From Bacteroidetes bacterium GWF2_35_48 (GTDB taxonomy: Bacteria > Bacteroidota > Bacteroidia > Bacteroidales > GWF2-35-48): 64,000 nucleotides of DNA. Made by a program: the position numbers and the translations under genes. Positions 1-64,000 of this stretch are shown one piece after another. The stretch is taken from assembly GCA_001769125.1 (NCBI GenBank), contig MEOG01000082.1, positions 82,747 through 146,746 of the forward strand, given 5' to 3'. The notes under the pieces were generated by a model. It had not been told where the DNA came from. It searched no databases and saw only the letters and a program-made list of their open reading frames with translations. The stretch's first letter is position 1, and each line of letters begins with the position of its first letter.

Positions 1-2136
1 GGGCACATTCTGTAAGTTGAAACTTATTTCTTGAGTATCCCTTTCTTTTTTTCCTTTGAATACCACAGCAATTCGTTTCCCCAGCAAATCATACAATTCT
101 ATTAATACATCTGCCGCTTCTGGAAGGTTGATAGAAATTTTCAACACATCTGTAACAGGATTGGGGAATATACTTGCAGTTATTTCTGTTGAGAATTGCT
201 CTGTTGCCGAAGTTACATAAGGATCTCCATCTCCGTTTAAATTGCCTACACCCGGCTCAAGCGCGAGAAAAGCGGTATAGTTTGACAAAACCCTTTTTTG
301 AATACTCGTATTAATTATCTGACTTATTACAGAATTATTTTGGTTCATAGCAAACAATTCATCAATCAGGTGAGCAGCCCAGCCGGCACGAGTCGCTCCG
401 GTAAGAAGATTCACATTATTATTTTCAATAAAAAAATCTGCATAATAAAATTCACCCGAAGGCAACTGCGCTGATGCAAACACATGAAACCTTCCACTGC
501 CGGTAAATTTCCCGACTCTCTGAAAAGGCTGATCATAATAAAGCATAGCCGATCCGCTTTGAAAGTTATAATTTGAAAATGTATAACCTGATTCAAGTGT
601 AACATACATATCAAAACTTGTGAAATAACCCGAAATTTTATTGAACACATTTATCAGCATATTTGAAAAAGAATATTCTTTCAGGCTCATATATTCTCCA
701 ACTGTCTGCATACTCAGATTGGTGTACAAATACTCATTGCCATAATAATATTGATTGCCTATATATTGAGATTCATTATAGGTATCAAAATCATCCAGAT
801 CAACAATATGAATGGGGATCTCAACACTATCCATCAGTGCCAGATAATCATTGATCAGGTCATTTGCCTGCTCATAAGCCCCGTTTGAATTAGAACTTGC
901 CACTAAAATTATCGCGCCCTCATTGTTTCTTTCTTTTATGTAATTAATTCCATCCATAAGCAAAGTTGGGAGGCTTGAATAATTATTCAGGCTTGATGCA
1001 GAAAATGAAGCAAAAACGTCCTCAATGTTTGCAGAATCACATGAAACCCACTCATTGCTGACAAACTGTGTTATCATGCCTGAAATTAAAATATTAAAAG
1101 AATCTGTTGGCTGCAAATAATTTCTGATTTTTAATTTAAGCTCCTGCAACATTTGCTCAGAGGTATATCCATTACAATTTGCATCTACAAAATCCAACAG
1201 AAACAATGCCTTTTTTGATTTGCTGATTCCAAACAACTGATTAGGAATAATCTGCAATTCATAATATTTTGAATTGTCAGAATTGTCTTCAAAAATACCT
1301 GCAAAAATATTCTCAGGCTGCGGAGTGCTTGTTGATATTGTTAAACTGTTAAACGATGAAGATTCAGGGATTGTGGCTTCGTAATATTCTTCTCCCGGAT
1401 TGCCTGCATGATAAGTAAACGGGGTTGCAGTGTTTTCCAGCAAAACCGGATTTTGTGAACCGAAAGCAGGGTAATATTTTATTTTGGTTGATAAAATCGG
1501 AAGATGCGAGAGCTTCAGAATGTTGATGGGAAGACTGACCGATGAAGAGCTTTTGTATAAATCTGCTGTGGGTACCATAAAGGTAATTTTAGATTTTCTT
1601 GGCAAAGTTGTTAGCATCGGAAAAATTCGGAACATGTACTTGTCGCTGTATGTAACATCATTTGTACTCCAGCTATTATATGCATACCTGTAAAGAATAG
1701 CAGGGTCGGTTCTTCGCGCAACAATTTCTTCGTAAATCTGCGAGGCAGTCCAACGGTCATACATTCCTGCATGAACAATGGAATCTGCAATCCAGAGCCA
1801 CATGTCTGTTATTTCTGCATCAAAAGGCAAATCAAATAACATCTGAACTTCAAGACTGTCGTATTGCGAGAAGCTGGTGCCTCTTGATGAGAAATCGAAA
1901 ATCATACCGATTTCTGTGTATAAGCCCATAGGTTTTATTTCAAATACCACGGTATCAATAGACCCCGGATAAGTGTACCACGAATTCTGAACTGCACCAA
2001 TCCTAAGATAAGGAGTTTCTTCCCACTGCGCTTTTGCATTTTTTGAAATTAAAAAACTTGCAAGCAGCAGTAAAATCGAAATTAACAGAAGTCTGGCTTC
2101 TTTAATTTTTTTTAATAAAGTAAATTCTGTCTTCAT
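1..2136 (-). CDS. VIT and vWA domain T9SS surface protein (C-terminus beyond window)
   Basis: The frame is open from an ATG at 2136 down to base 1, giving 712 codons without a stop, so the gene runs off the window. The N-terminus is a signal peptide or anchor with a hydrophobic stretch at about residues 16-30. A VIT-like (inter-alpha-trypsin) segment follows at about 90-195, with MYDRWTASQIYEEIVARR. A von Willebrand A-like segment begins near residue 305 (LFLLDFVDANC); its metal site is degenerate because the usual DxSxS is not present. A T9SS type A sorting domain starts near 655 (SIFPNP) and is cut by the window edge. VIT plus vWA proteins are usually extracellular adhesion or binding proteins, so T9SS-dependent export is inferred. 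The next gene lies 14 bp upstream on the same strand, so the two may be co-transcribed. Confidence 0.8.
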   Translation of the reverse strand, partial: MKTEFTLLKKIKEARLLLISILLLLASFLISKNAKAQWEETPYLRIGAVQNSWYTYPGSIDTVVFEIKPMGLYTEIGMIFDFSSRGTSFSQYDSLEVQMLFDLPFDAEITDMWLWIADSIVHAGMYDRWTASQIYEEIVARRTDPAILYRYAYNSWSTNDVTYSDKYMFRIFPMLTTLPRKSKITFMVPTADLYKSSSSVSLPINILKLSHLPILSTKIKYYPAFGSQNPVLLENTATPFTYHAGNPGEEYYEATIPESSSFNSLTISTSTPQPENIFAGIFEDNSDNSKYYELQIIPNQLFGISKSKKALFLLDFVDANCNGYTSEQMLQELKLKIRNYLQPTDSFNILISGMITQFVSNEWVSCDSANIEDVFASFSASSLNNYSSLPTLLMDGINYIKERNNEGAIILVASSNSNGAYEQANDLINDYLALMDSVEIPIHIVDLDDFDTYNESQYIGNQYYYGNEYLYTNLSMQTVGEYMSLKEYSFSNMLINVFNKISGYFTSFDMYVTLESGYTFSNYNFQSGSAMLYYDQPFQRVGKFTGSGRFHVFASAQLPSGEFYYADFFIENNNVNLLTGATRAGWAAHLIDELFAMNQNNSVISQIINTSIQKRVLSNYTAFLALEPGVGNLNGDGDPYVTSATEQFSTEITASIFPNPVTDVLKISINLPEAADVLIELYDLLGKRIAVVFKGKKERDTQEISFNLQNVP

Positions 2137-2149
2137 AATAATAAATGGT

Positions 2150-4270
2150 TTAATTATTTTTTATAACTATTTTATTTGTAAGCCTTCTGTTTTCATCTGT
2201 GAAAATTAAAAAATATAAGCCACTCGCATATTTCGTAACGTCTACTGTATATTGATGTTCTCCCTCGTTTTGCATCCTAAAATTTTCTGACATTACCACA
2301 TGACCGTAAACATCCGTAAGTTCAAATTGCACAAGGGAAGCCTTGTTGAGTGAATATTTAAAAACAAATTTTCCTGAAGCCGGATTCGGAAACACAGAGG
2401 GATGCGCTTCTTCTGTAATTTCAGGTTCTTTATTTTTTACGATTGTGATATCTCCCTTGCTGATTCCAGAATTAGTACAAAGCCAAATATTCCCCTGTGA
2501 ATCTTCAAAAGCGTTAATTACTGCTGCACTTGGCAAGCCATCTGATGTAGTATGAAATGACCAGTTGACACCGTCAAAAAGCGTAACAGCAACATTATTG
2601 TAATAAGGGGAATTGCCACCTGTCCATATTTTATTGTTTGAGTCGCAAAATATAAAATTAAGGTAACTGTTATGAATAGAAGCCCAGTAATTATTCCAGT
2701 GTGTTCCATCGAATTTTGAAATGCACCAGTTTTGATCCGCTTCCTGCCCCCTCGTGGCAATCCAAATAAATCCATTTTGATCTTCTGTAATTCCGGTTAC
2801 ATAATTATTAGGAATACCATGTTCTGCCTGGGTATATATTGTCCAGCCACTGCTGTTGCTGTAACAATGCAATGCATTATAGGAATAAAACCACATTTTT
2901 CCCTGAGAATCTTCAAATATTTTTATATAGGAATGACCTGATATGGATGTTCCATTTGAAAAATTTGTCCATTGATTGTTTGAAAACTTATAAACCCCGT
3001 AATTATGAATATTTACCCAAATGCTCCCTTGTGAATCTACATATACAGAAGTTACATTTTGTGAACTAACTCCCGGGATTACCTGTTGCTGCCATGTTTC
3101 TCCGTTAAATTTGTACAATCCATTATAGTTGCAGGCAGCCCAAACATTGTTATTTGCATCAATAGCGATATCATTTACATAGCCAATATTTACACCACTA
3201 TTAGTATTGTAAGTTGTCCAAATATTTCCTTGTTTTCTGGTAACACCATACGAAGTTGCGAACCATAAAGACCCGTCAGAAGTTTCACAAGCTTTATATA
3301 CATAATTTGAAGCCAAACCGTTCCAGTTAAAAAAGTTTTGAATCTCCTGCCCTGAAATAATTGTCATTCCATTGTTTTCGTGCCCGTAACAGTAAAATCC
3401 ATTCGTGCTTTGGCAAATGCTTATAACTTTATTATTTGCTAGTCCGTTAGAAGTGTCAATGTTTTCTATGGATGAGCCGATAATGCTTACACCGTTATTT
3501 GTTCCGATGCGAAATTTATTGTCGTTTCCTTTAACCATACAATAGGCGATATTTCCTGCAAGCCCATTATCTGTGGTATAATTTGTAAAGAATTCTTCAT
3601 GCATGGCACTTACTCCTCCTACACAACAAAACCACATAAAACTGTCGTATTCATAAATTTTCAAAACAGTGCTCCCTGCAAGCCCATCTGCAACAGTATA
3701 GCTTGTCCACTCACTTCCGTTGTACTTTAAAACACCATGTCCGGAAGTTCCAAACCATAAATTGCCATCGTTATCTTTAAATGCAGAATAGAAAAAATTT
3801 GTAGGTAATCCTTGTGCTGTACCATAAGTTGTCCAGCTTGTTCCATTATATTTTGAAATGCCTCCGCCATAAGTTGCAAGCCACATATTGCCAGCATTGT
3901 CATTTGTGATTCCTCTCACAATATTTCCGGCCAAGCCATTGTCTGAATTATAATTTGTCCATAAATTGCCATTATAATAATAAACTCCATATCCGTTTGT
4001 ACCAGTCCATATTAATGAGCCAGAAGTATAAATGTCTAATAAAAGTTTATTTTGTAAATCCGGATAATTAGAAAAACTACCCTCGTCCTTATCATATTTT
4101 TTCAATCCGTTGTTGGTTGCAATTAACACCTTGCCGTCCGGTAAAGCAATCATATCCGATACCATGTCTCCGCCAAGTCCCTGTGTGTTATTCTGATTGT
4201 AATTCGTCCATTGCGGAAAAATATTCGAGGAAAAGAAAATGAACAGAAAAATCGAAATTATTTTCTTCAT
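2150..4270 (-). CDS. Regulator-propeller repeat T9SS surface protein
   Basis: The 706-residue protein opens with a clear signal peptide (MKKIISIFLFIFFSSNIFPQ). About 600 residues of roughly 40-residue repeats follow, of the two-component-regulator propeller type, with recurring motifs such as W.TYN..NGL, GN.WLAT..GG and KYNG..WT. These form beta-propellers in the sensor part of hybrid two-component systems. Here no membrane helix, kinase or DNA-binding domain follows. The C-terminal 85 residues are instead a T9SS type A sorting domain (SVFPNPASGKFVFKYSL) with the typical GLYFLIF end. It is therefore probably a secreted or surface-bound propeller protein, and its ligand is unknown. It is same-strand with, and upstream of, the VIT/vWA gene. 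Confidence 0.85.
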   Translation of the reverse strand: MKKIISIFLFIFFSSNIFPQWTNYNQNNTQGLGGDMVSDMIALPDGKVLIATNNGLKKYDKDEGSFSNYPDLQNKLLLDIYTSGSLIWTGTNGYGVYYYNGNLWTNYNSDNGLAGNIVRGITNDNAGNMWLATYGGGISKYNGTSWTTYGTAQGLPTNFFYSAFKDNDGNLWFGTSGHGVLKYNGSEWTSYTVADGLAGSTVLKIYEYDSFMWFCCVGGVSAMHEEFFTNYTTDNGLAGNIAYCMVKGNDNKFRIGTNNGVSIIGSSIENIDTSNGLANNKVISICQSTNGFYCYGHENNGMTIISGQEIQNFFNWNGLASNYVYKACETSDGSLWFATSYGVTRKQGNIWTTYNTNSGVNIGYVNDIAIDANNNVWAACNYNGLYKFNGETWQQQVIPGVSSQNVTSVYVDSQGSIWVNIHNYGVYKFSNNQWTNFSNGTSISGHSYIKIFEDSQGKMWFYSYNALHCYSNSSGWTIYTQAEHGIPNNYVTGITEDQNGFIWIATRGQEADQNWCISKFDGTHWNNYWASIHNSYLNFIFCDSNNKIWTGGNSPYYNNVAVTLFDGVNWSFHTTSDGLPSAAVINAFEDSQGNIWLCTNSGISKGDITIVKNKEPEITEEAHPSVFPNPASGKFVFKYSLNKASLVQFELTDVYGHVVMSENFRMQNEGEHQYTVDVTKYASGLYFLIFTDENRRLTNKIVIKNN

Positions 4271-4367
4271 AAATTAGATTGTGTTTGTCAATAAGACTTA
4301 TACTGATTTAAAATAGTTGCAATCGTACCTGAAATAGCATTATTTCTATTTGCAGTAAAATTTTTTC

Positions 4368-4442
4368 TACTCTTTTTCCTACTCTTTTTCCTACTCCTAC
4401 TCCTACTCCTAATCCTACTCCTAATCCTTAATCCTTAATCCA
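4368..4442. repeat. Intergenic TACTCC / CCTTAAT short tandem array
   Basis: In the gap between the divergent genes, units of TACTCC, TAATCC and CCTTAAT repeat in tandem. The same wording recurs at about 26354-26380 upstream of gapA. No coding potential was seen. The rest of 4271-4508 holds nothing recognisable. Confidence 0.7.
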
Positions 4443-4508
4443 TTGTCATACATGAATTATTCAAGTGTTGTTCAATATCATGTTCTACAGCATATTTATA
4501 TAAATTTT

Positions 4509-4533
4509 TAGTACTTTGTATTGCATAGTACTA
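4509..4533. promoter_or_regulatory. Probable PadR operator (inverted repeat)
   Basis: TAGTACT at 4509-4515 is mirrored by AGTACTA at 4527-4533, forming a 25-bp imperfect dyad centred at 4521. It overlaps the -33 region of the promoter whose -7 element is at 4545-4552 and lies 56 bp before the padR start. PadR proteins commonly repress their own operon through such dyads, so autoregulation is inferred. Confidence 0.6.
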
Positions 4534-4552
4534 AAATAAATTCATATCTTTG
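4521..4552 (+). promoter_or_regulatory. Bacteroidota-type promoter of padR-pspC operon
   Basis: TTG at 4521-4523 and TATCTTTG at 4545-4552 match the Bacteroidota -33 TTG / -7 TAnnTTTG pattern with a 21-bp spacer. The padR start at 4590 is 37 bp downstream. Confidence 0.6.
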
Positions 4553-4589
4553 CATTAAATATTACCGAAAAACATTTAATAATAATAAT

Positions 4590-4937
4590 ATGAATACAGA
4601 AAATGCACGGGCGCAGATGCGGAAAGGTGTTCTGGAGTATTGTATTCTTTCCGTTTTAGAAAAACATGATTGTTATGCCTCCGACATTATTAATATAATG
4701 AAAGAAGCAAAAATAATTGTGGTGGAAGGAACACTATACCCGCTTCTAACGCGTCTCAAAAACGACGGATTGCTCAGCTACCGTTGGGAAGAGTCAACAC
4801 AGGGACCTCCCCGCAAATATTATAAACTTACAGCAGAAGGGGAAACCGCATTATCAGAGCTTCACACTTCATGGGAAGAATTGGTTGAAGCAGTAAAATT
4901 TATCAATGAAAATAATTTTAAAAGTCAACAATCATGA
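4590..4937 (+). CDS. PadR family transcriptional regulator
   Basis: This 115-residue protein starts at MNTENARAQMRKGVLEY. An upstream ATG at 4521 is possible in frame but lies inside the promoter and operator, so 4590 was chosen. The PadR winged helix is clear: KGVLEYCILSVLEKHDCYASDII, then EGTLYPLLTRLKNDGLLSY and GPPRKYYKLTAEGE. The short C-terminal helix is that of small PadR proteins that act as dimers. The stop overlaps the start of the PspC-domain gene (ATGA), so the two are translationally coupled. In Bacteroidota this pair is recurrent and is thought to regulate an envelope-stress membrane protein. The inverted repeat upstream suggests autorepression. Confidence 0.9.
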   Translation: MNTENARAQMRKGVLEYCILSVLEKHDCYASDIINIMKEAKIIVVEGTLYPLLTRLKNDGLLSYRWEESTQGPPRKYYKLTAEGETALSELHTSWEELVEAVKFINENNFKSQQS

Positions 4938-6538
4938 AAAAGACAGTATCCATAAATATGAACGGCATCATATTTAATATAGATGAAGATGCCTATGAAA
5001 TGCTGCAAAAATATCTCGGCGAAATATCCTCACGTTTTTCAAATGCTGAAGAAGGAAAAGAGATTATTTCCGACATAGAAGCGCGGATTTCTGAACTTTT
5101 CTCACAGAAAGTCAATGCGGCAAAACAGGTAATAACGATTGAAGATGTTCAGGATGTTATCAGCATAATGGGAAGTCCTTCTGATTTCGGTGGTGATGAA
5201 GATGCGCAAAAAGAAGAAAAGCAAAAAGAAGAAAAAACTTCTTTCAGAGATAAACGAATTTACCGCGACCCCGAAAGTCGTATTTTGGGAGGCGTGTGTA
5301 GCGGTCTTGGCGCATACTTCAATATTGATCCTGTTTTTATACGGATTTTTATGGTCATTACTTTTTTCGCTTTCGGCCCTTTGTTATATATCATTTTATG
5401 GGTTGCCATTCCTAAGGCAAAAACCACCGCTCAAAAGCTTGAGATGAAGGGAGAAAAAGTAAATATTTCCAATATTGAAAAATCCATCCGGGAGGAGTTT
5501 GAGGATGTAAAACAGAACTTCAAAAAAATGAAAAATTCGCAAACCTATAAAAACAGCGAATCCTTTGCAGAAAGGCTCGGCCATTTATTTGTTGTTGTAA
5601 TTACAGCCATAGGTAAATTATTCATAGCGTTTATCGGAATCATTTTTATAATAGTTGGAGTCTCGCTTCTTCTGGCTTTTCTTGCCACTTTTGTTTTTGG
5701 CATATCAGATATTTCTATTGGAGACAGCGCGCTTTCTGCAAATCAGTTTATGGCTATGTTTCTTGATACAGATGATACATTTCTGGCTTTTCTCGCTGTT
5801 TTTCTGTTGATTGCCATTCCTCTTTTCTCTGTAATTTACGCAGGAGTAAAATTAATTTTCAGAATAAAAACCGGAAACCGAATTGTAGGCTGGTCGCTTA
5901 CGGCTGTGTGGTTTGTGTGTTTAATATATTTAGCTTTTTTTGGAATTAATGTTGGAAAAAATTATAAGGTTTCTGATAACACTGTTAACAAAACAATTCT
6001 TCGGGAAAAAACAGACAGTCTTTTTATCAAAACATCCATTACAGAATTTTCAGAAAGAAAATCATTTTATTTTGAAAAACATCTGCACGAGCTTGAAATG
6101 GACTTAGAACATGAACCGGATATGGATATTCAGGTATTAGAAGGAATTCCTAGAATAACAGGTGTTCCCAATATCAGTATAGAAAAATGCGACAGCAATT
6201 ATATTGAAGTTGTTGTCAGAAAAAAAGCAAGAGGACGAAACAACAAACAGGCAAAAGAAAATGCTTTTGAAATTGAGTATTCATGGACGAAATCAGCATC
6301 AGACTCCAGCAAAACCATCCTTGTTTTTGATCCGAGATTTATGATAAAAAAAGATGGAAAATGGCGCGCTCCAAATGTTGATATTATAATAAAAGTTCCT
6401 TCAGGTAAAATTGTTGTTTTGGATAAATCCCTGCGCTCCCTTTTATACGACGTGCAAAACACATCCGATATGCCCGACTGGGATATGGCAGGCAAAAGCT
6501 GGTGCATGAAACAGGAAGGGCTTACGCTTATTAACTAG
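4934..6538 (+). CDS. PspC domain membrane protein
   Basis: This 534-residue inner-membrane protein has an N-terminal cytoplasmic helical part (residues 1-85, MKKTVSINMNGIIFNIDEDA). A PspC domain follows at about 107-165, with the motif RILGGVCSGLGAYFNID and a hydrophobic helix ending in YIILWVAIPK. Three further hydrophobic segments lie at about 213-252, 275-308 and 320-342. The C-terminal 190 residues are a predicted soluble beta-rich region. PspC is a phage-shock / envelope-stress component in proteobacteria; the Bacteroidota version is larger and its exact role is less clear. It overlaps padR by 4 bp and is the second gene of that operon. Confidence 0.88.
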   Translation: MKKTVSINMNGIIFNIDEDAYEMLQKYLGEISSRFSNAEEGKEIISDIEARISELFSQKVNAAKQVITIEDVQDVISIMGSPSDFGGDEDAQKEEKQKEEKTSFRDKRIYRDPESRILGGVCSGLGAYFNIDPVFIRIFMVITFFAFGPLLYIILWVAIPKAKTTAQKLEMKGEKVNISNIEKSIREEFEDVKQNFKKMKNSQTYKNSESFAERLGHLFVVVITAIGKLFIAFIGIIFIIVGVSLLLAFLATFVFGISDISIGDSALSANQFMAMFLDTDDTFLAFLAVFLLIAIPLFSVIYAGVKLIFRIKTGNRIVGWSLTAVWFVCLIYLAFFGINVGKNYKVSDNTVNKTILREKTDSLFIKTSITEFSERKSFYFEKHLHELEMDLEHEPDMDIQVLEGIPRITGVPNISIEKCDSNYIEVVVRKKARGRNNKQAKENAFEIEYSWTKSASDSSKTILVFDPRFMIKKDGKWRAPNVDIIIKVPSGKIVVLDKSLRSLLYDVQNTSDMPDWDMAGKSWCMKQEGLTLIN

Positions 6539-6565
6539 TGTTGCGTAATTTGTTGGAATTGAAGT

Positions 6566-6762
6566 TTAAAGTCGGAAGTCGGAAGTCAGAAGATGCTTCG
6601 CTCTCAAGTTTTCAGTCTTCAGTCTTCAGTCTTCAGTCCACAGTCTACCTGACTGCCGACTGCCGACTTTCCGACTGCCGACTTTCCGACTGCCTGACTA
6701 CCTGACTACCTGACTGCCTGACTACCGACTTTTTCGACTCCCTGCCCTGCTCCCTGCTGAAA
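6566..6762. repeat. Heptamer-type intergenic repeat (GTCGGAA / AGTCTTC / GACTGCC units)
   Basis: The 455-bp gap after pspC contains runs of 7-8-bp words: AAGTCGGAAGTCGGAAGTC, then AGTCTTC repeated, then GACTGCC, GACTTTCC and GACTACCT. The same wording occurs in reverse complement at about 30045-30122. No reading frame with protein-like content was found. The remainder (6763-6931) is AT-rich with a promoter near its end. Confidence 0.75.
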
Positions 6763-6931
6763 AACCCCTCCCTAAAACCCTGACTTTAATCATGTTTAAC
6801 AAATTTTTAACAAAAAGACAGCCCCTCAACATTAAAACATAAAGTCATAACAATAAGAACTTTAACGCAAATAAACGCTCCTCCTGTTCATAAAAAAATC
6901 AATCTTCCCGCTTTTATATTGTATATTTTTT

Positions 6932-6939
6932 TACTTTTG
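6932..6939 (+). promoter_or_regulatory. Candidate -7 element for the giant T9SS gene
   Basis: TACTTTTG matches TAnnTTTG and lies 54 bp before the start codon at 6994. No convincing TTG was found at the expected -33 distance, so support is partial. The identical octamer precedes gapA. Confidence 0.4.
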
Positions 6940-6993
6940 GCTCTCTTTTTAAAATCTGAAATTAACTAAATGTTTTATTAAATAATCAAAATT

Positions 6994-9900
6994 ATGAGAA
7001 AGTTACTATTTCTTTTTATCGCGCTAACATGTAGCTATTGGACGTTTGGGCAAACAGTATTAATTAATCCTGCCGGTGATGGTGGGTTTGAAACTGGTGC
7101 AGACTTCGCTGCTAACAACTGGACAGCAGTGAACTCAAGTACTGATGGTTGGTATGTTGGGGCTACTCCTGTTGTTAGTGCCGGCACAAATTGTGGGTTT
7201 ATATCCTCAACAACCGGTACTACTTGGGCTTATTCTCAAACTAGTACAATTCAGCATTTGTATTATGATGTTACTATTCCTGCTGGGGAATCAAAAGTAA
7301 CGATTGCTTTTAAATGGAAAGCCGGTGGTGAGGGTACAACTACTTCAGACTGGGACAATTTAAAAGTATTTTTTGGATTAAGCTCTGCGATGGGTGTGCC
7401 AACAGCAAATACTGCAATTTCTTCAACGTATCAGATTTCTGGTTCAGGCGCAATTAGCGGTATGTATAAGCTTAGTTCTGCAACCTATAATACAGAAACC
7501 ATTTTACTAACAGGAACTCCAGGTTCAACTTATCGTTTAGCTTTCAGCTGGAAATCTGACTTTTCTGATATTGCAAACCCACCTGCTGCAATTGATGAGG
7601 TTACTCTTACATCAGAAGCACCTGTTCCTCTTTCTGGAATATATACTATTGATAATACTTCAATTACGACTACCCCAATGGTTCATGATGGCACTGGAAA
7701 TTTTGCATCATTTACCGCAGCCGTTAATTACGTTAATTCGGAAGGCATCTCCGGTCCTGTAACTTTCAATGTTATTTCCGGTCAAACATTTACAGAAATA
7801 GTTCCTGTTATTACTGCAACCGGAACATCTGCAAATCCTATTATTTTCCAGAAATCAGGAAGTAATGCAAATCCTGTTATTACTGCCGGTACTGGCGTAG
7901 GAACAACGGATGCTATCGTAACAATCAATGGTGCTGATTACATCACATTTGATGGTATTGATGTACAGGAAAATGTTGCGAATGCGACAAATACGACTCG
8001 CATGGAATACGGTTACTATATCCGTAACGCCTCTGCTACAAATGGTGCGCAATACAATACAGTAAAAAATTGTAAAGTAACTCTTAATCGCGCATATACT
8101 TCAACAAAGGCAATTTATCAGTATGTTGCAAACGTTCCTTCTGACGCAACAGGAGCAAATTCTTATAATACATATAATAATAATGTTATTGAAAATACAT
8201 ATTTTGGTATTCAGCTCACAGGAAATTCCACCTACCCTGATTTGAATTCTGACATTTCAAATAATACTGTTGGTGCTGATGCTGCTAATGATATTGCAAA
8301 TGGTTCAGCTACTGCAACAGGAATCAGACTTACTTCACAAAGCAGCGCTACTGTTTCTTTTAATACAGTTAGAAACCTTACTATAACAGGTGCTTCAAAT
8401 GCTTATGGAATTTATTTAGAGTCCGCACAGGGTACGAACAATGTATTTAATAACATTGTGTCCAATATTATCACTACATCAACATCCACTTCCTCTATTG
8501 TGTACGGAATAAGGTTTGATGTGAACTCAACGCATACAATTAATGCATACAACAATTTAATCTATGGATTAAACCATGGAATTGCAACTACTACAACTAC
8601 TTTTGTAATTCGTGCATTAGCGTTAGGCGTTTCTGGATCTGGAACAGGAAATATCAATTTTAACTCTGTCAGAATTGATGAAAATGAATTTCCCACAAGT
8701 GCAGCCTTTTATCTTGCCGGAGGTACTGCAAATGTTAAAAACAACATTTTTGCTAACTTTTCTACTGCTGGTGCGACTTCAAAAAGATATGCAATTTACA
8801 GAAGTTGGGGAACTTTAGTTTCTGATTACAATGATTTATTTATTGCAACAGGAACAAACAATTTTGTTGGCTACTATACAGCAGATCAGGCTACTTTTGC
8901 TGATTGGCAAACAGCTTCCTCTCAAGATGCAAATTCCCTCTCCGTAGATCCTCAATTCGTTTCTGCTACAGACCTTCACATTGCTGCTCCTGAATTGGAT
9001 CATGCAGGTGTTGTGATTGCTGGTATTACTACAGATATAGATGGTGAAACCCGCAGTACAGTTACCCCGGATATTGGCGCAGACGAAGGCGATTTTGAAA
9101 CTACTCCTCCAACCGTAACATTCAACCCTGCTGATGCAGCTACCGATGTTGCAGTTTCTTCAACTGTAGTATTAACGTTCTCAGAAGCTGTAAGAAATGT
9201 TGACGATGCGGATTTTTCTGTGGCAAATTTCACGCTTACAGATGCAGCATTAAATACAGTAACATGCATATTTAATTATAACCCCGCAACTTTCACAGTT
9301 ACTTTAACTCCGACAACAGTTCTTGCAGGGAACACTGTTTATACGGTAACTGCGCTTAATGTTGAAGATATCAGCAACAATGCGCTGGCTGCTCCTGTAT
9401 CTGCTTCCTTTACCACTGGTGAAGCTGATATTACGGCTCCAACTTTTGTTTCTGCACAGGTCGCAAACCTAACACCTGCAAACGTAGATATTACCTTTAA
9501 TGAATCTGTTAAATACACAGATTTTACAGGGTTTACGGTTAGCGTTGATGGCACTCCTGCTACAATAAACAGTATTGCAGGAAATATGACCACAACAATA
9601 ACTTTAACATTATCTGCTCCGGTTACAAGCCATCAGGTAGTTACTTACACTTACACAGGTGGAAATGTAACAGACATTGCTACTAACCCACTTGCTGACA
9701 TTACAGATCAGGCTGTAGTTAATAATGTAATAAGTAGTGAAAAAGATATTCTTACATTTAATATTACGACTCCTGCTGTTATCGGTGTAATTAATGGAAC
9801 AAATATTTCTCTAATGTTTCCAACAGGCACGGACGTAACAGCATTAGTTACAGAAATTACTATTTCTGATTATGCTGCTGTAGTTCCTGCTTCCGGCGTA

Positions 9901-12900
9901 ACTCAGGATTTTACAAATCCTGTAACTTATACCGTAACGGCTGAAGATGGAACAACTCAGATATACACAGTCACAGCAGATGTTATTCAGACGATACCTT
10001 ATGCTCAGGATTTTGATGCGCTACCATTCCCTCCTGCTTATTGGGCTCTTTTCAATGCAGGTTTCGGTAATAACTGGACAAGAACAACAACTTCTGGTGA
10101 ATACCAAAGTGGTTTTGGAGGATTAAAATATGGTTTTCATTCCTCTAATGACGCAAACGCATGGGCATTCACTCCTACTTTTACACTCAATGTAGGTGAA
10201 AAATATGTGGTAAAATTTTATCAGAAAGTAGCAAGTGCAACTTATCCGGAAAAATTAAAAGTAACAGTTGGGTTAGGTAAAAATGTAGCTGCGCAAACTT
10301 CTACAATTTGGGATAACGATGGCGGTACAGATTTGTCAAATACTACTTTTATATTAAGAAAAGCTTTTTATGATTGCACGGTTACCGGTAATTATAATTT
10401 TGCTTTTAATGCCTATTCTGATTTTGATCAATTTAATTTATTTGTTGATGCTGTAGTTGTAGCTGTTGCCAGCTCCGCCGCAGACATCACAGCATTTGAT
10501 TTTACAACTCCTGCTGCAACCGGAACGATAACAACTACTAATATCGCCATTACAGTTCCTGCCGGAACAGATGTTACTGCTTTGGTTCCAACTGTTACTA
10601 TTTCTCTGGAAGCTACTGTTTCTCCACTTACAGGCGTTGCTCAGGACTTTACTTCTCCTGTTCAATACACGGTAACTGCTGAAGATGGAACAACTCAGAT
10701 TTATACTGTTACTGTTACCGTTACAGCTCCTACAGTTGCTATTTTACCAGCAAACGGTACAACAGGCATTGCTACAGATGTAACGCCTACGTTAACATTC
10801 GATGCTGCTGTCAGAAATATTGACGATTCTGAAATTACAGATGCCAACGTTGATGGTCTTATTACTTTCAAAACACCCGATGCTGCCGGAGCTAACGTAG
10901 CTTTTGATGCAACAATCAGCGTAGATAAAAAAGTAATTACCATTACTCCGACAGCTGCATTAAGTTTAGGTACTAATTACTATATCTCAATAGGCGCAAC
11001 ATTTGAAGAAATTAATAACCTTGTAGTTGCTCCTGTAAATTCAACATTTACAACTACAGAAATTGTAGACTGGTGTAACTTACAGTGGCCATTGACAACA
11101 GCTTTTAATAGTAATTCTGCTTCTGAAAATATCTATGCACGCGTTTATGCTGCTGGTGTAACGGAAGCAGCAGGACAAGGTGTCGGTATTCAGGCTTGGA
11201 TTGGTTACAATAATGCAGATACCGATCCTTCAACTTGGACTAATTGGATTGTTGCTACTTATAATGCTGACAATGGAAACAACGATGAATATGTAGCACA
11301 ATTACCTTCAGGTCTTGCTGAAGGAACGTATTACTATGCCAGCCGTTTTCAAATGGGAATTGGTGTTTATTCTTATGGTGGTTTAAATGATAACTTCTGG
11401 AATCTGACAACAAATCCTTCCGGTATTGCTACTGTTACGGATAATATTGCTCCAACACTTACCACTGCAACGGTTGAAAATGCAGCTCCTGCTGATGTTG
11501 TTCTTGTTTTCTCAGAACCTGTAACATTAACAAATGCTACCGGATTTACTATAAATGTTGACGGCGCTCCTGTTGCTGTGAATGCTGCTGTCGGTACTGG
11601 TACAAATACAATTACCCTTACTTTGGCAAGCAATGTTCCGCATCATGCTGTTGTTACATTAAGTTATGATGCAACTATCGGCGATGTTCAGGATATGTCT
11701 GCTGCACAAAATGACTTTGCTTCTGTAACTGATTTTGCTGTTACTAATAATGTAATGAATACAGAAAACGATATTCTTACATTTAATATAACAACTCCTG
11801 CTGCAACCGGAACTATTACCGGAACAGATATTAGCATTCTTCTTCCTGCTGGTACTAATGTTACAGCACTCGTTCCAACAATAACTGTTTCTGGTTATGC
11901 AACCGTTAGCCCTGCTTCCGGTGTTGCACAAGATTTCACTTCTCCTGTTATTTATACTGTAACTGCTGAAGATGGAACTACACAGGATTATATTGTAGGT
12001 ATTTATTTTACTTACAATTTACCTTATTCCCAAAACTTTGAAAATGCTAGTGTGATACCTGAAAATTGGTCAAGTACATCAAATGATGTAGATAATTGGG
12101 ATTTTGTATCAGCAGACGCTGCACATGGTGCTGCAACTTCTCAAAGTGGTACAGGATATTTTGCACGACTTGATGTATATAATGTATCAACAGATAACAA
12201 TCCAGTTAATTTAATAACACCCGCATTTAATATTCCTGCAACAGGATTTTATTTGGTAGAATATAATGCATGGATTGGTGACGAAGGTTCTGCTACTCCT
12301 CTTTATCTTGAAATTTCAGCAGATAATCAAGATACCTGGACAGTTTTAAAAACACATGATAATACTTCTGTTACAAATACCTGGTTTAACAATAATACTG
12401 ATATTTCTGCTTATAATGGCATGACTGTATTTTTACGATTCAGAGGTATCAGTAATTATGGATATGGAACATGTAATTTAGCAGTAGATGATTTTGTTGT
12501 ACGTGAAACTTCATCTGCTAAAGACATCCTTACCTTTGACTTTACAACTCCTGCAGCAAGCGGCACTATAACAGGAACAGACATCGAAATTTTAGTACCT
12601 TATGGCACAGTTGTTACAGCTTTGACTCCAACGATTACAATATCTTCTTTAGCTACTATTGCTCCGTTATCGGGTGTTGCTCAGAATTTCACAAATCCAG
12701 TTCAATATACTGTAACTGCAGAAGATGGTACAACTAAAACGTATACTGTTACAGTTGTGTTTGATGACAATACAGAAACAGATATTCTTACATTTGATTT
12801 CAATGGTTTAACTCCAACTGTTACTGGCACTGTTAATGCAACAGCTCACACTGTAGCGCTTACTGTACCTTTTGGAACTGATTTAACAACACTCGAGCCA

Positions 12901-15900
12901 ACCATTACATTATCTTATGGCGCAACAGTTAGTCCAACATCGGGTACTGCAAATGATTTCACGAATCCTGCAACTTATGTTGTTACTGCTGAGGATGGCA
13001 CAACAACACAAGATTGGACTGTTACAGTTACGGTTGCTCCAAATACAGCAAACGATATTCTTACATTTGATTTTGATGGTCTGACTCCTGCTGTTGTTGG
13101 AACAGTAAATGCTACTGCTCACACTGTAACGCTTACTGTACCTTACGGAACGGATGTTACAACTTTGGTTCCAACAATCACGTTGTCTCCACAAGCAACT
13201 GTTAGCCCATTGTCTAATGTAGCTGCTGATTTCACAAATCCTGTTACTTACACTGTAACTTCCGGTAGCAGTGTTGATCAAGACTGGACAGTAACAGTTT
13301 CTATTGCTCCAAATACAGCAAACGATATTCTTACTTTCAACTTTAATGGTTTATCCCCTGCTGTTGTTGGCACAGTAGATGTGAATGCTCATACCGTTAC
13401 ATTGACTGTACCTTATGGATCGATTCTTACAGCTTTGGTTCCAACTATTACCGTATCACCGGAAGCTACAATTAACCCAACTTCAGGAACACCCAATGAT
13501 TTCACAAATCAGGTTACTTATACTGTAACTTCAGGAAGTTCTGCTGCTCAAGATTGGACAGTAACAGTTTCTGTTGCTCAGAATACGGCAAATAATATTA
13601 TTGCATTTGATATTCCTACACAGGTAAGTTCAACCATAAATGATCTTGACCATTCAGTAATCGTAACAATGCCTGCTGGAACAAATCTTAATGGATTGAT
13701 TCCAACAATTACAATTCCTTACGGTGCAAATATTACCCCTGCATCTGGTGTGGCTCAGGATTTCACAAATGCTGTTCAATATACTGTAACTTCAGAAAGT
13801 AATGCTGCTCAAATTTGGACTGTAACAGTAAATGTTGAAGCTTCTAATGGCACAGATATTTTAACTTACACGATTCCTTCACAAGTTGGAAATACGGTTA
13901 TCAATGAAGCAAACAGCACTGTAACAATTACTGTTCCTTTCGGCACAGATGTTACAAATCTGATTGCAACATATACTGTATCAACAGGCGCAACTGCAGC
14001 TGTAGGCACAACAGATCAGGAAAGCGGTGTAACTACAAATGATTTTACAAATCCTGTTCAATATGAAGTTACTGCTCAAGATGGCAATACTTCTGAACTA
14101 TGGACTGTAACTGTTAATGTTGCTCAGAATACAGAAGCCAATATTCTTACATTTGACTTAAACGGATTAACTCCTGCTGTTGTTGGAACTGTGAATTCTG
14201 TTGCTCAAACCGTTACACTCACAGTACCTTACGGAACAAATGTAACTGCATTGATACCGACAATTACTGTTTCTGCTCAGGCTACTATCAGTCCTCTGAC
14301 GGATGTTGCCCAGAATTTCACAAGCCCTGTTACTTATACTGTAACTGCAGGTAATGGAACAACATTAGACTGGATTGTAACAGTAGTTATAGCTCCGAAT
14401 ACAGCAAATGACATACTTACATTTAATTTCAACGGATTAACTCCTGCTGTTATTGGTACTGTTGATGCAAATGCTTATACTGTATCATTAATTGTTCCTT
14501 TTGGCACAGATGTAACAGCATTAGTTTCTACAATTACTGTTTCTCCTCAAGCAACTGTAAGCCCTGTTTCAGGAAATGCTACTGACTTCACAAATCCTGT
14601 TACATATACAGTAACTTCCGGTAGCAGTGTTGATCAGGACTGGACAGTAACTGTTACTTTTGCTCCAAATACAGCTGCAGAAATCTTAACATTTGATTTT
14701 AACGGATTGACTCCTACAGTTGCTGGAATCGTAAATGGAACAGCTCATACAGTAACATTAACTGTACCTTTTGGCACAGATGTTACCACATTGATTCCCT
14801 CAATTACAGTATCTTCTCAAGCTACTGTAAGCCCTGAATCAGGAGTTGCTGCTGATTTCACAAGTCCTGTTACTTACACTGTAACTGCTGGCAGCGACGC
14901 AACACAAGACTGGATTGTAACTGTAAATGTTTCTGAAAATACAGAAACCGATATTCTAACATTTAATTTTGAAGGAATAAGTCCTGTTGCTACAGGTGTT
15001 GTTAATGCTACAGATCATACTGTAACTATCAGTGTAACCTGTAATGCAACTTTGTTAAATCTTGTTCCTTCAATTACATTATCAGAAGGTGCAACAATTG
15101 CTCCAGTTTCAGGCGTATCTCAAAATTTTACAACCCCTGTTACTTATACCGTAACTGCAGAAGATGGAGTTACAACACAAGCATGGATTGTAACGGCAAC
15201 TGTGATTAACCCTGAAATTACGAGCACAACACCTGCAACCCGTTGTGGTGAGGGTACTGTAACTTTAAATGCTACTGCAAATACCGGCTCTGATATTTTA
15301 TGGTATGATGTTTCAACTGGAGGAACAGCTCTTGACACAGGAGCTACGTTTGCTACCCCTTCGATTTCATCAACTACAACTTATTATGCTGAGCCCGTTG
15401 TACTTCAGACTGGAGCAATTATTGGTACTGGAACATCAACAAGTACTGGTTATGAAAGTCCTTTCTATCACTTATACGGAGGAAAAAAGAGTCAGTATGT
15501 TATATTAGCCTCTGAGCTTACTGCTGCTGGCTTGACTCCTGGAAATATTAATTCAATTGCATTGAATGTAGTTACAGCTGGAACTACTTATAATGACTTC
15601 AACGTAAATGTTGGGACTACTTCTGCTACAGCAATGACAAGTACTTTTATTACAGGTCTTACCAATGTATTTTCAGCATCTGCTTATACTCTGACAACAG
15701 GTATTTGTAAGATTAATTTATCTGCACCTTTCAATTGGGATGGAACCTCTAATCTTGTAATCGAATATTGCTGGAGCAACGATAATTCCGGTGGTACATC
15801 TGCTACGGTTAAATTCAACACAACTTCTTATGTTTCACAAGCATATTTTAGGGCAGATAATCAAATACCTTCTGTTTTATGCGGAGCAACTACTGCTACC

Positions 15901-18900
15901 TCAACTATGAGTTCCAGACCTCAGTTTTATATTAATTATGTACCTTCTTGCGAGGGAACACGCGAAGCTGTTATTGCTACTGTAACTCCGGCTCCGGTTG
16001 TTACTGCAACTGTTACTCCTGAAACTATTTGTGGAGGAGAAACTGTTACTCTTGCTGCTTCAAGCACAAATACAGATTATACATTTACATGGACACCTGT
16101 TACAACTCCAACAAGCGGAGCTTCTGTTACTGCAACACCTGCTGCAACTACAGTATTTACTGTAACTGCAGAAGATCTTTCTGGTGGAGCTAATGACGGT
16201 TGTGTTTCTATCGCAACTGTTACTGTTAATGTTCATCCGCAACCATCTGAAATTACTGTTACACCTGCTGCTCCGAGTGTTTGCGCAGGAGGTATTCAGG
16301 AATTAACGATTACTGGTGGCACTATTGGTGGTACAGGCACAATCGGTACAGGAACTGTCTCTAATACTGTTTCCACACCATATAAAGGCTACTGGGGAGG
16401 AATCAAAGCGCAGTATTTATATACTGTCGCAGAATTATCTGCAATGGGCTTGACTGCCGGTATGCCATTTAAAACTATAGCTTTATCTGTTAGCGCATTT
16501 ACCAGTCCTTATACATATAATGGATTTACAATCGGTATGAAAAATACCTCAAGCAGTGTCCTGACCACTACAATTGAAACAGGAGTTACTGAAGTTTTAA
16601 CGCCATCTAATTTTGTATTAACAGGAACTGCTCCTTTTGTTGTAACACATGTTTTAACTACACCTTTTGCTTGGGACGGTGTCTCAAACCTGCTTGTTGA
16701 AACTTGCTTTAACAATAATAACGGAGGAGGAACTACCACTAATTCAGCAAATGTTAATTCAACAACAACTTCTACTTATCTTTGTTCTTATTATTCAGCT
16801 GACAATAATGCTAATGTTTGTTCTGCTCCGGGTTCTGCAACTACTACATATACCCGTCCGAATATTACATTTGATTACGATTATCCAACAACCATTGCAT
16901 GGACACCTGTTACAGATTTATTTACAGATGAAAATGCAACTGTTGCTTATACAGGAACAAGCGAAACAACTGTGTACTCAAAACCAACAGATGATAGAAC
17001 TTACACGATAACTGCAACTTCTTCTGAAAGCTGTACAAGAACAGGTACTGTAACAATTACAGTAGACCCTGTTTCTGCAACTTTAGAACCAATAGATGCA
17101 ACTTGTAATGGTGGCTCTGACGGTTCATTCACGCTGGGTACTGTTACCTGCGGTGTTGCTCCGTTTACTTATGCTGTAGATGGTGGTGCTTTTGGTGCAA
17201 TTCCAACAAACCTCACTGCCGGAACACATTCCGTTGTTATTAAAGATGCAGACAACAATCTTTCTGCTCCAATATCAATTACAATTGGAGAACCTGCATG
17301 GGTAGTTACTGCACCAACATCAGACGGCGATGTAACTGTTTGTCAAAATGAAAATAGCGCATTATTGAGTGTTACGCCCGATGAGATTGCTTTGCCACAA
17401 ACGATGACAATTTCATTTGATATTACAGATCAACCTGTAGAAACCAATGAAGCTCCCGGCAACATTGTTGCTACTGCTAATTTTGCAGGCTTACCTGTAG
17501 GCTCTGTTGTAACAAACGTTACTTTAAATTGTAACGGTATTACGGCTTTAGGTGGCTCATGGCAATCTGAAGTCAGATTAGGACTTTCCGGTTCCATCGC
17601 TAACGCTGAGGCTGCTGGAACGGGTGCTCTTAGCTCATCTGGTACATTTAATTATACACGTGTTATTCCAAATTCTGCAGTTAATATTGCAGGAGGCGAT
17701 GTTAACCTTTTATACTGGGATTCATCTGATGATAATACGGGTGCAGAATCTACTTTCCCGACAGGTACGAATGCTGCAACTATAACTATTGAGTATTTAC
17801 CTGCTCAGGACATTACATGGTACGACGCTGCAACAGGTGGAAATGTTCTTGGTACGGAAAGCACTCTTGAAGCTGTTGGTACATCTGTTTTAGCAAACAC
17901 GACTACTCCGGGAACGTATAATTTCTACGCTGAAGCAGGTTATAATGCTTGTACAAGTTCTTCAAGAACTCTTGTTTCTGTAATTGTTAACACACTTCCG
18001 ACAATTACTACTGCTGCTGCTCCTTCTGCTTCTGTTTGTCCTGGTACATCTGTAACGCTTACAGCAAATGGAGGAACAACATATACCTGGGATAACGGAG
18101 TAACAGACGGTGTTGCTTTCATCCCAACTGCAACTGCAACATATAATGTAATAGGAGTTGATAACAATGGTTGCGAAAACACTGCTTCAATTGAAGTTGT
18201 TGTGAATACGCTTCCTGTTGTTGATTTAGGTGCTGACATTACAGTTTGCGATGATGTAACTGTTACTCTTGATGCAGGCAGCTTTGCAAGTTATTTATGG
18301 AACGACAACTCAACAGCGCAAACACTTGTTGCTACTGCTAATGGAACATATTCTGTAACCGTTACAGACGCTAATGGCTGTACCGATGCAGATACAATTA
18401 ATGTTGTAATTAATCCAAATCCGATTGCTGTTGTTTTAAGTTCAACAGACCCGAGTGTTTGCGGTGCTACAGATGCTTCTATTTCTGTAACGGATGACGT
18501 TACTTATACTTATGCATGGAATACAACTCCTGCTCAGACAACAGCTACAGCTAACAATCTTGGCGCAGGCATTTACAATGTTTCTGTTTCTCTTGGTGCT
18601 TGCCAGATTGTTCTTACAGAATCTATAAGCGATCCGGGAGCTCCAACTATTACGCTTGCTACCGATGATGTAGACAACATTCTTTGCGAAGGCACAGACC
18701 TTACTTTCACTGCCGGTGGATTAACATCTGGATCTTATGAAATCTATGTTAACAACACGCTTGCTAATACAATACCTTTTACCATGACTTCGGTAACCGA
18801 AGCTGTTGATCAATCCTTCTCTGTTTATTTAGTTGGTACAGATGCTGGTGGTTGTTCAGGTACAAGTAATATTGTTAATGTGGTTGTGAATCCGTTACCT

Positions 18901-20718
18901 GTTGTAAGTCTTGGAGCAAACATTATTGCTTGCGATGATACGGATGTAGTTTTAGATGCTCAGAATGCAGGTGCAACTTATGTATGGAGTACAACTGAAT
19001 TAACACAAACGATTGTTGCTGCAACTTCTGACACATACTCTGTAACTGTTACAGATGTCAATGCATGTGTTAATGCAGATACTATTACTGTAACAATTAA
19101 CCCTGTACCTGTTGTTAATTTAGGTTCAGATGTTACGGTTTGCGCTGAAACAACTGTAACTCTTGATGCAGGAAATGCAGGCGCTACGTTTGATTGGAAT
19201 ACAACAGCTACTTCACAAACTATTGAACCTGTTGTTTCAGGTACTTATTCTGTTGTTGTAATGAATTCATATAATTGTACAGGAGCTGATACGGTAGTGG
19301 TTGCTATCAATCCATTGCCTGTTATTAATCTTGGCGCAGACATCAATACTTGTGTCGGAACTACGGTTGATTTAGATGCTCAGAATGCAGGCGCAAGTTA
19401 TACTTGGAATACATTAGAAATTACACAAACAATTGTTGCTGCAACTTCTGGAATATACTCAGTAACGGTTACAGATGCTAATGCTTGTGTTAATGCTGAC
19501 ACAATAGATGTTGTTATTAACCCCGTTCCTGTTGTTAATTTAGGTTCAGATGTTACGGTTTGCGAAGGAACAACTGTAACCCTTGATGCAGGAAATGTTG
19601 GCGCATCATTCTTGTGGAATACAACTGGAACTACACAGACAATTGACCCTATTGCTTCAGGAACTTATTCAGTTGTTGTAACAGACGCTAATAACTGTAC
19701 TGGAACAGATACGGTTGATGTTGTTATCAATCTGTTACCTGTTGTTGACCTTGGTGGCAATGTTGGATTCTGTGCTGGTAGTTCTCTTGATCTTGATGCA
19801 GAAAATGCAGGCGCTTCATTCTTATGGAGTACAACTGTAACTACACAATCAATAACTGTTACAACTGCAGGAAACTATTCTGTTACTGTTACAGACGCAA
19901 ATAATTGCTCTGCAATAGATACCGCAGTGGTTTCTGAATATGCATTACCAACAGCAACATTTGAAGCTACTTCTCCAAGTACAATTTGTCTTGGCGACAG
20001 TGTAGAAATTACAGCTACATTTACAGGCACTGCTCCATGGACTATTGTTGTAACAGACGGTACAACTCCTGAAACACATGTCTTACCTGTAAGTCCGATA
20101 TCAAATTATTTAACTCCGGCTCAAACATCAACAATTACACTGGTTTCGGTAACGGATAATAATTCATGTACTTCAACAGTGAATTTGGATGTTGATATGA
20201 CTGTTTTACCTATTCCTGTTGTTGACATTGGCGCAGATAGTACTCTCTGCTCGAACTTCGGAGAAACTGTTACTCTTGATGCTGGAAATGCAGGCGCAAC
20301 TTACCTGTGGTCTGACAACTCAACATCACAAACGTTAACTGTTAATTCTTCAGGAATGACTCCAGGGGTTTATAATTATTCCGTAACTGTTTCTAACGGC
20401 GCATGTGAAGTTTCTGATGAAGTTCAGATTACGGTGGACGTTTGTGGCGGAATTTCATCTGTAAATGCTGATATGATGAAGATATCAATGTATCCAAATC
20501 CAACAAAAGGAATGATTACTATTTCTGTTGATGGCGCAGATAATTTCGTACTGAGCATCTACGATGCAACAGGTAAAGAAATTATTAATAATTCGGTATT
20601 TGCTAACGAAACAGAATTTGTTAAAACACTTGACTTGACTACTTGGCCAAAAGGAATGTATCTTGTAAAAGTTAGCAGTAATAATACTATTAAAACACAG
20701 ACGATTGTTCTTCAATAA
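6994..20718 (+). CDS. Giant T9SS surface protein with beta-helix, DUF5018-like and PKD/Ig-like repeats
   Basis: The 4574-residue protein has a signal peptide (MRKLLFLFIALTCSYWTFGQ). In order I see: a jelly-roll-like segment (about 20-210); a right-handed parallel beta-helix segment (about 225-670); Big_5 Ig-like domains (TPPTVTFNPADAATDVAVSS); jelly-roll MAM/choice-of-anchor segments; thirteen roughly 80-90-residue DUF5018-like domains, the last ten in direct tandem; Ig-like domains (ILWYDVSTGGTALDTGATF); a SprB-type repeat (ATCNGGSDGSFTLG); then PKD-like units of 70 residues beginning PVVxLG. It ends in a T9SS type A sorting domain (ISMYPNPTKGMITISV). It is rich in Thr, Val and Ala, as extended surface adhesins are. 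Adhesion or gliding function is inferred. A strong terminator follows the stop. Confidence 0.9.
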   Translation: MRKLLFLFIALTCSYWTFGQTVLINPAGDGGFETGADFAANNWTAVNSSTDGWYVGATPVVSAGTNCGFISSTTGTTWAYSQTSTIQHLYYDVTIPAGESKVTIAFKWKAGGEGTTTSDWDNLKVFFGLSSAMGVPTANTAISSTYQISGSGAISGMYKLSSATYNTETILLTGTPGSTYRLAFSWKSDFSDIANPPAAIDEVTLTSEAPVPLSGIYTIDNTSITTTPMVHDGTGNFASFTAAVNYVNSEGISGPVTFNVISGQTFTEIVPVITATGTSANPIIFQKSGSNANPVITAGTGVGTTDAIVTINGADYITFDGIDVQENVANATNTTRMEYGYYIRNASATNGAQYNTVKNCKVTLNRAYTSTKAIYQYVANVPSDATGANSYNTYNNNVIENTYFGIQLTGNSTYPDLNSDISNNTVGADAANDIANGSATATGIRLTSQSSATVSFNTVRNLTITGASNAYGIYLESAQGTNNVFNNIVSNIITTSTSTSSIVYGIRFDVNSTHTINAYNNLIYGLNHGIATTTTTFVIRALALGVSGSGTGNINFNSVRIDENEFPTSAAFYLAGGTANVKNNIFANFSTAGATSKRYAIYRSWGTLVSDYNDLFIATGTNNFVGYYTADQATFADWQTASSQDANSLSVDPQFVSATDLHIAAPELDHAGVVIAGITTDIDGETRSTVTPDIGADEGDFETTPPTVTFNPADAATDVAVSSTVVLTFSEAVRNVDDADFSVANFTLTDAALNTVTCIFNYNPATFTVTLTPTTVLAGNTVYTVTALNVEDISNNALAAPVSASFTTGEADITAPTFVSAQVANLTPANVDITFNESVKYTDFTGFTVSVDGTPATINSIAGNMTTTITLTLSAPVTSHQVVTYTYTGGNVTDIATNPLADITDQAVVNNVISSEKDILTFNITTPAVIGVINGTNISLMFPTGTDVTALVTEITISDYAAVVPASGVTQDFTNPVTYTVTAEDGTTQIYTVTADVIQTIPYAQDFDALPFPPAYWALFNAGFGNNWTRTTTSGEYQSGFGGLKYGFHSSNDANAWAFTPTFTLNVGEKYVVKFYQKVASATYPEKLKVTVGLGKNVAAQTSTIWDNDGGTDLSNTTFILRKAFYDCTVTGNYNFAFNAYSDFDQFNLFVDAVVVAVASSAADITAFDFTTPAATGTITTTNIAITVPAGTDVTALVPTVTISLEATVSPLTGVAQDFTSPVQYTVTAEDGTTQIYTVTVTVTAPTVAILPANGTTGIATDVTPTLTFDAAVRNIDDSEITDANVDGLITFKTPDAAGANVAFDATISVDKKVITITPTAALSLGTNYYISIGATFEEINNLVVAPVNSTFTTTEIVDWCNLQWPLTTAFNSNSASENIYARVYAAGVTEAAGQGVGIQAWIGYNNADTDPSTWTNWIVATYNADNGNNDEYVAQLPSGLAEGTYYYASRFQMGIGVYSYGGLNDNFWNLTTNPSGIATVTDNIAPTLTTATVENAAPADVVLVFSEPVTLTNATGFTINVDGAPVAVNAAVGTGTNTITLTLASNVPHHAVVTLSYDATIGDVQDMSAAQNDFASVTDFAVTNNVMNTENDILTFNITTPAATGTITGTDISILLPAGTNVTALVPTITVSGYATVSPASGVAQDFTSPVIYTVTAEDGTTQDYIVGIYFTYNLPYSQNFENASVIPENWSSTSNDVDNWDFVSADAAHGAATSQSGTGYFARLDVYNVSTDNNPVNLITPAFNIPATGFYLVEYNAWIGDEGSATPLYLEISADNQDTWTVLKTHDNTSVTNTWFNNNTDISAYNGMTVFLRFRGISNYGYGTCNLAVDDFVVRETSSAKDILTFDFTTPAASGTITGTDIEILVPYGTVVTALTPTITISSLATIAPLSGVAQNFTNPVQYTVTAEDGTTKTYTVTVVFDDNTETDILTFDFNGLTPTVTGTVNATAHTVALTVPFGTDLTTLEPTITLSYGATVSPTSGTANDFTNPATYVVTAEDGTTTQDWTVTVTVAPNTANDILTFDFDGLTPAVVGTVNATAHTVTLTVPYGTDVTTLVPTITLSPQATVSPLSNVAADFTNPVTYTVTSGSSVDQDWTVTVSIAPNTANDILTFNFNGLSPAVVGTVDVNAHTVTLTVPYGSILTALVPTITVSPEATINPTSGTPNDFTNQVTYTVTSGSSAAQDWTVTVSVAQNTANNIIAFDIPTQVSSTINDLDHSVIVTMPAGTNLNGLIPTITIPYGANITPASGVAQDFTNAVQYTVTSESNAAQIWTVTVNVEASNGTDILTYTIPSQVGNTVINEANSTVTITVPFGTDVTNLIATYTVSTGATAAVGTTDQESGVTTNDFTNPVQYEVTAQDGNTSELWTVTVNVAQNTEANILTFDLNGLTPAVVGTVNSVAQTVTLTVPYGTNVTALIPTITVSAQATISPLTDVAQNFTSPVTYTVTAGNGTTLDWIVTVVIAPNTANDILTFNFNGLTPAVIGTVDANAYTVSLIVPFGTDVTALVSTITVSPQATVSPVSGNATDFTNPVTYTVTSGSSVDQDWTVTVTFAPNTAAEILTFDFNGLTPTVAGIVNGTAHTVTLTVPFGTDVTTLIPSITVSSQATVSPESGVAADFTSPVTYTVTAGSDATQDWIVTVNVSENTETDILTFNFEGISPVATGVVNATDHTVTISVTCNATLLNLVPSITLSEGATIAPVSGVSQNFTTPVTYTVTAEDGVTTQAWIVTATVINPEITSTTPATRCGEGTVTLNATANTGSDILWYDVSTGGTALDTGATFATPSISSTTTYYAEPVVLQTGAIIGTGTSTSTGYESPFYHLYGGKKSQYVILASELTAAGLTPGNINSIALNVVTAGTTYNDFNVNVGTTSATAMTSTFITGLTNVFSASAYTLTTGICKINLSAPFNWDGTSNLVIEYCWSNDNSGGTSATVKFNTTSYVSQAYFRADNQIPSVLCGATTATSTMSSRPQFYINYVPSCEGTREAVIATVTPAPVVTATVTPETICGGETVTLAASSTNTDYTFTWTPVTTPTSGASVTATPAATTVFTVTAEDLSGGANDGCVSIATVTVNVHPQPSEITVTPAAPSVCAGGIQELTITGGTIGGTGTIGTGTVSNTVSTPYKGYWGGIKAQYLYTVAELSAMGLTAGMPFKTIALSVSAFTSPYTYNGFTIGMKNTSSSVLTTTIETGVTEVLTPSNFVLTGTAPFVVTHVLTTPFAWDGVSNLLVETCFNNNNGGGTTTNSANVNSTTTSTYLCSYYSADNNANVCSAPGSATTTYTRPNITFDYDYPTTIAWTPVTDLFTDENATVAYTGTSETTVYSKPTDDRTYTITATSSESCTRTGTVTITVDPVSATLEPIDATCNGGSDGSFTLGTVTCGVAPFTYAVDGGAFGAIPTNLTAGTHSVVIKDADNNLSAPISITIGEPAWVVTAPTSDGDVTVCQNENSALLSVTPDEIALPQTMTISFDITDQPVETNEAPGNIVATANFAGLPVGSVVTNVTLNCNGITALGGSWQSEVRLGLSGSIANAEAAGTGALSSSGTFNYTRVIPNSAVNIAGGDVNLLYWDSSDDNTGAESTFPTGTNAATITIEYLPAQDITWYDAATGGNVLGTESTLEAVGTSVLANTTTPGTYNFYAEAGYNACTSSSRTLVSVIVNTLPTITTAAAPSASVCPGTSVTLTANGGTTYTWDNGVTDGVAFIPTATATYNVIGVDNNGCENTASIEVVVNTLPVVDLGADITVCDDVTVTLDAGSFASYLWNDNSTAQTLVATANGTYSVTVTDANGCTDADTINVVINPNPIAVVLSSTDPSVCGATDASISVTDDVTYTYAWNTTPAQTTATANNLGAGIYNVSVSLGACQIVLTESISDPGAPTITLATDDVDNILCEGTDLTFTAGGLTSGSYEIYVNNTLANTIPFTMTSVTEAVDQSFSVYLVGTDAGGCSGTSNIVNVVVNPLPVVSLGANIIACDDTDVVLDAQNAGATYVWSTTELTQTIVAATSDTYSVTVTDVNACVNADTITVTINPVPVVNLGSDVTVCAETTVTLDAGNAGATFDWNTTATSQTIEPVVSGTYSVVVMNSYNCTGADTVVVAINPLPVINLGADINTCVGTTVDLDAQNAGASYTWNTLEITQTIVAATSGIYSVTVTDANACVNADTIDVVINPVPVVNLGSDVTVCEGTTVTLDAGNVGASFLWNTTGTTQTIDPIASGTYSVVVTDANNCTGTDTVDVVINLLPVVDLGGNVGFCAGSSLDLDAENAGASFLWSTTVTTQSITVTTAGNYSVTVTDANNCSAIDTAVVSEYALPTATFEATSPSTICLGDSVEITATFTGTAPWTIVVTDGTTPETHVLPVSPISNYLTPAQTSTITLVSVTDNNSCTSTVNLDVDMTVLPIPVVDIGADSTLCSNFGETVTLDAGNAGATYLWSDNSTSQTLTVNSSGMTPGVYNYSVTVSNGACEVSDEVQITVDVCGGISSVNADMMKISMYPNPTKGMITISVDGADNFVLSIYDATGKEIINNSVFANETEFVKTLDLTTWPKGMYLVKVSSNNTIKTQTIVLQ
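12520..15213 (+). repeat. Ten tandem DUF5018-like coding repeats (about 270 bp each)
   Basis: Within the giant gene, ten consecutive units share the frame DILTFxFxG / GTVxxTAHTVxLTVPFGTD / DFTNPVTYTVT / DWTVTV. Three more diverged units lie upstream (from about 9739, 10480 and 11764), separated by other domains. Neighbouring units share long DNA words such as AATACAGCAAACGATATTC at 13044 and 13312, which indicates expansion by unequal exchange. Confidence 0.85.
18895..19944 (+). repeat. Five tandem 210-bp PKD-like coding repeats with 420-bp higher-order period
   Basis: Units of 70 residues begin PVVxLGxxxxxC and contain LDAxNAGAxxxW and YSVTVTDANxC. Unit 1 resembles unit 3 and unit 2 resembles unit 4 more than their neighbours. 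The words starting at 19111 and 19531 are identical over more than 30 bases and exactly 420 bp apart, so a two-unit block was duplicated. Confidence 0.85.
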
Positions 20719-20733
20719 AAATCGTTAAATCAT

Positions 20734-20772
20734 AAAAAAAGGGAAAACAGATACTCTGTTTTCCCTTTTTTA
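20734..20772 (+). terminator. Rho-independent terminator after the giant gene
   Basis: An A-rich stem, AAAAAAAGGGAAAACAGA, pairs with TCTGTTTTCCC followed by T6, with a 3-base loop. It begins 16 bp after the stop codon. The symmetric A/T flanks could work on both strands. Confidence 0.9.
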
Positions 20773-20905
20773 TTAACATTTATTCATCTGTTCAGTAATT
20801 CAAGTGGCTAATTAACAGCTTATTGTTTTTCGGGTGGCATTGTTGAAAACCAATATGGGTATATAATATTTATCACAATTAACAATTTTTTAAGCAGATA
20901 TTATT

Positions 20906-20913
20906 TATTTTTG
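20906..20913 (+). promoter_or_regulatory. Candidate -7 element for small lipoprotein gene
   Basis: TATTTTTG matches TAnnTTTG and lies 25 bp upstream of the ATG at 20939. Confidence 0.45.
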
Positions 20914-20938
20914 CACGAAATCATATAAGATTGGTGAA

Positions 20939-21049
20939 ATGAAAAAAATTATTGTTCTTGTTATTTTAGCTCTGGCGTTAGCGCTTACTTATTCTTCCTG
21001 CAAAACAAAAGAAAAATGTCCTGCTTATGGTCATTCAGGCAGGGTGTAA
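20939..21049 (+). CDS. Small lipoprotein, 36 residues
   Basis: A short reading frame begins MKKIIVLVILALALALTY. After this hydrophobic signal comes SSC, a Bacteroidota-type lipobox with the cysteine at residue 21. The mature part is only 16 residues (CKTKEKCPAYGHSGRV). A second cysteine sits in a KCPAYG motif that I recall from other short Bacteroidota lipoproteins. A TAnnTTTG element lies just upstream, and a terminator ends the previous gene, so the frame has its own transcription context. Function unknown; it is probably anchored in a membrane. Confidence 0.65.
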   Translation: MKKIIVLVILALALALTYSSCKTKEKCPAYGHSGRV

Positions 21050-21146
21050 TTTTTCAATATAATTTCAGGGTTTTTTCTGTCATTTTTTTCTCATCTGCTA
21101 TTTTTATTCTAAATTTGCCTTTTGAGTTGATTTTCTAATTCAAACG

Positions 21147-22025
21147 ATGAAAAGGCTTTTCTTATTTACATTATTTTTAATATATGTCTCATCTGTTTTT
21201 GCGCAAGGCGAAATCGGGGAGGCTGAAAAAATATTTATCCGCAATGAAAGTACGTGGGGAATGAATCTGAATTCAAATGGATTTGGATTTAATTACCGTT
21301 ATGCTAAAAGAAAAGATGCTTTCCTGAAAAAGACTTTCGAAACAGAACTTTCATTAGTAAAGCACCCTAAAGAAATAAAAATTTACAATCCCCAATACGA
21401 TAGTCAAAAACGCTTTATTTTTGGAAAACTCAATGAGGTTCTATGCCTGAAAGCAGGTGTGGGGAAACAAAAAGAAATATACAGTAAAGCTGATAAGGGG
21501 AGTATTTCCATTAAATATTTTTTTTCTGCCGGAGGCTCGTTGATGCTACTTAAACCTATCTACTACGAAATGGTGGACAGCTTTAAAAGTTTCTCTCCAA
21601 ATATTATTACTATTTATGTGGGAATTCACAAATTTAACCAGTCTGTCCACAGTAGTTCCGACGTTTTAGGCAAGGCTCCTTTTAAAATGGGGTTTAATGA
21701 GGTTTCTGTGTTGCCGGGAGTATATGGTCGTGTCGGTTTGTCTTTCGAATACAGTAAAAGTGATACCCTCATTCGTGCTATTGAAGCCGGTTTTACAGTT
21801 GAAGCATACCCGAAAAGAGTCCCTATTATGGCTATAGAGAATAATCCTCAAATCCTTATTAATATTTTTATTGCATACCGTTTTGGAGTAATTCTCGATG
21901 GAAAGAAAAGAGGATCCGGATTCAAGAAAAAATTCAAATCAAAAAATAAAAGAAAAAAAATAGGGGATGACAAAGAAAAAGACGTCATTAAAAAAGAAGA
22001 GAAAGAGATTGAGGAGTATTATTAA
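21147..22025 (+). CDS. Probable outer-membrane protein of unknown function
   Basis: The 292-residue protein carries a signal peptide (MKRLFLFTLFLIYVSSVFAQ). The mature region alternates polar and aromatic residues as an outer-membrane beta-barrel would: STWGMNLNSNGFGFNYRYA, VLCLKAGVGKQKEIY and YGRVGLSFEYSK. It ends in IFIAYRFGVILDG, followed by a strongly basic tail of about 40 residues (KKKFKSKNKRKK) and an acidic end. I recognise it only as a conserved hypothetical of Bacteroidota. TAAATTTG at 21110-21117 is a plausible -7 element. The tail would face the periplasm if this is a barrel, which is inferred. Confidence 0.75.
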   Translation: MKRLFLFTLFLIYVSSVFAQGEIGEAEKIFIRNESTWGMNLNSNGFGFNYRYAKRKDAFLKKTFETELSLVKHPKEIKIYNPQYDSQKRFIFGKLNEVLCLKAGVGKQKEIYSKADKGSISIKYFFSAGGSLMLLKPIYYEMVDSFKSFSPNIITIYVGIHKFNQSVHSSSDVLGKAPFKMGFNEVSVLPGVYGRVGLSFEYSKSDTLIRAIEAGFTVEAYPKRVPIMAIENNPQILINIFIAYRFGVILDGKKRGSGFKKKFKSKNKRKKIGDDKEKDVIKKEEKEIEEYY

Positions 22026-22026
22026 A

Positions 22027-22320
22027 TTAGGAATACAATAGAAATAGATAGAAATACAATAGGAATACAATAGGAATTCAATAGAAATACAATAGGAATT
22101 CGGTAGAAATACAATTGTAGCACTATCGAATAAACAATTGTACATCTATTGAATATCTATTGTAGCACTATTGAACATCTACTGAATCAACAATTGAACA
22201 CCTATTGAACATCTATTGTAGCACTATTGAACATCTACTGAATCAACAATTGAACACCTATTGAACATCTATTGTTGCACTACCGAACATCTATCGTGGC
22301 ACAATTGAACATCTAATAAA
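22027..22320. repeat. Intergenic nested repeat with inverted halves and a 56-bp perfect duplication
   Basis: The whole gap between the outer-membrane protein and lipA is repeats of about 10 bp. The left half (22030-22110) reads CAATAGGAATTCAATAG-like words; the right half (22140-22310) reads their approximate reverse complement, CTATTGAACATCTATTG. A perfect 56-bp tandem copy occupies 22161-22216 and 22217-22272. No coding potential. Confidence 0.85.
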
Positions 22321-22336
22321 AAACATAACCCAAAAG

Positions 22337-23209
22337 ATGGATGCAGAACACACACAAATTTTAAGAAAACCCGAATGGTTGAAAATTAAACTTCCAAAAG
22401 GGACTTCGTTTGTCGGGGTGAAAAATATTGTTCACGGAAAAAAACTCCATACCATCTGTCAGAGCGGAAATTGCCCAAATCTTGGCGAATGCTGGGGCGC
22501 AGGAACTGCCACTTTTATGATTCTCGGAAATATTTGTACGCGCTCCTGCAAATTTTGTTCTGTTCCTTCCGGGAGACCCGAAAAACCTAATCTTTCAGAA
22601 CCTGCAGACATCGCGCAATCGGTTCTTGAAATGGGCTTAAAACATTGCGTTCTTACTTCAGTAGACCGTGATGATTTAAGCGATGGAGGTGCTTTAATAT
22701 GGGCTGAAACAATTAAGGCTATCAGAAAAATAAATCCTGATATTACCATCGAAGCATTGGTTCCCGATTTTATGTATAAAAAAAAATCTTTGGATATCAT
22801 TGTAGAAGCGCACCCTGAAATAGTTTCACACAATTTAGAAACTGTAAAAAGACTAACTCCTACTGTAAGAAGTGTAGCAACTTATGAAAGAAGCTTATCT
22901 GTTTTGAAATATTTTAGTATGACCGGACTATTAACAAAATCAGGGATTATGGTGGGTATTGGAGAAAGCGATGAGGAGATTTTTCAAACAGTGGACGACC
23001 TTTTAGATGCCGGTTGTAGAATAATGACTATTGGCCAATATCTTCAGCCAACAAAAAACAATATTCCGGTAATGCGATATGTACATCCCGATCTTTTCGC
23101 TATGTACAAAGAAACAGGCTTATCTAAAGGTTTTGCTGTAGTTGAAAGCGCTCCCTTGGTTCGTTCATCATATCATGCTGAAAAACATTTATTTGTAAAA
23201 AATTTATAA
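22337..23209 (+). CDS. lipA: Lipoyl synthase
   Basis: This 290-residue radical-SAM enzyme inserts two sulfur atoms into protein-bound octanoyl groups to make lipoyl cofactors. All signature residues are present. The auxiliary cluster cysteines are C41, C46 and C52 (CQSGNCPNLGEC, the CX4CX5C spacing). The radical-SAM cluster cysteines are C67, C71 and C74 (CTRSCKFC). The conserved RSSY near the C-terminus is at about 276-279. Length matches the family. The start chosen is the ATG at 22337, directly after the repeat-filled gap. lipB is not adjacent. It is cytoplasmic and stands alone. Confidence 0.97.
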   Translation: MDAEHTQILRKPEWLKIKLPKGTSFVGVKNIVHGKKLHTICQSGNCPNLGECWGAGTATFMILGNICTRSCKFCSVPSGRPEKPNLSEPADIAQSVLEMGLKHCVLTSVDRDDLSDGGALIWAETIKAIRKINPDITIEALVPDFMYKKKSLDIIVEAHPEIVSHNLETVKRLTPTVRSVATYERSLSVLKYFSMTGLLTKSGIMVGIGESDEEIFQTVDDLLDAGCRIMTIGQYLQPTKNNIPVMRYVHPDLFAMYKETGLSKGFAVVESAPLVRSSYHAEKHLFVKNL

Positions 23210-23292
23210 TTATTTTATTTTTTCAATATTTACCCTATATTAGTAAACTTTAATTATAACACATCAGTAAAACATAATAAGATTATAATATC

Positions 23293-26214
23293 ATGAAAAT
23301 CAAGTACTTATTTTTAGGATTCGTAGCATTGGCCGTATCAGGGTCGCTTGCTTTTTTATCTCAAAAAGGAGAAATTGCGCAAAAATACCAAGCCAGAACC
23401 CAGCATTTTTATGAGGGGAAAGACGTTGGTGGCTTTTTTGGAGCATATTACTGGATTATGGCAAGAAAAATTAATCCTGCTACTGGTACAATCAGCCTTG
23501 AAGAATTAAATCTTGCAAAAAAGCAAGTAGCTAAGATCAGGGCAAATGGAACAAAGTCCGATGTTAACTGGATAGAAATGGGTCCGGATAATGTTGGCGG
23601 AAGAACCAGAACTATTCTCATTGACAAAACCGAACCCAATATTATTCTTGCAGGTAGTGTTTCCGGTGGAATCTGGAGATCTACCACCCATGGATTATCA
23701 TGGCAAAAAGTTTCCTATGCAGGTGATAATTCCAGCACAGGCATAAATTCCAGTGACATTATTGCAAATCTCTGCGTGTCTAGTTTCTGTCAGGCTGCAA
23801 ACGGAGATATTTATTTTGGTACCGGAGAATATTTTTATAATCCTCACGGTGGTATTACAGGAGGCTTTTGGGGACAAGGCATCTGGAAATCTACGGATAA
23901 GGGTGCAACATTTTCTCGCTTAAGCTCTACTTGGTCTGCAACAGATGCTTCTATTCAAAATACATTTAAAGGAGTGAACAAAATGGCTGCTGACCCGGCC
24001 AATTCAAACAGAATTTATGCTGCTACAGTAACGGGTTTACGGGTTTCTGATGATGCAGGCATTAACTGGTATAATCCTGTTAACTCCGGTTCAGATATTA
24101 ACGCTGTTTGTACGGATGTTAAGGTTGGTAGCGACGGCTGCGTATTAATATCATTAAATCATAAAATATATTATTCTGCTAACGGAGGAACAGGTTCCTT
24201 TGAATTAAAATTTGCTCCTTCCAATGTTGCAAGGATGGAACTGGCAATTGCCCCATCTGACCCTAATTATATGTATTGCCAGGCTGCAAAATCCGATGGC
24301 AAACTCTTAAATATTTATAAAAGTGTTGACAGGGGTGCAAACTGGACTATTATTGGTCCCGGTGGCAGTAATAATTTTGCTCCTCTTGGCACACAAGGTA
24401 CTTATGATAATGTTATTGCTGTATACCCTAACAATAAAGAAAAAATTGTTACAGGCGGGCAATATAGTATGTATACTTATTCGCCAACTTCAGGCTGGAA
24501 CGCTATTTCAACATGGATTGGAGGAGAATTGTATCCTCTTTATGTTCATGCAGATCATCATGCAATTACTTTCCATCCTACAAATCCGAATATTTTCTAT
24601 GTGGGTAGCGACGGCGGTATTTCAAAAACATCGGATGGCGGACAAACCTTTGTTACATTAAATAAAAAATATAATGTTACGCAATTCTATACGGTTGCAT
24701 ACTCACACGAAGGACGCGTAATGGGCGGAACACAGGATAACGGAACACAATTAATCCCTGTTACTGGCTTAAACACATCTCAAACTGCAATTCAGGTAAA
24801 AGGTGGCGATGGAGGTTATTGTGCATTTTCTGTTCTGAAACGCGGTGTTAATTTCGGAACTACCTATTGGGGCTCTCTTTGCAGAACAGATTTGGTTGGA
24901 AATGATCTCAGCGGAAATTATTTTTTCAACAATCGGATGCTTGGTAAATATTGGGCTAATAGCACCGATAATATTGCCGATGATGATTTTGATGATGTTG
25001 CTTCTTTTATAACGCCTATTGAATTATGGGAAAGTACGAACGATATTTACAGCACAGATTCTGTAACATTTAAAGCTGATAGAAACTACAATACTGGCGA
25101 AATCATCATTGCTCATAGCAAAATGGAAGAAAGACCCCTTCCGTTTACGTTAACAAATGCGCTTGCAAAAGACAGCAGTATTAAAGTAAAGGATGTATAT
25201 CAGTCTGTACTTGCTATTGGAATGAAAGACGCTGTATGGTTAACCCGCACGGCTCTCGATTTCTCCTTGAGCCAGTCATTGTGGTATCAGGCAACAAATA
25301 TTGCAAATCTTGGAATGGTATCAACCATGGCTTTCTCAAAAGACGGAAATCACTTGTATTTTGCTACTTCAAACGGTATATACAGAATTTCAAACATTCT
25401 TCATTCCCGTTCATATGAGCAAATGAATGCAGACACTTTAACCTCAACTTGCACGCTTACAACAACAAAAATCGGCGACCTCGGAACTAGTGCCATTGTA
25501 ACCTCAATTGCCGTTGACCCAAGCAATCCGGACAATGTTATCGCAACACTTGGCGGTTATGGAAACTCCTTAACCGGAAAAGTTTGGTATTCAACAAACG
25601 GTACTACAGCTACATCTGCTACGTTCACAGATAACTTTACTGCAAAAGATAATTTTGTGTTCCCTGTTTATGGTTCATTAATAGTATGGAATGATTACAA
25701 AAAAGTTATCATTGGTACTGAATACGGAATGTATGCAACAGATGATATCACTGCCGCAAGCCCTGTATGGATAGATATGAACGATTATATGGGCTGCGTA
25801 CCCGTATTTCAGTTACGCCAGCAACTTCTTCCAAACGATTGGATCAGCGGTGTACAGAACCATGGACATATCTATGCTGCTACACACGGTCGTGGTATCT
25901 GGAGAACAGAAATATATGCCGGACCTCTTGCAATAAATGAAACACAGGTAAACAATATACTCCCACAATTACAGGTTTATCCGAATCCCGCTAATGACAA
26001 CACAACTGTTCGTGTTGAACTAAATCAAAAATCAGATGTCCTGATTCAGATTTTCGACATTCAGGGGAAACTTGTTAAGAACCTTAACATCAAACAGCAG
26101 GGAGTAGGCACACACAATTATCCTGTTTCACTTGAAGGAATTAAAGCAGGAAATTATATAATTAATGCTATTTCCAATTCAGGAAAAAGCTCATCAAAGC
26201 TTATTGTTTATTAA
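23293..26214 (+). CDS. BNR/sialidase-like repeat T9SS secreted protein
   Basis: The 973-residue protein starts with an N-terminal signal or anchor (MKIKYLFLGFVALAVSGSLAFL). From about residue 95 there are repeated beta-propeller motifs of the BNR/VPS10 type: GGIWRSTTHGLSWQKV, GIWKSTDKGATF, LRVSDDAGINWYN, IYKSVDRGANWTII and GGISKTSDGGQTFV. These Asp-box-like blades occur in sialidases and in non-enzymatic surface proteins. I cannot see a complete sialidase active site. The last 80 residues are a T9SS type A sorting domain (LQVYPNPANDNTTVRV). It is probably a secreted surface protein. A terminator follows, so the gene is likely monocistronic. Confidence 0.88.
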   Translation: MKIKYLFLGFVALAVSGSLAFLSQKGEIAQKYQARTQHFYEGKDVGGFFGAYYWIMARKINPATGTISLEELNLAKKQVAKIRANGTKSDVNWIEMGPDNVGGRTRTILIDKTEPNIILAGSVSGGIWRSTTHGLSWQKVSYAGDNSSTGINSSDIIANLCVSSFCQAANGDIYFGTGEYFYNPHGGITGGFWGQGIWKSTDKGATFSRLSSTWSATDASIQNTFKGVNKMAADPANSNRIYAATVTGLRVSDDAGINWYNPVNSGSDINAVCTDVKVGSDGCVLISLNHKIYYSANGGTGSFELKFAPSNVARMELAIAPSDPNYMYCQAAKSDGKLLNIYKSVDRGANWTIIGPGGSNNFAPLGTQGTYDNVIAVYPNNKEKIVTGGQYSMYTYSPTSGWNAISTWIGGELYPLYVHADHHAITFHPTNPNIFYVGSDGGISKTSDGGQTFVTLNKKYNVTQFYTVAYSHEGRVMGGTQDNGTQLIPVTGLNTSQTAIQVKGGDGGYCAFSVLKRGVNFGTTYWGSLCRTDLVGNDLSGNYFFNNRMLGKYWANSTDNIADDDFDDVASFITPIELWESTNDIYSTDSVTFKADRNYNTGEIIIAHSKMEERPLPFTLTNALAKDSSIKVKDVYQSVLAIGMKDAVWLTRTALDFSLSQSLWYQATNIANLGMVSTMAFSKDGNHLYFATSNGIYRISNILHSRSYEQMNADTLTSTCTLTTTKIGDLGTSAIVTSIAVDPSNPDNVIATLGGYGNSLTGKVWYSTNGTTATSATFTDNFTAKDNFVFPVYGSLIVWNDYKKVIIGTEYGMYATDDITAASPVWIDMNDYMGCVPVFQLRQQLLPNDWISGVQNHGHIYAATHGRGIWRTEIYAGPLAINETQVNNILPQLQVYPNPANDNTTVRVELNQKSDVLIQIFDIQGKLVKNLNIKQQGVGTHNYPVSLEGIKAGNYIINAISNSGKSSSKLIVY

Positions 26215-26235
26215 AAAATAAATCTCACAAAACTG

Positions 26236-26268
26236 AAAAGGGGGATCTTAAACAGAACCCCCTTTTTT
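26236..26268 (+). terminator. Rho-independent terminator after BNR protein
   Basis: AAAAGGGGG and CCCCCTTTTT form a GC-rich stem around a 13-base loop, ending in a T run, 22 bp after the stop. Confidence 0.88.
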
Positions 26269-26324
26269 ATTTATTTTCTGTTAAGAAATATGTAAAAAGA
26301 AAACCAGTTTTGCTATTTATTTTT

Positions 26325-26332
26325 TACTTTTG
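26325..26332 (+). promoter_or_regulatory. Candidate -7 element for gapA
   Basis: TACTTTTG matches TAnnTTTG and lies 87 bp before gapA. The leader in between holds a short TACTCC/CCTTAAT array (26354-26380) like the one at 4368-4442. A matching -33 was not evident. Confidence 0.4.
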
Positions 26333-26397
26333 GAAAATTAATGATTAAGATTCCTACTCCTACTCCTTAATCCTTAATCCATAAATAACACAAGTAA

Positions 26398-27426
<1,029 letters not shown>

Positions 27427-27497
27427 AGTATTATTTTGCCAAAATTTTTATTATCGGGAAATTTCGTTTTTTCTTCAATAGCAGAGAAGAAAAAAGA

Positions 27498-27671
27498 ATG
27501 CATGTTCATATTGCAACAACAGATGGAACAGCAAAGTTCTGGATAGAACCAATAATAAGTTTAGCTGATTTTTACAATGTATCATCTCAGGATTTAAAAA
27601 AAATACAAGCGTTAATTGAAAAACACATCAATGAAATCTCAAGCCACTGGAAAAATCACTTTAACGTATAG
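27498..27671 (+). pseudogene. DUF4160-like gene without a proper start (possible pseudogene)
   Basis: The open frame begins after a stop at 27420 and encodes KIFIIGKFRFFFNSREEKR, then MHVHIATTDGTAKFWIEPI and a helical end. This is a typical DUF4160 sequence of full length. The expected N-terminal Met-Pro is missing: a TTG followed by CCA lies at 27436 but in a neighbouring frame. The only in-frame ATG (27498) would remove the first beta strand. A one-base change near 27438 has therefore probably destroyed the normal start; a non-standard start cannot be excluded. It overlaps the DUF2442 gene by 41 bp. The two families commonly travel together and have been suspected to form a toxin-antitoxin-like pair. 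Confidence 0.6.
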
Positions 27672-27897
27672 TACTATTATTACTGGTATTACGAATTTGG
27701 GTATTTTTGTTTTAGTAAACGAAAAGGAGTATTTTATCCCATTTTCTAAATATGATGTTTTCAAAAAGGCTACTGTTGAGGAAATATATGATTGCAAGCT
27801 TTTGTCTCCATCTCAACTTTACTGGGAACAGCTAGATTGTGACATAGAAATTGATGCTCTTGATAATCCTGAAAAATATGTTTTAATTTATAAATAA
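27631..27897 (+). CDS. DUF2442 family protein
   Basis: This 88-residue protein starts at the ATG at 27631; a TTG at 27616 would add five residues. Family hallmarks are GIFVLVNEKEYFIPFSKYDVF in two halves, then ATVEEIYDCKLLSPSQLYWE, LDCDIEID and the end NPEKYVLIYK. DUF2442 proteins are small single-domain proteins often next to DUF4160, as here, where the two overlap. Molecular function is not established. A hairpin that ends both this gene and the convergent ABC permease follows at once. Confidence 0.8.
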   Translation: MKSQATGKITLTYSTIITGITNLGIFVLVNEKEYFIPFSKYDVFKKATVEEIYDCKLLSPSQLYWEQLDCDIEIDALDNPEKYVLIYK

Positions 27898-27940
27898 AAA
27901 AAACCGGTCATTGAGCGAAGTCGAAATGCCGGCTTTTTTT
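27894..27940. terminator. Bidirectional terminator containing a REP-like hairpin
   Basis: A-rich sequence, then CCGGTCATT, the loop GAGCGAAGTCG, then AAATGCCGG and T8. It lies between convergent stops at 27897 and 27940. The loop word TGAGCGAAGTCGAA is the one found in hairpin repeats throughout the island from 33 to 51 kb. Confidence 0.75.
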
Positions 27941-29190
27941 TATTCATATCTCAAAGCTTCAATAGGGTCGAGTTTCGATGCTTTTATTGCAGGAATAAGT
28001 CCTGAAGCCACACTCACGAAAAAGCATAACACAACGCCACCGATAATCCAAACCCAGGGGATAATAAATGCGCCATCTGTAAAACTTGAAACAGCATTGC
28101 CGGCAAGAATACCAAGTATTATTCCTAAAATGCCACCTATCTGACCTATCAATATTGCTTCAAAAAGAAATTGCTGTTTTATTATTTTGGATTTTGCGCC
28201 CATAGCCTTTCGTGTCCCTATTTCTCTGGTGCGTTCAGAAACCTGAACAAGCATAATATTCATCAATCCGATAGCTGCCCCGAAAAGTGTGATAACTCCA
28301 ATAATTGTTGCTGCAACTGTTACATATTTGATATTATCAAAAAGCATATTAACAAGATTATCGCTCTTCGATATTTCAAAATTACTTTCTTCCTGCAAAT
28401 TTAATTTACGGATTTTCCGGAATAAAGCTTCTGCTTCACTTACAGCGAGCTCAAGATCGGTACTCTTCAATGGCATAACACTGATGGTATACGACATATC
28501 GGGTCGGGAAAAATATTGACGAACATTATTCATGGGCAGCAAACAGCGCTTATCGCCACTCATACCAAAGCTTGATCCTTTTTCTTTTAACACTCCGATA
28601 ACACGGTAACGACCACTTCCGACAGTAATCATTTTATCAATTGGATTTTCTTTTTGTTTAAATAGATTTTTTTCAAGCTCAGAACCTATCAGAACGACAT
28701 TCGAATTCATCAATATTTCATTGGTCGTGAAATTGCGTCCCGATTTAATATCATAACCCGACACAAAAATATAACTATCATCAACTCCCAATACCTGTAT
28801 GTTTGGGTTCGTTTTTAGATTCTCATATTTTACAGTAGCCACATAAGAAGCCATTGTAAATACAGAAACTCTTGCCGGAAAATTAAACTCCCTGCTGAAA
28901 CGCTCTGCATCACGAAATGTTATTTCTTTTAAACGGGGAGGACGTTTTCTTTTCCCAATGTGAATACGCATTTGTCGGTTTGTTATGGAAAAAGTATTGG
29001 CTCCCATATTTGTAAATTGAGCATTGAGAGAACTTTTTATAGAATCTATAGCTGTAAGAATACCAACCAGTGCGGTTATACCTATGGCAATAATTAAAAT
29101 AGTAAGTACCGTACGTAAGAGATTCGAACGAATCGAACGTACAGAAATTCGTAAATTCTCACGAAGCAATAAAAAAAATTGCGTTTTCAT
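27940..29190 (-). CDS. MacB-like ABC transporter permease
   Basis: The 416-residue integral membrane protein has one N-terminal helix (LLRTVLTILIIAIGITALVG). A large periplasmic MacB-PCD domain spans about 50-270. Three C-terminal FtsX-fold helices follow, with the conserved ERTREIGTRKAMGAK loop between them. The protein ends in ASKLDPIEALRYE, as typical permeases do. MacB-type permeases couple cytoplasmic ATP hydrolysis to periplasmic substrate export or lipoprotein movement. No ATPase or membrane-fusion gene is adjacent, so its partner is elsewhere or upstream of another operon. The gene is convergent with the DUF2442 gene. Confidence 0.9.
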   Translation of the reverse strand: MKTQFFLLLRENLRISVRSIRSNLLRTVLTILIIAIGITALVGILTAIDSIKSSLNAQFTNMGANTFSITNRQMRIHIGKRKRPPRLKEITFRDAERFSREFNFPARVSVFTMASYVATVKYENLKTNPNIQVLGVDDSYIFVSGYDIKSGRNFTTNEILMNSNVVLIGSELEKNLFKQKENPIDKMITVGSGRYRVIGVLKEKGSSFGMSGDKRCLLPMNNVRQYFSRPDMSYTISVMPLKSTDLELAVSEAEALFRKIRKLNLQEESNFEISKSDNLVNMLFDNIKYVTVAATIIGVITLFGAAIGLMNIMLVQVSERTREIGTRKAMGAKSKIIKQQFLFEAILIGQIGGILGIILGILAGNAVSSFTDGAFIIPWVWIIGGVVLCFFVSVASGLIPAIKASKLDPIEALRYE

Positions 29191-29293
29191 ATCTTTTTTC
29201 TGATTTCAAATGTAAGGAAATGTAATAAAATCGCAAGTAATTTCATGTGTTTCTTTTTCTAAAAATCAAATCATCAACACAACATTTCTTTTT

Positions 29294-29301
29294 TATCTTT
29301 G
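29294..29301 (+). promoter_or_regulatory. -7 element for the DUF2752 gene
   Basis: TATCTTTG matches TAnnTTTG and sits 14 bp before the ATG at 29316, implying a very short leader. Confidence 0.5.
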
Positions 29302-29315
29302 CTTAATTTTTTTTT

Positions 29316-29627
29316 ATGTGGGATTCTTTAATCAACTGGCTCGAACAACATCTTGGCACTTGTTATTTTCACAAGCTGTTTGGAATTCAATGTCCGGGTT
29401 GTGGCTTCCAGAGGGCTTTCATCGAACTTTTGCAAGGCAATATTATTGAATCGTTCAAGCAATATCCGGCATTGTTTCCTATTATTATTATGGTATGTTT
29501 TTTAGCACTGCACCTTAAATTAAAATTCAGACATGGTGCGCTAATTCTAAAAATTATTTTTATTTTTACAACAGCAATAATTATTGCAAATTATGTATAT
29601 AAAATTATAACTAATAACATAAATTAA
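29316..29627 (+). CDS. DUF2752 membrane protein
   Basis: This 103-residue protein has the DUF2752 signature: FGIQCPGCGFQRAFIELLQG, with the CPGCG motif at about residues 25-29, followed by two hydrophobic helices (ALFPIIIMVCFLALHL and IIFIFTTAIIIANYV). The family is a small inner-membrane protein of unknown role, and the cysteine pair suggests redox or metal binding (inference). Only 5 bp separate it from the CCC-motif membrane protein, so the two form an operon. A TATCTTTG promoter element sits directly upstream. Confidence 0.85.
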   Translation: MWDSLINWLEQHLGTCYFHKLFGIQCPGCGFQRAFIELLQGNIIESFKQYPALFPIIIMVCFLALHLKLKFRHGALILKIIFIFTTAIIIANYVYKIITNNIN

Positions 29628-29632
29628 AAATC

Positions 29633-30007
29633 ATGGAAAATACGAACGACCCCATCAATCAAGCACCTGTAACCCCTGTATTCAATACAAATTCAGGGAA
29701 TCAAGTTCCATTACCCAACGCCGGAGGGATTCTTGCTATGGGAATAATTTCTATCTGCATGTGCTGGTGTTATGGAATTTTTGGAATAGCACTGGGGATA
29801 ATCTCTCTGATTATGGGAAACAAGGCTTTGAAATTATATAAAGAAAATCCCGGAATGTATACAGAAGCTTCATTTAAAAATGCGAACGCAGGAAGAATTT
29901 GCGGTATTATCGGGCTTTGTGTATCCAGCTTGTATATTATATTTTTAATTATTTATTTTGCTATAATCGGATCGTTAATTTTTTCCGCAATTCCTTTTAT
30001 GAATTAA
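29633..30007 (+). CDS. CCC-motif (DUF4190-like) membrane protein
   Basis: The 124-residue protein has a Pro/Asn-rich cytoplasmic N-terminus and two membrane segments. The first contains the cysteine cluster CMCWCYG, a spaced version of the CCC motif usual in the family, followed by GIFGIALGIISLIMG. The second follows NAGRICGIIGLCVSSLYII. Between them lies the conserved KALKLYKENPGMYTEASFKN. The protein is commonly found beside DUF2752 in Bacteroidota, as here. Function unknown. Confidence 0.85.
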   Translation: MENTNDPINQAPVTPVFNTNSGNQVPLPNAGGILAMGIISICMCWCYGIFGIALGIISLIMGNKALKLYKENPGMYTEASFKNANAGRICGIIGLCVSSLYIIFLIIYFAIIGSLIFSAIPFMN

Positions 30008-30044
30008 TAAAAATGTGACAAAAATTGTAGAAACTGAAGTAAGA

Positions 30045-30122
30045 GTTGAAAGAGTCGGCAGTCGGCAGTCGAAAAAGTCGGCAGTCGGCAGTCAGACAGA
30101 ATGCAGAATGCAGACTGTAGAC
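30045..30122. repeat. Heptamer-type repeat (GTCGGCA units), reverse of the one at 6.6 kb
   Basis: GTCGGCAGTCGGCAGTC occurs twice with a short spacer, then CAGAATG units. The reverse complement shares the wording of 6640-6740. It fills most of the gap before the acyl-CoA reductase gene. Confidence 0.7.
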
Positions 30123-30186
30123 TAATAAAAAGATTATGCCCATTATTTCTAAATTTTATGGGGGGACGATAAGTCCTCTTTTTTTT

Positions 30187-31239
30187 ATGAATATTCAAGA
30201 ACGAATCAATGCATTTGAATGTTTGGGAAAATCTCTTAAACAGGCAGTTTTGTCATCCGAAAAAAAATATACTGATGATATATTTTCTATCGAACTGCTG
30301 CCTCTTTTTCAAAAAGCAGAGATGCTGAACCCATGGTTCACAAAAGAAAATTTATTGTTCGCATTTTCTTCGCTCGCCGAAATGCTTGATGAAAAAAAGC
30401 TTAAAAAATGGATTTCAAATTATTCAATTCCCGATAAAAATATTTCAAAAAAAATCGGAATTGTGATGGCAGGAAACGTCCCAATGGTGGGATTTCACGA
30501 TATGCTTTGTGTTTTGATTTCAGGTCATCATTTTTTAGGAAAACTATCAACAAAAGATGAAGTTCTGTTGCAGGCAATTTCAGATATTCTTGTAAAAATT
30601 GAGCCCCGTTTTGAAAACTATATTTCGTGGACAGATAATCTGATGAAAAACATTGATGCGATTATAGCCACAGGAAGTGATAATACTTCACGTTACTTTG
30701 ACTATTATTTCGGAAAATATCCACACATCATTCGTAAAAACAGAAATTCTATAGCTATTCTCAATGGCACAGAAACAGAACAGGAACTGCAACTTTTAGG
30801 CGATGATATTTTTATGTATTTTGGTCTCGGTTGCCGCAATGTTTCTAAAATTTTCATACCGCAAAACTATGATATTACAAGGGTTTTCCCCCCTCTGGAA
30901 AAGTACGCGCACATAGCGCAACACAATAAATATGCAAACAACTACTTGTATCAGCGCACAATTTTACTTTTAAATAAAATTTCATTTTTTGATAACGGAT
31001 TTTTAATTGTTACTGAAAACCCTTTGTCGGCTACACCTATATCTGTTTTGCATTATGAAAAATATAATGATTTGGAAAATTTAAAAGAAAATATTAATTT
31101 TGATAATGAGAAAATTCAATGTATCGTTTCAAGGCAGGGATTTTTTCCCGGTTCTGTTCCATTCGGAAGGGCTCAAACACCTGAATTATGGGACTACGCT
31201 GATGGAGTAGATACCTTGCATTTTTTATTAAATGTATAA
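30187..31239 (+). CDS. LuxC-like acyl-CoA reductase
   Basis: The 350-residue protein starts at MNIQERINAFECLGKSLKQ. The frame is open further upstream, but the extra residues read like translated non-coding sequence. Motifs of the LuxC / acyl-CoA reductase family are visible: GIVMAGNVPMVGFHDMLCVL (nucleotide-binding region), IIATGSDNTSRYFDYYFG, RKNRNSIAILNGTET and the catalytic cysteine in FGLGCRNVSKIFIP. The family reduces long-chain acyl-CoA or acyl-ACP to aldehyde with NADPH. Bacteroidota copies often stand beside a ferredoxin gene; none is present here. It lies 15 bp before the pRiA4b ORF-3-like gene, probably in one operon. Confidence 0.85.
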   Translation: MNIQERINAFECLGKSLKQAVLSSEKKYTDDIFSIELLPLFQKAEMLNPWFTKENLLFAFSSLAEMLDEKKLKKWISNYSIPDKNISKKIGIVMAGNVPMVGFHDMLCVLISGHHFLGKLSTKDEVLLQAISDILVKIEPRFENYISWTDNLMKNIDAIIATGSDNTSRYFDYYFGKYPHIIRKNRNSIAILNGTETEQELQLLGDDIFMYFGLGCRNVSKIFIPQNYDITRVFPPLEKYAHIAQHNKYANNYLYQRTILLLNKISFFDNGFLIVTENPLSATPISVLHYEKYNDLENLKENINFDNEKIQCIVSRQGFFPGSVPFGRAQTPELWDYADGVDTLHFLLNV

Positions 31240-31254
31240 CTAAAAATTACAACT

Positions 31255-31746
31255 ATGATTTTCGTATTTCGCGTTATATCAAACGAAGTAGAAGATTTTT
31301 TTCGTGATGTAGAAATTAAATCCACACAAACTTTTTATCAATTACATAATGCCATTCAGTATGATGCTGACTGGGACAGCTCGCAACTCGCAACTTTTTA
31401 TCTGACCGATGAAAACTGGGAGCCTGCGCAGGAAATCTCTTTGATAGATATTTCAGGAGATGCGCTTTTGATGGACAAAATTAAACTCGATAAATTTTTT
31501 GGTAAAAAAAGCCAAAAATTAATCTATACCTATGATGTAATGGCAGATAGATCGCTGTTTATTGAGTTATGGAAAGTCAAAGATGAAGACGAAGATTCGC
31601 GCCAGAAATATCCGGTTATTTCTAATGGCAATGGTGATTTCCCCTCACAGGTTATGCTGCAAAAAAAACAAAGCCGTCAGAATATTTTTGATGAAAGCGA
31701 TTTTGATGTAGAAGAAAGCCTTGAAGAAGGTTTTGAGGACAATTAA
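31255..31746 (+). CDS. Plasmid pRiA4b ORF-3-like family protein
   Basis: This 163-residue protein has the family's opening block, VEDFFRDVEIKSTQTFYQLH, followed by AIQYDADWDSSQLATFYLTD. Next comes the helix-beta block LDKFFGKKSQKLIYTYDVMA, then RSLFIELWKV. The C-terminus is a very acidic tail (EEGFEDN). The family (also called IS1096 element passenger TnpR-like) has no settled function despite its plasmid- and transposon-derived names. It lies 15 bp before miaA, so it probably shares a transcript with miaA and the acyl-CoA reductase. Confidence 0.85.
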   Translation: MIFVFRVISNEVEDFFRDVEIKSTQTFYQLHNAIQYDADWDSSQLATFYLTDENWEPAQEISLIDISGDALLMDKIKLDKFFGKKSQKLIYTYDVMADRSLFIELWKVKDEDEDSRQKYPVISNGNGDFPSQVMLQKKQSRQNIFDESDFDVEESLEEGFEDN

Positions 31747-31761
31747 GCGATTGCTTTTTTC

Positions 31762-32691
31762 ATGAAAAAATACCTGATAATTCTTCTTGGTCCCACGGGT
31801 GTGGGAAAAACCGATCTGAGCATTTCCCTTGCTCAAAAATATTCTACAGAAATAATTTCTTCCGACTCCCGCCAGTTTTACAAAGAACTTTGTATTGGCA
31901 CTGCTGTCCCTGAAAAAAAACAATTGCAGGCAGTAAAACATCATTTTATTCAGTTTATTTCAGTAACAGATTACTACAATGCAAGCATGTTCGAATTCGA
32001 TGCAGTTGCAGAACTTGAAAAATTGTATAAAAAACACGATGTTGTTTTTATGGTGGGAGGTTCAGGTATGTATATTGACGCAGTTTGTAAAGGCATTGAT
32101 GATATTCCGGATATTGATATGGAACTACGTGAAGATTTATCAAAAAGGATTAAAAACGAAGGGTTGGAAAGCTTACGCGCGGAATTGAAAAAAGTGGATC
32201 CGGATTTTTATGCAACAGCAGATTTGAAAAATACGCAACGCATACTACGAGCCATGGAAGTATATATTCAAACAGGAAAATCTTTTTCTTCTTTTCGCAC
32301 GCAACAACAAAAAAAACGCCCTTTTGAAATCATTAAAATCGGACTAAACAGAGACAGAAAGGAATTATATGAGCGCATAAATTCAAGAGTTGATAAAATG
32401 ATTGTAGATGGCTTGGAGAGCGAAGCTAAAAACGTTGAAAAGCATAGAAATAATTACGCTTTAAAGACAGTAGGCTACCGCGAATTTTTTGATTATTTTG
32501 ATGGCAAAACAACAAAAGATGCAGCCATTAAAATGATAAAACAAAATACACGCCGTTATGCCCGCCGCCAACTGACATGGTTTCGCCGCGATACACAAAT
32601 ACAATGGTTTCATCCGGAAGACACTGAAGCGATATATCTTTGTCTTGTAAATGCGTTGCAAGCAACGCATCATAATAAAAAAACAAAATGA
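31762..32691 (+). CDS. miaA: tRNA dimethylallyltransferase
   Basis: The 309-residue enzyme transfers a dimethylallyl group to N6 of adenosine 37 in tRNAs reading UNN codons. The P-loop GPTGVGKT is at residues 10-17, followed by ISSDSRQFYKEL (the substrate-binding DSRQ). MVGGSGMYIDAVCKGIDDIP and LKTVGYREFFDYFDG are also characteristic, as is RYARRQLTWFRRD near the end. Its stop codon overlaps the start of upxY (ATGA), so the antiterminator is translated from the same message. Confidence 0.97.
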   Translation: MKKYLIILLGPTGVGKTDLSISLAQKYSTEIISSDSRQFYKELCIGTAVPEKKQLQAVKHHFIQFISVTDYYNASMFEFDAVAELEKLYKKHDVVFMVGGSGMYIDAVCKGIDDIPDIDMELREDLSKRIKNEGLESLRAELKKVDPDFYATADLKNTQRILRAMEVYIQTGKSFSSFRTQQQKKRPFEIIKIGLNRDRKELYERINSRVDKMIVDGLESEAKNVEKHRNNYALKTVGYREFFDYFDGKTTKDAAIKMIKQNTRRYARRQLTWFRRDTQIQWFHPEDTEAIYLCLVNALQATHHNKKTK

Positions 32692-33200
32692 TAACAAACA
32701 AAACCCCGCTCTGGTATGCTGTTCACGTGATGCCACGCTGGGAAAAAAAAGTTTATACCGCCTTGCTTGAGCAGCATATAGAAACCTATGCTCCTTTACA
32801 AAAAAGATTAAAGCAATGGAGCGATCGCAAAAAGTGGGTGGAAGAGCCTGTAATCCGTTCTTATGTTTTTGTTAAAATAACGCGTAAAGAGTACTTCCCT
32901 GTTTTAAATACAAATGGAACACTCCGCTTTGTATCTTTTGAGGGAAAACCCGCTTATATCCGCGAAGAGCAAATAACCATTCTGCGAAATTTAATAGAAC
33001 AGAATATAGAAATTGAAATAACAACCGAACGCTTTGAACCCGGCGACAAGGTTGAAATTGCAAGCGGCCCTCTGATAGGATTAAAGGGAGAACTAATCAG
33101 GCACAATAGTTCTAAAAAAGTTTTAATTCGATTAGATAATATGAACGAATCATTTCTTGTCACAATTTCCCCATCACTGTTAACTTCTTCTAATGGCTGA
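32688..33200 (+). CDS. UpxY/NusG-like transcription antiterminator
   Basis: The 170-residue protein has an N-terminal NGN domain (LWYAVHVMPRWEKKVYTALL, then IRSYVFVKITRKEYFPVLN). A C-terminal KOW motif follows (FEPGDKVEIASGPLIGLKGE). NusG paralogues of this group (UpxY in Bacteroides, RfaH-like elsewhere) bind RNA polymerase near the start of capsule or surface-polysaccharide operons and let it read through the whole operon. Here the first glycan-biosynthesis genes that appear intact begin 18.5 kb downstream, beyond a scrambled island. The natural target operon may therefore have been displaced. Coupling to miaA by a 4-bp overlap is unusual for an antiterminator. Confidence 0.88.
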   Translation: MITNKTPLWYAVHVMPRWEKKVYTALLEQHIETYAPLQKRLKQWSDRKKWVEEPVIRSYVFVKITRKEYFPVLNTNGTLRFVSFEGKPAYIREEQITILRNLIEQNIEIEITTERFEPGDKVEIASGPLIGLKGELIRHNSSKKVLIRLDNMNESFLVTISPSLLTSSNG

Positions 33201-33518
33201 CCTACAGTCAATTTACAACAACTATTTTTGCGAATCTTCCACTAACATTAAATACCTATGACATTCGTCAAGAAAGCCTTATTGTAACAAATAATTTTTG
33301 TTATTTTTGTAGGTTTGCAGCTTGGGCATCCTTTAACAAAAAGATGGGACTGAGCTGGCGAAGCCTTGCCCGGAGTAGCGCATTGCGACACCTTCTTTCT
33401 TGTTTACAAAAAAAACAAGCAGTTGCGTTGTTCAGTTAAAAGCTTTACCAAATAATTCAGAACACATTAGCACAACCTGTCCCGACTTGGCGGGATCAGC
33501 ACATTAACACATTATTAC
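33201..33518. other. Intergenic leader region with short repeats, no gene
   Basis: This 318-bp gap follows upxY and has no protein-like frame. It contains a TATTTTTG promoter-like octamer at 33302-33309 and a 27-bp word at 33338-33364 (beginning AAAAAGATGGGACTG) that recurs exactly at 36717-36743. A hairpin, TCCCGACTTGGCGGGA, lies near 33480 and is related to hairpins at about 34780 and 34825. Confidence 0.6.
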
Positions 33519-33803
33519 ATGAACTCTCCGGAAATAAAAGCATTCATTCGCGAAAACAGCCATTTATTCTGGTACACCCCCAAAGATAAAAAAGAAGAAA
33601 TTAGTCCTGAATTTTTAGTCGAAACAATTTTAAACTATGGCGATTTAGATGCTGTAAAAAAATTGATTTCACTAATGGGAATTCAAAGTGTTACGAAGAT
33701 CTTTTTTGATCTTCAGGGAAGAAAAAAACTTAATTATTTTCCTGAAATATATAATTATTTCAATTTAATATTTCAAAAATACGCACAAAGAAATATTGTC
33801 TGA
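33519..33803 (+). CDS. DUF6922-like probable antitoxin
   Basis: This 94-residue helical protein contains SHLFWYTPKDKKEEISPEFL and then VETILNYGDLDAVKKLI. This pattern is typical of small proteins placed directly before AbiEii-type nucleotidyltransferases in Bacteroidota. Its stop overlaps the next gene by 8 bp, so the pair is translated together. Acting as antitoxin or transcriptional repressor is inferred from position only. Confidence 0.7.
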   Translation: MNSPEIKAFIRENSHLFWYTPKDKKEEISPEFLVETILNYGDLDAVKKLISLMGIQSVTKIFFDLQGRKKLNYFPEIYNYFNLIFQKYAQRNIV

Positions 33804-34398
33804 AAATCAGATAAAACTTCTTCCATTAGTTAAACAATTTATCAGGGAGTATTATCTTGTTGGAGGAACTGCAATAGCATTGCTTTTAGGTCATAGAAGA
33901 TCTATAGAATTTGATTTATTTAAACCTTCAGAAATAAGACATAAAAATATTATAGAAAAAGTTTCTGCTTTTAACTATCCGGTTCAAGTAACCAGAAGGG
34001 TTACAGAACAAATGAATCTTTCAATTTTAGATGTAAAGTTTACTTTTTATGAGTATCCTTTCACTATTGAAGCAAAACATAAATTCGAAAATATTTTAAG
34101 AATGCCTGACCTAATTGATTTAGCAGCAATGAAAGCGTATGCACTGGGGCGAAGATCTAAATGGAAAGATTATGTGGATTTATATTTTCTTCTAAAACAT
34201 AATTTTTCTGTTACTCAAATATGTTTTAGGGCAAAAGAAATTTATTCTCAATTATTTTCTGAAAAGCTTTTTCGGGCACAATTAGCATATTTCGATGACA
34301 TTGATTATACAGAGCCTGTAGAATTTATGACACACACCGTACACGATGAGGAAATTAAATCATTCCTAATTGACAAGGCGATTGATATCGGATTATAA
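33796..34398 (+). CDS. AbiEii/AbiGii-type nucleotidyltransferase toxin
   Basis: The 200-residue protein starts at a TTG (33796) inside the end of the upstream gene, and no ATG upstream is available. The nucleotidyltransferase signature is present: YLVGGTAIALLLGHRRSIEF followed by DLF, corresponding to GGTAL...R.S.D.D. IDLAAMKAYALGRRSKWKDY and DLYFLL complete the family pattern. AbiEii proteins are type IV toxins that transfer nucleotides to tRNA or other acceptors and can cause abortive infection by phage. The second metal ligand is less clear than in typical AbiEii (EFDLF instead of DIDLF). The pair stands at the left edge of the accessory island. Confidence 0.82.
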   Translation: MSENQIKLLPLVKQFIREYYLVGGTAIALLLGHRRSIEFDLFKPSEIRHKNIIEKVSAFNYPVQVTRRVTEQMNLSILDVKFTFYEYPFTIEAKHKFENILRMPDLIDLAAMKAYALGRRSKWKDYVDLYFLLKHNFSVTQICFRAKEIYSQLFSEKLFRAQLAYFDDIDYTEPVEFMTHTVHDEEIKSFLIDKAIDIGL

Positions 34399-34894
34399 TT
34401 TTTTTGTAACCCAATCAACACCCGGTGCCTTCGTCGTTGCAGCGGCTTCGCTCAGTCACCGCTTAAACCCAGAACACGGAACTCAGGTTTCGACTCCGCT
34501 CAACCTGCGGCTTGGAACCCAGAACCCAGAACTCATTTTCAAATCAACACATCTTCAAATTTTTTACATTGCGATGTGTTGAGCCTGCCCTTTAGCATTG
34601 TTTGGGCTTGATCTTTTGTTTCTTTTGTATCAAGCCAAAAGAAAAAGAAATAATTTTATGAAATGAAAAATGTTAGTTGTTAATGTTCAACGCGGAGTTT
34701 ATCCTGACGAAGGAAGGGCAGTCGTTATTGAATATAATCTATTTCATTAAACATTTTAAAATTAAGTAAACAGCACGACTTGTCCCGATTTAGCGGAATT
34801 GAATTATAGGATAAACAGCACGACTTGTTCCGTTTTATCGGAATCGAATCTATAACCTAAGCAGTATTATAAAAAAATAATTAAAATTTAACCG
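34399..34894. repeat. Intergenic repeat block: REP-like hairpins and heptamers
   Basis: About 34421-34462 is a hairpin with stem CGGTG/CACCG; 34486-34511 is CAGGTTTCGACTCCGCTC plus AACCTG. Heptamer AACCCAG/AACTCAG units lie beside them. Around 34769-34847 a CAGCACGACTTGT word occurs twice, each time followed by a small hairpin (TTCCG/CGGAA type). No gene was found. Confidence 0.75.
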
Positions 34895-35472
34895 ATGAGC
34901 CAAGGAGAAATGATTTTATATCAACCCGATAACACCTCTTAACAACTCGAAGTGCGCATTGAAGACGAAACTGTATGGCTTACTCAGGCACAAATGGTTG
35001 ATTTGTTTGGCAGAGAACGTACTGTTATAACAAAACACATTAATAATATTTTTAAGGAGAAGGAGTTGGTCGAAAAAAGCAATGTGCATTTTTTGCACAC
35101 TCCAATTTCAGATAAACCAGTAAAATTTTATAGCCTTGATGTTATAATATCGGTCGGGTATCGCGTGAAATCGCAACGTGGTACGCAATTCCGTATTTGG
35201 GCTAATAGCATTTTAAAAGTTACTTACTAAAAGGCTACGCTATTCGCCAACAATTTGAGCATATTGAAAAGAAATTACATCAACATGATAAAACACTTTT
35301 TGAACATGATCAAAAATTTGAAATGATTATTAAAACAACCTTACCGCCTCATGAAGGTATTTTTTACGACGGTCAAATATTCGCTGCATACAGTTTTGTT
35401 TTAAAATTGATTAAAACAGCAGATAAATCTATATTTTTTATTGCCACTATTATGGAACGAATTAACTGGTAT
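34895..35472 (+). pseudogene. Degraded rhuM (copy 1)
   Basis: The start MSQGEMILYQPDNTS aligns with the other RhuM copies. An in-frame TAA then stands at 34940-34942. Reading continues as QLEVRIEDETVWLTQAQMVD through TQFRIWANSILK, where one A is missing near 35216 relative to the copy at 49207, shifting the frame. After the shift YLLKGYAIRQQFEHIEKK and GIFYDGQIFAAYSFV are recognisable, then similarity ends near KSIFF. A MITE-like element begins at 35479, and the C-terminal PLD-like domain is lost. The gene carries three independent lesions and is dead. Confidence 0.85.
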
Positions 35473-35478
35473 TAATTA

Positions 35479-35663
35479 GTGTCTGTCTATAAAGTCAGTG
35501 TTTAGTTCAGAATGTTCGAGAGCAAGCCTGCCTTGCCGGTAGGCAGGGCTTTCGAAGAATTGAAAACCAAGGAGTTTACTTTTGTAAATGACTGTTTTCA
35601 ATTCGAGGGTAACGCAGCTACTTGCCTGCAAGCAAGCAGCTATCGGACATTATGGACAAACAC
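35479..35663. mobile_element. MITE-like element, type B, with TAATTA target duplication
   Basis: This 185-bp element starts GTGTCTGTCTATAAAGTC and ends in the approximate reverse complement (GACATTATGGACAAACAC). The flanks 35473-35478 and 35664-35669 are both TAATTA. Inside are GGCTTTCGAAG, an 11-bp stem GAATTGAAAAC / GTTTTCAATTC enclosing GTTTAC-TTTT-GTAAAT, and GTAACGCAG. A CCTGCCT/AGGCAGG hairpin is nested at about 35529-35549. It carries no transposase. Confidence 0.82.
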
Positions 35664-35684
35664 TAATTAGTAAGCAAATAATAT

Positions 35685-36536
35685 ATGAGTAACGGGGAAA
35701 TAGTTATATTTTATGCAATTGAGAACACCAGTTTTCAACTTAATGTAAAAATAGAGGATGATACTGTGTGGCTTACTCAGGCACAAATGGCAGAATTATT
35801 TCAAACCACGCGAAACAACATTACCCTCCATATAGCTAATGTTTTTAAAGAAAAAGAATTAGAACAAGGTTCAGTATGTAAGGAATCCTTACTAACTGCA
35901 CAAGATGGAAAAAATTATAAGACTAATTTTTATAATTTAGATGTAATAATATCAGTTGGGTACAGAGTTAAATCACAACGTGGTACTCAATTTAGAATTT
36001 GGGCAAATAAGGTTTTAAAGGAATATCTATTAAAGGGTTATGCTATAAGTCATAGAGTAGAGCGCCTCGAAAACAAAGTATATTCTTTAGAGCAAAAAAC
36101 CAACGAATTTGATTTGTTGATTAAAACAAGCTTACCGCCTCATGAAGGCATTTTCTATGACGGTCAGATATTCGATGCATACAGTTTTGTCTCAAAGCTT
36201 ATAAGGTCTGCAAAGAAATCAATCATTCTTATTGATAATTACATTGACGAATCAGTATTAACATTATTATCAAAACGGAAATCAGGAGTAAAAGCAGTTA
36301 TTTATACAAAGAAACTTACAAAACAACTACTCCTCGATATAGAAAAATTCAACAATCAATACGAACCCGTTGAGTTAATTGAATTTTCAAAATCTCATGA
36401 TAGATTTTTGATAATAGATAAGCAGGTAGTGTACCACATTGGTGCATCGTTAAAAGACCTTGGGAAAAAGTGGTTCGCCTTTTCAAAAATAGAATTAAAT
36501 GCTGAGGAAATAATTGCGAAGCTTAACAACAAATGA
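35685..36536 (+). CDS. Virulence RhuM family protein with PLD-like C-terminus (copy 2)
   Basis: This 283-residue protein looks intact. Residues 1-120 are the RhuM domain (IEDDTVWLTQAQMAELFQTT), with a helix-turn-helix-like segment at about 30-60, and include the invariant block SVGYRVKSQRGTQFRIWANK. Residues 120-145 are a short coiled coil. Residues 150-283 are a PLD-like domain with KKSIILIDNYIDESVLTLLS and SHDRFLIID (H238, R240, D245), a one-motif variant of HKD with Arg for Lys. RhuM was named from Salmonella pathogenicity island 3, and its biochemical role is not established. DNA binding plus a phosphodiesterase-like tail is inferred. Confidence 0.85.
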   Translation: MSNGEIVIFYAIENTSFQLNVKIEDDTVWLTQAQMAELFQTTRNNITLHIANVFKEKELEQGSVCKESLLTAQDGKNYKTNFYNLDVIISVGYRVKSQRGTQFRIWANKVLKEYLLKGYAISHRVERLENKVYSLEQKTNEFDLLIKTSLPPHEGIFYDGQIFDAYSFVSKLIRSAKKSIILIDNYIDESVLTLLSKRKSGVKAVIYTKKLTKQLLLDIEKFNNQYEPVELIEFSKSHDRFLIIDKQVVYHIGASLKDLGKKWFAFSKIELNAEEIIAKLNNK

Positions 36537-36845
36537 AATTTAATTAATACACCAAACCCGGTGTCTTCGGCTTCGCTCAGTCACCGCTTAAACACTGAAC
36601 ACTGAACCCAGGTTTCGACTTCGCTCAACCTGCGGAACCCAGAACTCAGAACTCGAAACCCCAACACAATGAAAAAAAATACTATTTTTACTCAAATTTC
36701 CTCAGCCATTCCTAAAAAAAAGATGGGACTGAGCTGGCGAAGCTGTGTAAAGCAAATTATCGGCACCTTAAATATTTCAAATTTTGTATCATTATAATGT
36801 GTAAATTTTGTATTTTTGTATCATTATACCATATTATTTTTATAA
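36537..36845. repeat. Intergenic repeats and candidate control region before ATPase 1
   Basis: 36559-36586 is a CGGTG/CACCG hairpin, and about 36611-36637 is CAGGTTTCGACTTCGCTC plus AACCTG; heptamer AACTCAG units follow. The 27-bp word of 33338 recurs at 36717-36743. Just before the next gene, TTTTGTATCATTATA occurs twice (36782-36796 and 36814-36828), 32 bp apart, overlapping a TATTTTTG promoter-like octamer at 36811. Confidence 0.7.
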
Positions 36846-38090
36846 ATGTTATCTGAACAGCTTATAGAAGAAGTAATACTTGATCAAAGAAACTATTTAA
36901 TAAAAAAAGATAGAGGAATTGATCGTGAAATTGATTTTGAAAGAATTATTTCAAGCAAGCAAATTGTTGTAATCACAGGAATACGTCGTTCAGGGAAGTC
37001 AACACTATTAAGGCAAATAGCAGCAAGATTTAAAAATTTTAATTACATAAATTTTGATGATGAGCGCTTGTTTAATTTTGATTTGTCCGATTTTCAAAGA
37101 TTAATGCATTTGTTTAAAAAAGAGTCTGATTCAAACATATTTTTATTAGATGAAATACAAAATGTGGCAGGATGGGAGCGCTTTATTCGCAGAATTCATG
37201 ATGAAGGGAATAAAATTTTTATAACCGGAAGCAATGCAAAGCTTCTAAGTTCTGAATTGGCAACGCATCTTACAGGGCGTTATCTTAAAATAGAATTGTA
37301 TCCTTTTTCATTTCGGGAATTTCTGACATTTTCGAAAATTAATGATAAAAAACGAACTTCTGATAATAAAGCAATAATACTAAAAGCATTCGACAAATAT
37401 CTTGCAGGAGGTGGATTTCCTGATTATATTACCTGCAATGATATTCATTATCTGCAAAACATATATGAAGATATAATTTTCAAAGATTTAATTGCAAGAT
37501 TCGGTATCAGAAACAGTAAAACCTTCAAAACCCTTGCACATTATTTGTTCACAAATTTCACAAAAGAAATAAGCTATAATTCATTAAAGGATATTTTACA
37601 AATAAAGAATGTAAACACAATAAAAGATTATATTGATTATCTACAGCAATCGTATCTTATTTTTGAATGCTATAAATATGATTTTTCCCTAAAAAAACAA
37701 ATCATATACAACAAAAAAGTTTATTGTATAGATAACGGACTCAGAAAAAGTATCTCATTTAGTTTTTCTACCAATTTGGGACATTATCTGGAGAATTTAA
37801 TTTATCTCGAATTGCGTAGAAGAAATGCGGAAGTATTTTTTTACAAAACAGCACAGAATTATGAGGTGGATTTTTTAGTAAAGGAGAAAAAAATATTTAT
37901 TATGCAAGTTTGTTATTCGCTCGATGATGCAAAAACAGTAGCAAGAGAAAAACGCGCATTGATTGAAGCCATGAAAGAGCTGAAATTAAAAACTTCAACA
38001 ATAATATCTTACAATCAGTATGATTTATTTAAAGAGGATGGCTTTCAGATTGAAATTATTCCTGCATGGAATTGGTTGTTAAATAATTAA
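36846..38090 (+). CDS. AAA ATPase with DUF4143 C-terminus (copy 1)
   Basis: This 414-residue protein carries Walker A GIRRSGKST at 45-53 and Walker B IFLLDEIQN at 98-106. The sensor FITGSNAKLLSSELATHLTG follows, then the YPFSFREF linker. The C-terminal DUF4143 part ends in YEVDFLVKEKKIFIMQVCYS, a PD-(D/E)XK-like strand pattern (E..D, then a Q-V core). Proteins of this family are widespread, often in accessory DNA; a nuclease-like role for DUF4143 is suspected but unproven. The paired direct repeats upstream may be a control site. A truncated AlbA/RecG-like gene begins 2 bp after the stop. Confidence 0.9.
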   Translation: MLSEQLIEEVILDQRNYLIKKDRGIDREIDFERIISSKQIVVITGIRRSGKSTLLRQIAARFKNFNYINFDDERLFNFDLSDFQRLMHLFKKESDSNIFLLDEIQNVAGWERFIRRIHDEGNKIFITGSNAKLLSSELATHLTGRYLKIELYPFSFREFLTFSKINDKKRTSDNKAIILKAFDKYLAGGGFPDYITCNDIHYLQNIYEDIIFKDLIARFGIRNSKTFKTLAHYLFTNFTKEISYNSLKDILQIKNVNTIKDYIDYLQQSYLIFECYKYDFSLKKQIIYNKKVYCIDNGLRKSISFSFSTNLGHYLENLIYLELRRRNAEVFFYKTAQNYEVDFLVKEKKIFIMQVCYSLDDAKTVAREKRALIEAMKELKLKTSTIISYNQYDLFKEDGFQIEIIPAWNWLLNN

Positions 38091-38091
38091 A

Positions 38092-38901
38092 ATGTTTCAA
38101 CAAGCTGAAAACACATTGGCAATATTAAAAACTAAATATCTTTTAAGCCCAATTACTTAGTGTCAGCAAGAAAACTCTAGTGATTGATAAGAAAAGTTCA
38201 ATTTCAAGGCTTTCGAAGCCTGAAAAAGCGGAGTTTACTGATGTAAATGAGCACTTTTCAGGCGAGAGTAACGCAGAAAGTGGACTTTTCTTGCAAGCAC
38301 TACTTATGAAAGGGTTCATCGTCGAGAGTTATTAGAATATCCTTATGATGCTTTGCGCGAAGCTGTTTTTAATGCTATCATACATCGCGACTACAATACT
38401 ACTTCTGCAATTCAAATTAAAATTTATAGCAACAGATTAAGTATTTCAAACGAAGGTAAATTGCCCCCTGAAATTACAATCGAAGATTTAAAACGAGAAC
38501 ATTTATCGAAATCCCGAAATAAACTGTTGGCAGATATTTTTTACAAAGCAGGGTTAATAGAAAGTTGGGGTAGAGGAACACTTAAAATTTTTAGTGAATG
38601 TAAAAAAGCACATATCCCGGAACCAAATTTTTATGAAGAACATGGTGTCGTGAAAATAATCTTTGAAATGAAAGGCTCTGATGTATTGTCTTTAAACGGG
38701 GGATTAAATGAGAACTTAGTAAATATTAATTCATATATTTCAAAAAATCCCGGCAAAAAAACAATTGAAATAGCTGATGCTACCAACACTCCTTTTTAAA
38801 CCCTTGAAAAGTGGTTGAAAAAACTTAAAGATGCTGGTTTAATAAAATTTGTTGGCAGCAAAAAAACAGGAGGCTATTGGTCAATTGATAATCCAGCTTA
38901 A
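38092..38901 (+). pseudogene. Truncated AlbA/RecG-like ATP-binding gene, interrupted by a MITE-like element
   Basis: The frame starts MFQQAENTLAILKTKYLLSP and is cut at 38159 by the element 38160-38300. Removing the element and one TACTTA restores PITYERVHRRELLEYPYDAL, then REAVFNAIIHRDY, the hallmark of the HATPase-like RecG-related C-terminal half. The N-terminal AlbA_2 domain is absent: the fragment abuts the ATPase gene. A second lesion, TAA at 38797-38799, interrupts the winged-helix end, which continues in frame as TLEKWLKKLKDAGLIKF and closes with GGYWSIDNPA. The family is Schlafen/AlbA-like and found in phage-defence and regulatory settings. Confidence 0.88.
38160..38300. mobile_element. 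MITE-like element, type A, with TACTTA target duplication
   Basis: At 141 bp it is the shortest copy. The ends are GTGTCAGCAAGAAAAC and CTTTTCTTGCAAGCAC. Flanks 38154-38159 and 38301-38306 are both TACTTA. Inside, AAGAAAAGTTCA pairs with TGGACTTTTCTT and CCTGAAAA pairs with TTTTCAGG around the core GGAGTTTAC-TGAT-GTAAATGA. Excision in silico rejoins the host reading frame. Confidence 0.88.
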
Positions 38902-39083
38902 ATTTGTTAAATGCCAAAAATGTTTTTTGAAAAATATAACTGAAATAAAATTAAATTTACAAAACTGAACTGACATGATTATGGTCTTTTGATTGTAGAG
39001 AGCATTATCGTTCAGAAATAGAGATTTCAGAAAATGAAAGTGTTGAAGTATAATGTGAAGTAGCAATAAATAATTATTCAAGC

Positions 39084-39119
39084 TATAGTTTGTAAAAATA
39101 AGTATATTTACAATCTATA
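39084..39119. promoter_or_regulatory. Inverted repeat before ATPase copy 2
   Basis: TATAGTTTGTAAA (39084-39096) is mirrored by TTTACAATCTATA (39107-39119), 12 of 13 positions, with a 10-bp spacer, ending 10 bp before the start codon. A third half-site, ATTGTAAAT, touches the ATG. It is probably an operator. Confidence 0.55.
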
Positions 39120-39129
39120 AATTGTAAAT

Positions 39130-40413
39130 ATGGAAACAACTTTAATAAATCAAAATAAACATTGGACAGGGAAAAAGTATGCAGGGCTTATCAATAGGCA
39201 ATTGTTGCAACGTTTATTGTTGCATAAAAACACCAAAGAAGTACAAATTCTTTTAGGTATCAGACGCAGTGGTAAATCAACAATGTTTAAATTATTTATT
39301 AATGAATTATTAAAAAATAAATCAGGGAAAACAGTTCTTTATATAAATTTTGATGATCCAAATTATTATGAGACTTGGAAAAATGCATCTTTAATTTATA
39401 GAATAATAGAGGGAGCTGAAAAAATTACTTCAGGAAAAATACAGTATTTATTTTTAGATGAAATACAAAATGTAGATGCATGGGAGAAATTTGTAAAAAG
39501 TATTTATGACTCTGGTGTGTTTAAAAAAATTTTTGTTACGGGTTCAAATTCTTCTTTACTTGAAGGAGACTACACCAAGATGCTTTCAGGAAGATATATC
39601 GCGCATTATGTTTATCCATTGTCTTTTGATGAAATAAAAAGTTTTGAAAAAATAAATAATCAAATAAGCCTCTTGCAGAATAAAAGCAAGGTAATGGTTC
39701 TTTCAGAAAATATTTTACAATATGGTTCTTTTCCGGAGATATTTAAGCAGAAAAAACAACAGGTAAAAGAAGATATTTTAAATAGTTACTTTGAAACAAT
39801 TCTTTTAAAAGATTGTATCGCATCAAAAAATATCAGAGATATAAGAACCTTTAAAGAATTTACGATTTATTTAATTTCGAATCTTGCTACACCTTACTCA
39901 TACAATAGCATTGCAAAAGCTATTGGAAGCAACGATGGAACAATAAAAGACTATTTCGCAAGCCTTTCAGATGCGTTTTTAATTTATGAAATTAATCAGT
40001 TTTCCTTTAAATTTAAGGAGCAGATAAAATCGAATAAAAAAGCATATTGTATTGATAATGGGCTTATACATATTGCCTCTGAAAAATTTTCCGCAAATAG
40101 TGGAAAAATTTTTGAAAATTTAGTGTTTAATGAGTTGATAAAACTAGGATTTAATCAGATATATTATTACTCTGATAATGCAGAATGTGATTTTATTGTA
40201 AAGCAAAATAGAACATTGATGGCATTTCAAGTATGTTTTGAATTGAATGCAGGTAATATAGATAGAGAAAGAAGTGGGATAGAAAAAGCAATGAAGCAAC
40301 TTGGAATTACTATTGGATATATTATTACTATGGATAAGCCCTCAATAAAAACAAACAAGAATGAAGTGATTCCTTTTTGGGAGCTTGAAAAAATAGTAAA
40401 GTTAGTAATTTGA
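39130..40413 (+). CDS. AAA ATPase with DUF4143 C-terminus (copy 2)
   Basis: The 427-residue protein has Walker A GIRRSGKST at 43-51, Walker B LFLDEIQN at 107-114 and the sensor VTGSNSSLLEGDYTKMLSG. The C-terminal DUF4143 core reads NAECDFIVKQNRTLMAFQVC, keeping the D and Q of the nuclease-like pattern. It is full length and apparently intact. It is only moderately similar to copies 1 and 3, so the copies are old paralogues or separate arrivals rather than recent duplicates. A strong dyad lies directly upstream. No partner gene is adjacent: the island remnant of a DegT aminotransferase follows. Confidence 0.9.
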   Translation: METTLINQNKHWTGKKYAGLINRQLLQRLLLHKNTKEVQILLGIRRSGKSTMFKLFINELLKNKSGKTVLYINFDDPNYYETWKNASLIYRIIEGAEKITSGKIQYLFLDEIQNVDAWEKFVKSIYDSGVFKKIFVTGSNSSLLEGDYTKMLSGRYIAHYVYPLSFDEIKSFEKINNQISLLQNKSKVMVLSENILQYGSFPEIFKQKKQQVKEDILNSYFETILLKDCIASKNIRDIRTFKEFTIYLISNLATPYSYNSIAKAIGSNDGTIKDYFASLSDAFLIYEINQFSFKFKEQIKSNKKAYCIDNGLIHIASEKFSANSGKIFENLVFNELIKLGFNQIYYYSDNAECDFIVKQNRTLMAFQVCFELNAGNIDRERSGIEKAMKQLGITIGYIITMDKPSIKTNKNEVIPFWELEKIVKLVI

Positions 40414-40446
40414 TTAATGCGATAAATAAGTTTAAACAAAATCACC

Positions 40447-40485
40447 ATGATGAAATTTGTAGACTTACAAAAAAAACAACATTAA
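40447..40485 (+). pseudogene. 5' stub of a DegT/DnrJ-type aminotransferase
   Basis: The frame MMKFVDLQKKQH then stop resembles the start of sugar aminotransferases (usually M-K-F-V-D-L-Q followed by about 360 more residues). It is followed at once by AACATTAACCGAATGAACAT repeat sequence. The same stub with the same about 100-bp downstream block recurs at 47692. Confidence 0.5.
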
Positions 40486-40708
40486 CCGAATGAACATCAA
40501 CTCTCGCTGCCTTCGTCGCCGCTCAGTCAGCGTTAACTCAGAACCCGGAACCCACAACAAACACCTTAGTTTCTTTGCGCTTCCGCCGCGGAGACTCTAA
40601 GTTACCAAGAAACACAAAGAAATCTATATTTATGTAGCAATGACAAATAAACAATCTATTTCATTTAAACATTTTCAAAGTTAAAGAGCTTGATTATTAA
40701 ATAAAATC
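40486..40708. repeat. Intergenic hairpin repeat block
   Basis: CGCTG (40505-40509) and CAGCG (40528-40532) flank the loop CCTTCGTCGCCGCTCAGT, followed by AACTCAG/AACCCGG heptamers and AT-rich sequence. Confidence 0.65.
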
Positions 40709-40832
40709 ATGAACAAATCTATTCAAATAAAAGTTAAGGGTGTTTCAATTTCTGTATTTAAAGTAGAAAAAGAAGATTATATTTCTTTAACAGATATGGT
40801 AAAAGGATTTGGCGACGACACAATGATATATA
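40709..40832 (+). pseudogene. KilA-N domain gene fragment, truncated by a MITE-like element
   Basis: The first 41 codons read MNKSIQIKVKGVSISVFKVE, then KEDYISLTDMVKGF and DDTMIYS. This is the start of a KilA-N DNA-binding domain, as in phage antirepressor-type proteins. The element beginning at 40833 ends the homology. Unlike the other insertions, the rest of the gene is not found on the far side of the element, so the 3' part was lost. The apparent frame running on to 40918 is element sequence. Confidence 0.8.
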
Positions 40833-41015
40833 GTGTCAGCAAGAAAACTACTCTTTTTTGCTTGACAGTGCTAGTGTCAGATAAGAAAACGTCAAATACA
40901 AGGCTTTCGAAGTCATGAAAACCAAGGAGTTTACTTTTGTAAATGACTGTTTTCAATTCGAGAGTAACGCAGCTACTTGCCTGCGGCAGGCAGGTCGGAC
41001 ATTATGGACAAACAC
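40833..41015. mobile_element. Chimeric MITE-like element (type A left end, type B right end)
   Basis: This 183-bp copy starts GTGTCAGCAAGAAAAC as type A and ends GACATTATGGACAAACAC as type B. Its right half from about 40917 nearly matches the copy at 35479-35663. Flanks differ: TATATA on the left (40827-40832), TAATTA on the right (41016-41021). It holds the core GGAGTTTAC-TTTT-GTAAATGA; the left arm pairs over only 7 bp with the right arm. Confidence 0.8.
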
Positions 41016-41020
41016 TAATT

Positions 41021-41080
41021 AATAAAAATAAAGTATTTATTATTGCAGAATTATCTGCTAACCATAACAATGATTTTTAA
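41021..41080 (+). pseudogene. 5' fragment of a neuB/pseI-type synthase gene
   Basis: The frame reads NKNKVFIIAELSANHNNDF then stop. It matches residues 4-22 of the intact synthase at 63649 (NKNKTFIIAELSANHNNSFD). The start codon is missing, because the MITE-like element ends 6 bp upstream, and the rest of the gene is absent. Confidence 0.75.
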
Positions 41081-41189
41081 AAGAAAATTTTTAAATGAGG
41101 GATTAAGAAATCCGAAAACCTAAAACAAAACATGAAAAAGAGATTTCGTTGGGTTCATTTTGGAAATAATTTAACTAAATGTTTTTTCA

Positions 41190-42794
41190 ATGCCTTTACC
41201 CATTAATATTGAGCAATTACTTGCGGCTAATAAAGTGGAAAACAACCGAATTGAATTTAAGTCTGGTTGGAATCCTGATGCAATTTACCGAACGGTATGC
41301 GCTTTTGCCAACGATTTTGATAATACAGGTGGTGGCTATATCATTATAGGCGTTGAAGAAGAAAAAGGCATTGCAAAACGACCAGTTAAGGGGTTGAATG
41401 ACATGGAATTAGATCATATTCAAAAGCAGATGGTAGGTTTTAATAAGCTTATTGAGCCTTCTTTTTTTCCATCTGTTTCCATTGAAAAAGCAGATGATCA
41501 AAACATTGTCGTAATGTGGGTTATGGCTGGCGCTTCACGCCCATACAAAGTGCCTGAATATATAACGCACAAAATTAAAACATACCGCTACTATATTCGA
41601 TATAATTCCTCTACAATAGTACCGAAAGGAGATATCGAACAAGAATTAATTTCGCTCAGCAATCAAACTCCTTTTGATGACAGAGCAAATTCACAAGCAA
41701 CTTATGCAGATATATCTAAAGTACTAATCCATGACTATCTAACTGCTATCAATAGTAGATTAGCTAATGATTTGGAGACGCATGCTATCGAAGACGTTTT
41801 AAAACAAATGGATTTATTAGTTGGCAGCTCTGAAAAATACAATATTAAAAATGTTGGAATTATGATGTTCTGCGAACAATCTTTTCGTTTTTTCCCATAT
41901 ACACAAGTTGATATTGTTATTTTTCCTGAAGGTAAATTAGAAAATCCGGGAAAGTTGATTGAAATTCCACCTATTAAAGGACCTGTTCATTTAATTATTA
42001 AACAAGTTCTCAGTTATTTGCGAACAAATATTATTAAAGAGAAAATTATTAAAGTTGAAAACATGGCTGAAGCTAATCGAATTTTCAACTACCCTTTTGA
42101 GGCATTTGAAGAAGCTGTTGTGAATGCGCTTTTTCATCGCGATTATCAAATACAAGAGCCTGTTGAAATTACTATTGAACCAAATAAAATTGAAATTATT
42201 AACTATGGAGGACCACACCGATCAATTAAATACCAAGATATAAAAGCTGGTAAAATTTTTAGAGCTCGACGCTATCGTAATCGTAGGTTAGGTGAGTTTC
42301 TTAAAGAGCTTAATTTAACCGAAGGTAGAAGTACCGGAATCCCAACGATTCAAAGTGTTTTAAATAAAAACGGATCACCCTTAGCATTATTCGATACTGA
42401 TGATGAAAGAACCTATTTTCTTGTTGAGTTTCATTGTCACTCAAAGTTTAGTAATTCATTAAATTTTCTTGATTATGATAGTGTTGAGATAAAGGATAAA
42501 GTAACAGGTCAAGTAACAGGTCAAGTAACAGGTCAAGTAACAGGTCAAGTAACAGGTCAAGTAATTGATGAGACGGTATTAAAACTCTTACAAATTATTG
42601 CCAGTCAACAGCTGACAGTAAAAGAAATGATGCAAATGTTAAGCTTAACAGGTCGTGATAATTTCAGAAAAGGATATTTATTACCAGCTTTACAAGCAGG
42701 TTGTCTGGCTATGAAGTTTCCGGATAATCCTAAACATAGAAATCAAAAATATTTATTAACAACAAAAGGATTAAAAGTTCTGAAAGAACAGTAA
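41190..42794 (+). CDS. AlbA_2/RecG-like ATP-binding protein
   Basis: This 534-residue protein looks intact. Its N-terminal AlbA_2 (Schlafen-type) domain carries ENNRIEFKSGWN at 17-28 and CAFANDFDNTGGGYIIIGVE. The RecG-related HATPase-like half carries FEAFEEAVVNALFHRDYQ, then NYGGPHRSIKYQDIKAG and EGRSTGIPTIQSVL. Five exact 12-bp repeats at 42501-42560 (GTAACAGGTCAA) give a VTGQ linker. A winged-helix-like C-terminus follows (TVKEMMQMLSLTGRDNFRKG). The family binds nucleic acid, and some members serve in defence or regulation; the precise role here is unknown. Confidence 0.88.
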   Translation: MPLPINIEQLLAANKVENNRIEFKSGWNPDAIYRTVCAFANDFDNTGGGYIIIGVEEEKGIAKRPVKGLNDMELDHIQKQMVGFNKLIEPSFFPSVSIEKADDQNIVVMWVMAGASRPYKVPEYITHKIKTYRYYIRYNSSTIVPKGDIEQELISLSNQTPFDDRANSQATYADISKVLIHDYLTAINSRLANDLETHAIEDVLKQMDLLVGSSEKYNIKNVGIMMFCEQSFRFFPYTQVDIVIFPEGKLENPGKLIEIPPIKGPVHLIIKQVLSYLRTNIIKEKIIKVENMAEANRIFNYPFEAFEEAVVNALFHRDYQIQEPVEITIEPNKIEIINYGGPHRSIKYQDIKAGKIFRARRYRNRRLGEFLKELNLTEGRSTGIPTIQSVLNKNGSPLALFDTDDERTYFLVEFHCHSKFSNSLNFLDYDSVEIKDKVTGQVTGQVTGQVTGQVTGQVIDETVLKLLQIIASQQLTVKEMMQMLSLTGRDNFRKGYLLPALQAGCLAMKFPDNPKHRNQKYLLTTKGLKVLKEQ

Positions 42795-42833
42795 ATAAAA
42801 TTTTTTTAAAGTAGTGAACCAGATAAAATTATT

Positions 42834-42884
42834 ATGACCCATAAAACATTCATCATAGCCGAACTCTCAGCCAATCATAACAAC
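42834..42884 (+). pseudogene. 5' stub of a second neuB/pseI-type gene
   Basis: MTHKTFIIAELSANHNN matches the start of the synthase at 63649, then runs into repeat sequence (AACCGAACATCAACTAATC). Only 17 codons survive. A start codon is present here, unlike the fragment at 41021. Confidence 0.75.
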
Positions 42885-43202
42885 AACCGAACATCAACTA
42901 ATCTTCAAACCAGCCTGCCAGTTTACCAACTTTGATTGGCAGGCAAGGTCTTTTATGCTGAGCTTCGGTCATTGAGCCTCGGTCATTGAGCTTGTCGAAA
43001 TGCCGAAATGCCGAATCATCAAATAAAACATCAACCAAACATCAACTCCCGCTGCCTTCGAGAACCTCAGTCAGCGTTAACTCAGAACTCAGAACTCGGA
43101 ACGAACACCAATTAATTTTTAAATCTTTTACATTGAGCGTAGTCGAAATGTCAAATTAACTAATCTTCAATCGCCGCGGCGATCAAATAATCTAACACCA
43201 AA
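42885..43202. repeat. Intergenic repeat block
   Basis: Contents in order: CGAACATCAAC words; a CCTGCCA/TGGCAGG hairpin around 42914-42946; TCATTGAGCTTGTCGAAATG words near 42970-43000; a CGCTG/CAGCG hairpin at 43050-43076; AACTCAG heptamers; CATTGAGCGTAGTCGAAATG near 43133; and the palindrome CGCCGCGGCG near 43172. No gene. Confidence 0.7.
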
Positions 43203-43381
43203 ATGATCCCCTTCAACAAACCCTATCTCACAGGCAAAGATGCCCATTACATTTATCAGGCAGTATATTCCGGTAAAATTTCTGGCAACGGAGAATTCAC
43301 AAAAAAAATGCAGACGCTTTCTTGAAGATCAATACGGGGTTAAAAAATGTTTGCGGGCAAAATACAGTATGAATTGGTTAA
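43203..43381 (+). pseudogene. 5' fragment of a WecE/RffA-type sugar aminotransferase
   Basis: MIPFNKPYLTGKDAHYIYQA, then VYSGKISGNGEFTKK, is the start of a dTDP-4-amino-4,6-dideoxygalactose transaminase-like protein. An extra A in the run near 43302 shifts the frame; in the shifted frame KKCRRFLEDQYGVKKCLR continues the family pattern. Homology then ends. It is dead and truncated. Confidence 0.8.
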
Positions 43382-43409
43382 ACACATCACAGTAAACATG
43401 TAATTATTT

Positions 43410-43531
43410 TTTTACAAATTTGCGCATATTTGTAAAATATAAAGCACAAAAATGCGATTGTAATCTGCGGAATGAGACAGGTAGGAAAAACTAACCTTAT
43501 GCGTCAGTTCTATGATATAACAATATTATAA
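43410..43531 (+). pseudogene. Palindrome plus Walker A remnant of a fourth AAA/DUF4143 ATPase
   Basis: A 28-bp dyad (TTTTACAAAT, TGCGCA core, ATTTGTAAAA; 43410-43437) precedes a frame reading NAIVICGMRQVGKTNLMRQF, then stop at 43531. GMRQVGKT is an AAA_14 Walker A motif. The rest of the gene is missing. The dyad looks like the surviving operator. Confidence 0.65.
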
Positions 43532-43672
43532 GGAAGGCGAGCATATTAAAGTGGCAACTGACAAGGAATACTTAACAGTTCAAGTGTAAGGCTCAAAAAA
43601 GTTTGGCAGTTAGTAAACCTTGAGAATTTTTTTAGATTAAACAATAATAAAATCATAAAGAATTTATTCCAT

Positions 43673-43705
43673 ATTTGCTAGTTTAATGAATAAAAAACAG
43701 CAAAT
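43673..43705. promoter_or_regulatory. Inverted repeat before ATPase copy 3
   Basis: ATTTGCT at 43673-43679 and AGCAAAT at 43699-43705 are exact inverse complements, 21 bp before the start at 43727. Its position is comparable to the dyads before ATPase copy 2 and the remnant at 43410. Confidence 0.4.
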
Positions 43706-43726
43706 TTGTTCAGTATAACATATTAA

Positions 43727-44983
43727 ATGATTAAAAATATTCTATATCAACAACAGGAAGAGCGCAATAGTTTGTTAAAGCAAGCTTATGTTGAGCGAAT
43801 CGATGCTGCAGTTAAAAAGGAATACCTGGCAACAGGGCTTATTAAATTGATTACCGGACCACGCCGATCCGGGAAATCTGTTTTGTCGTTTCAGTTATTG
43901 AAAGAAGAAAATTTTGCGTATCTTAATTTTGACGATGATTTATTGTTAAAGCACTTTGATGAAAATAAAGTGATTCAAACTTTAAATGAGGTATATCCAG
44001 ATTATCGTTATCTTTTTCTGGATGAAATCCAGAACTTACCTAATTGGGAATTGTGGGTAAATAAACTGTATCGTAGAAATAAAAATCTTATTGTAACGGG
44101 CTCTAATGCAAGGCTTCTTTCACGGGAAATGGCTACATCCCTCACAGGGCGATATATACAAATAACTGTTTTTCCTTTTAGTTTTGCAGAAGTTTTACAT
44201 TTTCATAAAGTATCCCCGGTTGCTAAAACACCACAAAAAGTCGGAGTAATACAGGGCTATCTAAATACCTATGTACAAAATGGCGGTTTCCCTGAAACTG
44301 TTTTAAATCCTTCCATTCTTAAAAATTATTTATCTACCTTGTTTGATTCTGTACTTCTAAAAGATATAATGAAGCGTTTTCAAATAAGGCAATCGCAGCA
44401 ACTTTACGATTTGTCAAATTATTTATTGACGAATTATACCAATCAATATTCTTTTAATCAACTTAAAACGGATTTAAACTTTCATAGTGTTCCCACCGTT
44501 CAAAAATTTATGGGGTACTTATCAGAGCCTTATTTATTTTTAAATTTAACCAAATATTCAACAAAAGTCAAGACTCAGCAAAAATCGCCTAAAAAATCAT
44601 ATATCATTGACAATGGATTTATAAAAGCTCGTTCTTTTGAACTTTCACCTAATTATGGAAGATTGCTTGAAAATGTAGTATTCATTGAATTATTACGAAG
44701 ACAATACAAATTAGAATTAGACCTTTTTTATTACAAAACTCGCAACGACAAAGAAATAGATTTTGTATGCAGAAAGGGACATATCGTGGAGCAATTAATT
44801 CAGGTTTGCTACGATATTTCAAAACCAAAAACATTGAAAAGAGAGCTAGATGCTCTAATAGAAGCTTCATCAGAATTAGCTTGTGATAAATTAATACTGA
44901 TTACCTGGGATAAAGAAGACGTAATAGAAAAAAACGAATATAAAATTCAATTGGTGCCGGCCTGGAAATGGTTGAGTGAATAA
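43727..44983 (+). CDS. AAA ATPase with DUF4143 C-terminus (copy 3)
   Basis: The 418-residue protein has Walker A GPRRSGKS at 44-51 and Walker B LFLDEIQN at 96-103. The sensor VTGSNARLLSREMATSLTG and the VFPFSFAEVLHF linker follow. The DUF4143 end carries NDKEIDFVCRKGHIVEQLIQ and then VCYD. It is full length and intact. Its last 8 bp overlap the start of a truncated AlbA/RecG-like gene, the same arrangement seen after copy 1. The role is unknown; the family is typical of mobile accessory DNA. Confidence 0.9.
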   Translation: MIKNILYQQQEERNSLLKQAYVERIDAAVKKEYLATGLIKLITGPRRSGKSVLSFQLLKEENFAYLNFDDDLLLKHFDENKVIQTLNEVYPDYRYLFLDEIQNLPNWELWVNKLYRRNKNLIVTGSNARLLSREMATSLTGRYIQITVFPFSFAEVLHFHKVSPVAKTPQKVGVIQGYLNTYVQNGGFPETVLNPSILKNYLSTLFDSVLLKDIMKRFQIRQSQQLYDLSNYLLTNYTNQYSFNQLKTDLNFHSVPTVQKFMGYLSEPYLFLNLTKYSTKVKTQQKSPKKSYIIDNGFIKARSFELSPNYGRLLENVVFIELLRRQYKLELDLFYYKTRNDKEIDFVCRKGHIVEQLIQVCYDISKPKTLKRELDALIEASSELACDKLILITWDKEDVIEKNEYKIQLVPAWKWLSE

Positions 44984-45533
44984 ATTTATAGACAAGAAAA
45001 TAATTTATCATTTATTAAGCAATAATTACAGTTCGCAAATAAGGAATAAATTAATTGCTAAAGCATTTAAAGAAGCGGGTGTAATTGAAAAATACGGCTC
45101 AGGAATAAAACGCATTTTTGATATTTGTGCAGAATACGGTATTGTTCAGCCTCATATTGAAGAAGTTTTTAATGGGTTTAGGTTTGTTTTATTTAAAGAA
45201 AAAGTAACAACGGGTAATTATTTTTTTGATAAAACTACTGAAAAGGGCACCGAAAAGGTCACCGAAAAGGTTACCGAAAAGGTTACCGAAAAGGTCGGTG
45301 AAAAGGTCGGTGATAATGTCACCGATAAGGTCGGTGAAAATCTATCAAAGAATCAGAAGTCAATAATAAAATTGATATCAGCAAATAATAAAATTTCAGA
45401 TAGACAATTAGCACAGCAAATAGGTATTTCTGTCAGAAAAACAGAAGAAAATATTGCAAAATTAAAATCTGCAGGATTCCTTAAGCGCATTGGCCCTGCA
45501 AAAGGCGGCAATTGGCAAATAATCAAACAATAA
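44976..45533 (+). CDS. C-terminal part of an AlbA/RecG-like protein (probably a truncated gene)
   Basis: The frame opens with a GTG inside the end of ATPase copy 3 and encodes 185 residues. From about residue 15 it reads LSNNYSSQIRNKLIAKAFKE, then AGVIEKYGSGIKRIF, the end of the HATPase-like half. The AlbA_2 and ATP-binding segments are missing. A tetrapeptide linker of TEKV, GEKV and TDKV units follows (about 45229-45340, 12-bp repeats), and then a winged helix (KISDRQLAQQIGISVRKTEE) ending in RIGPAKGGNWQIIKQ. It may be expressed as a DNA-binding fragment by coupling, or be a pseudogene; I favour the latter. Confidence 0.65.
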   Translation: MNKFIDKKIIYHLLSNNYSSQIRNKLIAKAFKEAGVIEKYGSGIKRIFDICAEYGIVQPHIEEVFNGFRFVLFKEKVTTGNYFFDKTTEKGTEKVTEKVTEKVTEKVGEKVGDNVTDKVGENLSKNQKSIIKLISANNKISDRQLAQQIGISVRKTEENIAKLKSAGFLKRIGPAKGGNWQIIKQ

Positions 45534-45988
45534 TGTTCAAAATGATCGCCGCATTTAGATAATCTTCAAATTTTCAAATCGAATCATTTTCAAATTTTCA
45601 AATCGATTAATTTTCAAATAATATACAACCGAACATCTATCGAACATCAACTCTCGCTGCCTTCGACTCCGCTCAGTCACCGCTTAAACACTGAACACTG
45701 AACACTGAACTCGAAACTCGGAACTCGAAACTCGAAACTCGAAACGAACATCAACTAATCTTCAAATTTTCAAATTTTCAAATAAAACATCAACCGAACA
45801 TCAATCGAACATCAACTAATCTTCAAATCTTCAAGTTTTCAAATAAAACATCAACCATACATCAACTCCCGCTGCCTTCGAGTGCCTCAGTCAGCGTTAA
45901 CAAACTCAGAACTCAGAACTCAGAACTCGAAACTCAGAACTAACAACCGACAGTTAGATTCCAATTGGTATAAAATGAAAATTAGATA
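45534..45988. repeat. Intergenic repeat block
   Basis: Two hairpin copies (about 45650-45690 with CGCTG/CACCG mismatched, and about 45866-45898 with CGCTG/CAGCG). Heptamer runs of GAACACT, AACTCGA and AACTCAG, TTCAAATTTTC words and CGAACATCAAC words fill the rest. No gene. Confidence 0.75.
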
Positions 45989-47684
45989 ATGATTCCCCAA
46001 ATAGGCGTTTTTATTAGCAGTGTACAATCAGAATTTGCAGAAGAACGCAAACTTTTAATTGATTATCTTAAATCGGATAGTCTTTTAGGAATGTTTTTCG
46101 TGCCTTTTATTTTTGAGCAATTACCTGCAACAAATCATTCGGCAACTTCTGTTTTTCTTAAAGAAGTAGAGCGATGTGATATCTATATCGGGCTTTTCGG
46201 TAAAGAATATGGTTTTCAAGACACCGAAGGCGTTTCCCCAACAGAAAGAGAGTTTAATCATGCATGTCTTCATTCTAAAACCCGACTGATTTTTGTTTGT
46301 AATCAAAACGCAGAAATAAGGCATAGTAAGGAAATAGCATTGATTAAAAAAGCAGAACAATTGGTTGTAAGAAAAACATTCTCAACTTTTGCTGAGTTAA
46401 AAGCTTCCGTTTATGCTTCTCTTGTCAGATATTTAGAAGAAAAAGAGTTTATCAGAACGCTTCCCTTTGATGCAGCTTTTAATAATAAAGCAAACCTTGA
46501 TGATATAAATTTTGATAAAATTGTTGAATTTGTCCGAATTGCAAAAGCAAAAAGAGGTTTCCCTTTACCTCTTGAGTCTTTGCCGGAAACCATACTTACA
46601 CATCTGAATTTATTAGATAACAATCGCTTGTGTAATGCCGCAATTTTATTGTTTGGAAAACAACCACAGCGATTTTTTATTACTTCAGAAATTAAGTGTG
46701 CACACTTTCATGGTTTAGAAATTGTTAAACCCATACCCTCTTATCAGGTTTATAAAGGAGATGTTTTTCAATTGGTAAATCAGGCTGTTGATTTTGTGCT
46801 TTCAAGAATAGATGTTACTGTGGGAACAAGAGATGCCGGTACACAAGTTCCTGTAAGGTATGAACTACCGCAAGCTGCCGTAACCGAAGCCATTGTAAAT
46901 GCTATTGCGCACAGAGATTATACAAGTAATGGAAGTGTTCAGGTTATGTTATTTAGTGTCAGCAAGAAAACTCATGTTTTTTTGCATAAAAAATCAGTGA
47001 CTGATAAGAAAACAGCAAGTGCAAGGCTTGCGAGGATTGAATGTCAGGAGTTTACTTGCGTAAATGACTGACGTGAAAGACGAGCGTAACGCAGCAATTG
47101 CTGTTTTCTTGCAGGCACTATTTAAAGATCGGCTTGAAATATGGAATCCCGGTAGTTTACCCTATGGTCTTACCATAGCAAAGCTTAAAGTGCCTCATAG
47201 CTCCATGCCTGCTAATCCTTTACTCGCTGAATCTATGTATTTAGCAGGTTATATAGAAAGGATGGGTACCGGAACAGGCGATATTATTCGGCAATGTTAT
47301 GATTGGGGTTTGAAAGAACCGGAATTTATTCAGGAAGAAGTTTTTAAAACAGTAATCTGGCGCACCGTGCAAGCTACCGTGCAAGCTACCGTGCAAGCTA
47401 CCGTGCAAGCTACCGTGCAAGCTGACGAAGATTTAAATTTAGCTGCATCAGATTTTGTAAAAAGAGTTGTTCTGGTTTTGTCAAGTGAATTAAAAAGATC
47501 TGAAATTCAAGGTGCATTAGACTTAAAGCATCGCGATAATTTTGTTGAAAATTATCTTACTCCGTCTGTTGAATCAGGTTATATTGAAATGAAATATCAG
47601 AATAATCCGAATCATCCTCAACAGCGTTACCGTTTAACCCCCAAAGGAAAAAAACTTAAAGAAGCACTCGAAAAAAATAATTAA
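45989..47684 (+). pseudogene. DUF4062 + RecG-like ATP-binding gene interrupted by a MITE-like element
   Basis: The upstream part encodes a DUF4062 domain (IGVFISSVQSEFAEERKLL, then YIGLFGKEYGF) and a linker. The ATP-binding half follows (LPQAAVTEAIVNAIAHRDYT). The element 46956-47118 interrupts it after NGSVQVMLF. Removing the element and one TATTTA gives KDRLEIWNPGSLPYGLTIAK in frame, and the whole frame becomes 509 codons including stop. The C-terminus has five 12-bp repeats (ACCGTGCAAGCT, 47364-47423) and a winged-helix end. DUF4062 occurs at the N-terminus of defence-type proteins, where it is thought to be TIR-like. Apart from the insertion, no other lesion is seen. Confidence 0.9.
46956..47118. 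mobile_element. MITE-like element, type A, with TATTTA target duplication
   Basis: At 163 bp, its ends are GTGTCAGCAAGAAAAC and GTTTTCTTGCAGGCAC (14 of 16 positions inverse complementary). Flanks 46950-46955 and 47119-47124 are both TATTTA. AAGAAAACAGCAA pairs exactly with TTGCTGTTTTCTT, and GTCAG pairs with CTGAC around GGAGTTTAC-TTGC-GTAAATGA. Confidence 0.9.
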
Positions 47685-47691
47685 AATCATG

Positions 47692-47730
47692 ATGATGAAA
47701 TTTGTAGACTTACAAAAAAAACAACATTAA
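47692..47730 (+). pseudogene. Second DegT/DnrJ-type 5' stub
   Basis: MMKFVDLQKKQH then stop is identical in sequence to the stub at 40447. About 100 bp of following sequence, including the CGCTG/CAGCG hairpin, is nearly identical as well. Confidence 0.5.
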
Positions 47731-48177
47731 CCGAATGAACATCAACTCCCGCTGCCTTCGTCGCCGCTCAGTCAGCGTTAACTCGGAACTCAGAACTAAC
47801 AACAAAAATTAATCAAACAACAATTAATCTTCAATCGCCGCGGCGATCAACTAATTTTTAAATTTTCAAATCTTCAAATTGAATAATTTTCAAATAATAT
47901 ACAACCGAACATCAACCAAACATCAACTCTCGCTGCCTTCGACTCCGCTCAGTCAGCGTTAACTCAGAACTCAGGTTTCGACTTCGCTCAACCTGCGGAA
48001 CTCCGAACTCGGAACTCGGAACCCGAAACCCAGAATCCAGAACTTTAAACTTTAAACCTTTACATTGAGCTTGTCGAAATGTGAAACTTTAAACTCATTA
48101 AACTCATTTTCAAACCTGTCTGCCACAGCAGCAAGCCAGGCAGGTTTTCAAATTGACTCATTGGCACATCAGCACAG
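47731..48177. repeat. Intergenic repeat block
   Basis: Two CGCTG/CAGCG hairpins (about 47750-47778 and 47934-47962) and a CAGGTTTCGACTTCGCTC plus AACCTG hairpin (about 47972-47997). Heptamers AACTCGG/AACCCAG, the word CATTGAGCTTGTCGAAATG near 48062, and an AACCTG/CAGGTT hairpin near 48114-48150 complete it. No gene. Confidence 0.75.
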
Positions 48178-48302
48178 ACACGCCCCGCATGGACGCTTAT
48201 GAATAAATTACCCATGTATAAAAATTGTTTGCATACAAATTTGGATAATGCTCAATGGTTAGAAGATTGCTTGGTAAATATTCCAAGCAGTGTGAGAATT
48301 TA
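48178..48302 (+). pseudogene. 3' fragment of a LegC-type aminotransferase (copy 1)
   Basis: In frame it reads TRPAWTLMNKLPMYKNCLHT, then NLDNAQWLEDCLVN and IPSSVRI with a stop at 48300. This is the C-terminal end of a LegC-family (UDP/GDP-sugar 4-keto) aminotransferase. It matches the longer fragment at 50087 and, like it, precedes a rhuM gene with the same 23-bp spacer. Confidence 0.75.
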
Positions 48303-48325
48303 AATTAGTGAAATAGGAGTTAATT

Positions 48326-49190
48326 ATGAATCAGGGCGAAATTATATTATACCAGCCTATTGGTACCCAAAATTTTCAAATCGAAGTAAGAATTGAAGAT
48401 GAAACAGTATGGCTTACACAGAATCAGATGGTTGAATTATTTGACTCGTCTAAGCAAAATATTAGCCTACATATAAATAATATTTTTAAAGAAGGGGTAT
48501 TAAACAAAAACTTAGTTGTCAAGTATTCCTTGACAGCTGCCTCTGATGGGAAAAAATATAATATTGCATTTTACAACCTTGATGTAATTATTTCGGTAGG
48601 TTATCGTGTGAAATCTATACGTGGAACTCAATTCCGTATTTGGGCAAACAATGTTTTGAAAAATTACTTATTAAAAGGATACGCAGTACATCATCGTGTT
48701 GAAAAAATTGAAAAAAAACTGGTTGAGCATGACCAAAAATTTGATTTACTTATAAAAACGAACTCAACACCTAATGAAGGCATTTTCTATGACGGACAAA
48801 TATTCGATTCATATAACTTTGTTTCAAAGCTTATTAAATCAGCAAAAAATTCAATTATTCTTATTGATAATTATATTGAAGAATTAGTATTAACCTTGCT
48901 CTCTAAACGGAACAAAAATGTAACAGCAACAATACACAGCATCTGTTTCAAAACAATTGCATTTAGATTTGTTACGATTTAATGCACAATATCCAACTAT
49001 AGAGATAAAAACATTTTCTAAATCGCACGATAGATTTTTAATTATTGACAAAAAAACTGTTTATCATATTGGGGCATCACTAAAAGACCTTGGAAAGAAA
49101 GCCTGTGGTGAGCTTGTCGAACCATGGTTTGAATTTTCAAAAATTGAAATCAATGCATCAGAAATGATAAAGAAGCTAAAAAAACAATAA
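48326..49190 (+). pseudogene. Frameshifted rhuM (copy 3)
   Basis: The N-terminal two thirds are intact (MNQGEIILYQPIGTQNFQ, VWLTQNQMVELFDSS, GYRVKSIRGTQFRIWANN). Relative to the copy at 49207, two bases are missing around 48935-48945, so the frame breaks after KNVTATI. The second frame from 48957 carries LDLLRFNAQYPTIEIKTFSK and HDRFLIID. It also has an 8-residue insertion, ACGELVEP, encoded by a 24-bp palindromic repeat at 49101-49124 in place of nothing in the other copies. It is probably not functional. Confidence 0.85.
49101..49124. repeat. REP-like 24-bp insertion in a coding sequence
   Basis: TGGT-GAGCTTGTCGA-ACCA, a small hairpin, lies exactly between codons that are adjacent in the other rhuM copies (GKK | WF). 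The word GAGCTTGTCGAA matches intergenic repeats near 42985 and 48066. The insertion keeps the frame. Confidence 0.7.
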
Positions 49191-49206
49191 ATAGTTTAAA
49201 TTTATA

Positions 49207-50085
49207 ATGAAAGAAGAATCAGACAGTAATCATGGTGAAATAATTTTGTATCAGGCATCGGACAACAAAACTGCATTAGAGGTACGCTTTGAAGAAGAAA
49301 CGGTTTGGCTTACCCAAGCACAAATAGCAGAATTGTTTGGCACCAAAAGACCAGCTATTACCAAGCATCTGATTAATATCTATAAATCAGGCGAATTAAT
49401 TGAAAATAGCACATGTTCCATTTTGGAACACATGGGTATAACAGGAGTTCAAAAATATCAAACACAGTATTATAATCTTGATGCCATTTTATCTGTAGGA
49501 TATAGGGTTAATTCGAAAAATGCAACGCAATTCCGTATTTGGGCTAATGGTATTTTAAAAAGTTACCTGCTAAAAGGATATGCTATTCGCCAGCAATTTG
49601 AGCATATTGAAAAGAAATTACATCAACATGATAAAACACTTTTTGAACACGAACAAAAAATTGGTTTAATTATTAAAACGGCATTGCCTCCTCATGAAGG
49701 TATTTTCTTCGATGGACAAATTTTTGATGCTTATGCTTTCGTTTCAAAAATTATAAAATCAGCAAAAAAATCAATAATACTAATCGATAATTACATCGAC
49801 GAAAGTGTATTAACCTTGCTCTCTAAACGGAGCAAAAACGTAACGGCAACAATATATACAACAAATATTTCAAAACAATTGCATTTAGATTTGTTACGAT
49901 TTAATGCACAATATTCAACTTTAGAAATAAAAACATTTTCTAAATCACACGATAGGTTTTTAATTATTGACGAAAAAATAATTTATCATATCGGGGCTTC
50001 TCTCAAGGATCTTGGCAAAAAGTGGTTCGCGTTCTCGAAAATAGAACTTGATGTCAAAGAAATTATGGCAAAATTAGAAAAATAA
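49207..50085 (+). CDS. Virulence RhuM family protein (copy 4)
   Basis: This 292-residue protein looks intact. The RhuM domain contains VWLTQAQIAELFGTKRPAIT, a segment that differs from the other copies, then the shared NATQFRIWANGILKSYLLKG. A heptad-rich coiled coil (FEHIEKKLHQHDKTLFEHEQ) precedes the PLD-like tail (KKSIILIDNYIDESVLTLLS, HDRFLIID). The last 390 bp are nearly identical in DNA to the end of copy 5, so the tail has been duplicated or homogenised while the N-terminus stayed different. A LegC fragment begins 1 bp after the stop. Confidence 0.87.
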   Translation: MKEESDSNHGEIILYQASDNKTALEVRFEEETVWLTQAQIAELFGTKRPAITKHLINIYKSGELIENSTCSILEHMGITGVQKYQTQYYNLDAILSVGYRVNSKNATQFRIWANGILKSYLLKGYAIRQQFEHIEKKLHQHDKTLFEHEQKIGLIIKTALPPHEGIFFDGQIFDAYAFVSKIIKSAKKSIILIDNYIDESVLTLLSKRSKNVTATIYTTNISKQLHLDLLRFNAQYSTLEIKTFSKSHDRFLIIDEKIIYHIGASLKDLGKKWFAFSKIELDVKEIMAKLEK

Positions 50086-50086
50086 A

Positions 50087-50314
50087 ATGCCAAATTATCG
50101 CACAAACCTCTGGCTTAATTGTATTTTTCTTAAAGACAAAACAGAGCGTGATGATTTTTTAAAATACACAAACGAAAATGGAGTAATGACACGGCCTGCA
50201 TGGACGCTTATGAATAAATTACCCATGTATAAAAATTGTTTGCATACCAATCTGGAAAATGCTCAATGGTTAGAAGACAGATTGGTAAATATTGCAAGTA
50301 GTGTGAGAATATGA
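50087..50314 (+). pseudogene. 3' fragment of a LegC-type aminotransferase (copy 2)
   Basis: The 75-residue frame reads NYRTNLWLNCIFLKDKTERD, then DFLKYTNENGVMTRPAWTLM and MYKNCLHTNLENAQWLED. This is the last fifth of a LegC-family aminotransferase that normally has about 380 residues. The PLP lysine and most of the enzyme are missing. It lies between rhuM copies 4 and 5. Confidence 0.8.
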
Positions 50315-50337
50315 AATTAGTGAAATAGGAGTTAAGT

Positions 50338-51186
50338 ATGAATCAGGGCGAAATTATATTATACCAGCCTGTTGGTCAGCCAGATTTTCAAATCGAAGTA
50401 CGAATTGAAGATGAAACAGTATGGCTCAATCGCCTGCAAATTGCAGAATTGTTCGACAGAGATGTTAAAACTATAGGGAAGCATATAACTAATGCTCTTA
50501 GGGAAGAGTTGCAATCAATTTCAGTTGTCGCAAATTTTGCGATAACTGCTTCCGATGGTAAAACATATAAGGTTGAGCATTTTAATTTAGACATGATTCT
50601 TTCTATAGGTTATAGGGTTAAATCGCAACGTGGGGTTCAATTTAGAATATGGGCAAATAAAGTGTTAAAAGAATATCTTTTAAAAGGGTACGTAATACAT
50701 CAGAGGATTGAGAATTTAGAAGATGATGTTTTCCTTTTGAAAAAGAAAGTTGAAGAGTTTGATATTCATATTAAAACAAGTTTGCCTCCTCATGAAGGAA
50801 TTTTCTTCGATGGACAAATTTTTGATGCTTATGCTTTCGTTTCAAAAATTGTAAAATCAGCAAAAAAATCAATAATACTAATCGATAATTACATCGACGA
50901 AAGTGTATTAACCTTGCTTTCTAAACGGAGCAAAAACGTAACGGCAACAATATATACAACAAATATTTCAAAACAATTGCATTTAGATTTGTTACGATTT
51001 AATGCACAATATCCAACTTTAGAGATAAAAATATTTTCTAAATCACACGATAGGTTTTTAATTATTGACGAAAAAATAATTTATCATATCGGGGCTTCTC
51101 TCAAGGATCTTGGCAAAAAGTGGTTTGCTTTCTCGAAAATAGAACTTGATGCCAAAGAAATTATGGCAAAGCTTAATAACAAATAA
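50338..51186 (+). CDS. Virulence RhuM family protein (copy 5)
   Basis: The 282-residue protein looks intact. Its first 30 codons are nearly identical in DNA to copy 3. The next part (VWLNRLQIAELFDRDVKTIG, then KHITNALREELQS) is unique and lacks the TQ of the other copies. The tail from GIFFDGQIFDAYAFVSKI to the end is nearly identical to copy 4. It is thus a mosaic of copy 3-like, unique and copy 4-like segments. The motifs SQRGVQFRIWANK and HDRFLIID are intact. Confidence 0.87.
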   Translation: MNQGEIILYQPVGQPDFQIEVRIEDETVWLNRLQIAELFDRDVKTIGKHITNALREELQSISVVANFAITASDGKTYKVEHFNLDMILSIGYRVKSQRGVQFRIWANKVLKEYLLKGYVIHQRIENLEDDVFLLKKKVEEFDIHIKTSLPPHEGIFFDGQIFDAYAFVSKIVKSAKKSIILIDNYIDESVLTLLSKRSKNVTATIYTTNISKQLHLDLLRFNAQYPTLEIKIFSKSHDRFLIIDEKIIYHIGASLKDLGKKWFAFSKIELDAKEIMAKLNNK

Positions 51187-51721
51187 AATTAAATTAATAC
51201 ATCAACTCCCGGTGCCTTCGATGCTTCGGCTTAGCTCAGCAACCTCAAGCTCAGTCACCGGTTAAACACTGAACCCAGAACCCAGAACTCAGAACTCAGA
51301 ACTCGAAACTCAGAACCCGAAACCCGAAACTCAGAACCCAGAACTCGAAACTCGGAACGAACATCAACTAATTTTCAAATCTTCAAATTGAATAATTTTC
51401 AAATAATATACAACCAAACATCAACTCTCGCTGCCTTCGACTCCGCTCAGTCAGCGTTAACTTAGAACTCGGAACTCTGAACTAACAACTGAACATCAAC
51501 CAACATCTTTGCGGCTACCGCCTTTAGCAGCACAAGTCTGCGAGAAACAACGACCATCATTCGCCGCGGCGACTCGCTCAGTCAGCAACTAATATCCGTG
51601 TCGGCAGCGCAACAATTCATATAACTATTGAATAAAAATTACATCAAAAATCATTATTAATCTCGTTAAAATTTTAATTTTGTGATTCTTTGAAACATTA
51701 ATAATTGTCAAAATAAAAAAG
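51187..51721. repeat. Intergenic repeat block at the right edge of the island
   Basis: An extended hairpin at about 51205-51262 has stem CCGGTG/CACCGG, the strongest stem of the series. A long AACCCAG/AACTCAG heptamer run fills about 51268-51358. A second CGCTG/CAGCG hairpin lies at about 51427-51457, and a CGCCGCGGCG palindrome near 51561. The last 100 bp are AT-rich and precede pseC. Confidence 0.75.
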
Positions 51722-52873
51722 ATGAAAAAAATACCATACGGAAGACAAAATATAACGGAGGAAGATATTCAAGCTGTTGTTGATATTTTAAAATCCGATT
51801 TTTTAACACAAGGTCCGATAATTGCTGAATTTGAATCTGCTTTCTCATCTTATATCGGATGTAAATATGCTGTTGCTGTATCAAATGGCACAGCTGCTCT
51901 TCATTTATGCGCATTGGCATTAGATATTAAATCAGGTGATAAAGTAATTACAACGCCTATTACTTTTGCTGCTACGGCAAATTGTGTTCGTTACGCTGGC
52001 GGTGACGTTGTATTTGCAGATATTGATCCAAACACATATTTGCTTGACATAAAAGAAGTAGAAAAAAAATTAAAATCTGTTCCTAAGGGTACTTACAAAG
52101 GTATTATCCCTGTTGATTTTGCAGGTAGAGCTGTAAATTTAGAAGCATTTAGAAAACTTGCCGATGAATATGGTTGCTGGATAATTGAAGATTCTTGCCA
52201 TGCCCCTGGCGGTTTTTTCATTGACTCTATGGATGCTAAACATAACTGTGGTAATGGTCAATATGCAGAATTAGCTATATTTTCATTTCATCCCGTCAAA
52301 CATATTGCAGCAGGGGAAGGAGGAATGATTACTACAAATGATGAAAATCTTTATCACAGACTACGAAACCTCCGTACACACGGTATTCAACAAAATCCAA
52401 ATCTAAAACAGTTTAATCATGGCGCATGGTATTATGAAATGCAAGAGTTAGGATATAACTATAGATTAACAGATTTTCAGGCAGCATTAGCAATAAGTCA
52501 GTTGAAAAGAGCTAAAGAAGGAATAAAAAAAAGAATAAATATTGCATCTGTTTATGAAAAGGCTTTTGCTGGTAAATCATTTATTAAAAAGCAAGTCGGA
52601 TTAGTAGAAGGTCATGCTTATCATTTATACGTGGTTGAGGTTGAAAACCGCAATGGATTATATGATCACTTAAGAAATTATAATATTTTTCCGCAGATAC
52701 ATTATATCCCTGTACACCTGATGCCTTATTACAGACAATTTGGGTGGAAAGAAGGCGATTTTCCAATTGCAGAGAGCTACTATAATAATTGTTTAAGTAT
52801 ACCCATTTTCCCTACACTTACAGAAGAAGATCAAAAATTTGTGATAGAAAAAGTTTTTGAATTTTTTTGTTAG
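51722..52873 (+). CDS. pseC: UDP-4-amino-4,6-dideoxy-N-acetyl-beta-L-altrosamine transaminase
   Basis: The 383-residue PLP enzyme makes the second step of pseudaminic acid synthesis, transferring an amino group from glutamate to the 4-keto sugar. The start IPYGRQNITEEDIQAVVDIL with SDFLTQGPIIAEFE is diagnostic of PseC. The PLP lysine is K193 in SFHPVKHIAAGEGG, and IIEDSCHAPGG holds the PLP-contacting Asp. pseB, the preceding step, is not in the window. It is the first intact glycan gene after the island and is followed 53 bp later by an AlbA-type gene that interrupts the operon. Confidence 0.9.
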   Translation: MKKIPYGRQNITEEDIQAVVDILKSDFLTQGPIIAEFESAFSSYIGCKYAVAVSNGTAALHLCALALDIKSGDKVITTPITFAATANCVRYAGGDVVFADIDPNTYLLDIKEVEKKLKSVPKGTYKGIIPVDFAGRAVNLEAFRKLADEYGCWIIEDSCHAPGGFFIDSMDAKHNCGNGQYAELAIFSFHPVKHIAAGEGGMITTNDENLYHRLRNLRTHGIQQNPNLKQFNHGAWYYEMQELGYNYRLTDFQAALAISQLKRAKEGIKKRINIASVYEKAFAGKSFIKKQVGLVEGHAYHLYVVEVENRNGLYDHLRNYNIFPQIHYIPVHLMPYYRQFGWKEGDFPIAESYYNNCLSIPIFPTLTEEDQKFVIEKVFEFFC

Positions 52874-52926
52874 ATAACCTTGTCAATTTTATTAATAGTA
52901 TTTGAAAAACTTAGAATACTTATAAC

Positions 52927-54297
52927 GTGACTTTAGAAGATCTGAAAATATTGATTTCAAAAGGGGAATCTGAAACTCTTGAATTTAAAAGCAGTTTTAA
53001 CCAAGAAACAATTGTCTCTTTATCAGCTTTTACTAATACAAAAGGAGGAGTTGTTATTCTTGGTGTTTCTGATAAAAAAGAAATTTCAGGTGTTGTTATT
53101 AATGAGGAAACATTGCAAAATTGGACAAATGAAATTAAAACAAAAACATATCCATCTATTTTACCCGATGCTGAAATTTTTGAAATCGATAATAAAGTTA
53201 TAGTTTCACTTTCCGTTAAAGAATATCCTATAAAACCAGTATCTGTAAAAGGAAAATATTATAAACGAAAAGGAAATTCTAATCATCAGTTAAGTATTCA
53301 GGAAATATCTGACCTGCATTTAAAAACATTTAATTCAAGTTGGGATAATTATTTTACCAACAGTTACGATATAAATAATTTATCGTTGGAAAAAATTAAC
53401 GCATTTACAGATAAATTAAATAAAATCAGAGAAAACAATATTGTAGATGATCCCCTCACTGTTTTGCATAAATTTGAATTGATTAAAGTTGAAAAAATAA
53501 GCAATGCTTGTTTTTTATTATTTTCTAAAGATGATGTTTTTCAAGCGACAATTCATGCAGGTCGTTTTTCGGATAGTATTAGCATTAAAGATAATAAAAC
53601 AATCCGTTGTGATTTATTTGGTCAAATAGATGAGGTGTTGTCTTTTATTAAAAAGCACATCAACAAAGAATACATTATCACGGGTAACCCACAAAGAGAA
53701 GAGCGTTGGCAATATCCTCTGCAAGCCCTCAGAGAAATTGTGATTAATATGATTGTTCACCGTAATTATCAGGATGCAGGAGAGTCGATAATAAAAATTT
53801 ATAATGATAAAATTGAGTTTTTTAATCCTGGTCGTTTGCCAGATGATATTTCTATTGAACAATTAATTTCTGGAGATTATATATCACAGGCAAGAAATAA
53901 AAAAGTAGCCTCTATTTTCAAAGATACTGGCATCATAGAGCAATATGGCTCCGGAATTCGCAGAATAAGAGAAATTTTTATTGCATATCAATTATTGCCT
54001 CCACAATTTGAGAACTTTCAACATGGTTTTAAGGTTACTGTTTTTTCAAAACTAGAAAAGGTCGTAGAAAAGGTCGCAGAAAAGGTCGTAGAAAAGGTCG
54101 TAGAAGAATTAAGCTTAAACCAACAAAAAATAATTGATTGTATTAAATCAAATCATTTCATATCTGCAAAAGAAACTGCAGCAATTATTGGTATTTCTTT
54201 AAGAAAAGCACAAGAAAACTTTAAAAAATTAAAAGATAAAAAAATCATTAAACGCATTGGTCCCGATAAAGGGGGTTATTGGGAGGTGTTGAAATGA
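52927..54297 (+). CDS. AlbA_2/RecG-like ATP-binding protein inside the pse cluster
   Basis: The 456-residue protein starts at a GTG. The AlbA_2 domain carries SKGESETLEFKSSFNQETIV and FTNTKGGVVILGVSDKKE. The ATP-binding half carries LQALREIVINMIVHRNYQDA, then NPGRLPDDISIEQL and EQYGSGIRRIREIF. A linker of VVEK/VAEK tetrapeptides is encoded by 12-bp repeats at about 54055-54105, and a winged helix closes the protein (ISAKETAAIIGISLRKAQEN, ending RIGPDKGGYWEVLK). It is intact and shares its C-terminal design with the truncated copy at 44976. Its stop overlaps the ATG of a pseF fragment. Its place between sugar genes marks a separate insertion. Confidence 0.87.
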   Translation: MTLEDLKILISKGESETLEFKSSFNQETIVSLSAFTNTKGGVVILGVSDKKEISGVVINEETLQNWTNEIKTKTYPSILPDAEIFEIDNKVIVSLSVKEYPIKPVSVKGKYYKRKGNSNHQLSIQEISDLHLKTFNSSWDNYFTNSYDINNLSLEKINAFTDKLNKIRENNIVDDPLTVLHKFELIKVEKISNACFLLFSKDDVFQATIHAGRFSDSISIKDNKTIRCDLFGQIDEVLSFIKKHINKEYIITGNPQREERWQYPLQALREIVINMIVHRNYQDAGESIIKIYNDKIEFFNPGRLPDDISIEQLISGDYISQARNKKVASIFKDTGIIEQYGSGIRRIREIFIAYQLLPPQFENFQHGFKVTVFSKLEKVVEKVAEKVVEKVVEELSLNQQKIIDCIKSNHFISAKETAAIIGISLRKAQENFKKLKDKKIIKRIGPDKGGYWEVLK

Positions 54298-54601
54298 AAA
54301 ATTTGTGTATCATCCCTGCACGCGGCGGCAGCAAACGAATACCGCGCAAAAATATAAAAGATTTTCTCGGTAAGCCTATTATTGCATATTCTATAGAAGC
54401 TGCACTGAAAAGCGAATTATTCGAAGAGGTAATGGTATCTACCCACGATGAAGACCTTAATAAAAAAAGAATCGATATCGCAGATGTTTACGAAAAGCTG
54501 AAAATTATTACGCACATTGTTTAAGCTTACCGATGTATCCAACTTTGACTAATGAAGATCAAAAATTTGTGATAGAAAAAATAATAGAATTTTATAAATA
54601 A
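54294..54601 (+). pseudogene. Chimeric remnant: pseF start joined to pseC pieces
   Basis: The first 55 codons are a CMP-sugar synthetase start (MKNLCIIPARGGSKRIPRKN, then EEVMVSTHDED). The frame then changes to KKRIDIADVYEK, which matches an internal part of PseC (52531 onward), and stops. In another frame CLSLPMYPTLTNEDQKFVIE and KIIEFYK follow, matching the PseC C-terminus. Two genes have therefore been fused by deletion and both are inactive. Intact versions are at 51722 (pseC) and 57459 (pseF). Confidence 0.85.
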
Positions 54602-54631
54602 TACAGGAGTTACCCAGTAAATTTTAACAAC

Positions 54632-55642
54632 ATGAAAATTGGAGAAAAAATAATAACAGAAAACGATTTATACTTTTGGATAGAAGAGGGTCAGGCAAGT
54701 ATGGGGGATTTTGAAACCGCCATTAAATTTATTGATACGGCATCTGAAATTGGCGCTGATGGTATAGAATTTCAACTAGCTATACCTGATGAATTTTATA
54801 TTGCAACACACCCGGCTATTAAGCACTATTCAAAAATAAAATTCACAAATAACCAAATTGCAGAACTAATTCAATACACTAAAAAAAATAAAATTAATTT
54901 TATTGCAGCCGTTTTGTCAAAAAGCCTAATCCCGTTTCTTAAAGAAAATGGATGTGATGCTTTTGTTATTAACGCATCTGATATTAATAATCCTGAGATT
55001 ATAGATGGCGTAATTGAAAGTGGCTTACCTTTTTTTATTTCTTTGCCTTTAGCAAGTGAGTCAGAGATCGATTGGATTGTGGAGCGTTGTATGTCAAAAA
55101 AAGCCAGTAATTATGTTTTAATGCATGGTCAACATACAATGGCCAGCGGGGAACATGGTGTAATGCCGGAGCATTCAAATTTGGGGTTTTTATCAACTAT
55201 GAAAAATAAATATAATATTCCTGTTGGGTTTATTGATCATTCTCCAAATTCCTATATGCCATCAGTTGCCCGTGCTGCTGGTGCAAACTTTATTTCTAAA
55301 CATCTTTTTCTAGCTGATAATTGTACTGGCCCAGACTGGTTTGTTTGTCAAAATCCAGAAAAAATGAAGGCTACTATTGATTTAACAAGAAGTGTTAGTA
55401 TGGGATTGGTTTCAAAAGAAAAAGTTCTTGCACCTGGCGAAAATATGGATAAAACAGTTATGAGGCGGAGTATTGTTGCGACATGTGATATTCCTGCCGG
55501 TACAGTTATTACTATGGATTTGCTTGCTTTTAAACGTCCCGGTAAGGGCTTGCCACCTAATGAATATGAAAAATTGTTAGGTATGAAATCTATTGAAATA
55601 ATAAAAAAAGATGAAAATATATATTTAAATAATCTTGAATAA
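54632..55642 (+). CDS. NeuB-family nonulosonate synthase, divergent
   Basis: The 336-residue protein has a TIM-barrel N-terminal part (QASMGDFETAIKFIDTASEI, then GADGIEFQLA). Family motifs are YNIPVGFIDHSP and AARAAGANFISKHLFL-like SVARAAGANFISKHLF. A C-terminal SAF (antifreeze-like) domain closes it (RRSIVATCDIPAGTVITMDL, then FKRPGKGLPP). NeuB, LegI and PseI condense phosphoenolpyruvate with a 6-carbon sugar to make 9-carbon acids. The usual K-Q-T substrate motif after GAD is replaced by EFQLA, so the substrate may differ. A second, canonical synthase starts at 63649. It overlaps the SDR gene by one base. Confidence 0.82.
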   Translation: MKIGEKIITENDLYFWIEEGQASMGDFETAIKFIDTASEIGADGIEFQLAIPDEFYIATHPAIKHYSKIKFTNNQIAELIQYTKKNKINFIAAVLSKSLIPFLKENGCDAFVINASDINNPEIIDGVIESGLPFFISLPLASESEIDWIVERCMSKKASNYVLMHGQHTMASGEHGVMPEHSNLGFLSTMKNKYNIPVGFIDHSPNSYMPSVARAAGANFISKHLFLADNCTGPDWFVCQNPEKMKATIDLTRSVSMGLVSKEKVLAPGENMDKTVMRRSIVATCDIPAGTVITMDLLAFKRPGKGLPPNEYEKLLGMKSIEIIKKDENIYLNNLE

Positions 55643-56430
55643 TGGATTTTAAATTAAAAGAAAAAGTTGCAATTATAGGTGGCAGCAGTAAAGGACTTGG
55701 CAAAGCTTGTGCGATTTCTTTAGCTAAAGAAGGAGTAAATATCGTTTTATGTGCAAATGATACAGAGTCATTGCAAAAAACTAAAACCGAAATAGAAGCT
55801 TTTGGTGTTAGGGTACTTGCATTAAATGTTGACATGAGTGCTGAAACTGATAATGAACAAATAATCGAACAGTCTATAAAAATGTTTGGTCGTATAGATA
55901 TTTTAATAAATAATTCTGGTGGTCCTAAACCAGGTAAGTTTATTGACTTAACTTTGCAGGACTTTGATAATGCTTATAATTCTGTTTTTAAATATAACAT
56001 CAGAATGATAAAAGCTTGTTTGCCTTTTATGGAAAAAAACAACTGGGGTCGTATAATAAATATTACTTCTTTATCTGTAAAAGAACCATCACCATCTTTA
56101 CTTCTATCAAATGTTTTTCGCGCAGCCACTGTTAGTCTTGCAAAAAGCATCAGCAAAGATTTGATTGGTAAAGGTATTACGATTAATAATATTTGCCCGG
56201 GTGCATTTAAAACAGACAGAGCGATAGAATTGTTGCAACAAAAAGCCAATAACATGGGTATTTCTTTTGATGAAGCAGAACAACTGGCGGTAAATAATTT
56301 TCCGCAGAAAAGATATCAAAAGCCCGAAGAATTAGGAGATTTAGTTTGTTTCTTAGCCTCTGAAAAGGCTTCCTCGCTTACAGGAACAACGATTCAAATT
56401 GATGGGGGTATTTCAAATAGCTTATTGTAG
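55642..56430 (+). CDS. SDR family oxidoreductase without the YxxxK motif
   Basis: This 262-residue Rossmann-fold protein has the cofactor motif GGSSKGLGKA at about 13-22 and the NNSGG motif (LINNSGGPKPG). The catalytic serine region is ITSLSVKEPSPS. Where YxxxK is expected the sequence reads SNVFRAATVSLAKS, so both the Tyr and Lys appear replaced. INNICPGAFKTDRA and SSLTGTTIQIDGG are the usual C-terminal blocks. An SDR subgroup with this change exists, so it may still be active or act as a binding protein. It is translationally coupled to the upstream NeuB-like gene and 6 bp before the aldo/keto reductase. Confidence 0.85.
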   Translation: MDFKLKEKVAIIGGSSKGLGKACAISLAKEGVNIVLCANDTESLQKTKTEIEAFGVRVLALNVDMSAETDNEQIIEQSIKMFGRIDILINNSGGPKPGKFIDLTLQDFDNAYNSVFKYNIRMIKACLPFMEKNNWGRIINITSLSVKEPSPSLLLSNVFRAATVSLAKSISKDLIGKGITINNICPGAFKTDRAIELLQQKANNMGISFDEAEQLAVNNFPQKRYQKPEELGDLVCFLASEKASSLTGTTIQIDGGISNSLL

Positions 56431-56436
56431 GGTTGT

Positions 56437-57294
56437 ATGAATAAATTAATGATTGGTTCCGCTAATTTTGGAGTAAAATACGGTTTTAAAAACCAACATA
56501 AACAATTAAATTTTGATGCAGTAAGTAATATTTTAGATTTTGCCTGGAAAAATAATATTGATTTTATTGACACGGCAATGGGGTATGGAAATAGTGAAAG
56601 TGTTATTGGTAACTATTTGGGAAATAATCTGCAAAAAGATTTTATTATTGTTACTAAAATTAACAAAGTTGAAAATTCATATCTGCACCTTAAAGAGTCA
56701 TTAGGGAGATTGAAAAAAGAAAATGTTTATGGTGTTTTAGTACATAACTTCAATTATTATGAAGAATCCCATTCAATATATGACAACATTTTAAGATTTA
56801 AAGATGAGGGTTATTGTAAAAAAGTAGGATTTTCCCTGTATTATCCTGAAGAGTTGCTTTATTTAATTGAAAAAAAAATCCAATTTGATATTGTTCAAAT
56901 CGCTTATTCTGTTTTCGACAGAAGATTTGAAAAATACTTTCCTATATTAAAAGAACTTAATGTTGAAATTCATGTCAGGTCTGTTTTTCTTCAAGGTTTG
57001 TTTTTTCTTAATACATCGGGTTTAAGCTCACATTTTGATAGGGTAAAACCTAAAATTGAAAAAATTCAGCAACTCAGTCAAACATCAGGTATCAGCATTG
57101 CTTCTATCTGCTTAAATTTTGTTAGTCACAATGATAATATTACTAAAATAATAATTGGTGTTGACAATGTAGAAGATTTACAAGACAATATTAATGTTAG
57201 TCAAGAAAAAGAAAGATTAAAGCCCTACATCGGGTTTCTTCAGGAACTTGAAGAACAGGACGTAAATATTCTTTTCCCTCATTTTTGGAAATAA
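56437..57294 (+). CDS. Aldo/keto reductase
   Basis: The 285-residue protein has the catalytic tetrad of the AKR family: D and Y in FIDTAMGYGNSESVIG, K in IIVTKINK, and H in GVLVHNFNYY. Cofactor-binding C-terminal motifs are weak but present (KIIIGVDNVEDL). AKRs occur in flagellin and capsule glycosylation loci that make pseudaminic acid derivatives, where their exact step is not settled. Genes 54632-57294 are tightly spaced and likely one operon. A 164-bp gap then precedes pseF. Confidence 0.85.
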   Translation: MNKLMIGSANFGVKYGFKNQHKQLNFDAVSNILDFAWKNNIDFIDTAMGYGNSESVIGNYLGNNLQKDFIIVTKINKVENSYLHLKESLGRLKKENVYGVLVHNFNYYEESHSIYDNILRFKDEGYCKKVGFSLYYPEELLYLIEKKIQFDIVQIAYSVFDRRFEKYFPILKELNVEIHVRSVFLQGLFFLNTSGLSSHFDRVKPKIEKIQQLSQTSGISIASICLNFVSHNDNITKIIIGVDNVEDLQDNINVSQEKERLKPYIGFLQELEEQDVNILFPHFWK

Positions 57295-57458
57295 TTATTA
57301 TTAAATTCAAATAATTTATCCAACGTTTCAGATGATTTTGTAAATAAATATTTTTCAAATGAATTTTTAACACTAAATTTGTCCAATTAAAAAGTCGTAC
57401 AGGCGACTTGGATTCATCTTCTACAAAAGATAATTTTATAATTTTATATAAGTTAATC

Positions 57459-58166
57459 ATGAAAAATTTAGCTGTAATTCCAGCAAGAGGAGGAAGTAAA
57501 AGAATTCCGAATAAAAACATTAGGCTTTTCAATGAAAAACCAATAATTCAATATTCTATTGAAGCCGCTTATAATTCCGGATTATTTGAGGAAGTAATGG
57601 TTTCTACTGATGATCAAAAGATTGCTCAAATTGCAATTGAGCTTGGTGCAAAGGTCCCTTTCTACAGATCTGCTGCTGCAGCTGGTGACCATGCTACTTT
57701 AGCCGAAGTAATAATAGATGTAATGGATTCTTATCAAGCTAAAGGGTTAAGCTTTGATTATTTCTGCTGTATATTAGCAACTGCACCATTTGTTACAGTT
57801 GAAAAACTGAAAGAAGGCTATAAGAAGCTTATTGATGAAAAATTTGACTCCGTGGTTCCTTTTGTGCACTACCCGGTACCAATACAACAAGCATTAAAAA
57901 TAAATCCTGAAAACAATAAGGTAGAAATGTTCTTTGATGACCAATATGGAATTAGAACACAAGATTTTGTTCCTTCATATTATGATGCAGGTATGTTTTA
58001 TTGGATGAAACCAGAGAGCGTGAAAAGCAAAAGAAGGATATCTTGTGACAATACAGGTGCTGTTATTTTATCAGAGTTAGAAACGCACGATATAGATACA
58101 GAGAATGATTGGAAAATAGCAGAACAAAAATATTATTATATCCATAATGTAGTAAATAAAAAATAA
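57459..58166 (+). CDS. pseF: Pseudaminic acid cytidylyltransferase
   Basis: The 235-residue protein starts at MKNLAVIPARGGSKRIPNKN. An in-frame upstream extension (to 57408) is improbable because it reads through an AT-rich leader. It activates the nonulosonic acid with CTP, and the IPARGGSKRIPNKNI motif binds the nucleotide. FEEVMVSTDDQKIAQIA and SYYDAGMFYWMKPES fit the PseF group. It is the intact counterpart of the fragment at 54294 and lies 42 bp before the class III aminotransferase gene. Confidence 0.9.
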   Translation: MKNLAVIPARGGSKRIPNKNIRLFNEKPIIQYSIEAAYNSGLFEEVMVSTDDQKIAQIAIELGAKVPFYRSAAAAGDHATLAEVIIDVMDSYQAKGLSFDYFCCILATAPFVTVEKLKEGYKKLIDEKFDSVVPFVHYPVPIQQALKINPENNKVEMFFDDQYGIRTQDFVPSYYDAGMFYWMKPESVKSKRRISCDNTGAVILSELETHDIDTENDWKIAEQKYYYIHNVVNKK

Positions 58167-58208
58167 TTCATTTATATATCTCTAAATAACGAACTTAAAT
58201 TTTATTTT

Positions 58209-59519
58209 ATGTCAAAATCAACAGATTTATATTTAAAAGCAAAAAAAATTATTCCTGGAGGTACACAACTATTGTCAAAGAGACCTGAAATGTTTTTACC
58301 TGACTTATGGCCAGCATACTATTCTAAAGCTAAAGGCTGTGAAGTATGGGACCTGGATGGAAACAAATATATAGATATGAGCTACATGGGAATAGGTTCA
58401 TGTACTATTGGTTATGCAGATGACGATATTGATAATGCAGTTATTGATGCATTAAAAAGGGGGAATATGTGTACTTTGAATGTTCCTGAAGAGGTAGAAT
58501 TGGCTGAATTATTATGTAAATTACACCCCTGGGCTGATATGGTAAGATTTTGCAGAACAGGTGGTGAAGCTTGTGCTATTGCTATTCGTATTGCTCGTGC
58601 TTATTCCAAAAGAGATATAGTTTTATTTGGTGGATATCATGGCTGGAGCGACTGGTATCTGGCTTCTAATATTGAAGATGAAACAAATCTTGACAAAGCC
58701 CACTTGTCTGGCTTAGAGCCTAATGGAGTGCCGCAAGCTTTACGAGGAACTTCTATCCCATTTTATTACAACGATACAGAAAAGTTTAAAGAATTAATTG
58801 AAAAATATAAAGGTAAAATAGGGGCAGTTATAATAGAGTCAGTTAGAAACAAAGATCCTGAAAAAGAATTTTCTAATACTTTGCGTGAATTATGTACCAA
58901 ATATAATATTCCATTAGTAATCGACGAAGTTAGTGCAGGATTTAGAATTGCCGTAGGTGGTGCCCATCTAAAACATGGAATCGAACCTGATATTTCTATT
59001 TTTGCAAAAGGAATGAGTAATGGTTATCCAATGGCTGCAATTATAGGGAAAAAAAATATTATGGAAGCCTCACAAAATTCTTTTATTAGCAGTACATATT
59101 GGACAGATAGAATTGGTCCGGCAGCGGCCCTTGCAACAATAAAGAAAATGATTAATAATAATGTTTATTTACATCTTATTGAAAAAGGCTTGAAAATTAA
59201 AGCAATATGGCAAGAATTGTCTGCAAAACATAATATCAAATTAAATTATGGTGGCATGGAACCCGTTCCTCATTTTGGTTTTGCATATAATAATCCATTA
59301 GTTTTAAAAACACTTTTTACCCAGTTGATGTTAGATAGGGGCTTTTTAGCTTCTAATGCTGTTTATGCTTCCTTTGCACATAAAGATGAACATATTGACA
59401 AATATAAAATAGCAGTAGATGAATCATTTGGTATTATTTCATTAGCAATTAATCAAAATAATGCAGAGTCCCTTCTTAAGGGACCAGTTTGCCATTCAGG
59501 TTTTCAGCGCCTCACTTAA
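58209..59519 (+). CDS. Class III PLP aminotransferase (glutamate-1-semialdehyde mutase-like)
   Basis: The 436-residue protein has FCRTGGEACAIAIRIARAYS and the catalytic pattern VIDEVSAGFR followed by FAKGMSNGYPMAAIIG, whose Lys binds PLP. Residues 60-110 resemble HemL, but such homologues in glycan clusters act on sugar- or acyl-linked substrates rather than in heme synthesis. The last 14 residues (LKGPVCHSGFQRLT) look unlike the family end and may be a recent extension by a lost stop. A terminator-like hairpin follows 120 bp later. Confidence 0.82.
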   Translation: MSKSTDLYLKAKKIIPGGTQLLSKRPEMFLPDLWPAYYSKAKGCEVWDLDGNKYIDMSYMGIGSCTIGYADDDIDNAVIDALKRGNMCTLNVPEEVELAELLCKLHPWADMVRFCRTGGEACAIAIRIARAYSKRDIVLFGGYHGWSDWYLASNIEDETNLDKAHLSGLEPNGVPQALRGTSIPFYYNDTEKFKELIEKYKGKIGAVIIESVRNKDPEKEFSNTLRELCTKYNIPLVIDEVSAGFRIAVGGAHLKHGIEPDISIFAKGMSNGYPMAAIIGKKNIMEASQNSFISSTYWTDRIGPAAALATIKKMINNNVYLHLIEKGLKIKAIWQELSAKHNIKLNYGGMEPVPHFGFAYNNPLVLKTLFTQLMLDRGFLASNAVYASFAHKDEHIDKYKIAVDESFGIISLAINQNNAESLLKGPVCHSGFQRLT

Positions 59520-59641
59520 GTTCATTATTTTTCCCATATAGAAATTTGCATGGGGTAATTATAAAAAATAAAATACTGCTCAAAGTGCCATTTTTAGAAA
59601 ATTAAATTTTTAAAAAACTTTTCATCAATATTAAGAATAAG

Positions 59642-59674
59642 AAAAGGGTGTCTGTAAATTACAGGCATCCTTTT
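59642..59674 (+). terminator. Probable terminator after the aminotransferase gene
   Basis: AAAAGGGTGTCTGT and ACAGGCATCCTTTT form an imperfect stem around AAATT, ending in a T-rich stretch. It divides the pseF-aminotransferase unit from the CitE-MaoC-CitE unit. Confidence 0.65.
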
Positions 59675-59786
59675 GACATAACTGAATAGGTGACACTGGT
59701 TTTTTTATTTTTATTGTTCTTGTTTGTAATACTTATTCTAATTAATAAAATAGTTATATTATGATTTATTTAAAAGTATAATATTA

Positions 59787-60629
59787 ATGAAATCATATTT
59801 TTTTGTACCTGCAAACAATCAAAAATATATTAATAAATCTATAGATTTAAAATCGGATTTTATCATTTACGATTTGGAAGAATCAGTATCTCCTAATGAA
59901 TTAATCGAATCTTTAAATAATTTAAGGAAAATTGTTATAAAGAATAATTATTATGTTCGTCCACATTTTTTTATTAAACCCGAAGAAATAAATGCCGAAT
60001 TACTCGAAAATTTGATTAAAATAGGTTTTAATAATTATGTAATACCAAAATTATCCTCAATAGTACAGCTAAAGTTAATAAAATCATTTTTTGAAAGTAT
60101 TAAAAATTACAAACACGATAAATACAATTTTATTTTGTTAGTAGAGAATCCTGCTTTTTTGCTTTGTTTAAATGACGCTTTACACTGCAATTTTCTAAAC
60201 GTTAAATCTATTGGTTTCGGAAGCCATGATTATTGCAATATCATGGGAATGAAACATACATTGGAAAATTTATATTTTGCCCGGCAAACAGTTTTAAATA
60301 CTGCAAAAGCGTTCGATTTAGAAGCTATAGACATTGTTTCGCTTGATCTCGTCAATGATTCTGATTTTTGTGATGAAGTAATTAATGGTTTCTCTATGGG
60401 GTTTGATGCTAAATTTATTATTCACCCAAAACATTTCCAACTTTTAAATAAAATTCAGTACTATACACATGAGGAGGTTTTAGAAGCGAACCTAGTTTAT
60501 TCAAAAATTCACAACCTTATTAATGACAAAGTATCTGTTGTAAAAATTGATGGAAAAGTATATGAAAAACCACATATTAACAGAATTATAAACATAATTA
60601 ACTGGAGGAATAAAAATGGAGGGAAATAG
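59787..60629 (+). CDS. HpcH/HpaI (CitE-like) aldolase/lyase
   Basis: This 280-residue protein has the CitE-type TIM barrel signature: YFFVPANNQKYINKSIDLKS at the start, FIIYDLEESVSP (conserved acidic metal ligands), FILLVENPAFLLCL, and SIGFGSHDYCNIMG near residues 145-160. CitE-like enzymes cleave or join acyl-CoA thioesters with C2 or C3 units (citryl-CoA, malyl-CoA, citramalyl-CoA). It resembles the second copy at 61079 but is shorter and more divergent. Its end overlaps the neighbouring MaoC-like frame region, so it is translated with it. Confidence 0.82.
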   Translation: MKSYFFVPANNQKYINKSIDLKSDFIIYDLEESVSPNELIESLNNLRKIVIKNNYYVRPHFFIKPEEINAELLENLIKIGFNNYVIPKLSSIVQLKLIKSFFESIKNYKHDKYNFILLVENPAFLLCLNDALHCNFLNVKSIGFGSHDYCNIMGMKHTLENLYFARQTVLNTAKAFDLEAIDIVSLDLVNDSDFCDEVINGFSMGFDAKFIIHPKHFQLLNKIQYYTHEEVLEANLVYSKIHNLINDKVSVVKIDGKVYEKPHINRIINIINWRNKNGGK

Positions 60630-60630
60630 A

Positions 60631-61077
60631 ATGGGTCGATACTTCGAAGAGTTTGAAGTCGGTCAAATAATAAACCATTGTCAGTCAAAAACAATTTTTG
60701 AAAGCGACAATAATCTTTTCAGTTTGTTAACAATGAACCATCATCCGGTTCATATTAATATTGACTATTGTAAAAATCAACAACATGGTCAAGTACTTGT
60801 TCCTGGAACCCTAGTATTCTGTTTGATAGTACATATGTCAGTTATGGATATAAGTGGTCTGGCTATAGCAAACTTGGGTTACGAAAACATTGAACATCTT
60901 GCCCCTTCTTTCATAAATGATACTCTTTATAGCAGAACTGTTATTCTGGATAAAAAAGAATCAAAATCAAAAAATGACAGAGGAATTGTTTATGTTGAAA
61001 CTATTGGTTCAAATCAAAATAATATAGATATCATAAAATTTCGCAGAAAAATTCTAATTAAAAAAAAGGGCTTTTAA
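60631..61077 (+). CDS. MaoC-like (hot-dog fold) hydratase
   Basis: The 148-residue protein starts at MGRYFEEFEVGQIINH; a start at 60616 would add five residues, but 60631 has the better Shine-Dalgarno-like GGAGGG at 60616-60621. The catalytic motif is NHHPVHINIDYC (Asn/His of the R-hydratase active site), followed by VLVPGTLVFCLIVHM. MaoC-like enzymes hydrate enoyl-CoA thioesters. Its place between two CitE-like genes, 1 bp from each, suggests a three-step acyl-CoA conversion. It is cytoplasmic. Confidence 0.82.
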   Translation: MGRYFEEFEVGQIINHCQSKTIFESDNNLFSLLTMNHHPVHINIDYCKNQQHGQVLVPGTLVFCLIVHMSVMDISGLAIANLGYENIEHLAPSFINDTLYSRTVILDKKESKSKNDRGIVYVETIGSNQNNIDIIKFRRKILIKKKGF

Positions 61078-61078
61078 A

Positions 61079-61975
61079 ATGGAAAAGAAAAAATATTTAA
61101 TGCGCAGTTTAATGTTTGTGCCTGGTCATAATGACAAACTGCAACAAAGTGCATCAAAATCTGATGCAGATGTAATTCTTCTTGATTTAGAAGATTCTGT
61201 GCTTCCTATTTCAAATAAACAAATTGCCCGTGATACGATTGTAAAAAATGTTAGTGCTGGTTTATTCAAAAACTATGAAGTTTTTATAAGAATAAATGAA
61301 AGAGATAGCGGCTTTTTGTTAAAAGATGTGCTTCAAACAACAATTCTAGGTGTAACAGGATTTTTATATTCAAAAACATATAATGCTAAAGATATCATTT
61401 TTTTTGATAAATTATTAGAGACAATTGAATTGGAAAAAGGTTTCCCAGTTGGAACATTTAAAATAATACCCATTTTAGAAACAGCATCTTCAATTATTAA
61501 AGCGGATGAAATAGCAACAGCATCTTCAAGAAATGTTGCAATAGGCTTTGGCTCCGAAGATTTTGTAAGCGATTTACAAGGGATTAGAGATTTTGAAGAA
61601 CCGCAGGAACTTTTTACACCAAGAGCTTGGGTTGCTATGGTAGCAAGAACTCATAATTTAATTCCAATAGATGCTGCTTATATAATAATTCATGATTTAG
61701 AAGGTCTTGAAAAACATTGTGCATTGGGAAGAAAACTGGGATATGCAGGAATGTGGACATTGCATCCTAAACAAAATGCAATACCAAATAAATTCTTTGC
61801 CCCTTCAGAAAAAGAAATAGCTGAAGCTTATGAAATATTAAAATTAGATGAAGAAGCTCAAAAATTAGGAAAAGGTGTTGCTATTATAAATGGATCTTTT
61901 ATTGGTCCTCCACTTGTTGTAAAAGCAAATCACATTATAGAGAGAGTAAAATTAATTAAATCAAAACAAAAATGA
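61079..61975 (+). CDS. CitE-like aldolase/lyase (second copy)
   Basis: The 298-residue protein is a typical member: RSLMFVPGHNDKLQQSASKS, DVILLDLEDSVLPISNKQ, FKIIPILETASSIIKADE, then the signature AIGFGSEDFVSDLQGI. GMWTLHPKQNAIPNKFFAPS near the end matches the family. Members act as citryl-, malyl- or citramalyl-CoA lyases. The gene follows the MaoC gene by 1 bp and overlaps the acetyltransferase by 4 bp, so the whole stretch 59787-64000 reads as one operon. Confidence 0.87.
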   Translation: MEKKKYLMRSLMFVPGHNDKLQQSASKSDADVILLDLEDSVLPISNKQIARDTIVKNVSAGLFKNYEVFIRINERDSGFLLKDVLQTTILGVTGFLYSKTYNAKDIIFFDKLLETIELEKGFPVGTFKIIPILETASSIIKADEIATASSRNVAIGFGSEDFVSDLQGIRDFEEPQELFTPRAWVAMVARTHNLIPIDAAYIIIHDLEGLEKHCALGRKLGYAGMWTLHPKQNAIPNKFFAPSEKEIAEAYEILKLDEEAQKLGKGVAIINGSFIGPPLVVKANHIIERVKLIKSKQK

Positions 61976-62625
61976 AACTGATAATTATTGGCGGTTATGG
62001 CAATGGTACTGTTATCGCACAAATAGCAGAAGAAATTAATAAAGTTGAGAATAAATGGGAAATCATAGGATTTCTAAATGATTTTGAAGAAGGGTCTATC
62101 AATGGATATCCTATTCTTGGAAAGGTAGAGCACGATGTGGTTCAAAAATATCTTCAAGCTGAAGATGTATTCTTTTTTTATGCATTAATTTCAATTAAGT
62201 TAAATTTTAAATCTCTGAATAAACTTCATAATTTAAAAATACCTTTAGAAAGATTTGCAACATTGATTCACCCTACTGCAGTTATTTCAAATGCAGCGAC
62301 AATTGGTCATGGAGTAAGTATTCAGGCTTTTTCTATTGTTGGTCCCAATGCCAAAGTAGGAAATTTTATTCAGGTTTTTGGGCATGCCACGGTTGGTCAT
62401 AATTGTATTGTTGATGATTATGCATACGTGACTTCCAACTCAATCATTGGGGCACATGTTCATTTAAAACAAGGTGCCTTCCTTGGTGTAAACTCCACTA
62501 CACTTGACCGGGTTACTATTGGAGAATGGTCAATTGTTGGTCAGCATTCAAATGTGATTAAAGATGTTCCAGATTATACAAAAGTAGTTGGAAATCCTGC
62601 ACGAATTATTGGTAAAGTTGAATGA
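61972..62625 (+). CDS. NeuD/PglD-type sugar O- or N-acetyltransferase
   Basis: The 217-residue protein has an N-terminal Rossmann-like part (MKLIIIGGYGNGTVIAQIAE) and a left-handed beta-helix of hexapeptide repeats (IHPTAVISNAATIGHGVSIQ, then HATVGHNCIVDDYAYV and GAHVHLKQGAFLGV). It ends VVGNPARIIGKVE, typical of NeuD. These enzymes acetylate sialic-type sugars or their precursors with acetyl-CoA. In this cluster it could supply the role of PseH, which is not otherwise seen; that is inference. It overlaps pseG by 4 bp. Confidence 0.88.
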   Translation: MKLIIIGGYGNGTVIAQIAEEINKVENKWEIIGFLNDFEEGSINGYPILGKVEHDVVQKYLQAEDVFFFYALISIKLNFKSLNKLHNLKIPLERFATLIHPTAVISNAATIGHGVSIQAFSIVGPNAKVGNFIQVFGHATVGHNCIVDDYAYVTSNSIIGAHVHLKQGAFLGVNSTTLDRVTIGEWSIVGQHSNVIKDVPDYTKVVGNPARIIGKVE

Positions 62626-63662
62626 ACGTTTTTTTTCGTGTTGATGCGAGCCCAACCATTGGTTATGGTCATTTGGTACGTTCATTAGCTGTTGCAGATG
62701 GTATCAGATCAAAGCATTTGACAAGCAATTTTCTCTTTATTGTAAATAGTTTTTCAAAAGCTATTGAGAAAATTCATCAACTGAATTTTAAAACCATTGT
62801 TGTCCCAGATAAGGATAATGAAGAAACTTTTCTCAATCTGTTTTTCCAAAATCAGGAACTTTCTATTATTGTTTTTGATAATATGAATAAATACTCTTTC
62901 AGCTTTATTGAAAATTTAAAAAAAAATAATAAAGTTGTGATGGTACACTCCTATTCAGAAGGAAGGTATTTAGCTGATCTGGCAATATACCCTGCCGCCC
63001 ACCTGCCCGAAGATTTCATTATTGACAAAAATTGGACAAAACACAAAACAAATTTTTTACATGGGCTTGATTATGTACTGCTAAATAAAAATATTCTGGA
63101 AACAGAAAAGAAAAAAATAGTGGCTGAGCCACCTAAAAAAATAGTATTTATTGCAGGGGGAAGCGATCCCTCGAATAGCTTGCTGACTTTTTATGACTGG
63201 TGTAGAGAATCAAATTTTGATCAGAACTTTCAGTTTTATTTACTCTATGGGCAAGCCTGCTGTTACATTAATGAAATAAAAAATTATCCAGAGAATTCCC
63301 ACCTGCATTTTCTTCCCTTTTCTGTTGATTTTATTAAAGATGCAGATATTGCTGTTTGTGCATTTGGTGTAACCTTATATGAACTGGTATATTTAAACAT
63401 CCCAACTATCTCATACGGACACACGCTACTTCATGCAGAGGCTTCAAAAAGATTTGCTGAAAAATATAATTGTACAGTAAATATGGGATTGTTATCCATG
63501 TTAGACTGTCAATCGTTTAAACACACGCTTGAAATTCTTATTGAAGATTTTCAAAAAAGAAATGATTTGTTTATCAAAAGTAAAGGTCTTATTGATGGAA
63601 ACGGAATTAACAGATTTGTTGAAAATATAGAATTATTAATGCACGCAAATGTCAGTCAATAA
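62622..63662 (+). CDS. pseG: UDP-2,4-diacetamido-2,4,6-trideoxy-beta-L-altropyranose hydrolase
   Basis: This 346-residue GT-B-fold enzyme releases UDP from the precursor of pseudaminic acid. The N-terminal FRVDASPTIGYGHLVRSLAV with GYGH is the PseG glycine/histidine motif. The second half carries KIVFIAGGSDPSNSLLTFYD and CAFGVTLYELVYLNIPTISY (UDP-binding region). Length fits the family. It overlaps the pseI start by 14 bp, so translation is coupled. Confidence 0.9.
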   Translation: MNVFFRVDASPTIGYGHLVRSLAVADGIRSKHLTSNFLFIVNSFSKAIEKIHQLNFKTIVVPDKDNEETFLNLFFQNQELSIIVFDNMNKYSFSFIENLKKNNKVVMVHSYSEGRYLADLAIYPAAHLPEDFIIDKNWTKHKTNFLHGLDYVLLNKNILETEKKKIVAEPPKKIVFIAGGSDPSNSLLTFYDWCRESNFDQNFQFYLLYGQACCYINEIKNYPENSHLHFLPFSVDFIKDADIAVCAFGVTLYELVYLNIPTISYGHTLLHAEASKRFAEKYNCTVNMGLLSMLDCQSFKHTLEILIEDFQKRNDLFIKSKGLIDGNGINRFVENIELLMHANVSQ

Positions 63663-64000
63663 AAACAAAACATTCATCATTGCAGAACTTTCTGCAAATC
63701 ATAATAATAGTTTTGATATTGCTGTAAAAACTATTGAGGCAATGGCTGATGCCGGTGCTGATGCCGTAAAGGTTCAAACCTACAAACCGGAATCTTTAAC
63801 ATTAAATGTTGACAATGAAATTTTCGGACCCAAAAAAGAAGGAATCTGGAAAGGGCAAAGACCATTCGATATCCTTTCTCAGGGCTCTATGCCTTATGAG
63901 TGGCAACCAAAATTAAAAAAAATTGCCGAAAGTCTAGGCTTAATTTTTTTCTCATCACCATTTGATTTTGAAGCTGTTGATTTTTTAGAGTCATTCAATA
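63649..64000 (+). CDS. pseI: Pseudaminic acid synthase (partial; runs off window)
   Basis: The frame is open from the ATG at 63649 to the window end (117 codons). The start MSVNKNKTFIIAELSANHNN with AMADAGADAVKVQTYKPESL is the canonical PseI/NeuB sequence, including the KVQTY substrate motif absent from the divergent synthase at 54632. LSQGSMPYEWQPKLKKIAES follows the family order. It condenses the PseG product with phosphoenolpyruvate. Two 5' fragments of similar genes lie at 41021 and 42834. Confidence 0.92.
   Translation, partial: MSVNKNKTFIIAELSANHNNSFDIAVKTIEAMADAGADAVKVQTYKPESLTLNVDNEIFGPKKEGIWKGQRPFDILSQGSMPYEWQPKLKKIAESLGLIFFSSPFDFEAVDFLESFN

Follow-up and report, generated by a model that had tools for sequence, protein, structure and literature searches.

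MITEs are known from several bacteria. Within the Bacteroidales, Porphyromonas gingivalis carries MITEs with IS5-type ends (PMC4596501). Described bacterial examples include MITE239, MITEPgRS and BrickBuilt of P. gingivalis (PMC4596501) and MITEAba12 (PMC6382973), and a review is available (PMC2229807). The family that we report here resembles these elements in being short, present in multiple copies and devoid of a transposase gene, with inverted ends of the insertion-sequence type and target duplications. Our starting point was a single copy in the window, by which we mean the whole 64,000-nucleotide stretch of DNA from Bacteroidetes bacterium GWF2_35_48 that was analysed. We conclude with high confidence that positions 46956-47118 are a non-autonomous MITE, inserted at a TATTTA target of an otherwise intact DUF4062/RecG-C-terminal-like gene (GHKL-type ATPase), and that an ISNCY-family transposase is the likely agent.

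The insert and its host gene

Read directly in the sequence, the 163-bp insert lies between two exact copies of TATTTA, at 46950-46955 and 47119-47124; it starts with GTGTCAGCAAGAAAAC and finishes with GTTTTCTTGCAGGCAC. Together with one TATTTA copy it amounts to 169 bp and thus puts the host frame off by one. In the ORF list, the interrupted frame ends at a stop at 47069-47071 after 360 aa, of which the last ~38 residues are encoded by the insert. When the insert and one TATTTA are removed, 509 codons including the stop are recovered, that is a protein of 508 aa. The features of the locus, with three related elements of the window, are the following:

45989-46954, plus strand: first 322 codons of the host gene (N-terminal part), ending ...VMLF, with DUF4062 and the first RecG-C-terminal/GHKL-like part (Pfam, homologue alignment)
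46950-46955, no strand: left target duplication TATTTA (sequence; exact 6-bp duplication in 34 of 44 copies of this genome, consensus TANNTA)
46956-47118, plus strand: MITE with type A ends, 163 bp, containing no complete ORF (alignment of the family, census of copies)
46956-46971, plus strand: left terminal inverted repeat GTGTCAGCAAGAAAAC (sequence, end comparison)
46996-47013, plus strand: inner end-like repeat AGTGACTGATAAGAAAAC, which pairs with the right end and closes a long hairpin (sequence, fold, alignment)
47021-47098, plus strand: hairpin core, conserved and with compensatory changes among family members (model R1, 75 bits)
47064-47684, plus strand: 206-aa ORF whose ATG lies inside the MITE, with an 8-nt overlap with the stop of the truncated frame, running into the C-terminal half (ORF list)
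47103-47118, minus strand: right terminal inverted repeat, GTGCCTGCAAGAAAAC as read on the minus strand (16/16 positions shared with the ISNCY-like ends at contigs C19 and C103 of this genome)
47119-47124, no strand: right target duplication TATTTA (sequence)
47121-47684, plus strand: C-terminal portion of the interrupted gene, (F)KDRLEIWNPGSLP..., with the remainder of HATPase_c_4 and the Fic-like_C winged helix (Pfam, separate homologue alignment)
35479-35663, plus strand: member of the family with ends of type B (GTGTCTGTC...), flanked by duplicated TAATTA and carrying the same core
38160-38300, plus strand: shorter type A element of 141 bp, duplication TACTTA and the same core
40833-41015, plus strand: hybrid element with a type A left half and a type B right half, its middle stem broken

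Pfam recognised DUF4062 in the N-terminal half of the host protein (E=1.8e-19), as well as HATPase_c_4 (1.1e-18) and Fic-like_C (6.5e-20), while an NCBIfam search of both halves returned no family for either. We searched 247 genomes of the order with the N-terminal query (45989-46954) at E <= 1e-30. Matches were found in 14 of them, this genome included, and most lie in open frames of ~490-620 codons. A full frame could be extracted for ten homologues, and to each of them we aligned the N and the C part independently of one another, so that the joined protein was not relied on. In all ten, the last residue of the N part and the first residue of the C part coincide; in L138, for example, the N part aligns over 14-329 and the C part over 329-509. 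The one residue common to both alignments is encoded by the Phe codon that the TATTTA duplication has doubled. At the junction, VMLF/KDRLEIWNPG is found unchanged in L138, the nearest homologue, and in closely similar form in the others. Subtracting the identity of the N part from that of the C part gives +0.06 in the window gene and +0.02 (sd 0.05) among homologues. The C part is therefore no more diverged than expected, and the host frame has not decayed.

These alignments bear directly on an earlier note on this DNA, which had proposed an insertion with exact ends and a 6-bp TATTTA duplication whose removal gives back a 508-residue gene of 509 codons. Its coordinates are exact in the sequence, the two halves abut in homologues, and the frame without the insert and one TATTTA reads as proposed. 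The same holds for the conserved family motif that it saw at the junction, found identical in L138, and for the lack of any other lesion, both halves being undecayed and the C part free of excess divergence. Neither a differing junction nor a non-aligning downstream half, either of which the note took as grounds for rejection, was encountered in the ten homologues.

The insertion falls just 3′ of a conserved EAIVNAIAHRDY stretch and 5′ of DRLEIWNPGSLP. We take these two stretches to resemble the N box and the G1 region of the GHKL ATPase fold, so ATP binding by the host ATPase should be lost through their separation. The gene product itself would be lost or split by the insertion, and loss of the host protein's function is likely.

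Tandem repeats of 12 bp, coding for TVQA-, TEKV- and VTGQ-type units, are found at 47365-47421, 45224-45343 and 42498-42557 of the window; in three neighbouring genes they sit in the linker from the RecG-C-terminal-like part to the winged-helix end, and their length is likely variable. In the region 36846-44983, RhuM-like genes have as neighbours a cluster of three ATPase genes of the AAA_14/DUF4143-like kind and several genes or gene fragments of the RecG-C-terminal-like type. A RhuM-like gene at 48326-49190 appears frameshifted.

A family of dispersed copies

The insert is 163 bp long and has neither a transposase gene nor a complete ORF; it ends in 16-bp imperfect terminal inverted repeats, is flanked by an exact target duplication and belongs to a set of multiple dispersed copies. 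This combination of a short, ORF-less sequence with inverted ends, a 6-bp duplication and many copies identifies it as a MITE, a kind of element that the earlier note had not named. Searching the 5.98 Mb genome with the end pattern TAGYGYYWGCAAGAAAA gave 135 matches, and the reversed-pattern control gave 0. Pairing of inward-facing ends yielded 45 elements. Since one of these (L112) belongs to genome G213, this genome has at least 44 copies, a lower bound based on the listed places and loci. An exact 6-bp duplication flanks 34 of the 44 pairs of this genome, whereas ~5 would be expected with shuffled partners (all 45 pairs); the duplications fit the target consensus TANNTA almost without exception. 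Thus chance is excluded as an explanation of the insert, because the same insert, ends and duplication type recur dozens of times in the genome. Most elements measure 162-164 bp, with additional forms of 141-143 bp and one of 36 bp. Among 41 copies checked, the insert at 46956-47118 is the only one to interrupt a long ORF. No family match was found in G001, the sole genome of the same genus that was searched.

The earlier note had also called the insertion recent. The undecayed host frame and the perfect duplication speak for this part, but the nearest other assembled copy (L002) is only ~92% identical to the insert, most others being at most 80% identical. A young insertion is thus moderately supported. 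The donor copy, for which the assembly holds no near-identical match, may be unassembled or may have been lost.

Several other arrangements were noted within the family. The complete type B element at 35479-35663 and the short type A element at 38160-38300 both lie within 12 kb of the insert. The hybrid at 40833-41015 is flanked by the unmatched TATATA and TAATTA, and its structure points to recombination between two elements in the core. At L014 and L026, adjoining elements share three copies of one 6-bp duplication, an arrangement that is an insertion into an existing duplication. The 36-bp element (L082 334-369; C27:31631-31670) consists of two facing MITE ends only, with an exact duplication TAAATA; it might be the minimal form able to move, or else the product of an internal deletion. 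Finally, palindromes of ~21 bp like CCTGCCTGTCCGGTAGGCAGG interrupt MITE cores at several points (L024, L025, L083 on C39, L085 on C4, L086 on C8, L096 on C57, and ~35525-35548 of the window), which gives the impression of a second, smaller repeat lodged within the MITE.

The probable ISNCY link and alternative readings

In the assembly of this genome, contigs C19 and C103 each end partway through an element whose interior is not assembled; its first 16 bp match the MITE right end at 16/16 positions. The next ~75 bp resemble ISNCY left ends and include GTTAATAACTT, a sequence whose like is found inside the left ends of the C19/C103, L165 and L166 elements. Starting from a similar end in a Prolixibacteraceae MAG, we traced an insertion sequence of genome G125 that encodes an ISNCY-family transposase. 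Protein searches then gave two intact ISNCY elements: L165 (1849 bp, 495-codon ORF, ends GTGTCTGAAAGAAAAC, duplication TATATA) and L166 (1844 bp, 509-codon ORF, ends GTGYCTCTAAGAAAAC, duplication TATTTA). Their NF033593 scores are 384 and 377 bits, respectively, for a curated cut-off of 325, and the ends of both follow the form GTGYCT..AAGAAAAC, with exact 6-bp duplications. In this genome, a divergent ISNCY copy (L136), also above the NF033593 cut-off, has type B ends GTGTCTGTCCATAA and a TAATTA duplication.

In the G125 element, the transposase is found in two overlapping frames that meet at a run of A (L134 776-837), which could reflect either programmed slippage or a lesion. Its flanking 6-mers, TAAGTA and TATTTA, do not match.

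From the ISNCY elements with like ends and duplications, and from the ends at C19 and C103, cut-and-paste transposition in trans by an ISNCY transposase is the best explanation for the move of this copy and, judging from sequence comparison, the most likely one. The transposase, made elsewhere in the cell, would bind the 16-bp ends of the MITE (DDE transposition). The strands of the MITE would then be joined to cuts staggered by 6 bp in a TANNTA target, and repair of the gaps would duplicate these 6 bp.

Other routes to the same arrangement deserve to be weighed. It is conceivable that the MITE owes its move to a transposase from outside the ISNCY family that happens to use similar ends, given that no complete ISNCY element with exactly these MITE ends is assembled in this genome, so that the transposase is not read directly. 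This possibility seems very unlikely to us, because ISNCY elements in genomes G047 and G038 share the GTGYCT..AAGAAAAC ends together with exact 6-bp TANNTA duplications, and because the only full ISNCY copy of this genome, L136, has the type B ends of sister MITEs with the same core. The core also forms a strong, though imperfect, hairpin, and genes for Y1 (RAYT/IS200-like) transposases are present in the genome, which could suggest a REP-type hairpin moved by such an enzyme. Y1 transposases act on single strands and leave no duplication. The exact 6-bp target duplications and the inverted ends contradict this origin, and the core was found near none of the 11 Y1 transposase loci examined (ten in this genome, one in G009); we therefore reject it as hardly credible. 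An autonomous candidate at C105:23473-26050 proved to be a complete 143-bp MITE and an unrelated farther end with ordinary genes between them. The insertion-sequence end had no match in plasmids, and one match of the end pattern in a viral contig, in an ordinary phage gene and without a partner end, was taken as chance.

A further alternative concerns the host rather than the transposase. Through the overlapping stop and start ATGACTGA at 47064-47071, the MITE might allow both halves to be translated, giving a functional or regulated protein in two pieces. Indeed, the 206-aa ORF begins in the insert and continues in the C-terminal frame, from which a C-terminal piece could still be made, and that half has no excess divergence. 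A young insertion explains the lack of decay equally well, however, and all ten full homologues are uninterrupted at the insertion point, so we regard a two-piece protein as improbable. We retain the insertion of a MITE into an intact gene, probably by an ISNCY transposase, as the preferred reading.

The folded core and comparison with known systems

A core of 79 nt is common to elements with type A (GTGYCWGCAAGAAAAC), type B (GTGTCTGTCYATAATGTC) and third-type (GTGTCTCTAAGAAAAC) ends, the last found in genome G595, outside the order. Over 34 core sequences, pairing reaches 95% at its 19 pairs, whereas sliding the partner lowers it to 32-49%. Both sides have changed in 13 pairs; covariation scores 0.44, compared with 0.04-0.09 in the slid versions. 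The apex shows sequence conservation, as do two loop segments that face each other, CAAGGCTTKCGA and CGAGMGTAACGCAG. No Rfam family matched the core above its gathering score. We also considered that the core might be an internal remnant of ISNCY; model R1 has no match within the ISNCY copies examined, the single match at such a copy (L090 160-238) lying outside the element end.

Such compensatory changes can reflect selection for the fold, but repair of the palindrome by template switching could also keep the arms complementary. That selection maintains the core as a folded nucleic acid, either RNA or single-stranded DNA, which has a role of its own and is not passive filler, is a tentative proposal that we find somewhat doubtful; transposition, regulation or a benefit to the host would be examples of such a role. 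A core-like hairpin was also seen in G009, 3′ of an apparent tRNA gene and without recognisable MITE ends (L067 1501-1580).

While an insertion of this kind is a normal event for MITEs, the open-licence papers searched contained no account of MITEs linked to ISNCY in Bacteroidota. The family is apparently undescribed so far, and its core is unusually well conserved. The locus provides base-exact empty-site proof for a MITE family of Bacteroidota, through one of its rare gene-disrupting copies. It also connects the family with the ISNCY transposases, which have received little study, and gives a clear rule for the target: TANNTA with a 6-bp duplication. The presence of a covarying core in elements with unlike ends makes it a testable question why small transposons keep a folded middle.

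Compared with known systems, the family resembles ERIC, Correia-NEMIS and RUP in being made of small palindromic mobile elements that can fold into long hairpins; those elements have TA duplications and other transposase families. With the ISNCY family (NF033593) it shares ends of the form GTGYCT..AAGAAAAC or GTGTCTGTCC... and the 6-bp TANNTA duplication. It differs from ISNCY insertion sequences in that the MITE has no transposase, has little in common with them beyond the ends and carries a core that is absent from the ISNCY elements examined. Unlike the MITEs of P. gingivalis with their IS5-type ends, it has ISNCY-type ends and a TANNTA target, and its conserved hairpin core is shared across elements with different ends.
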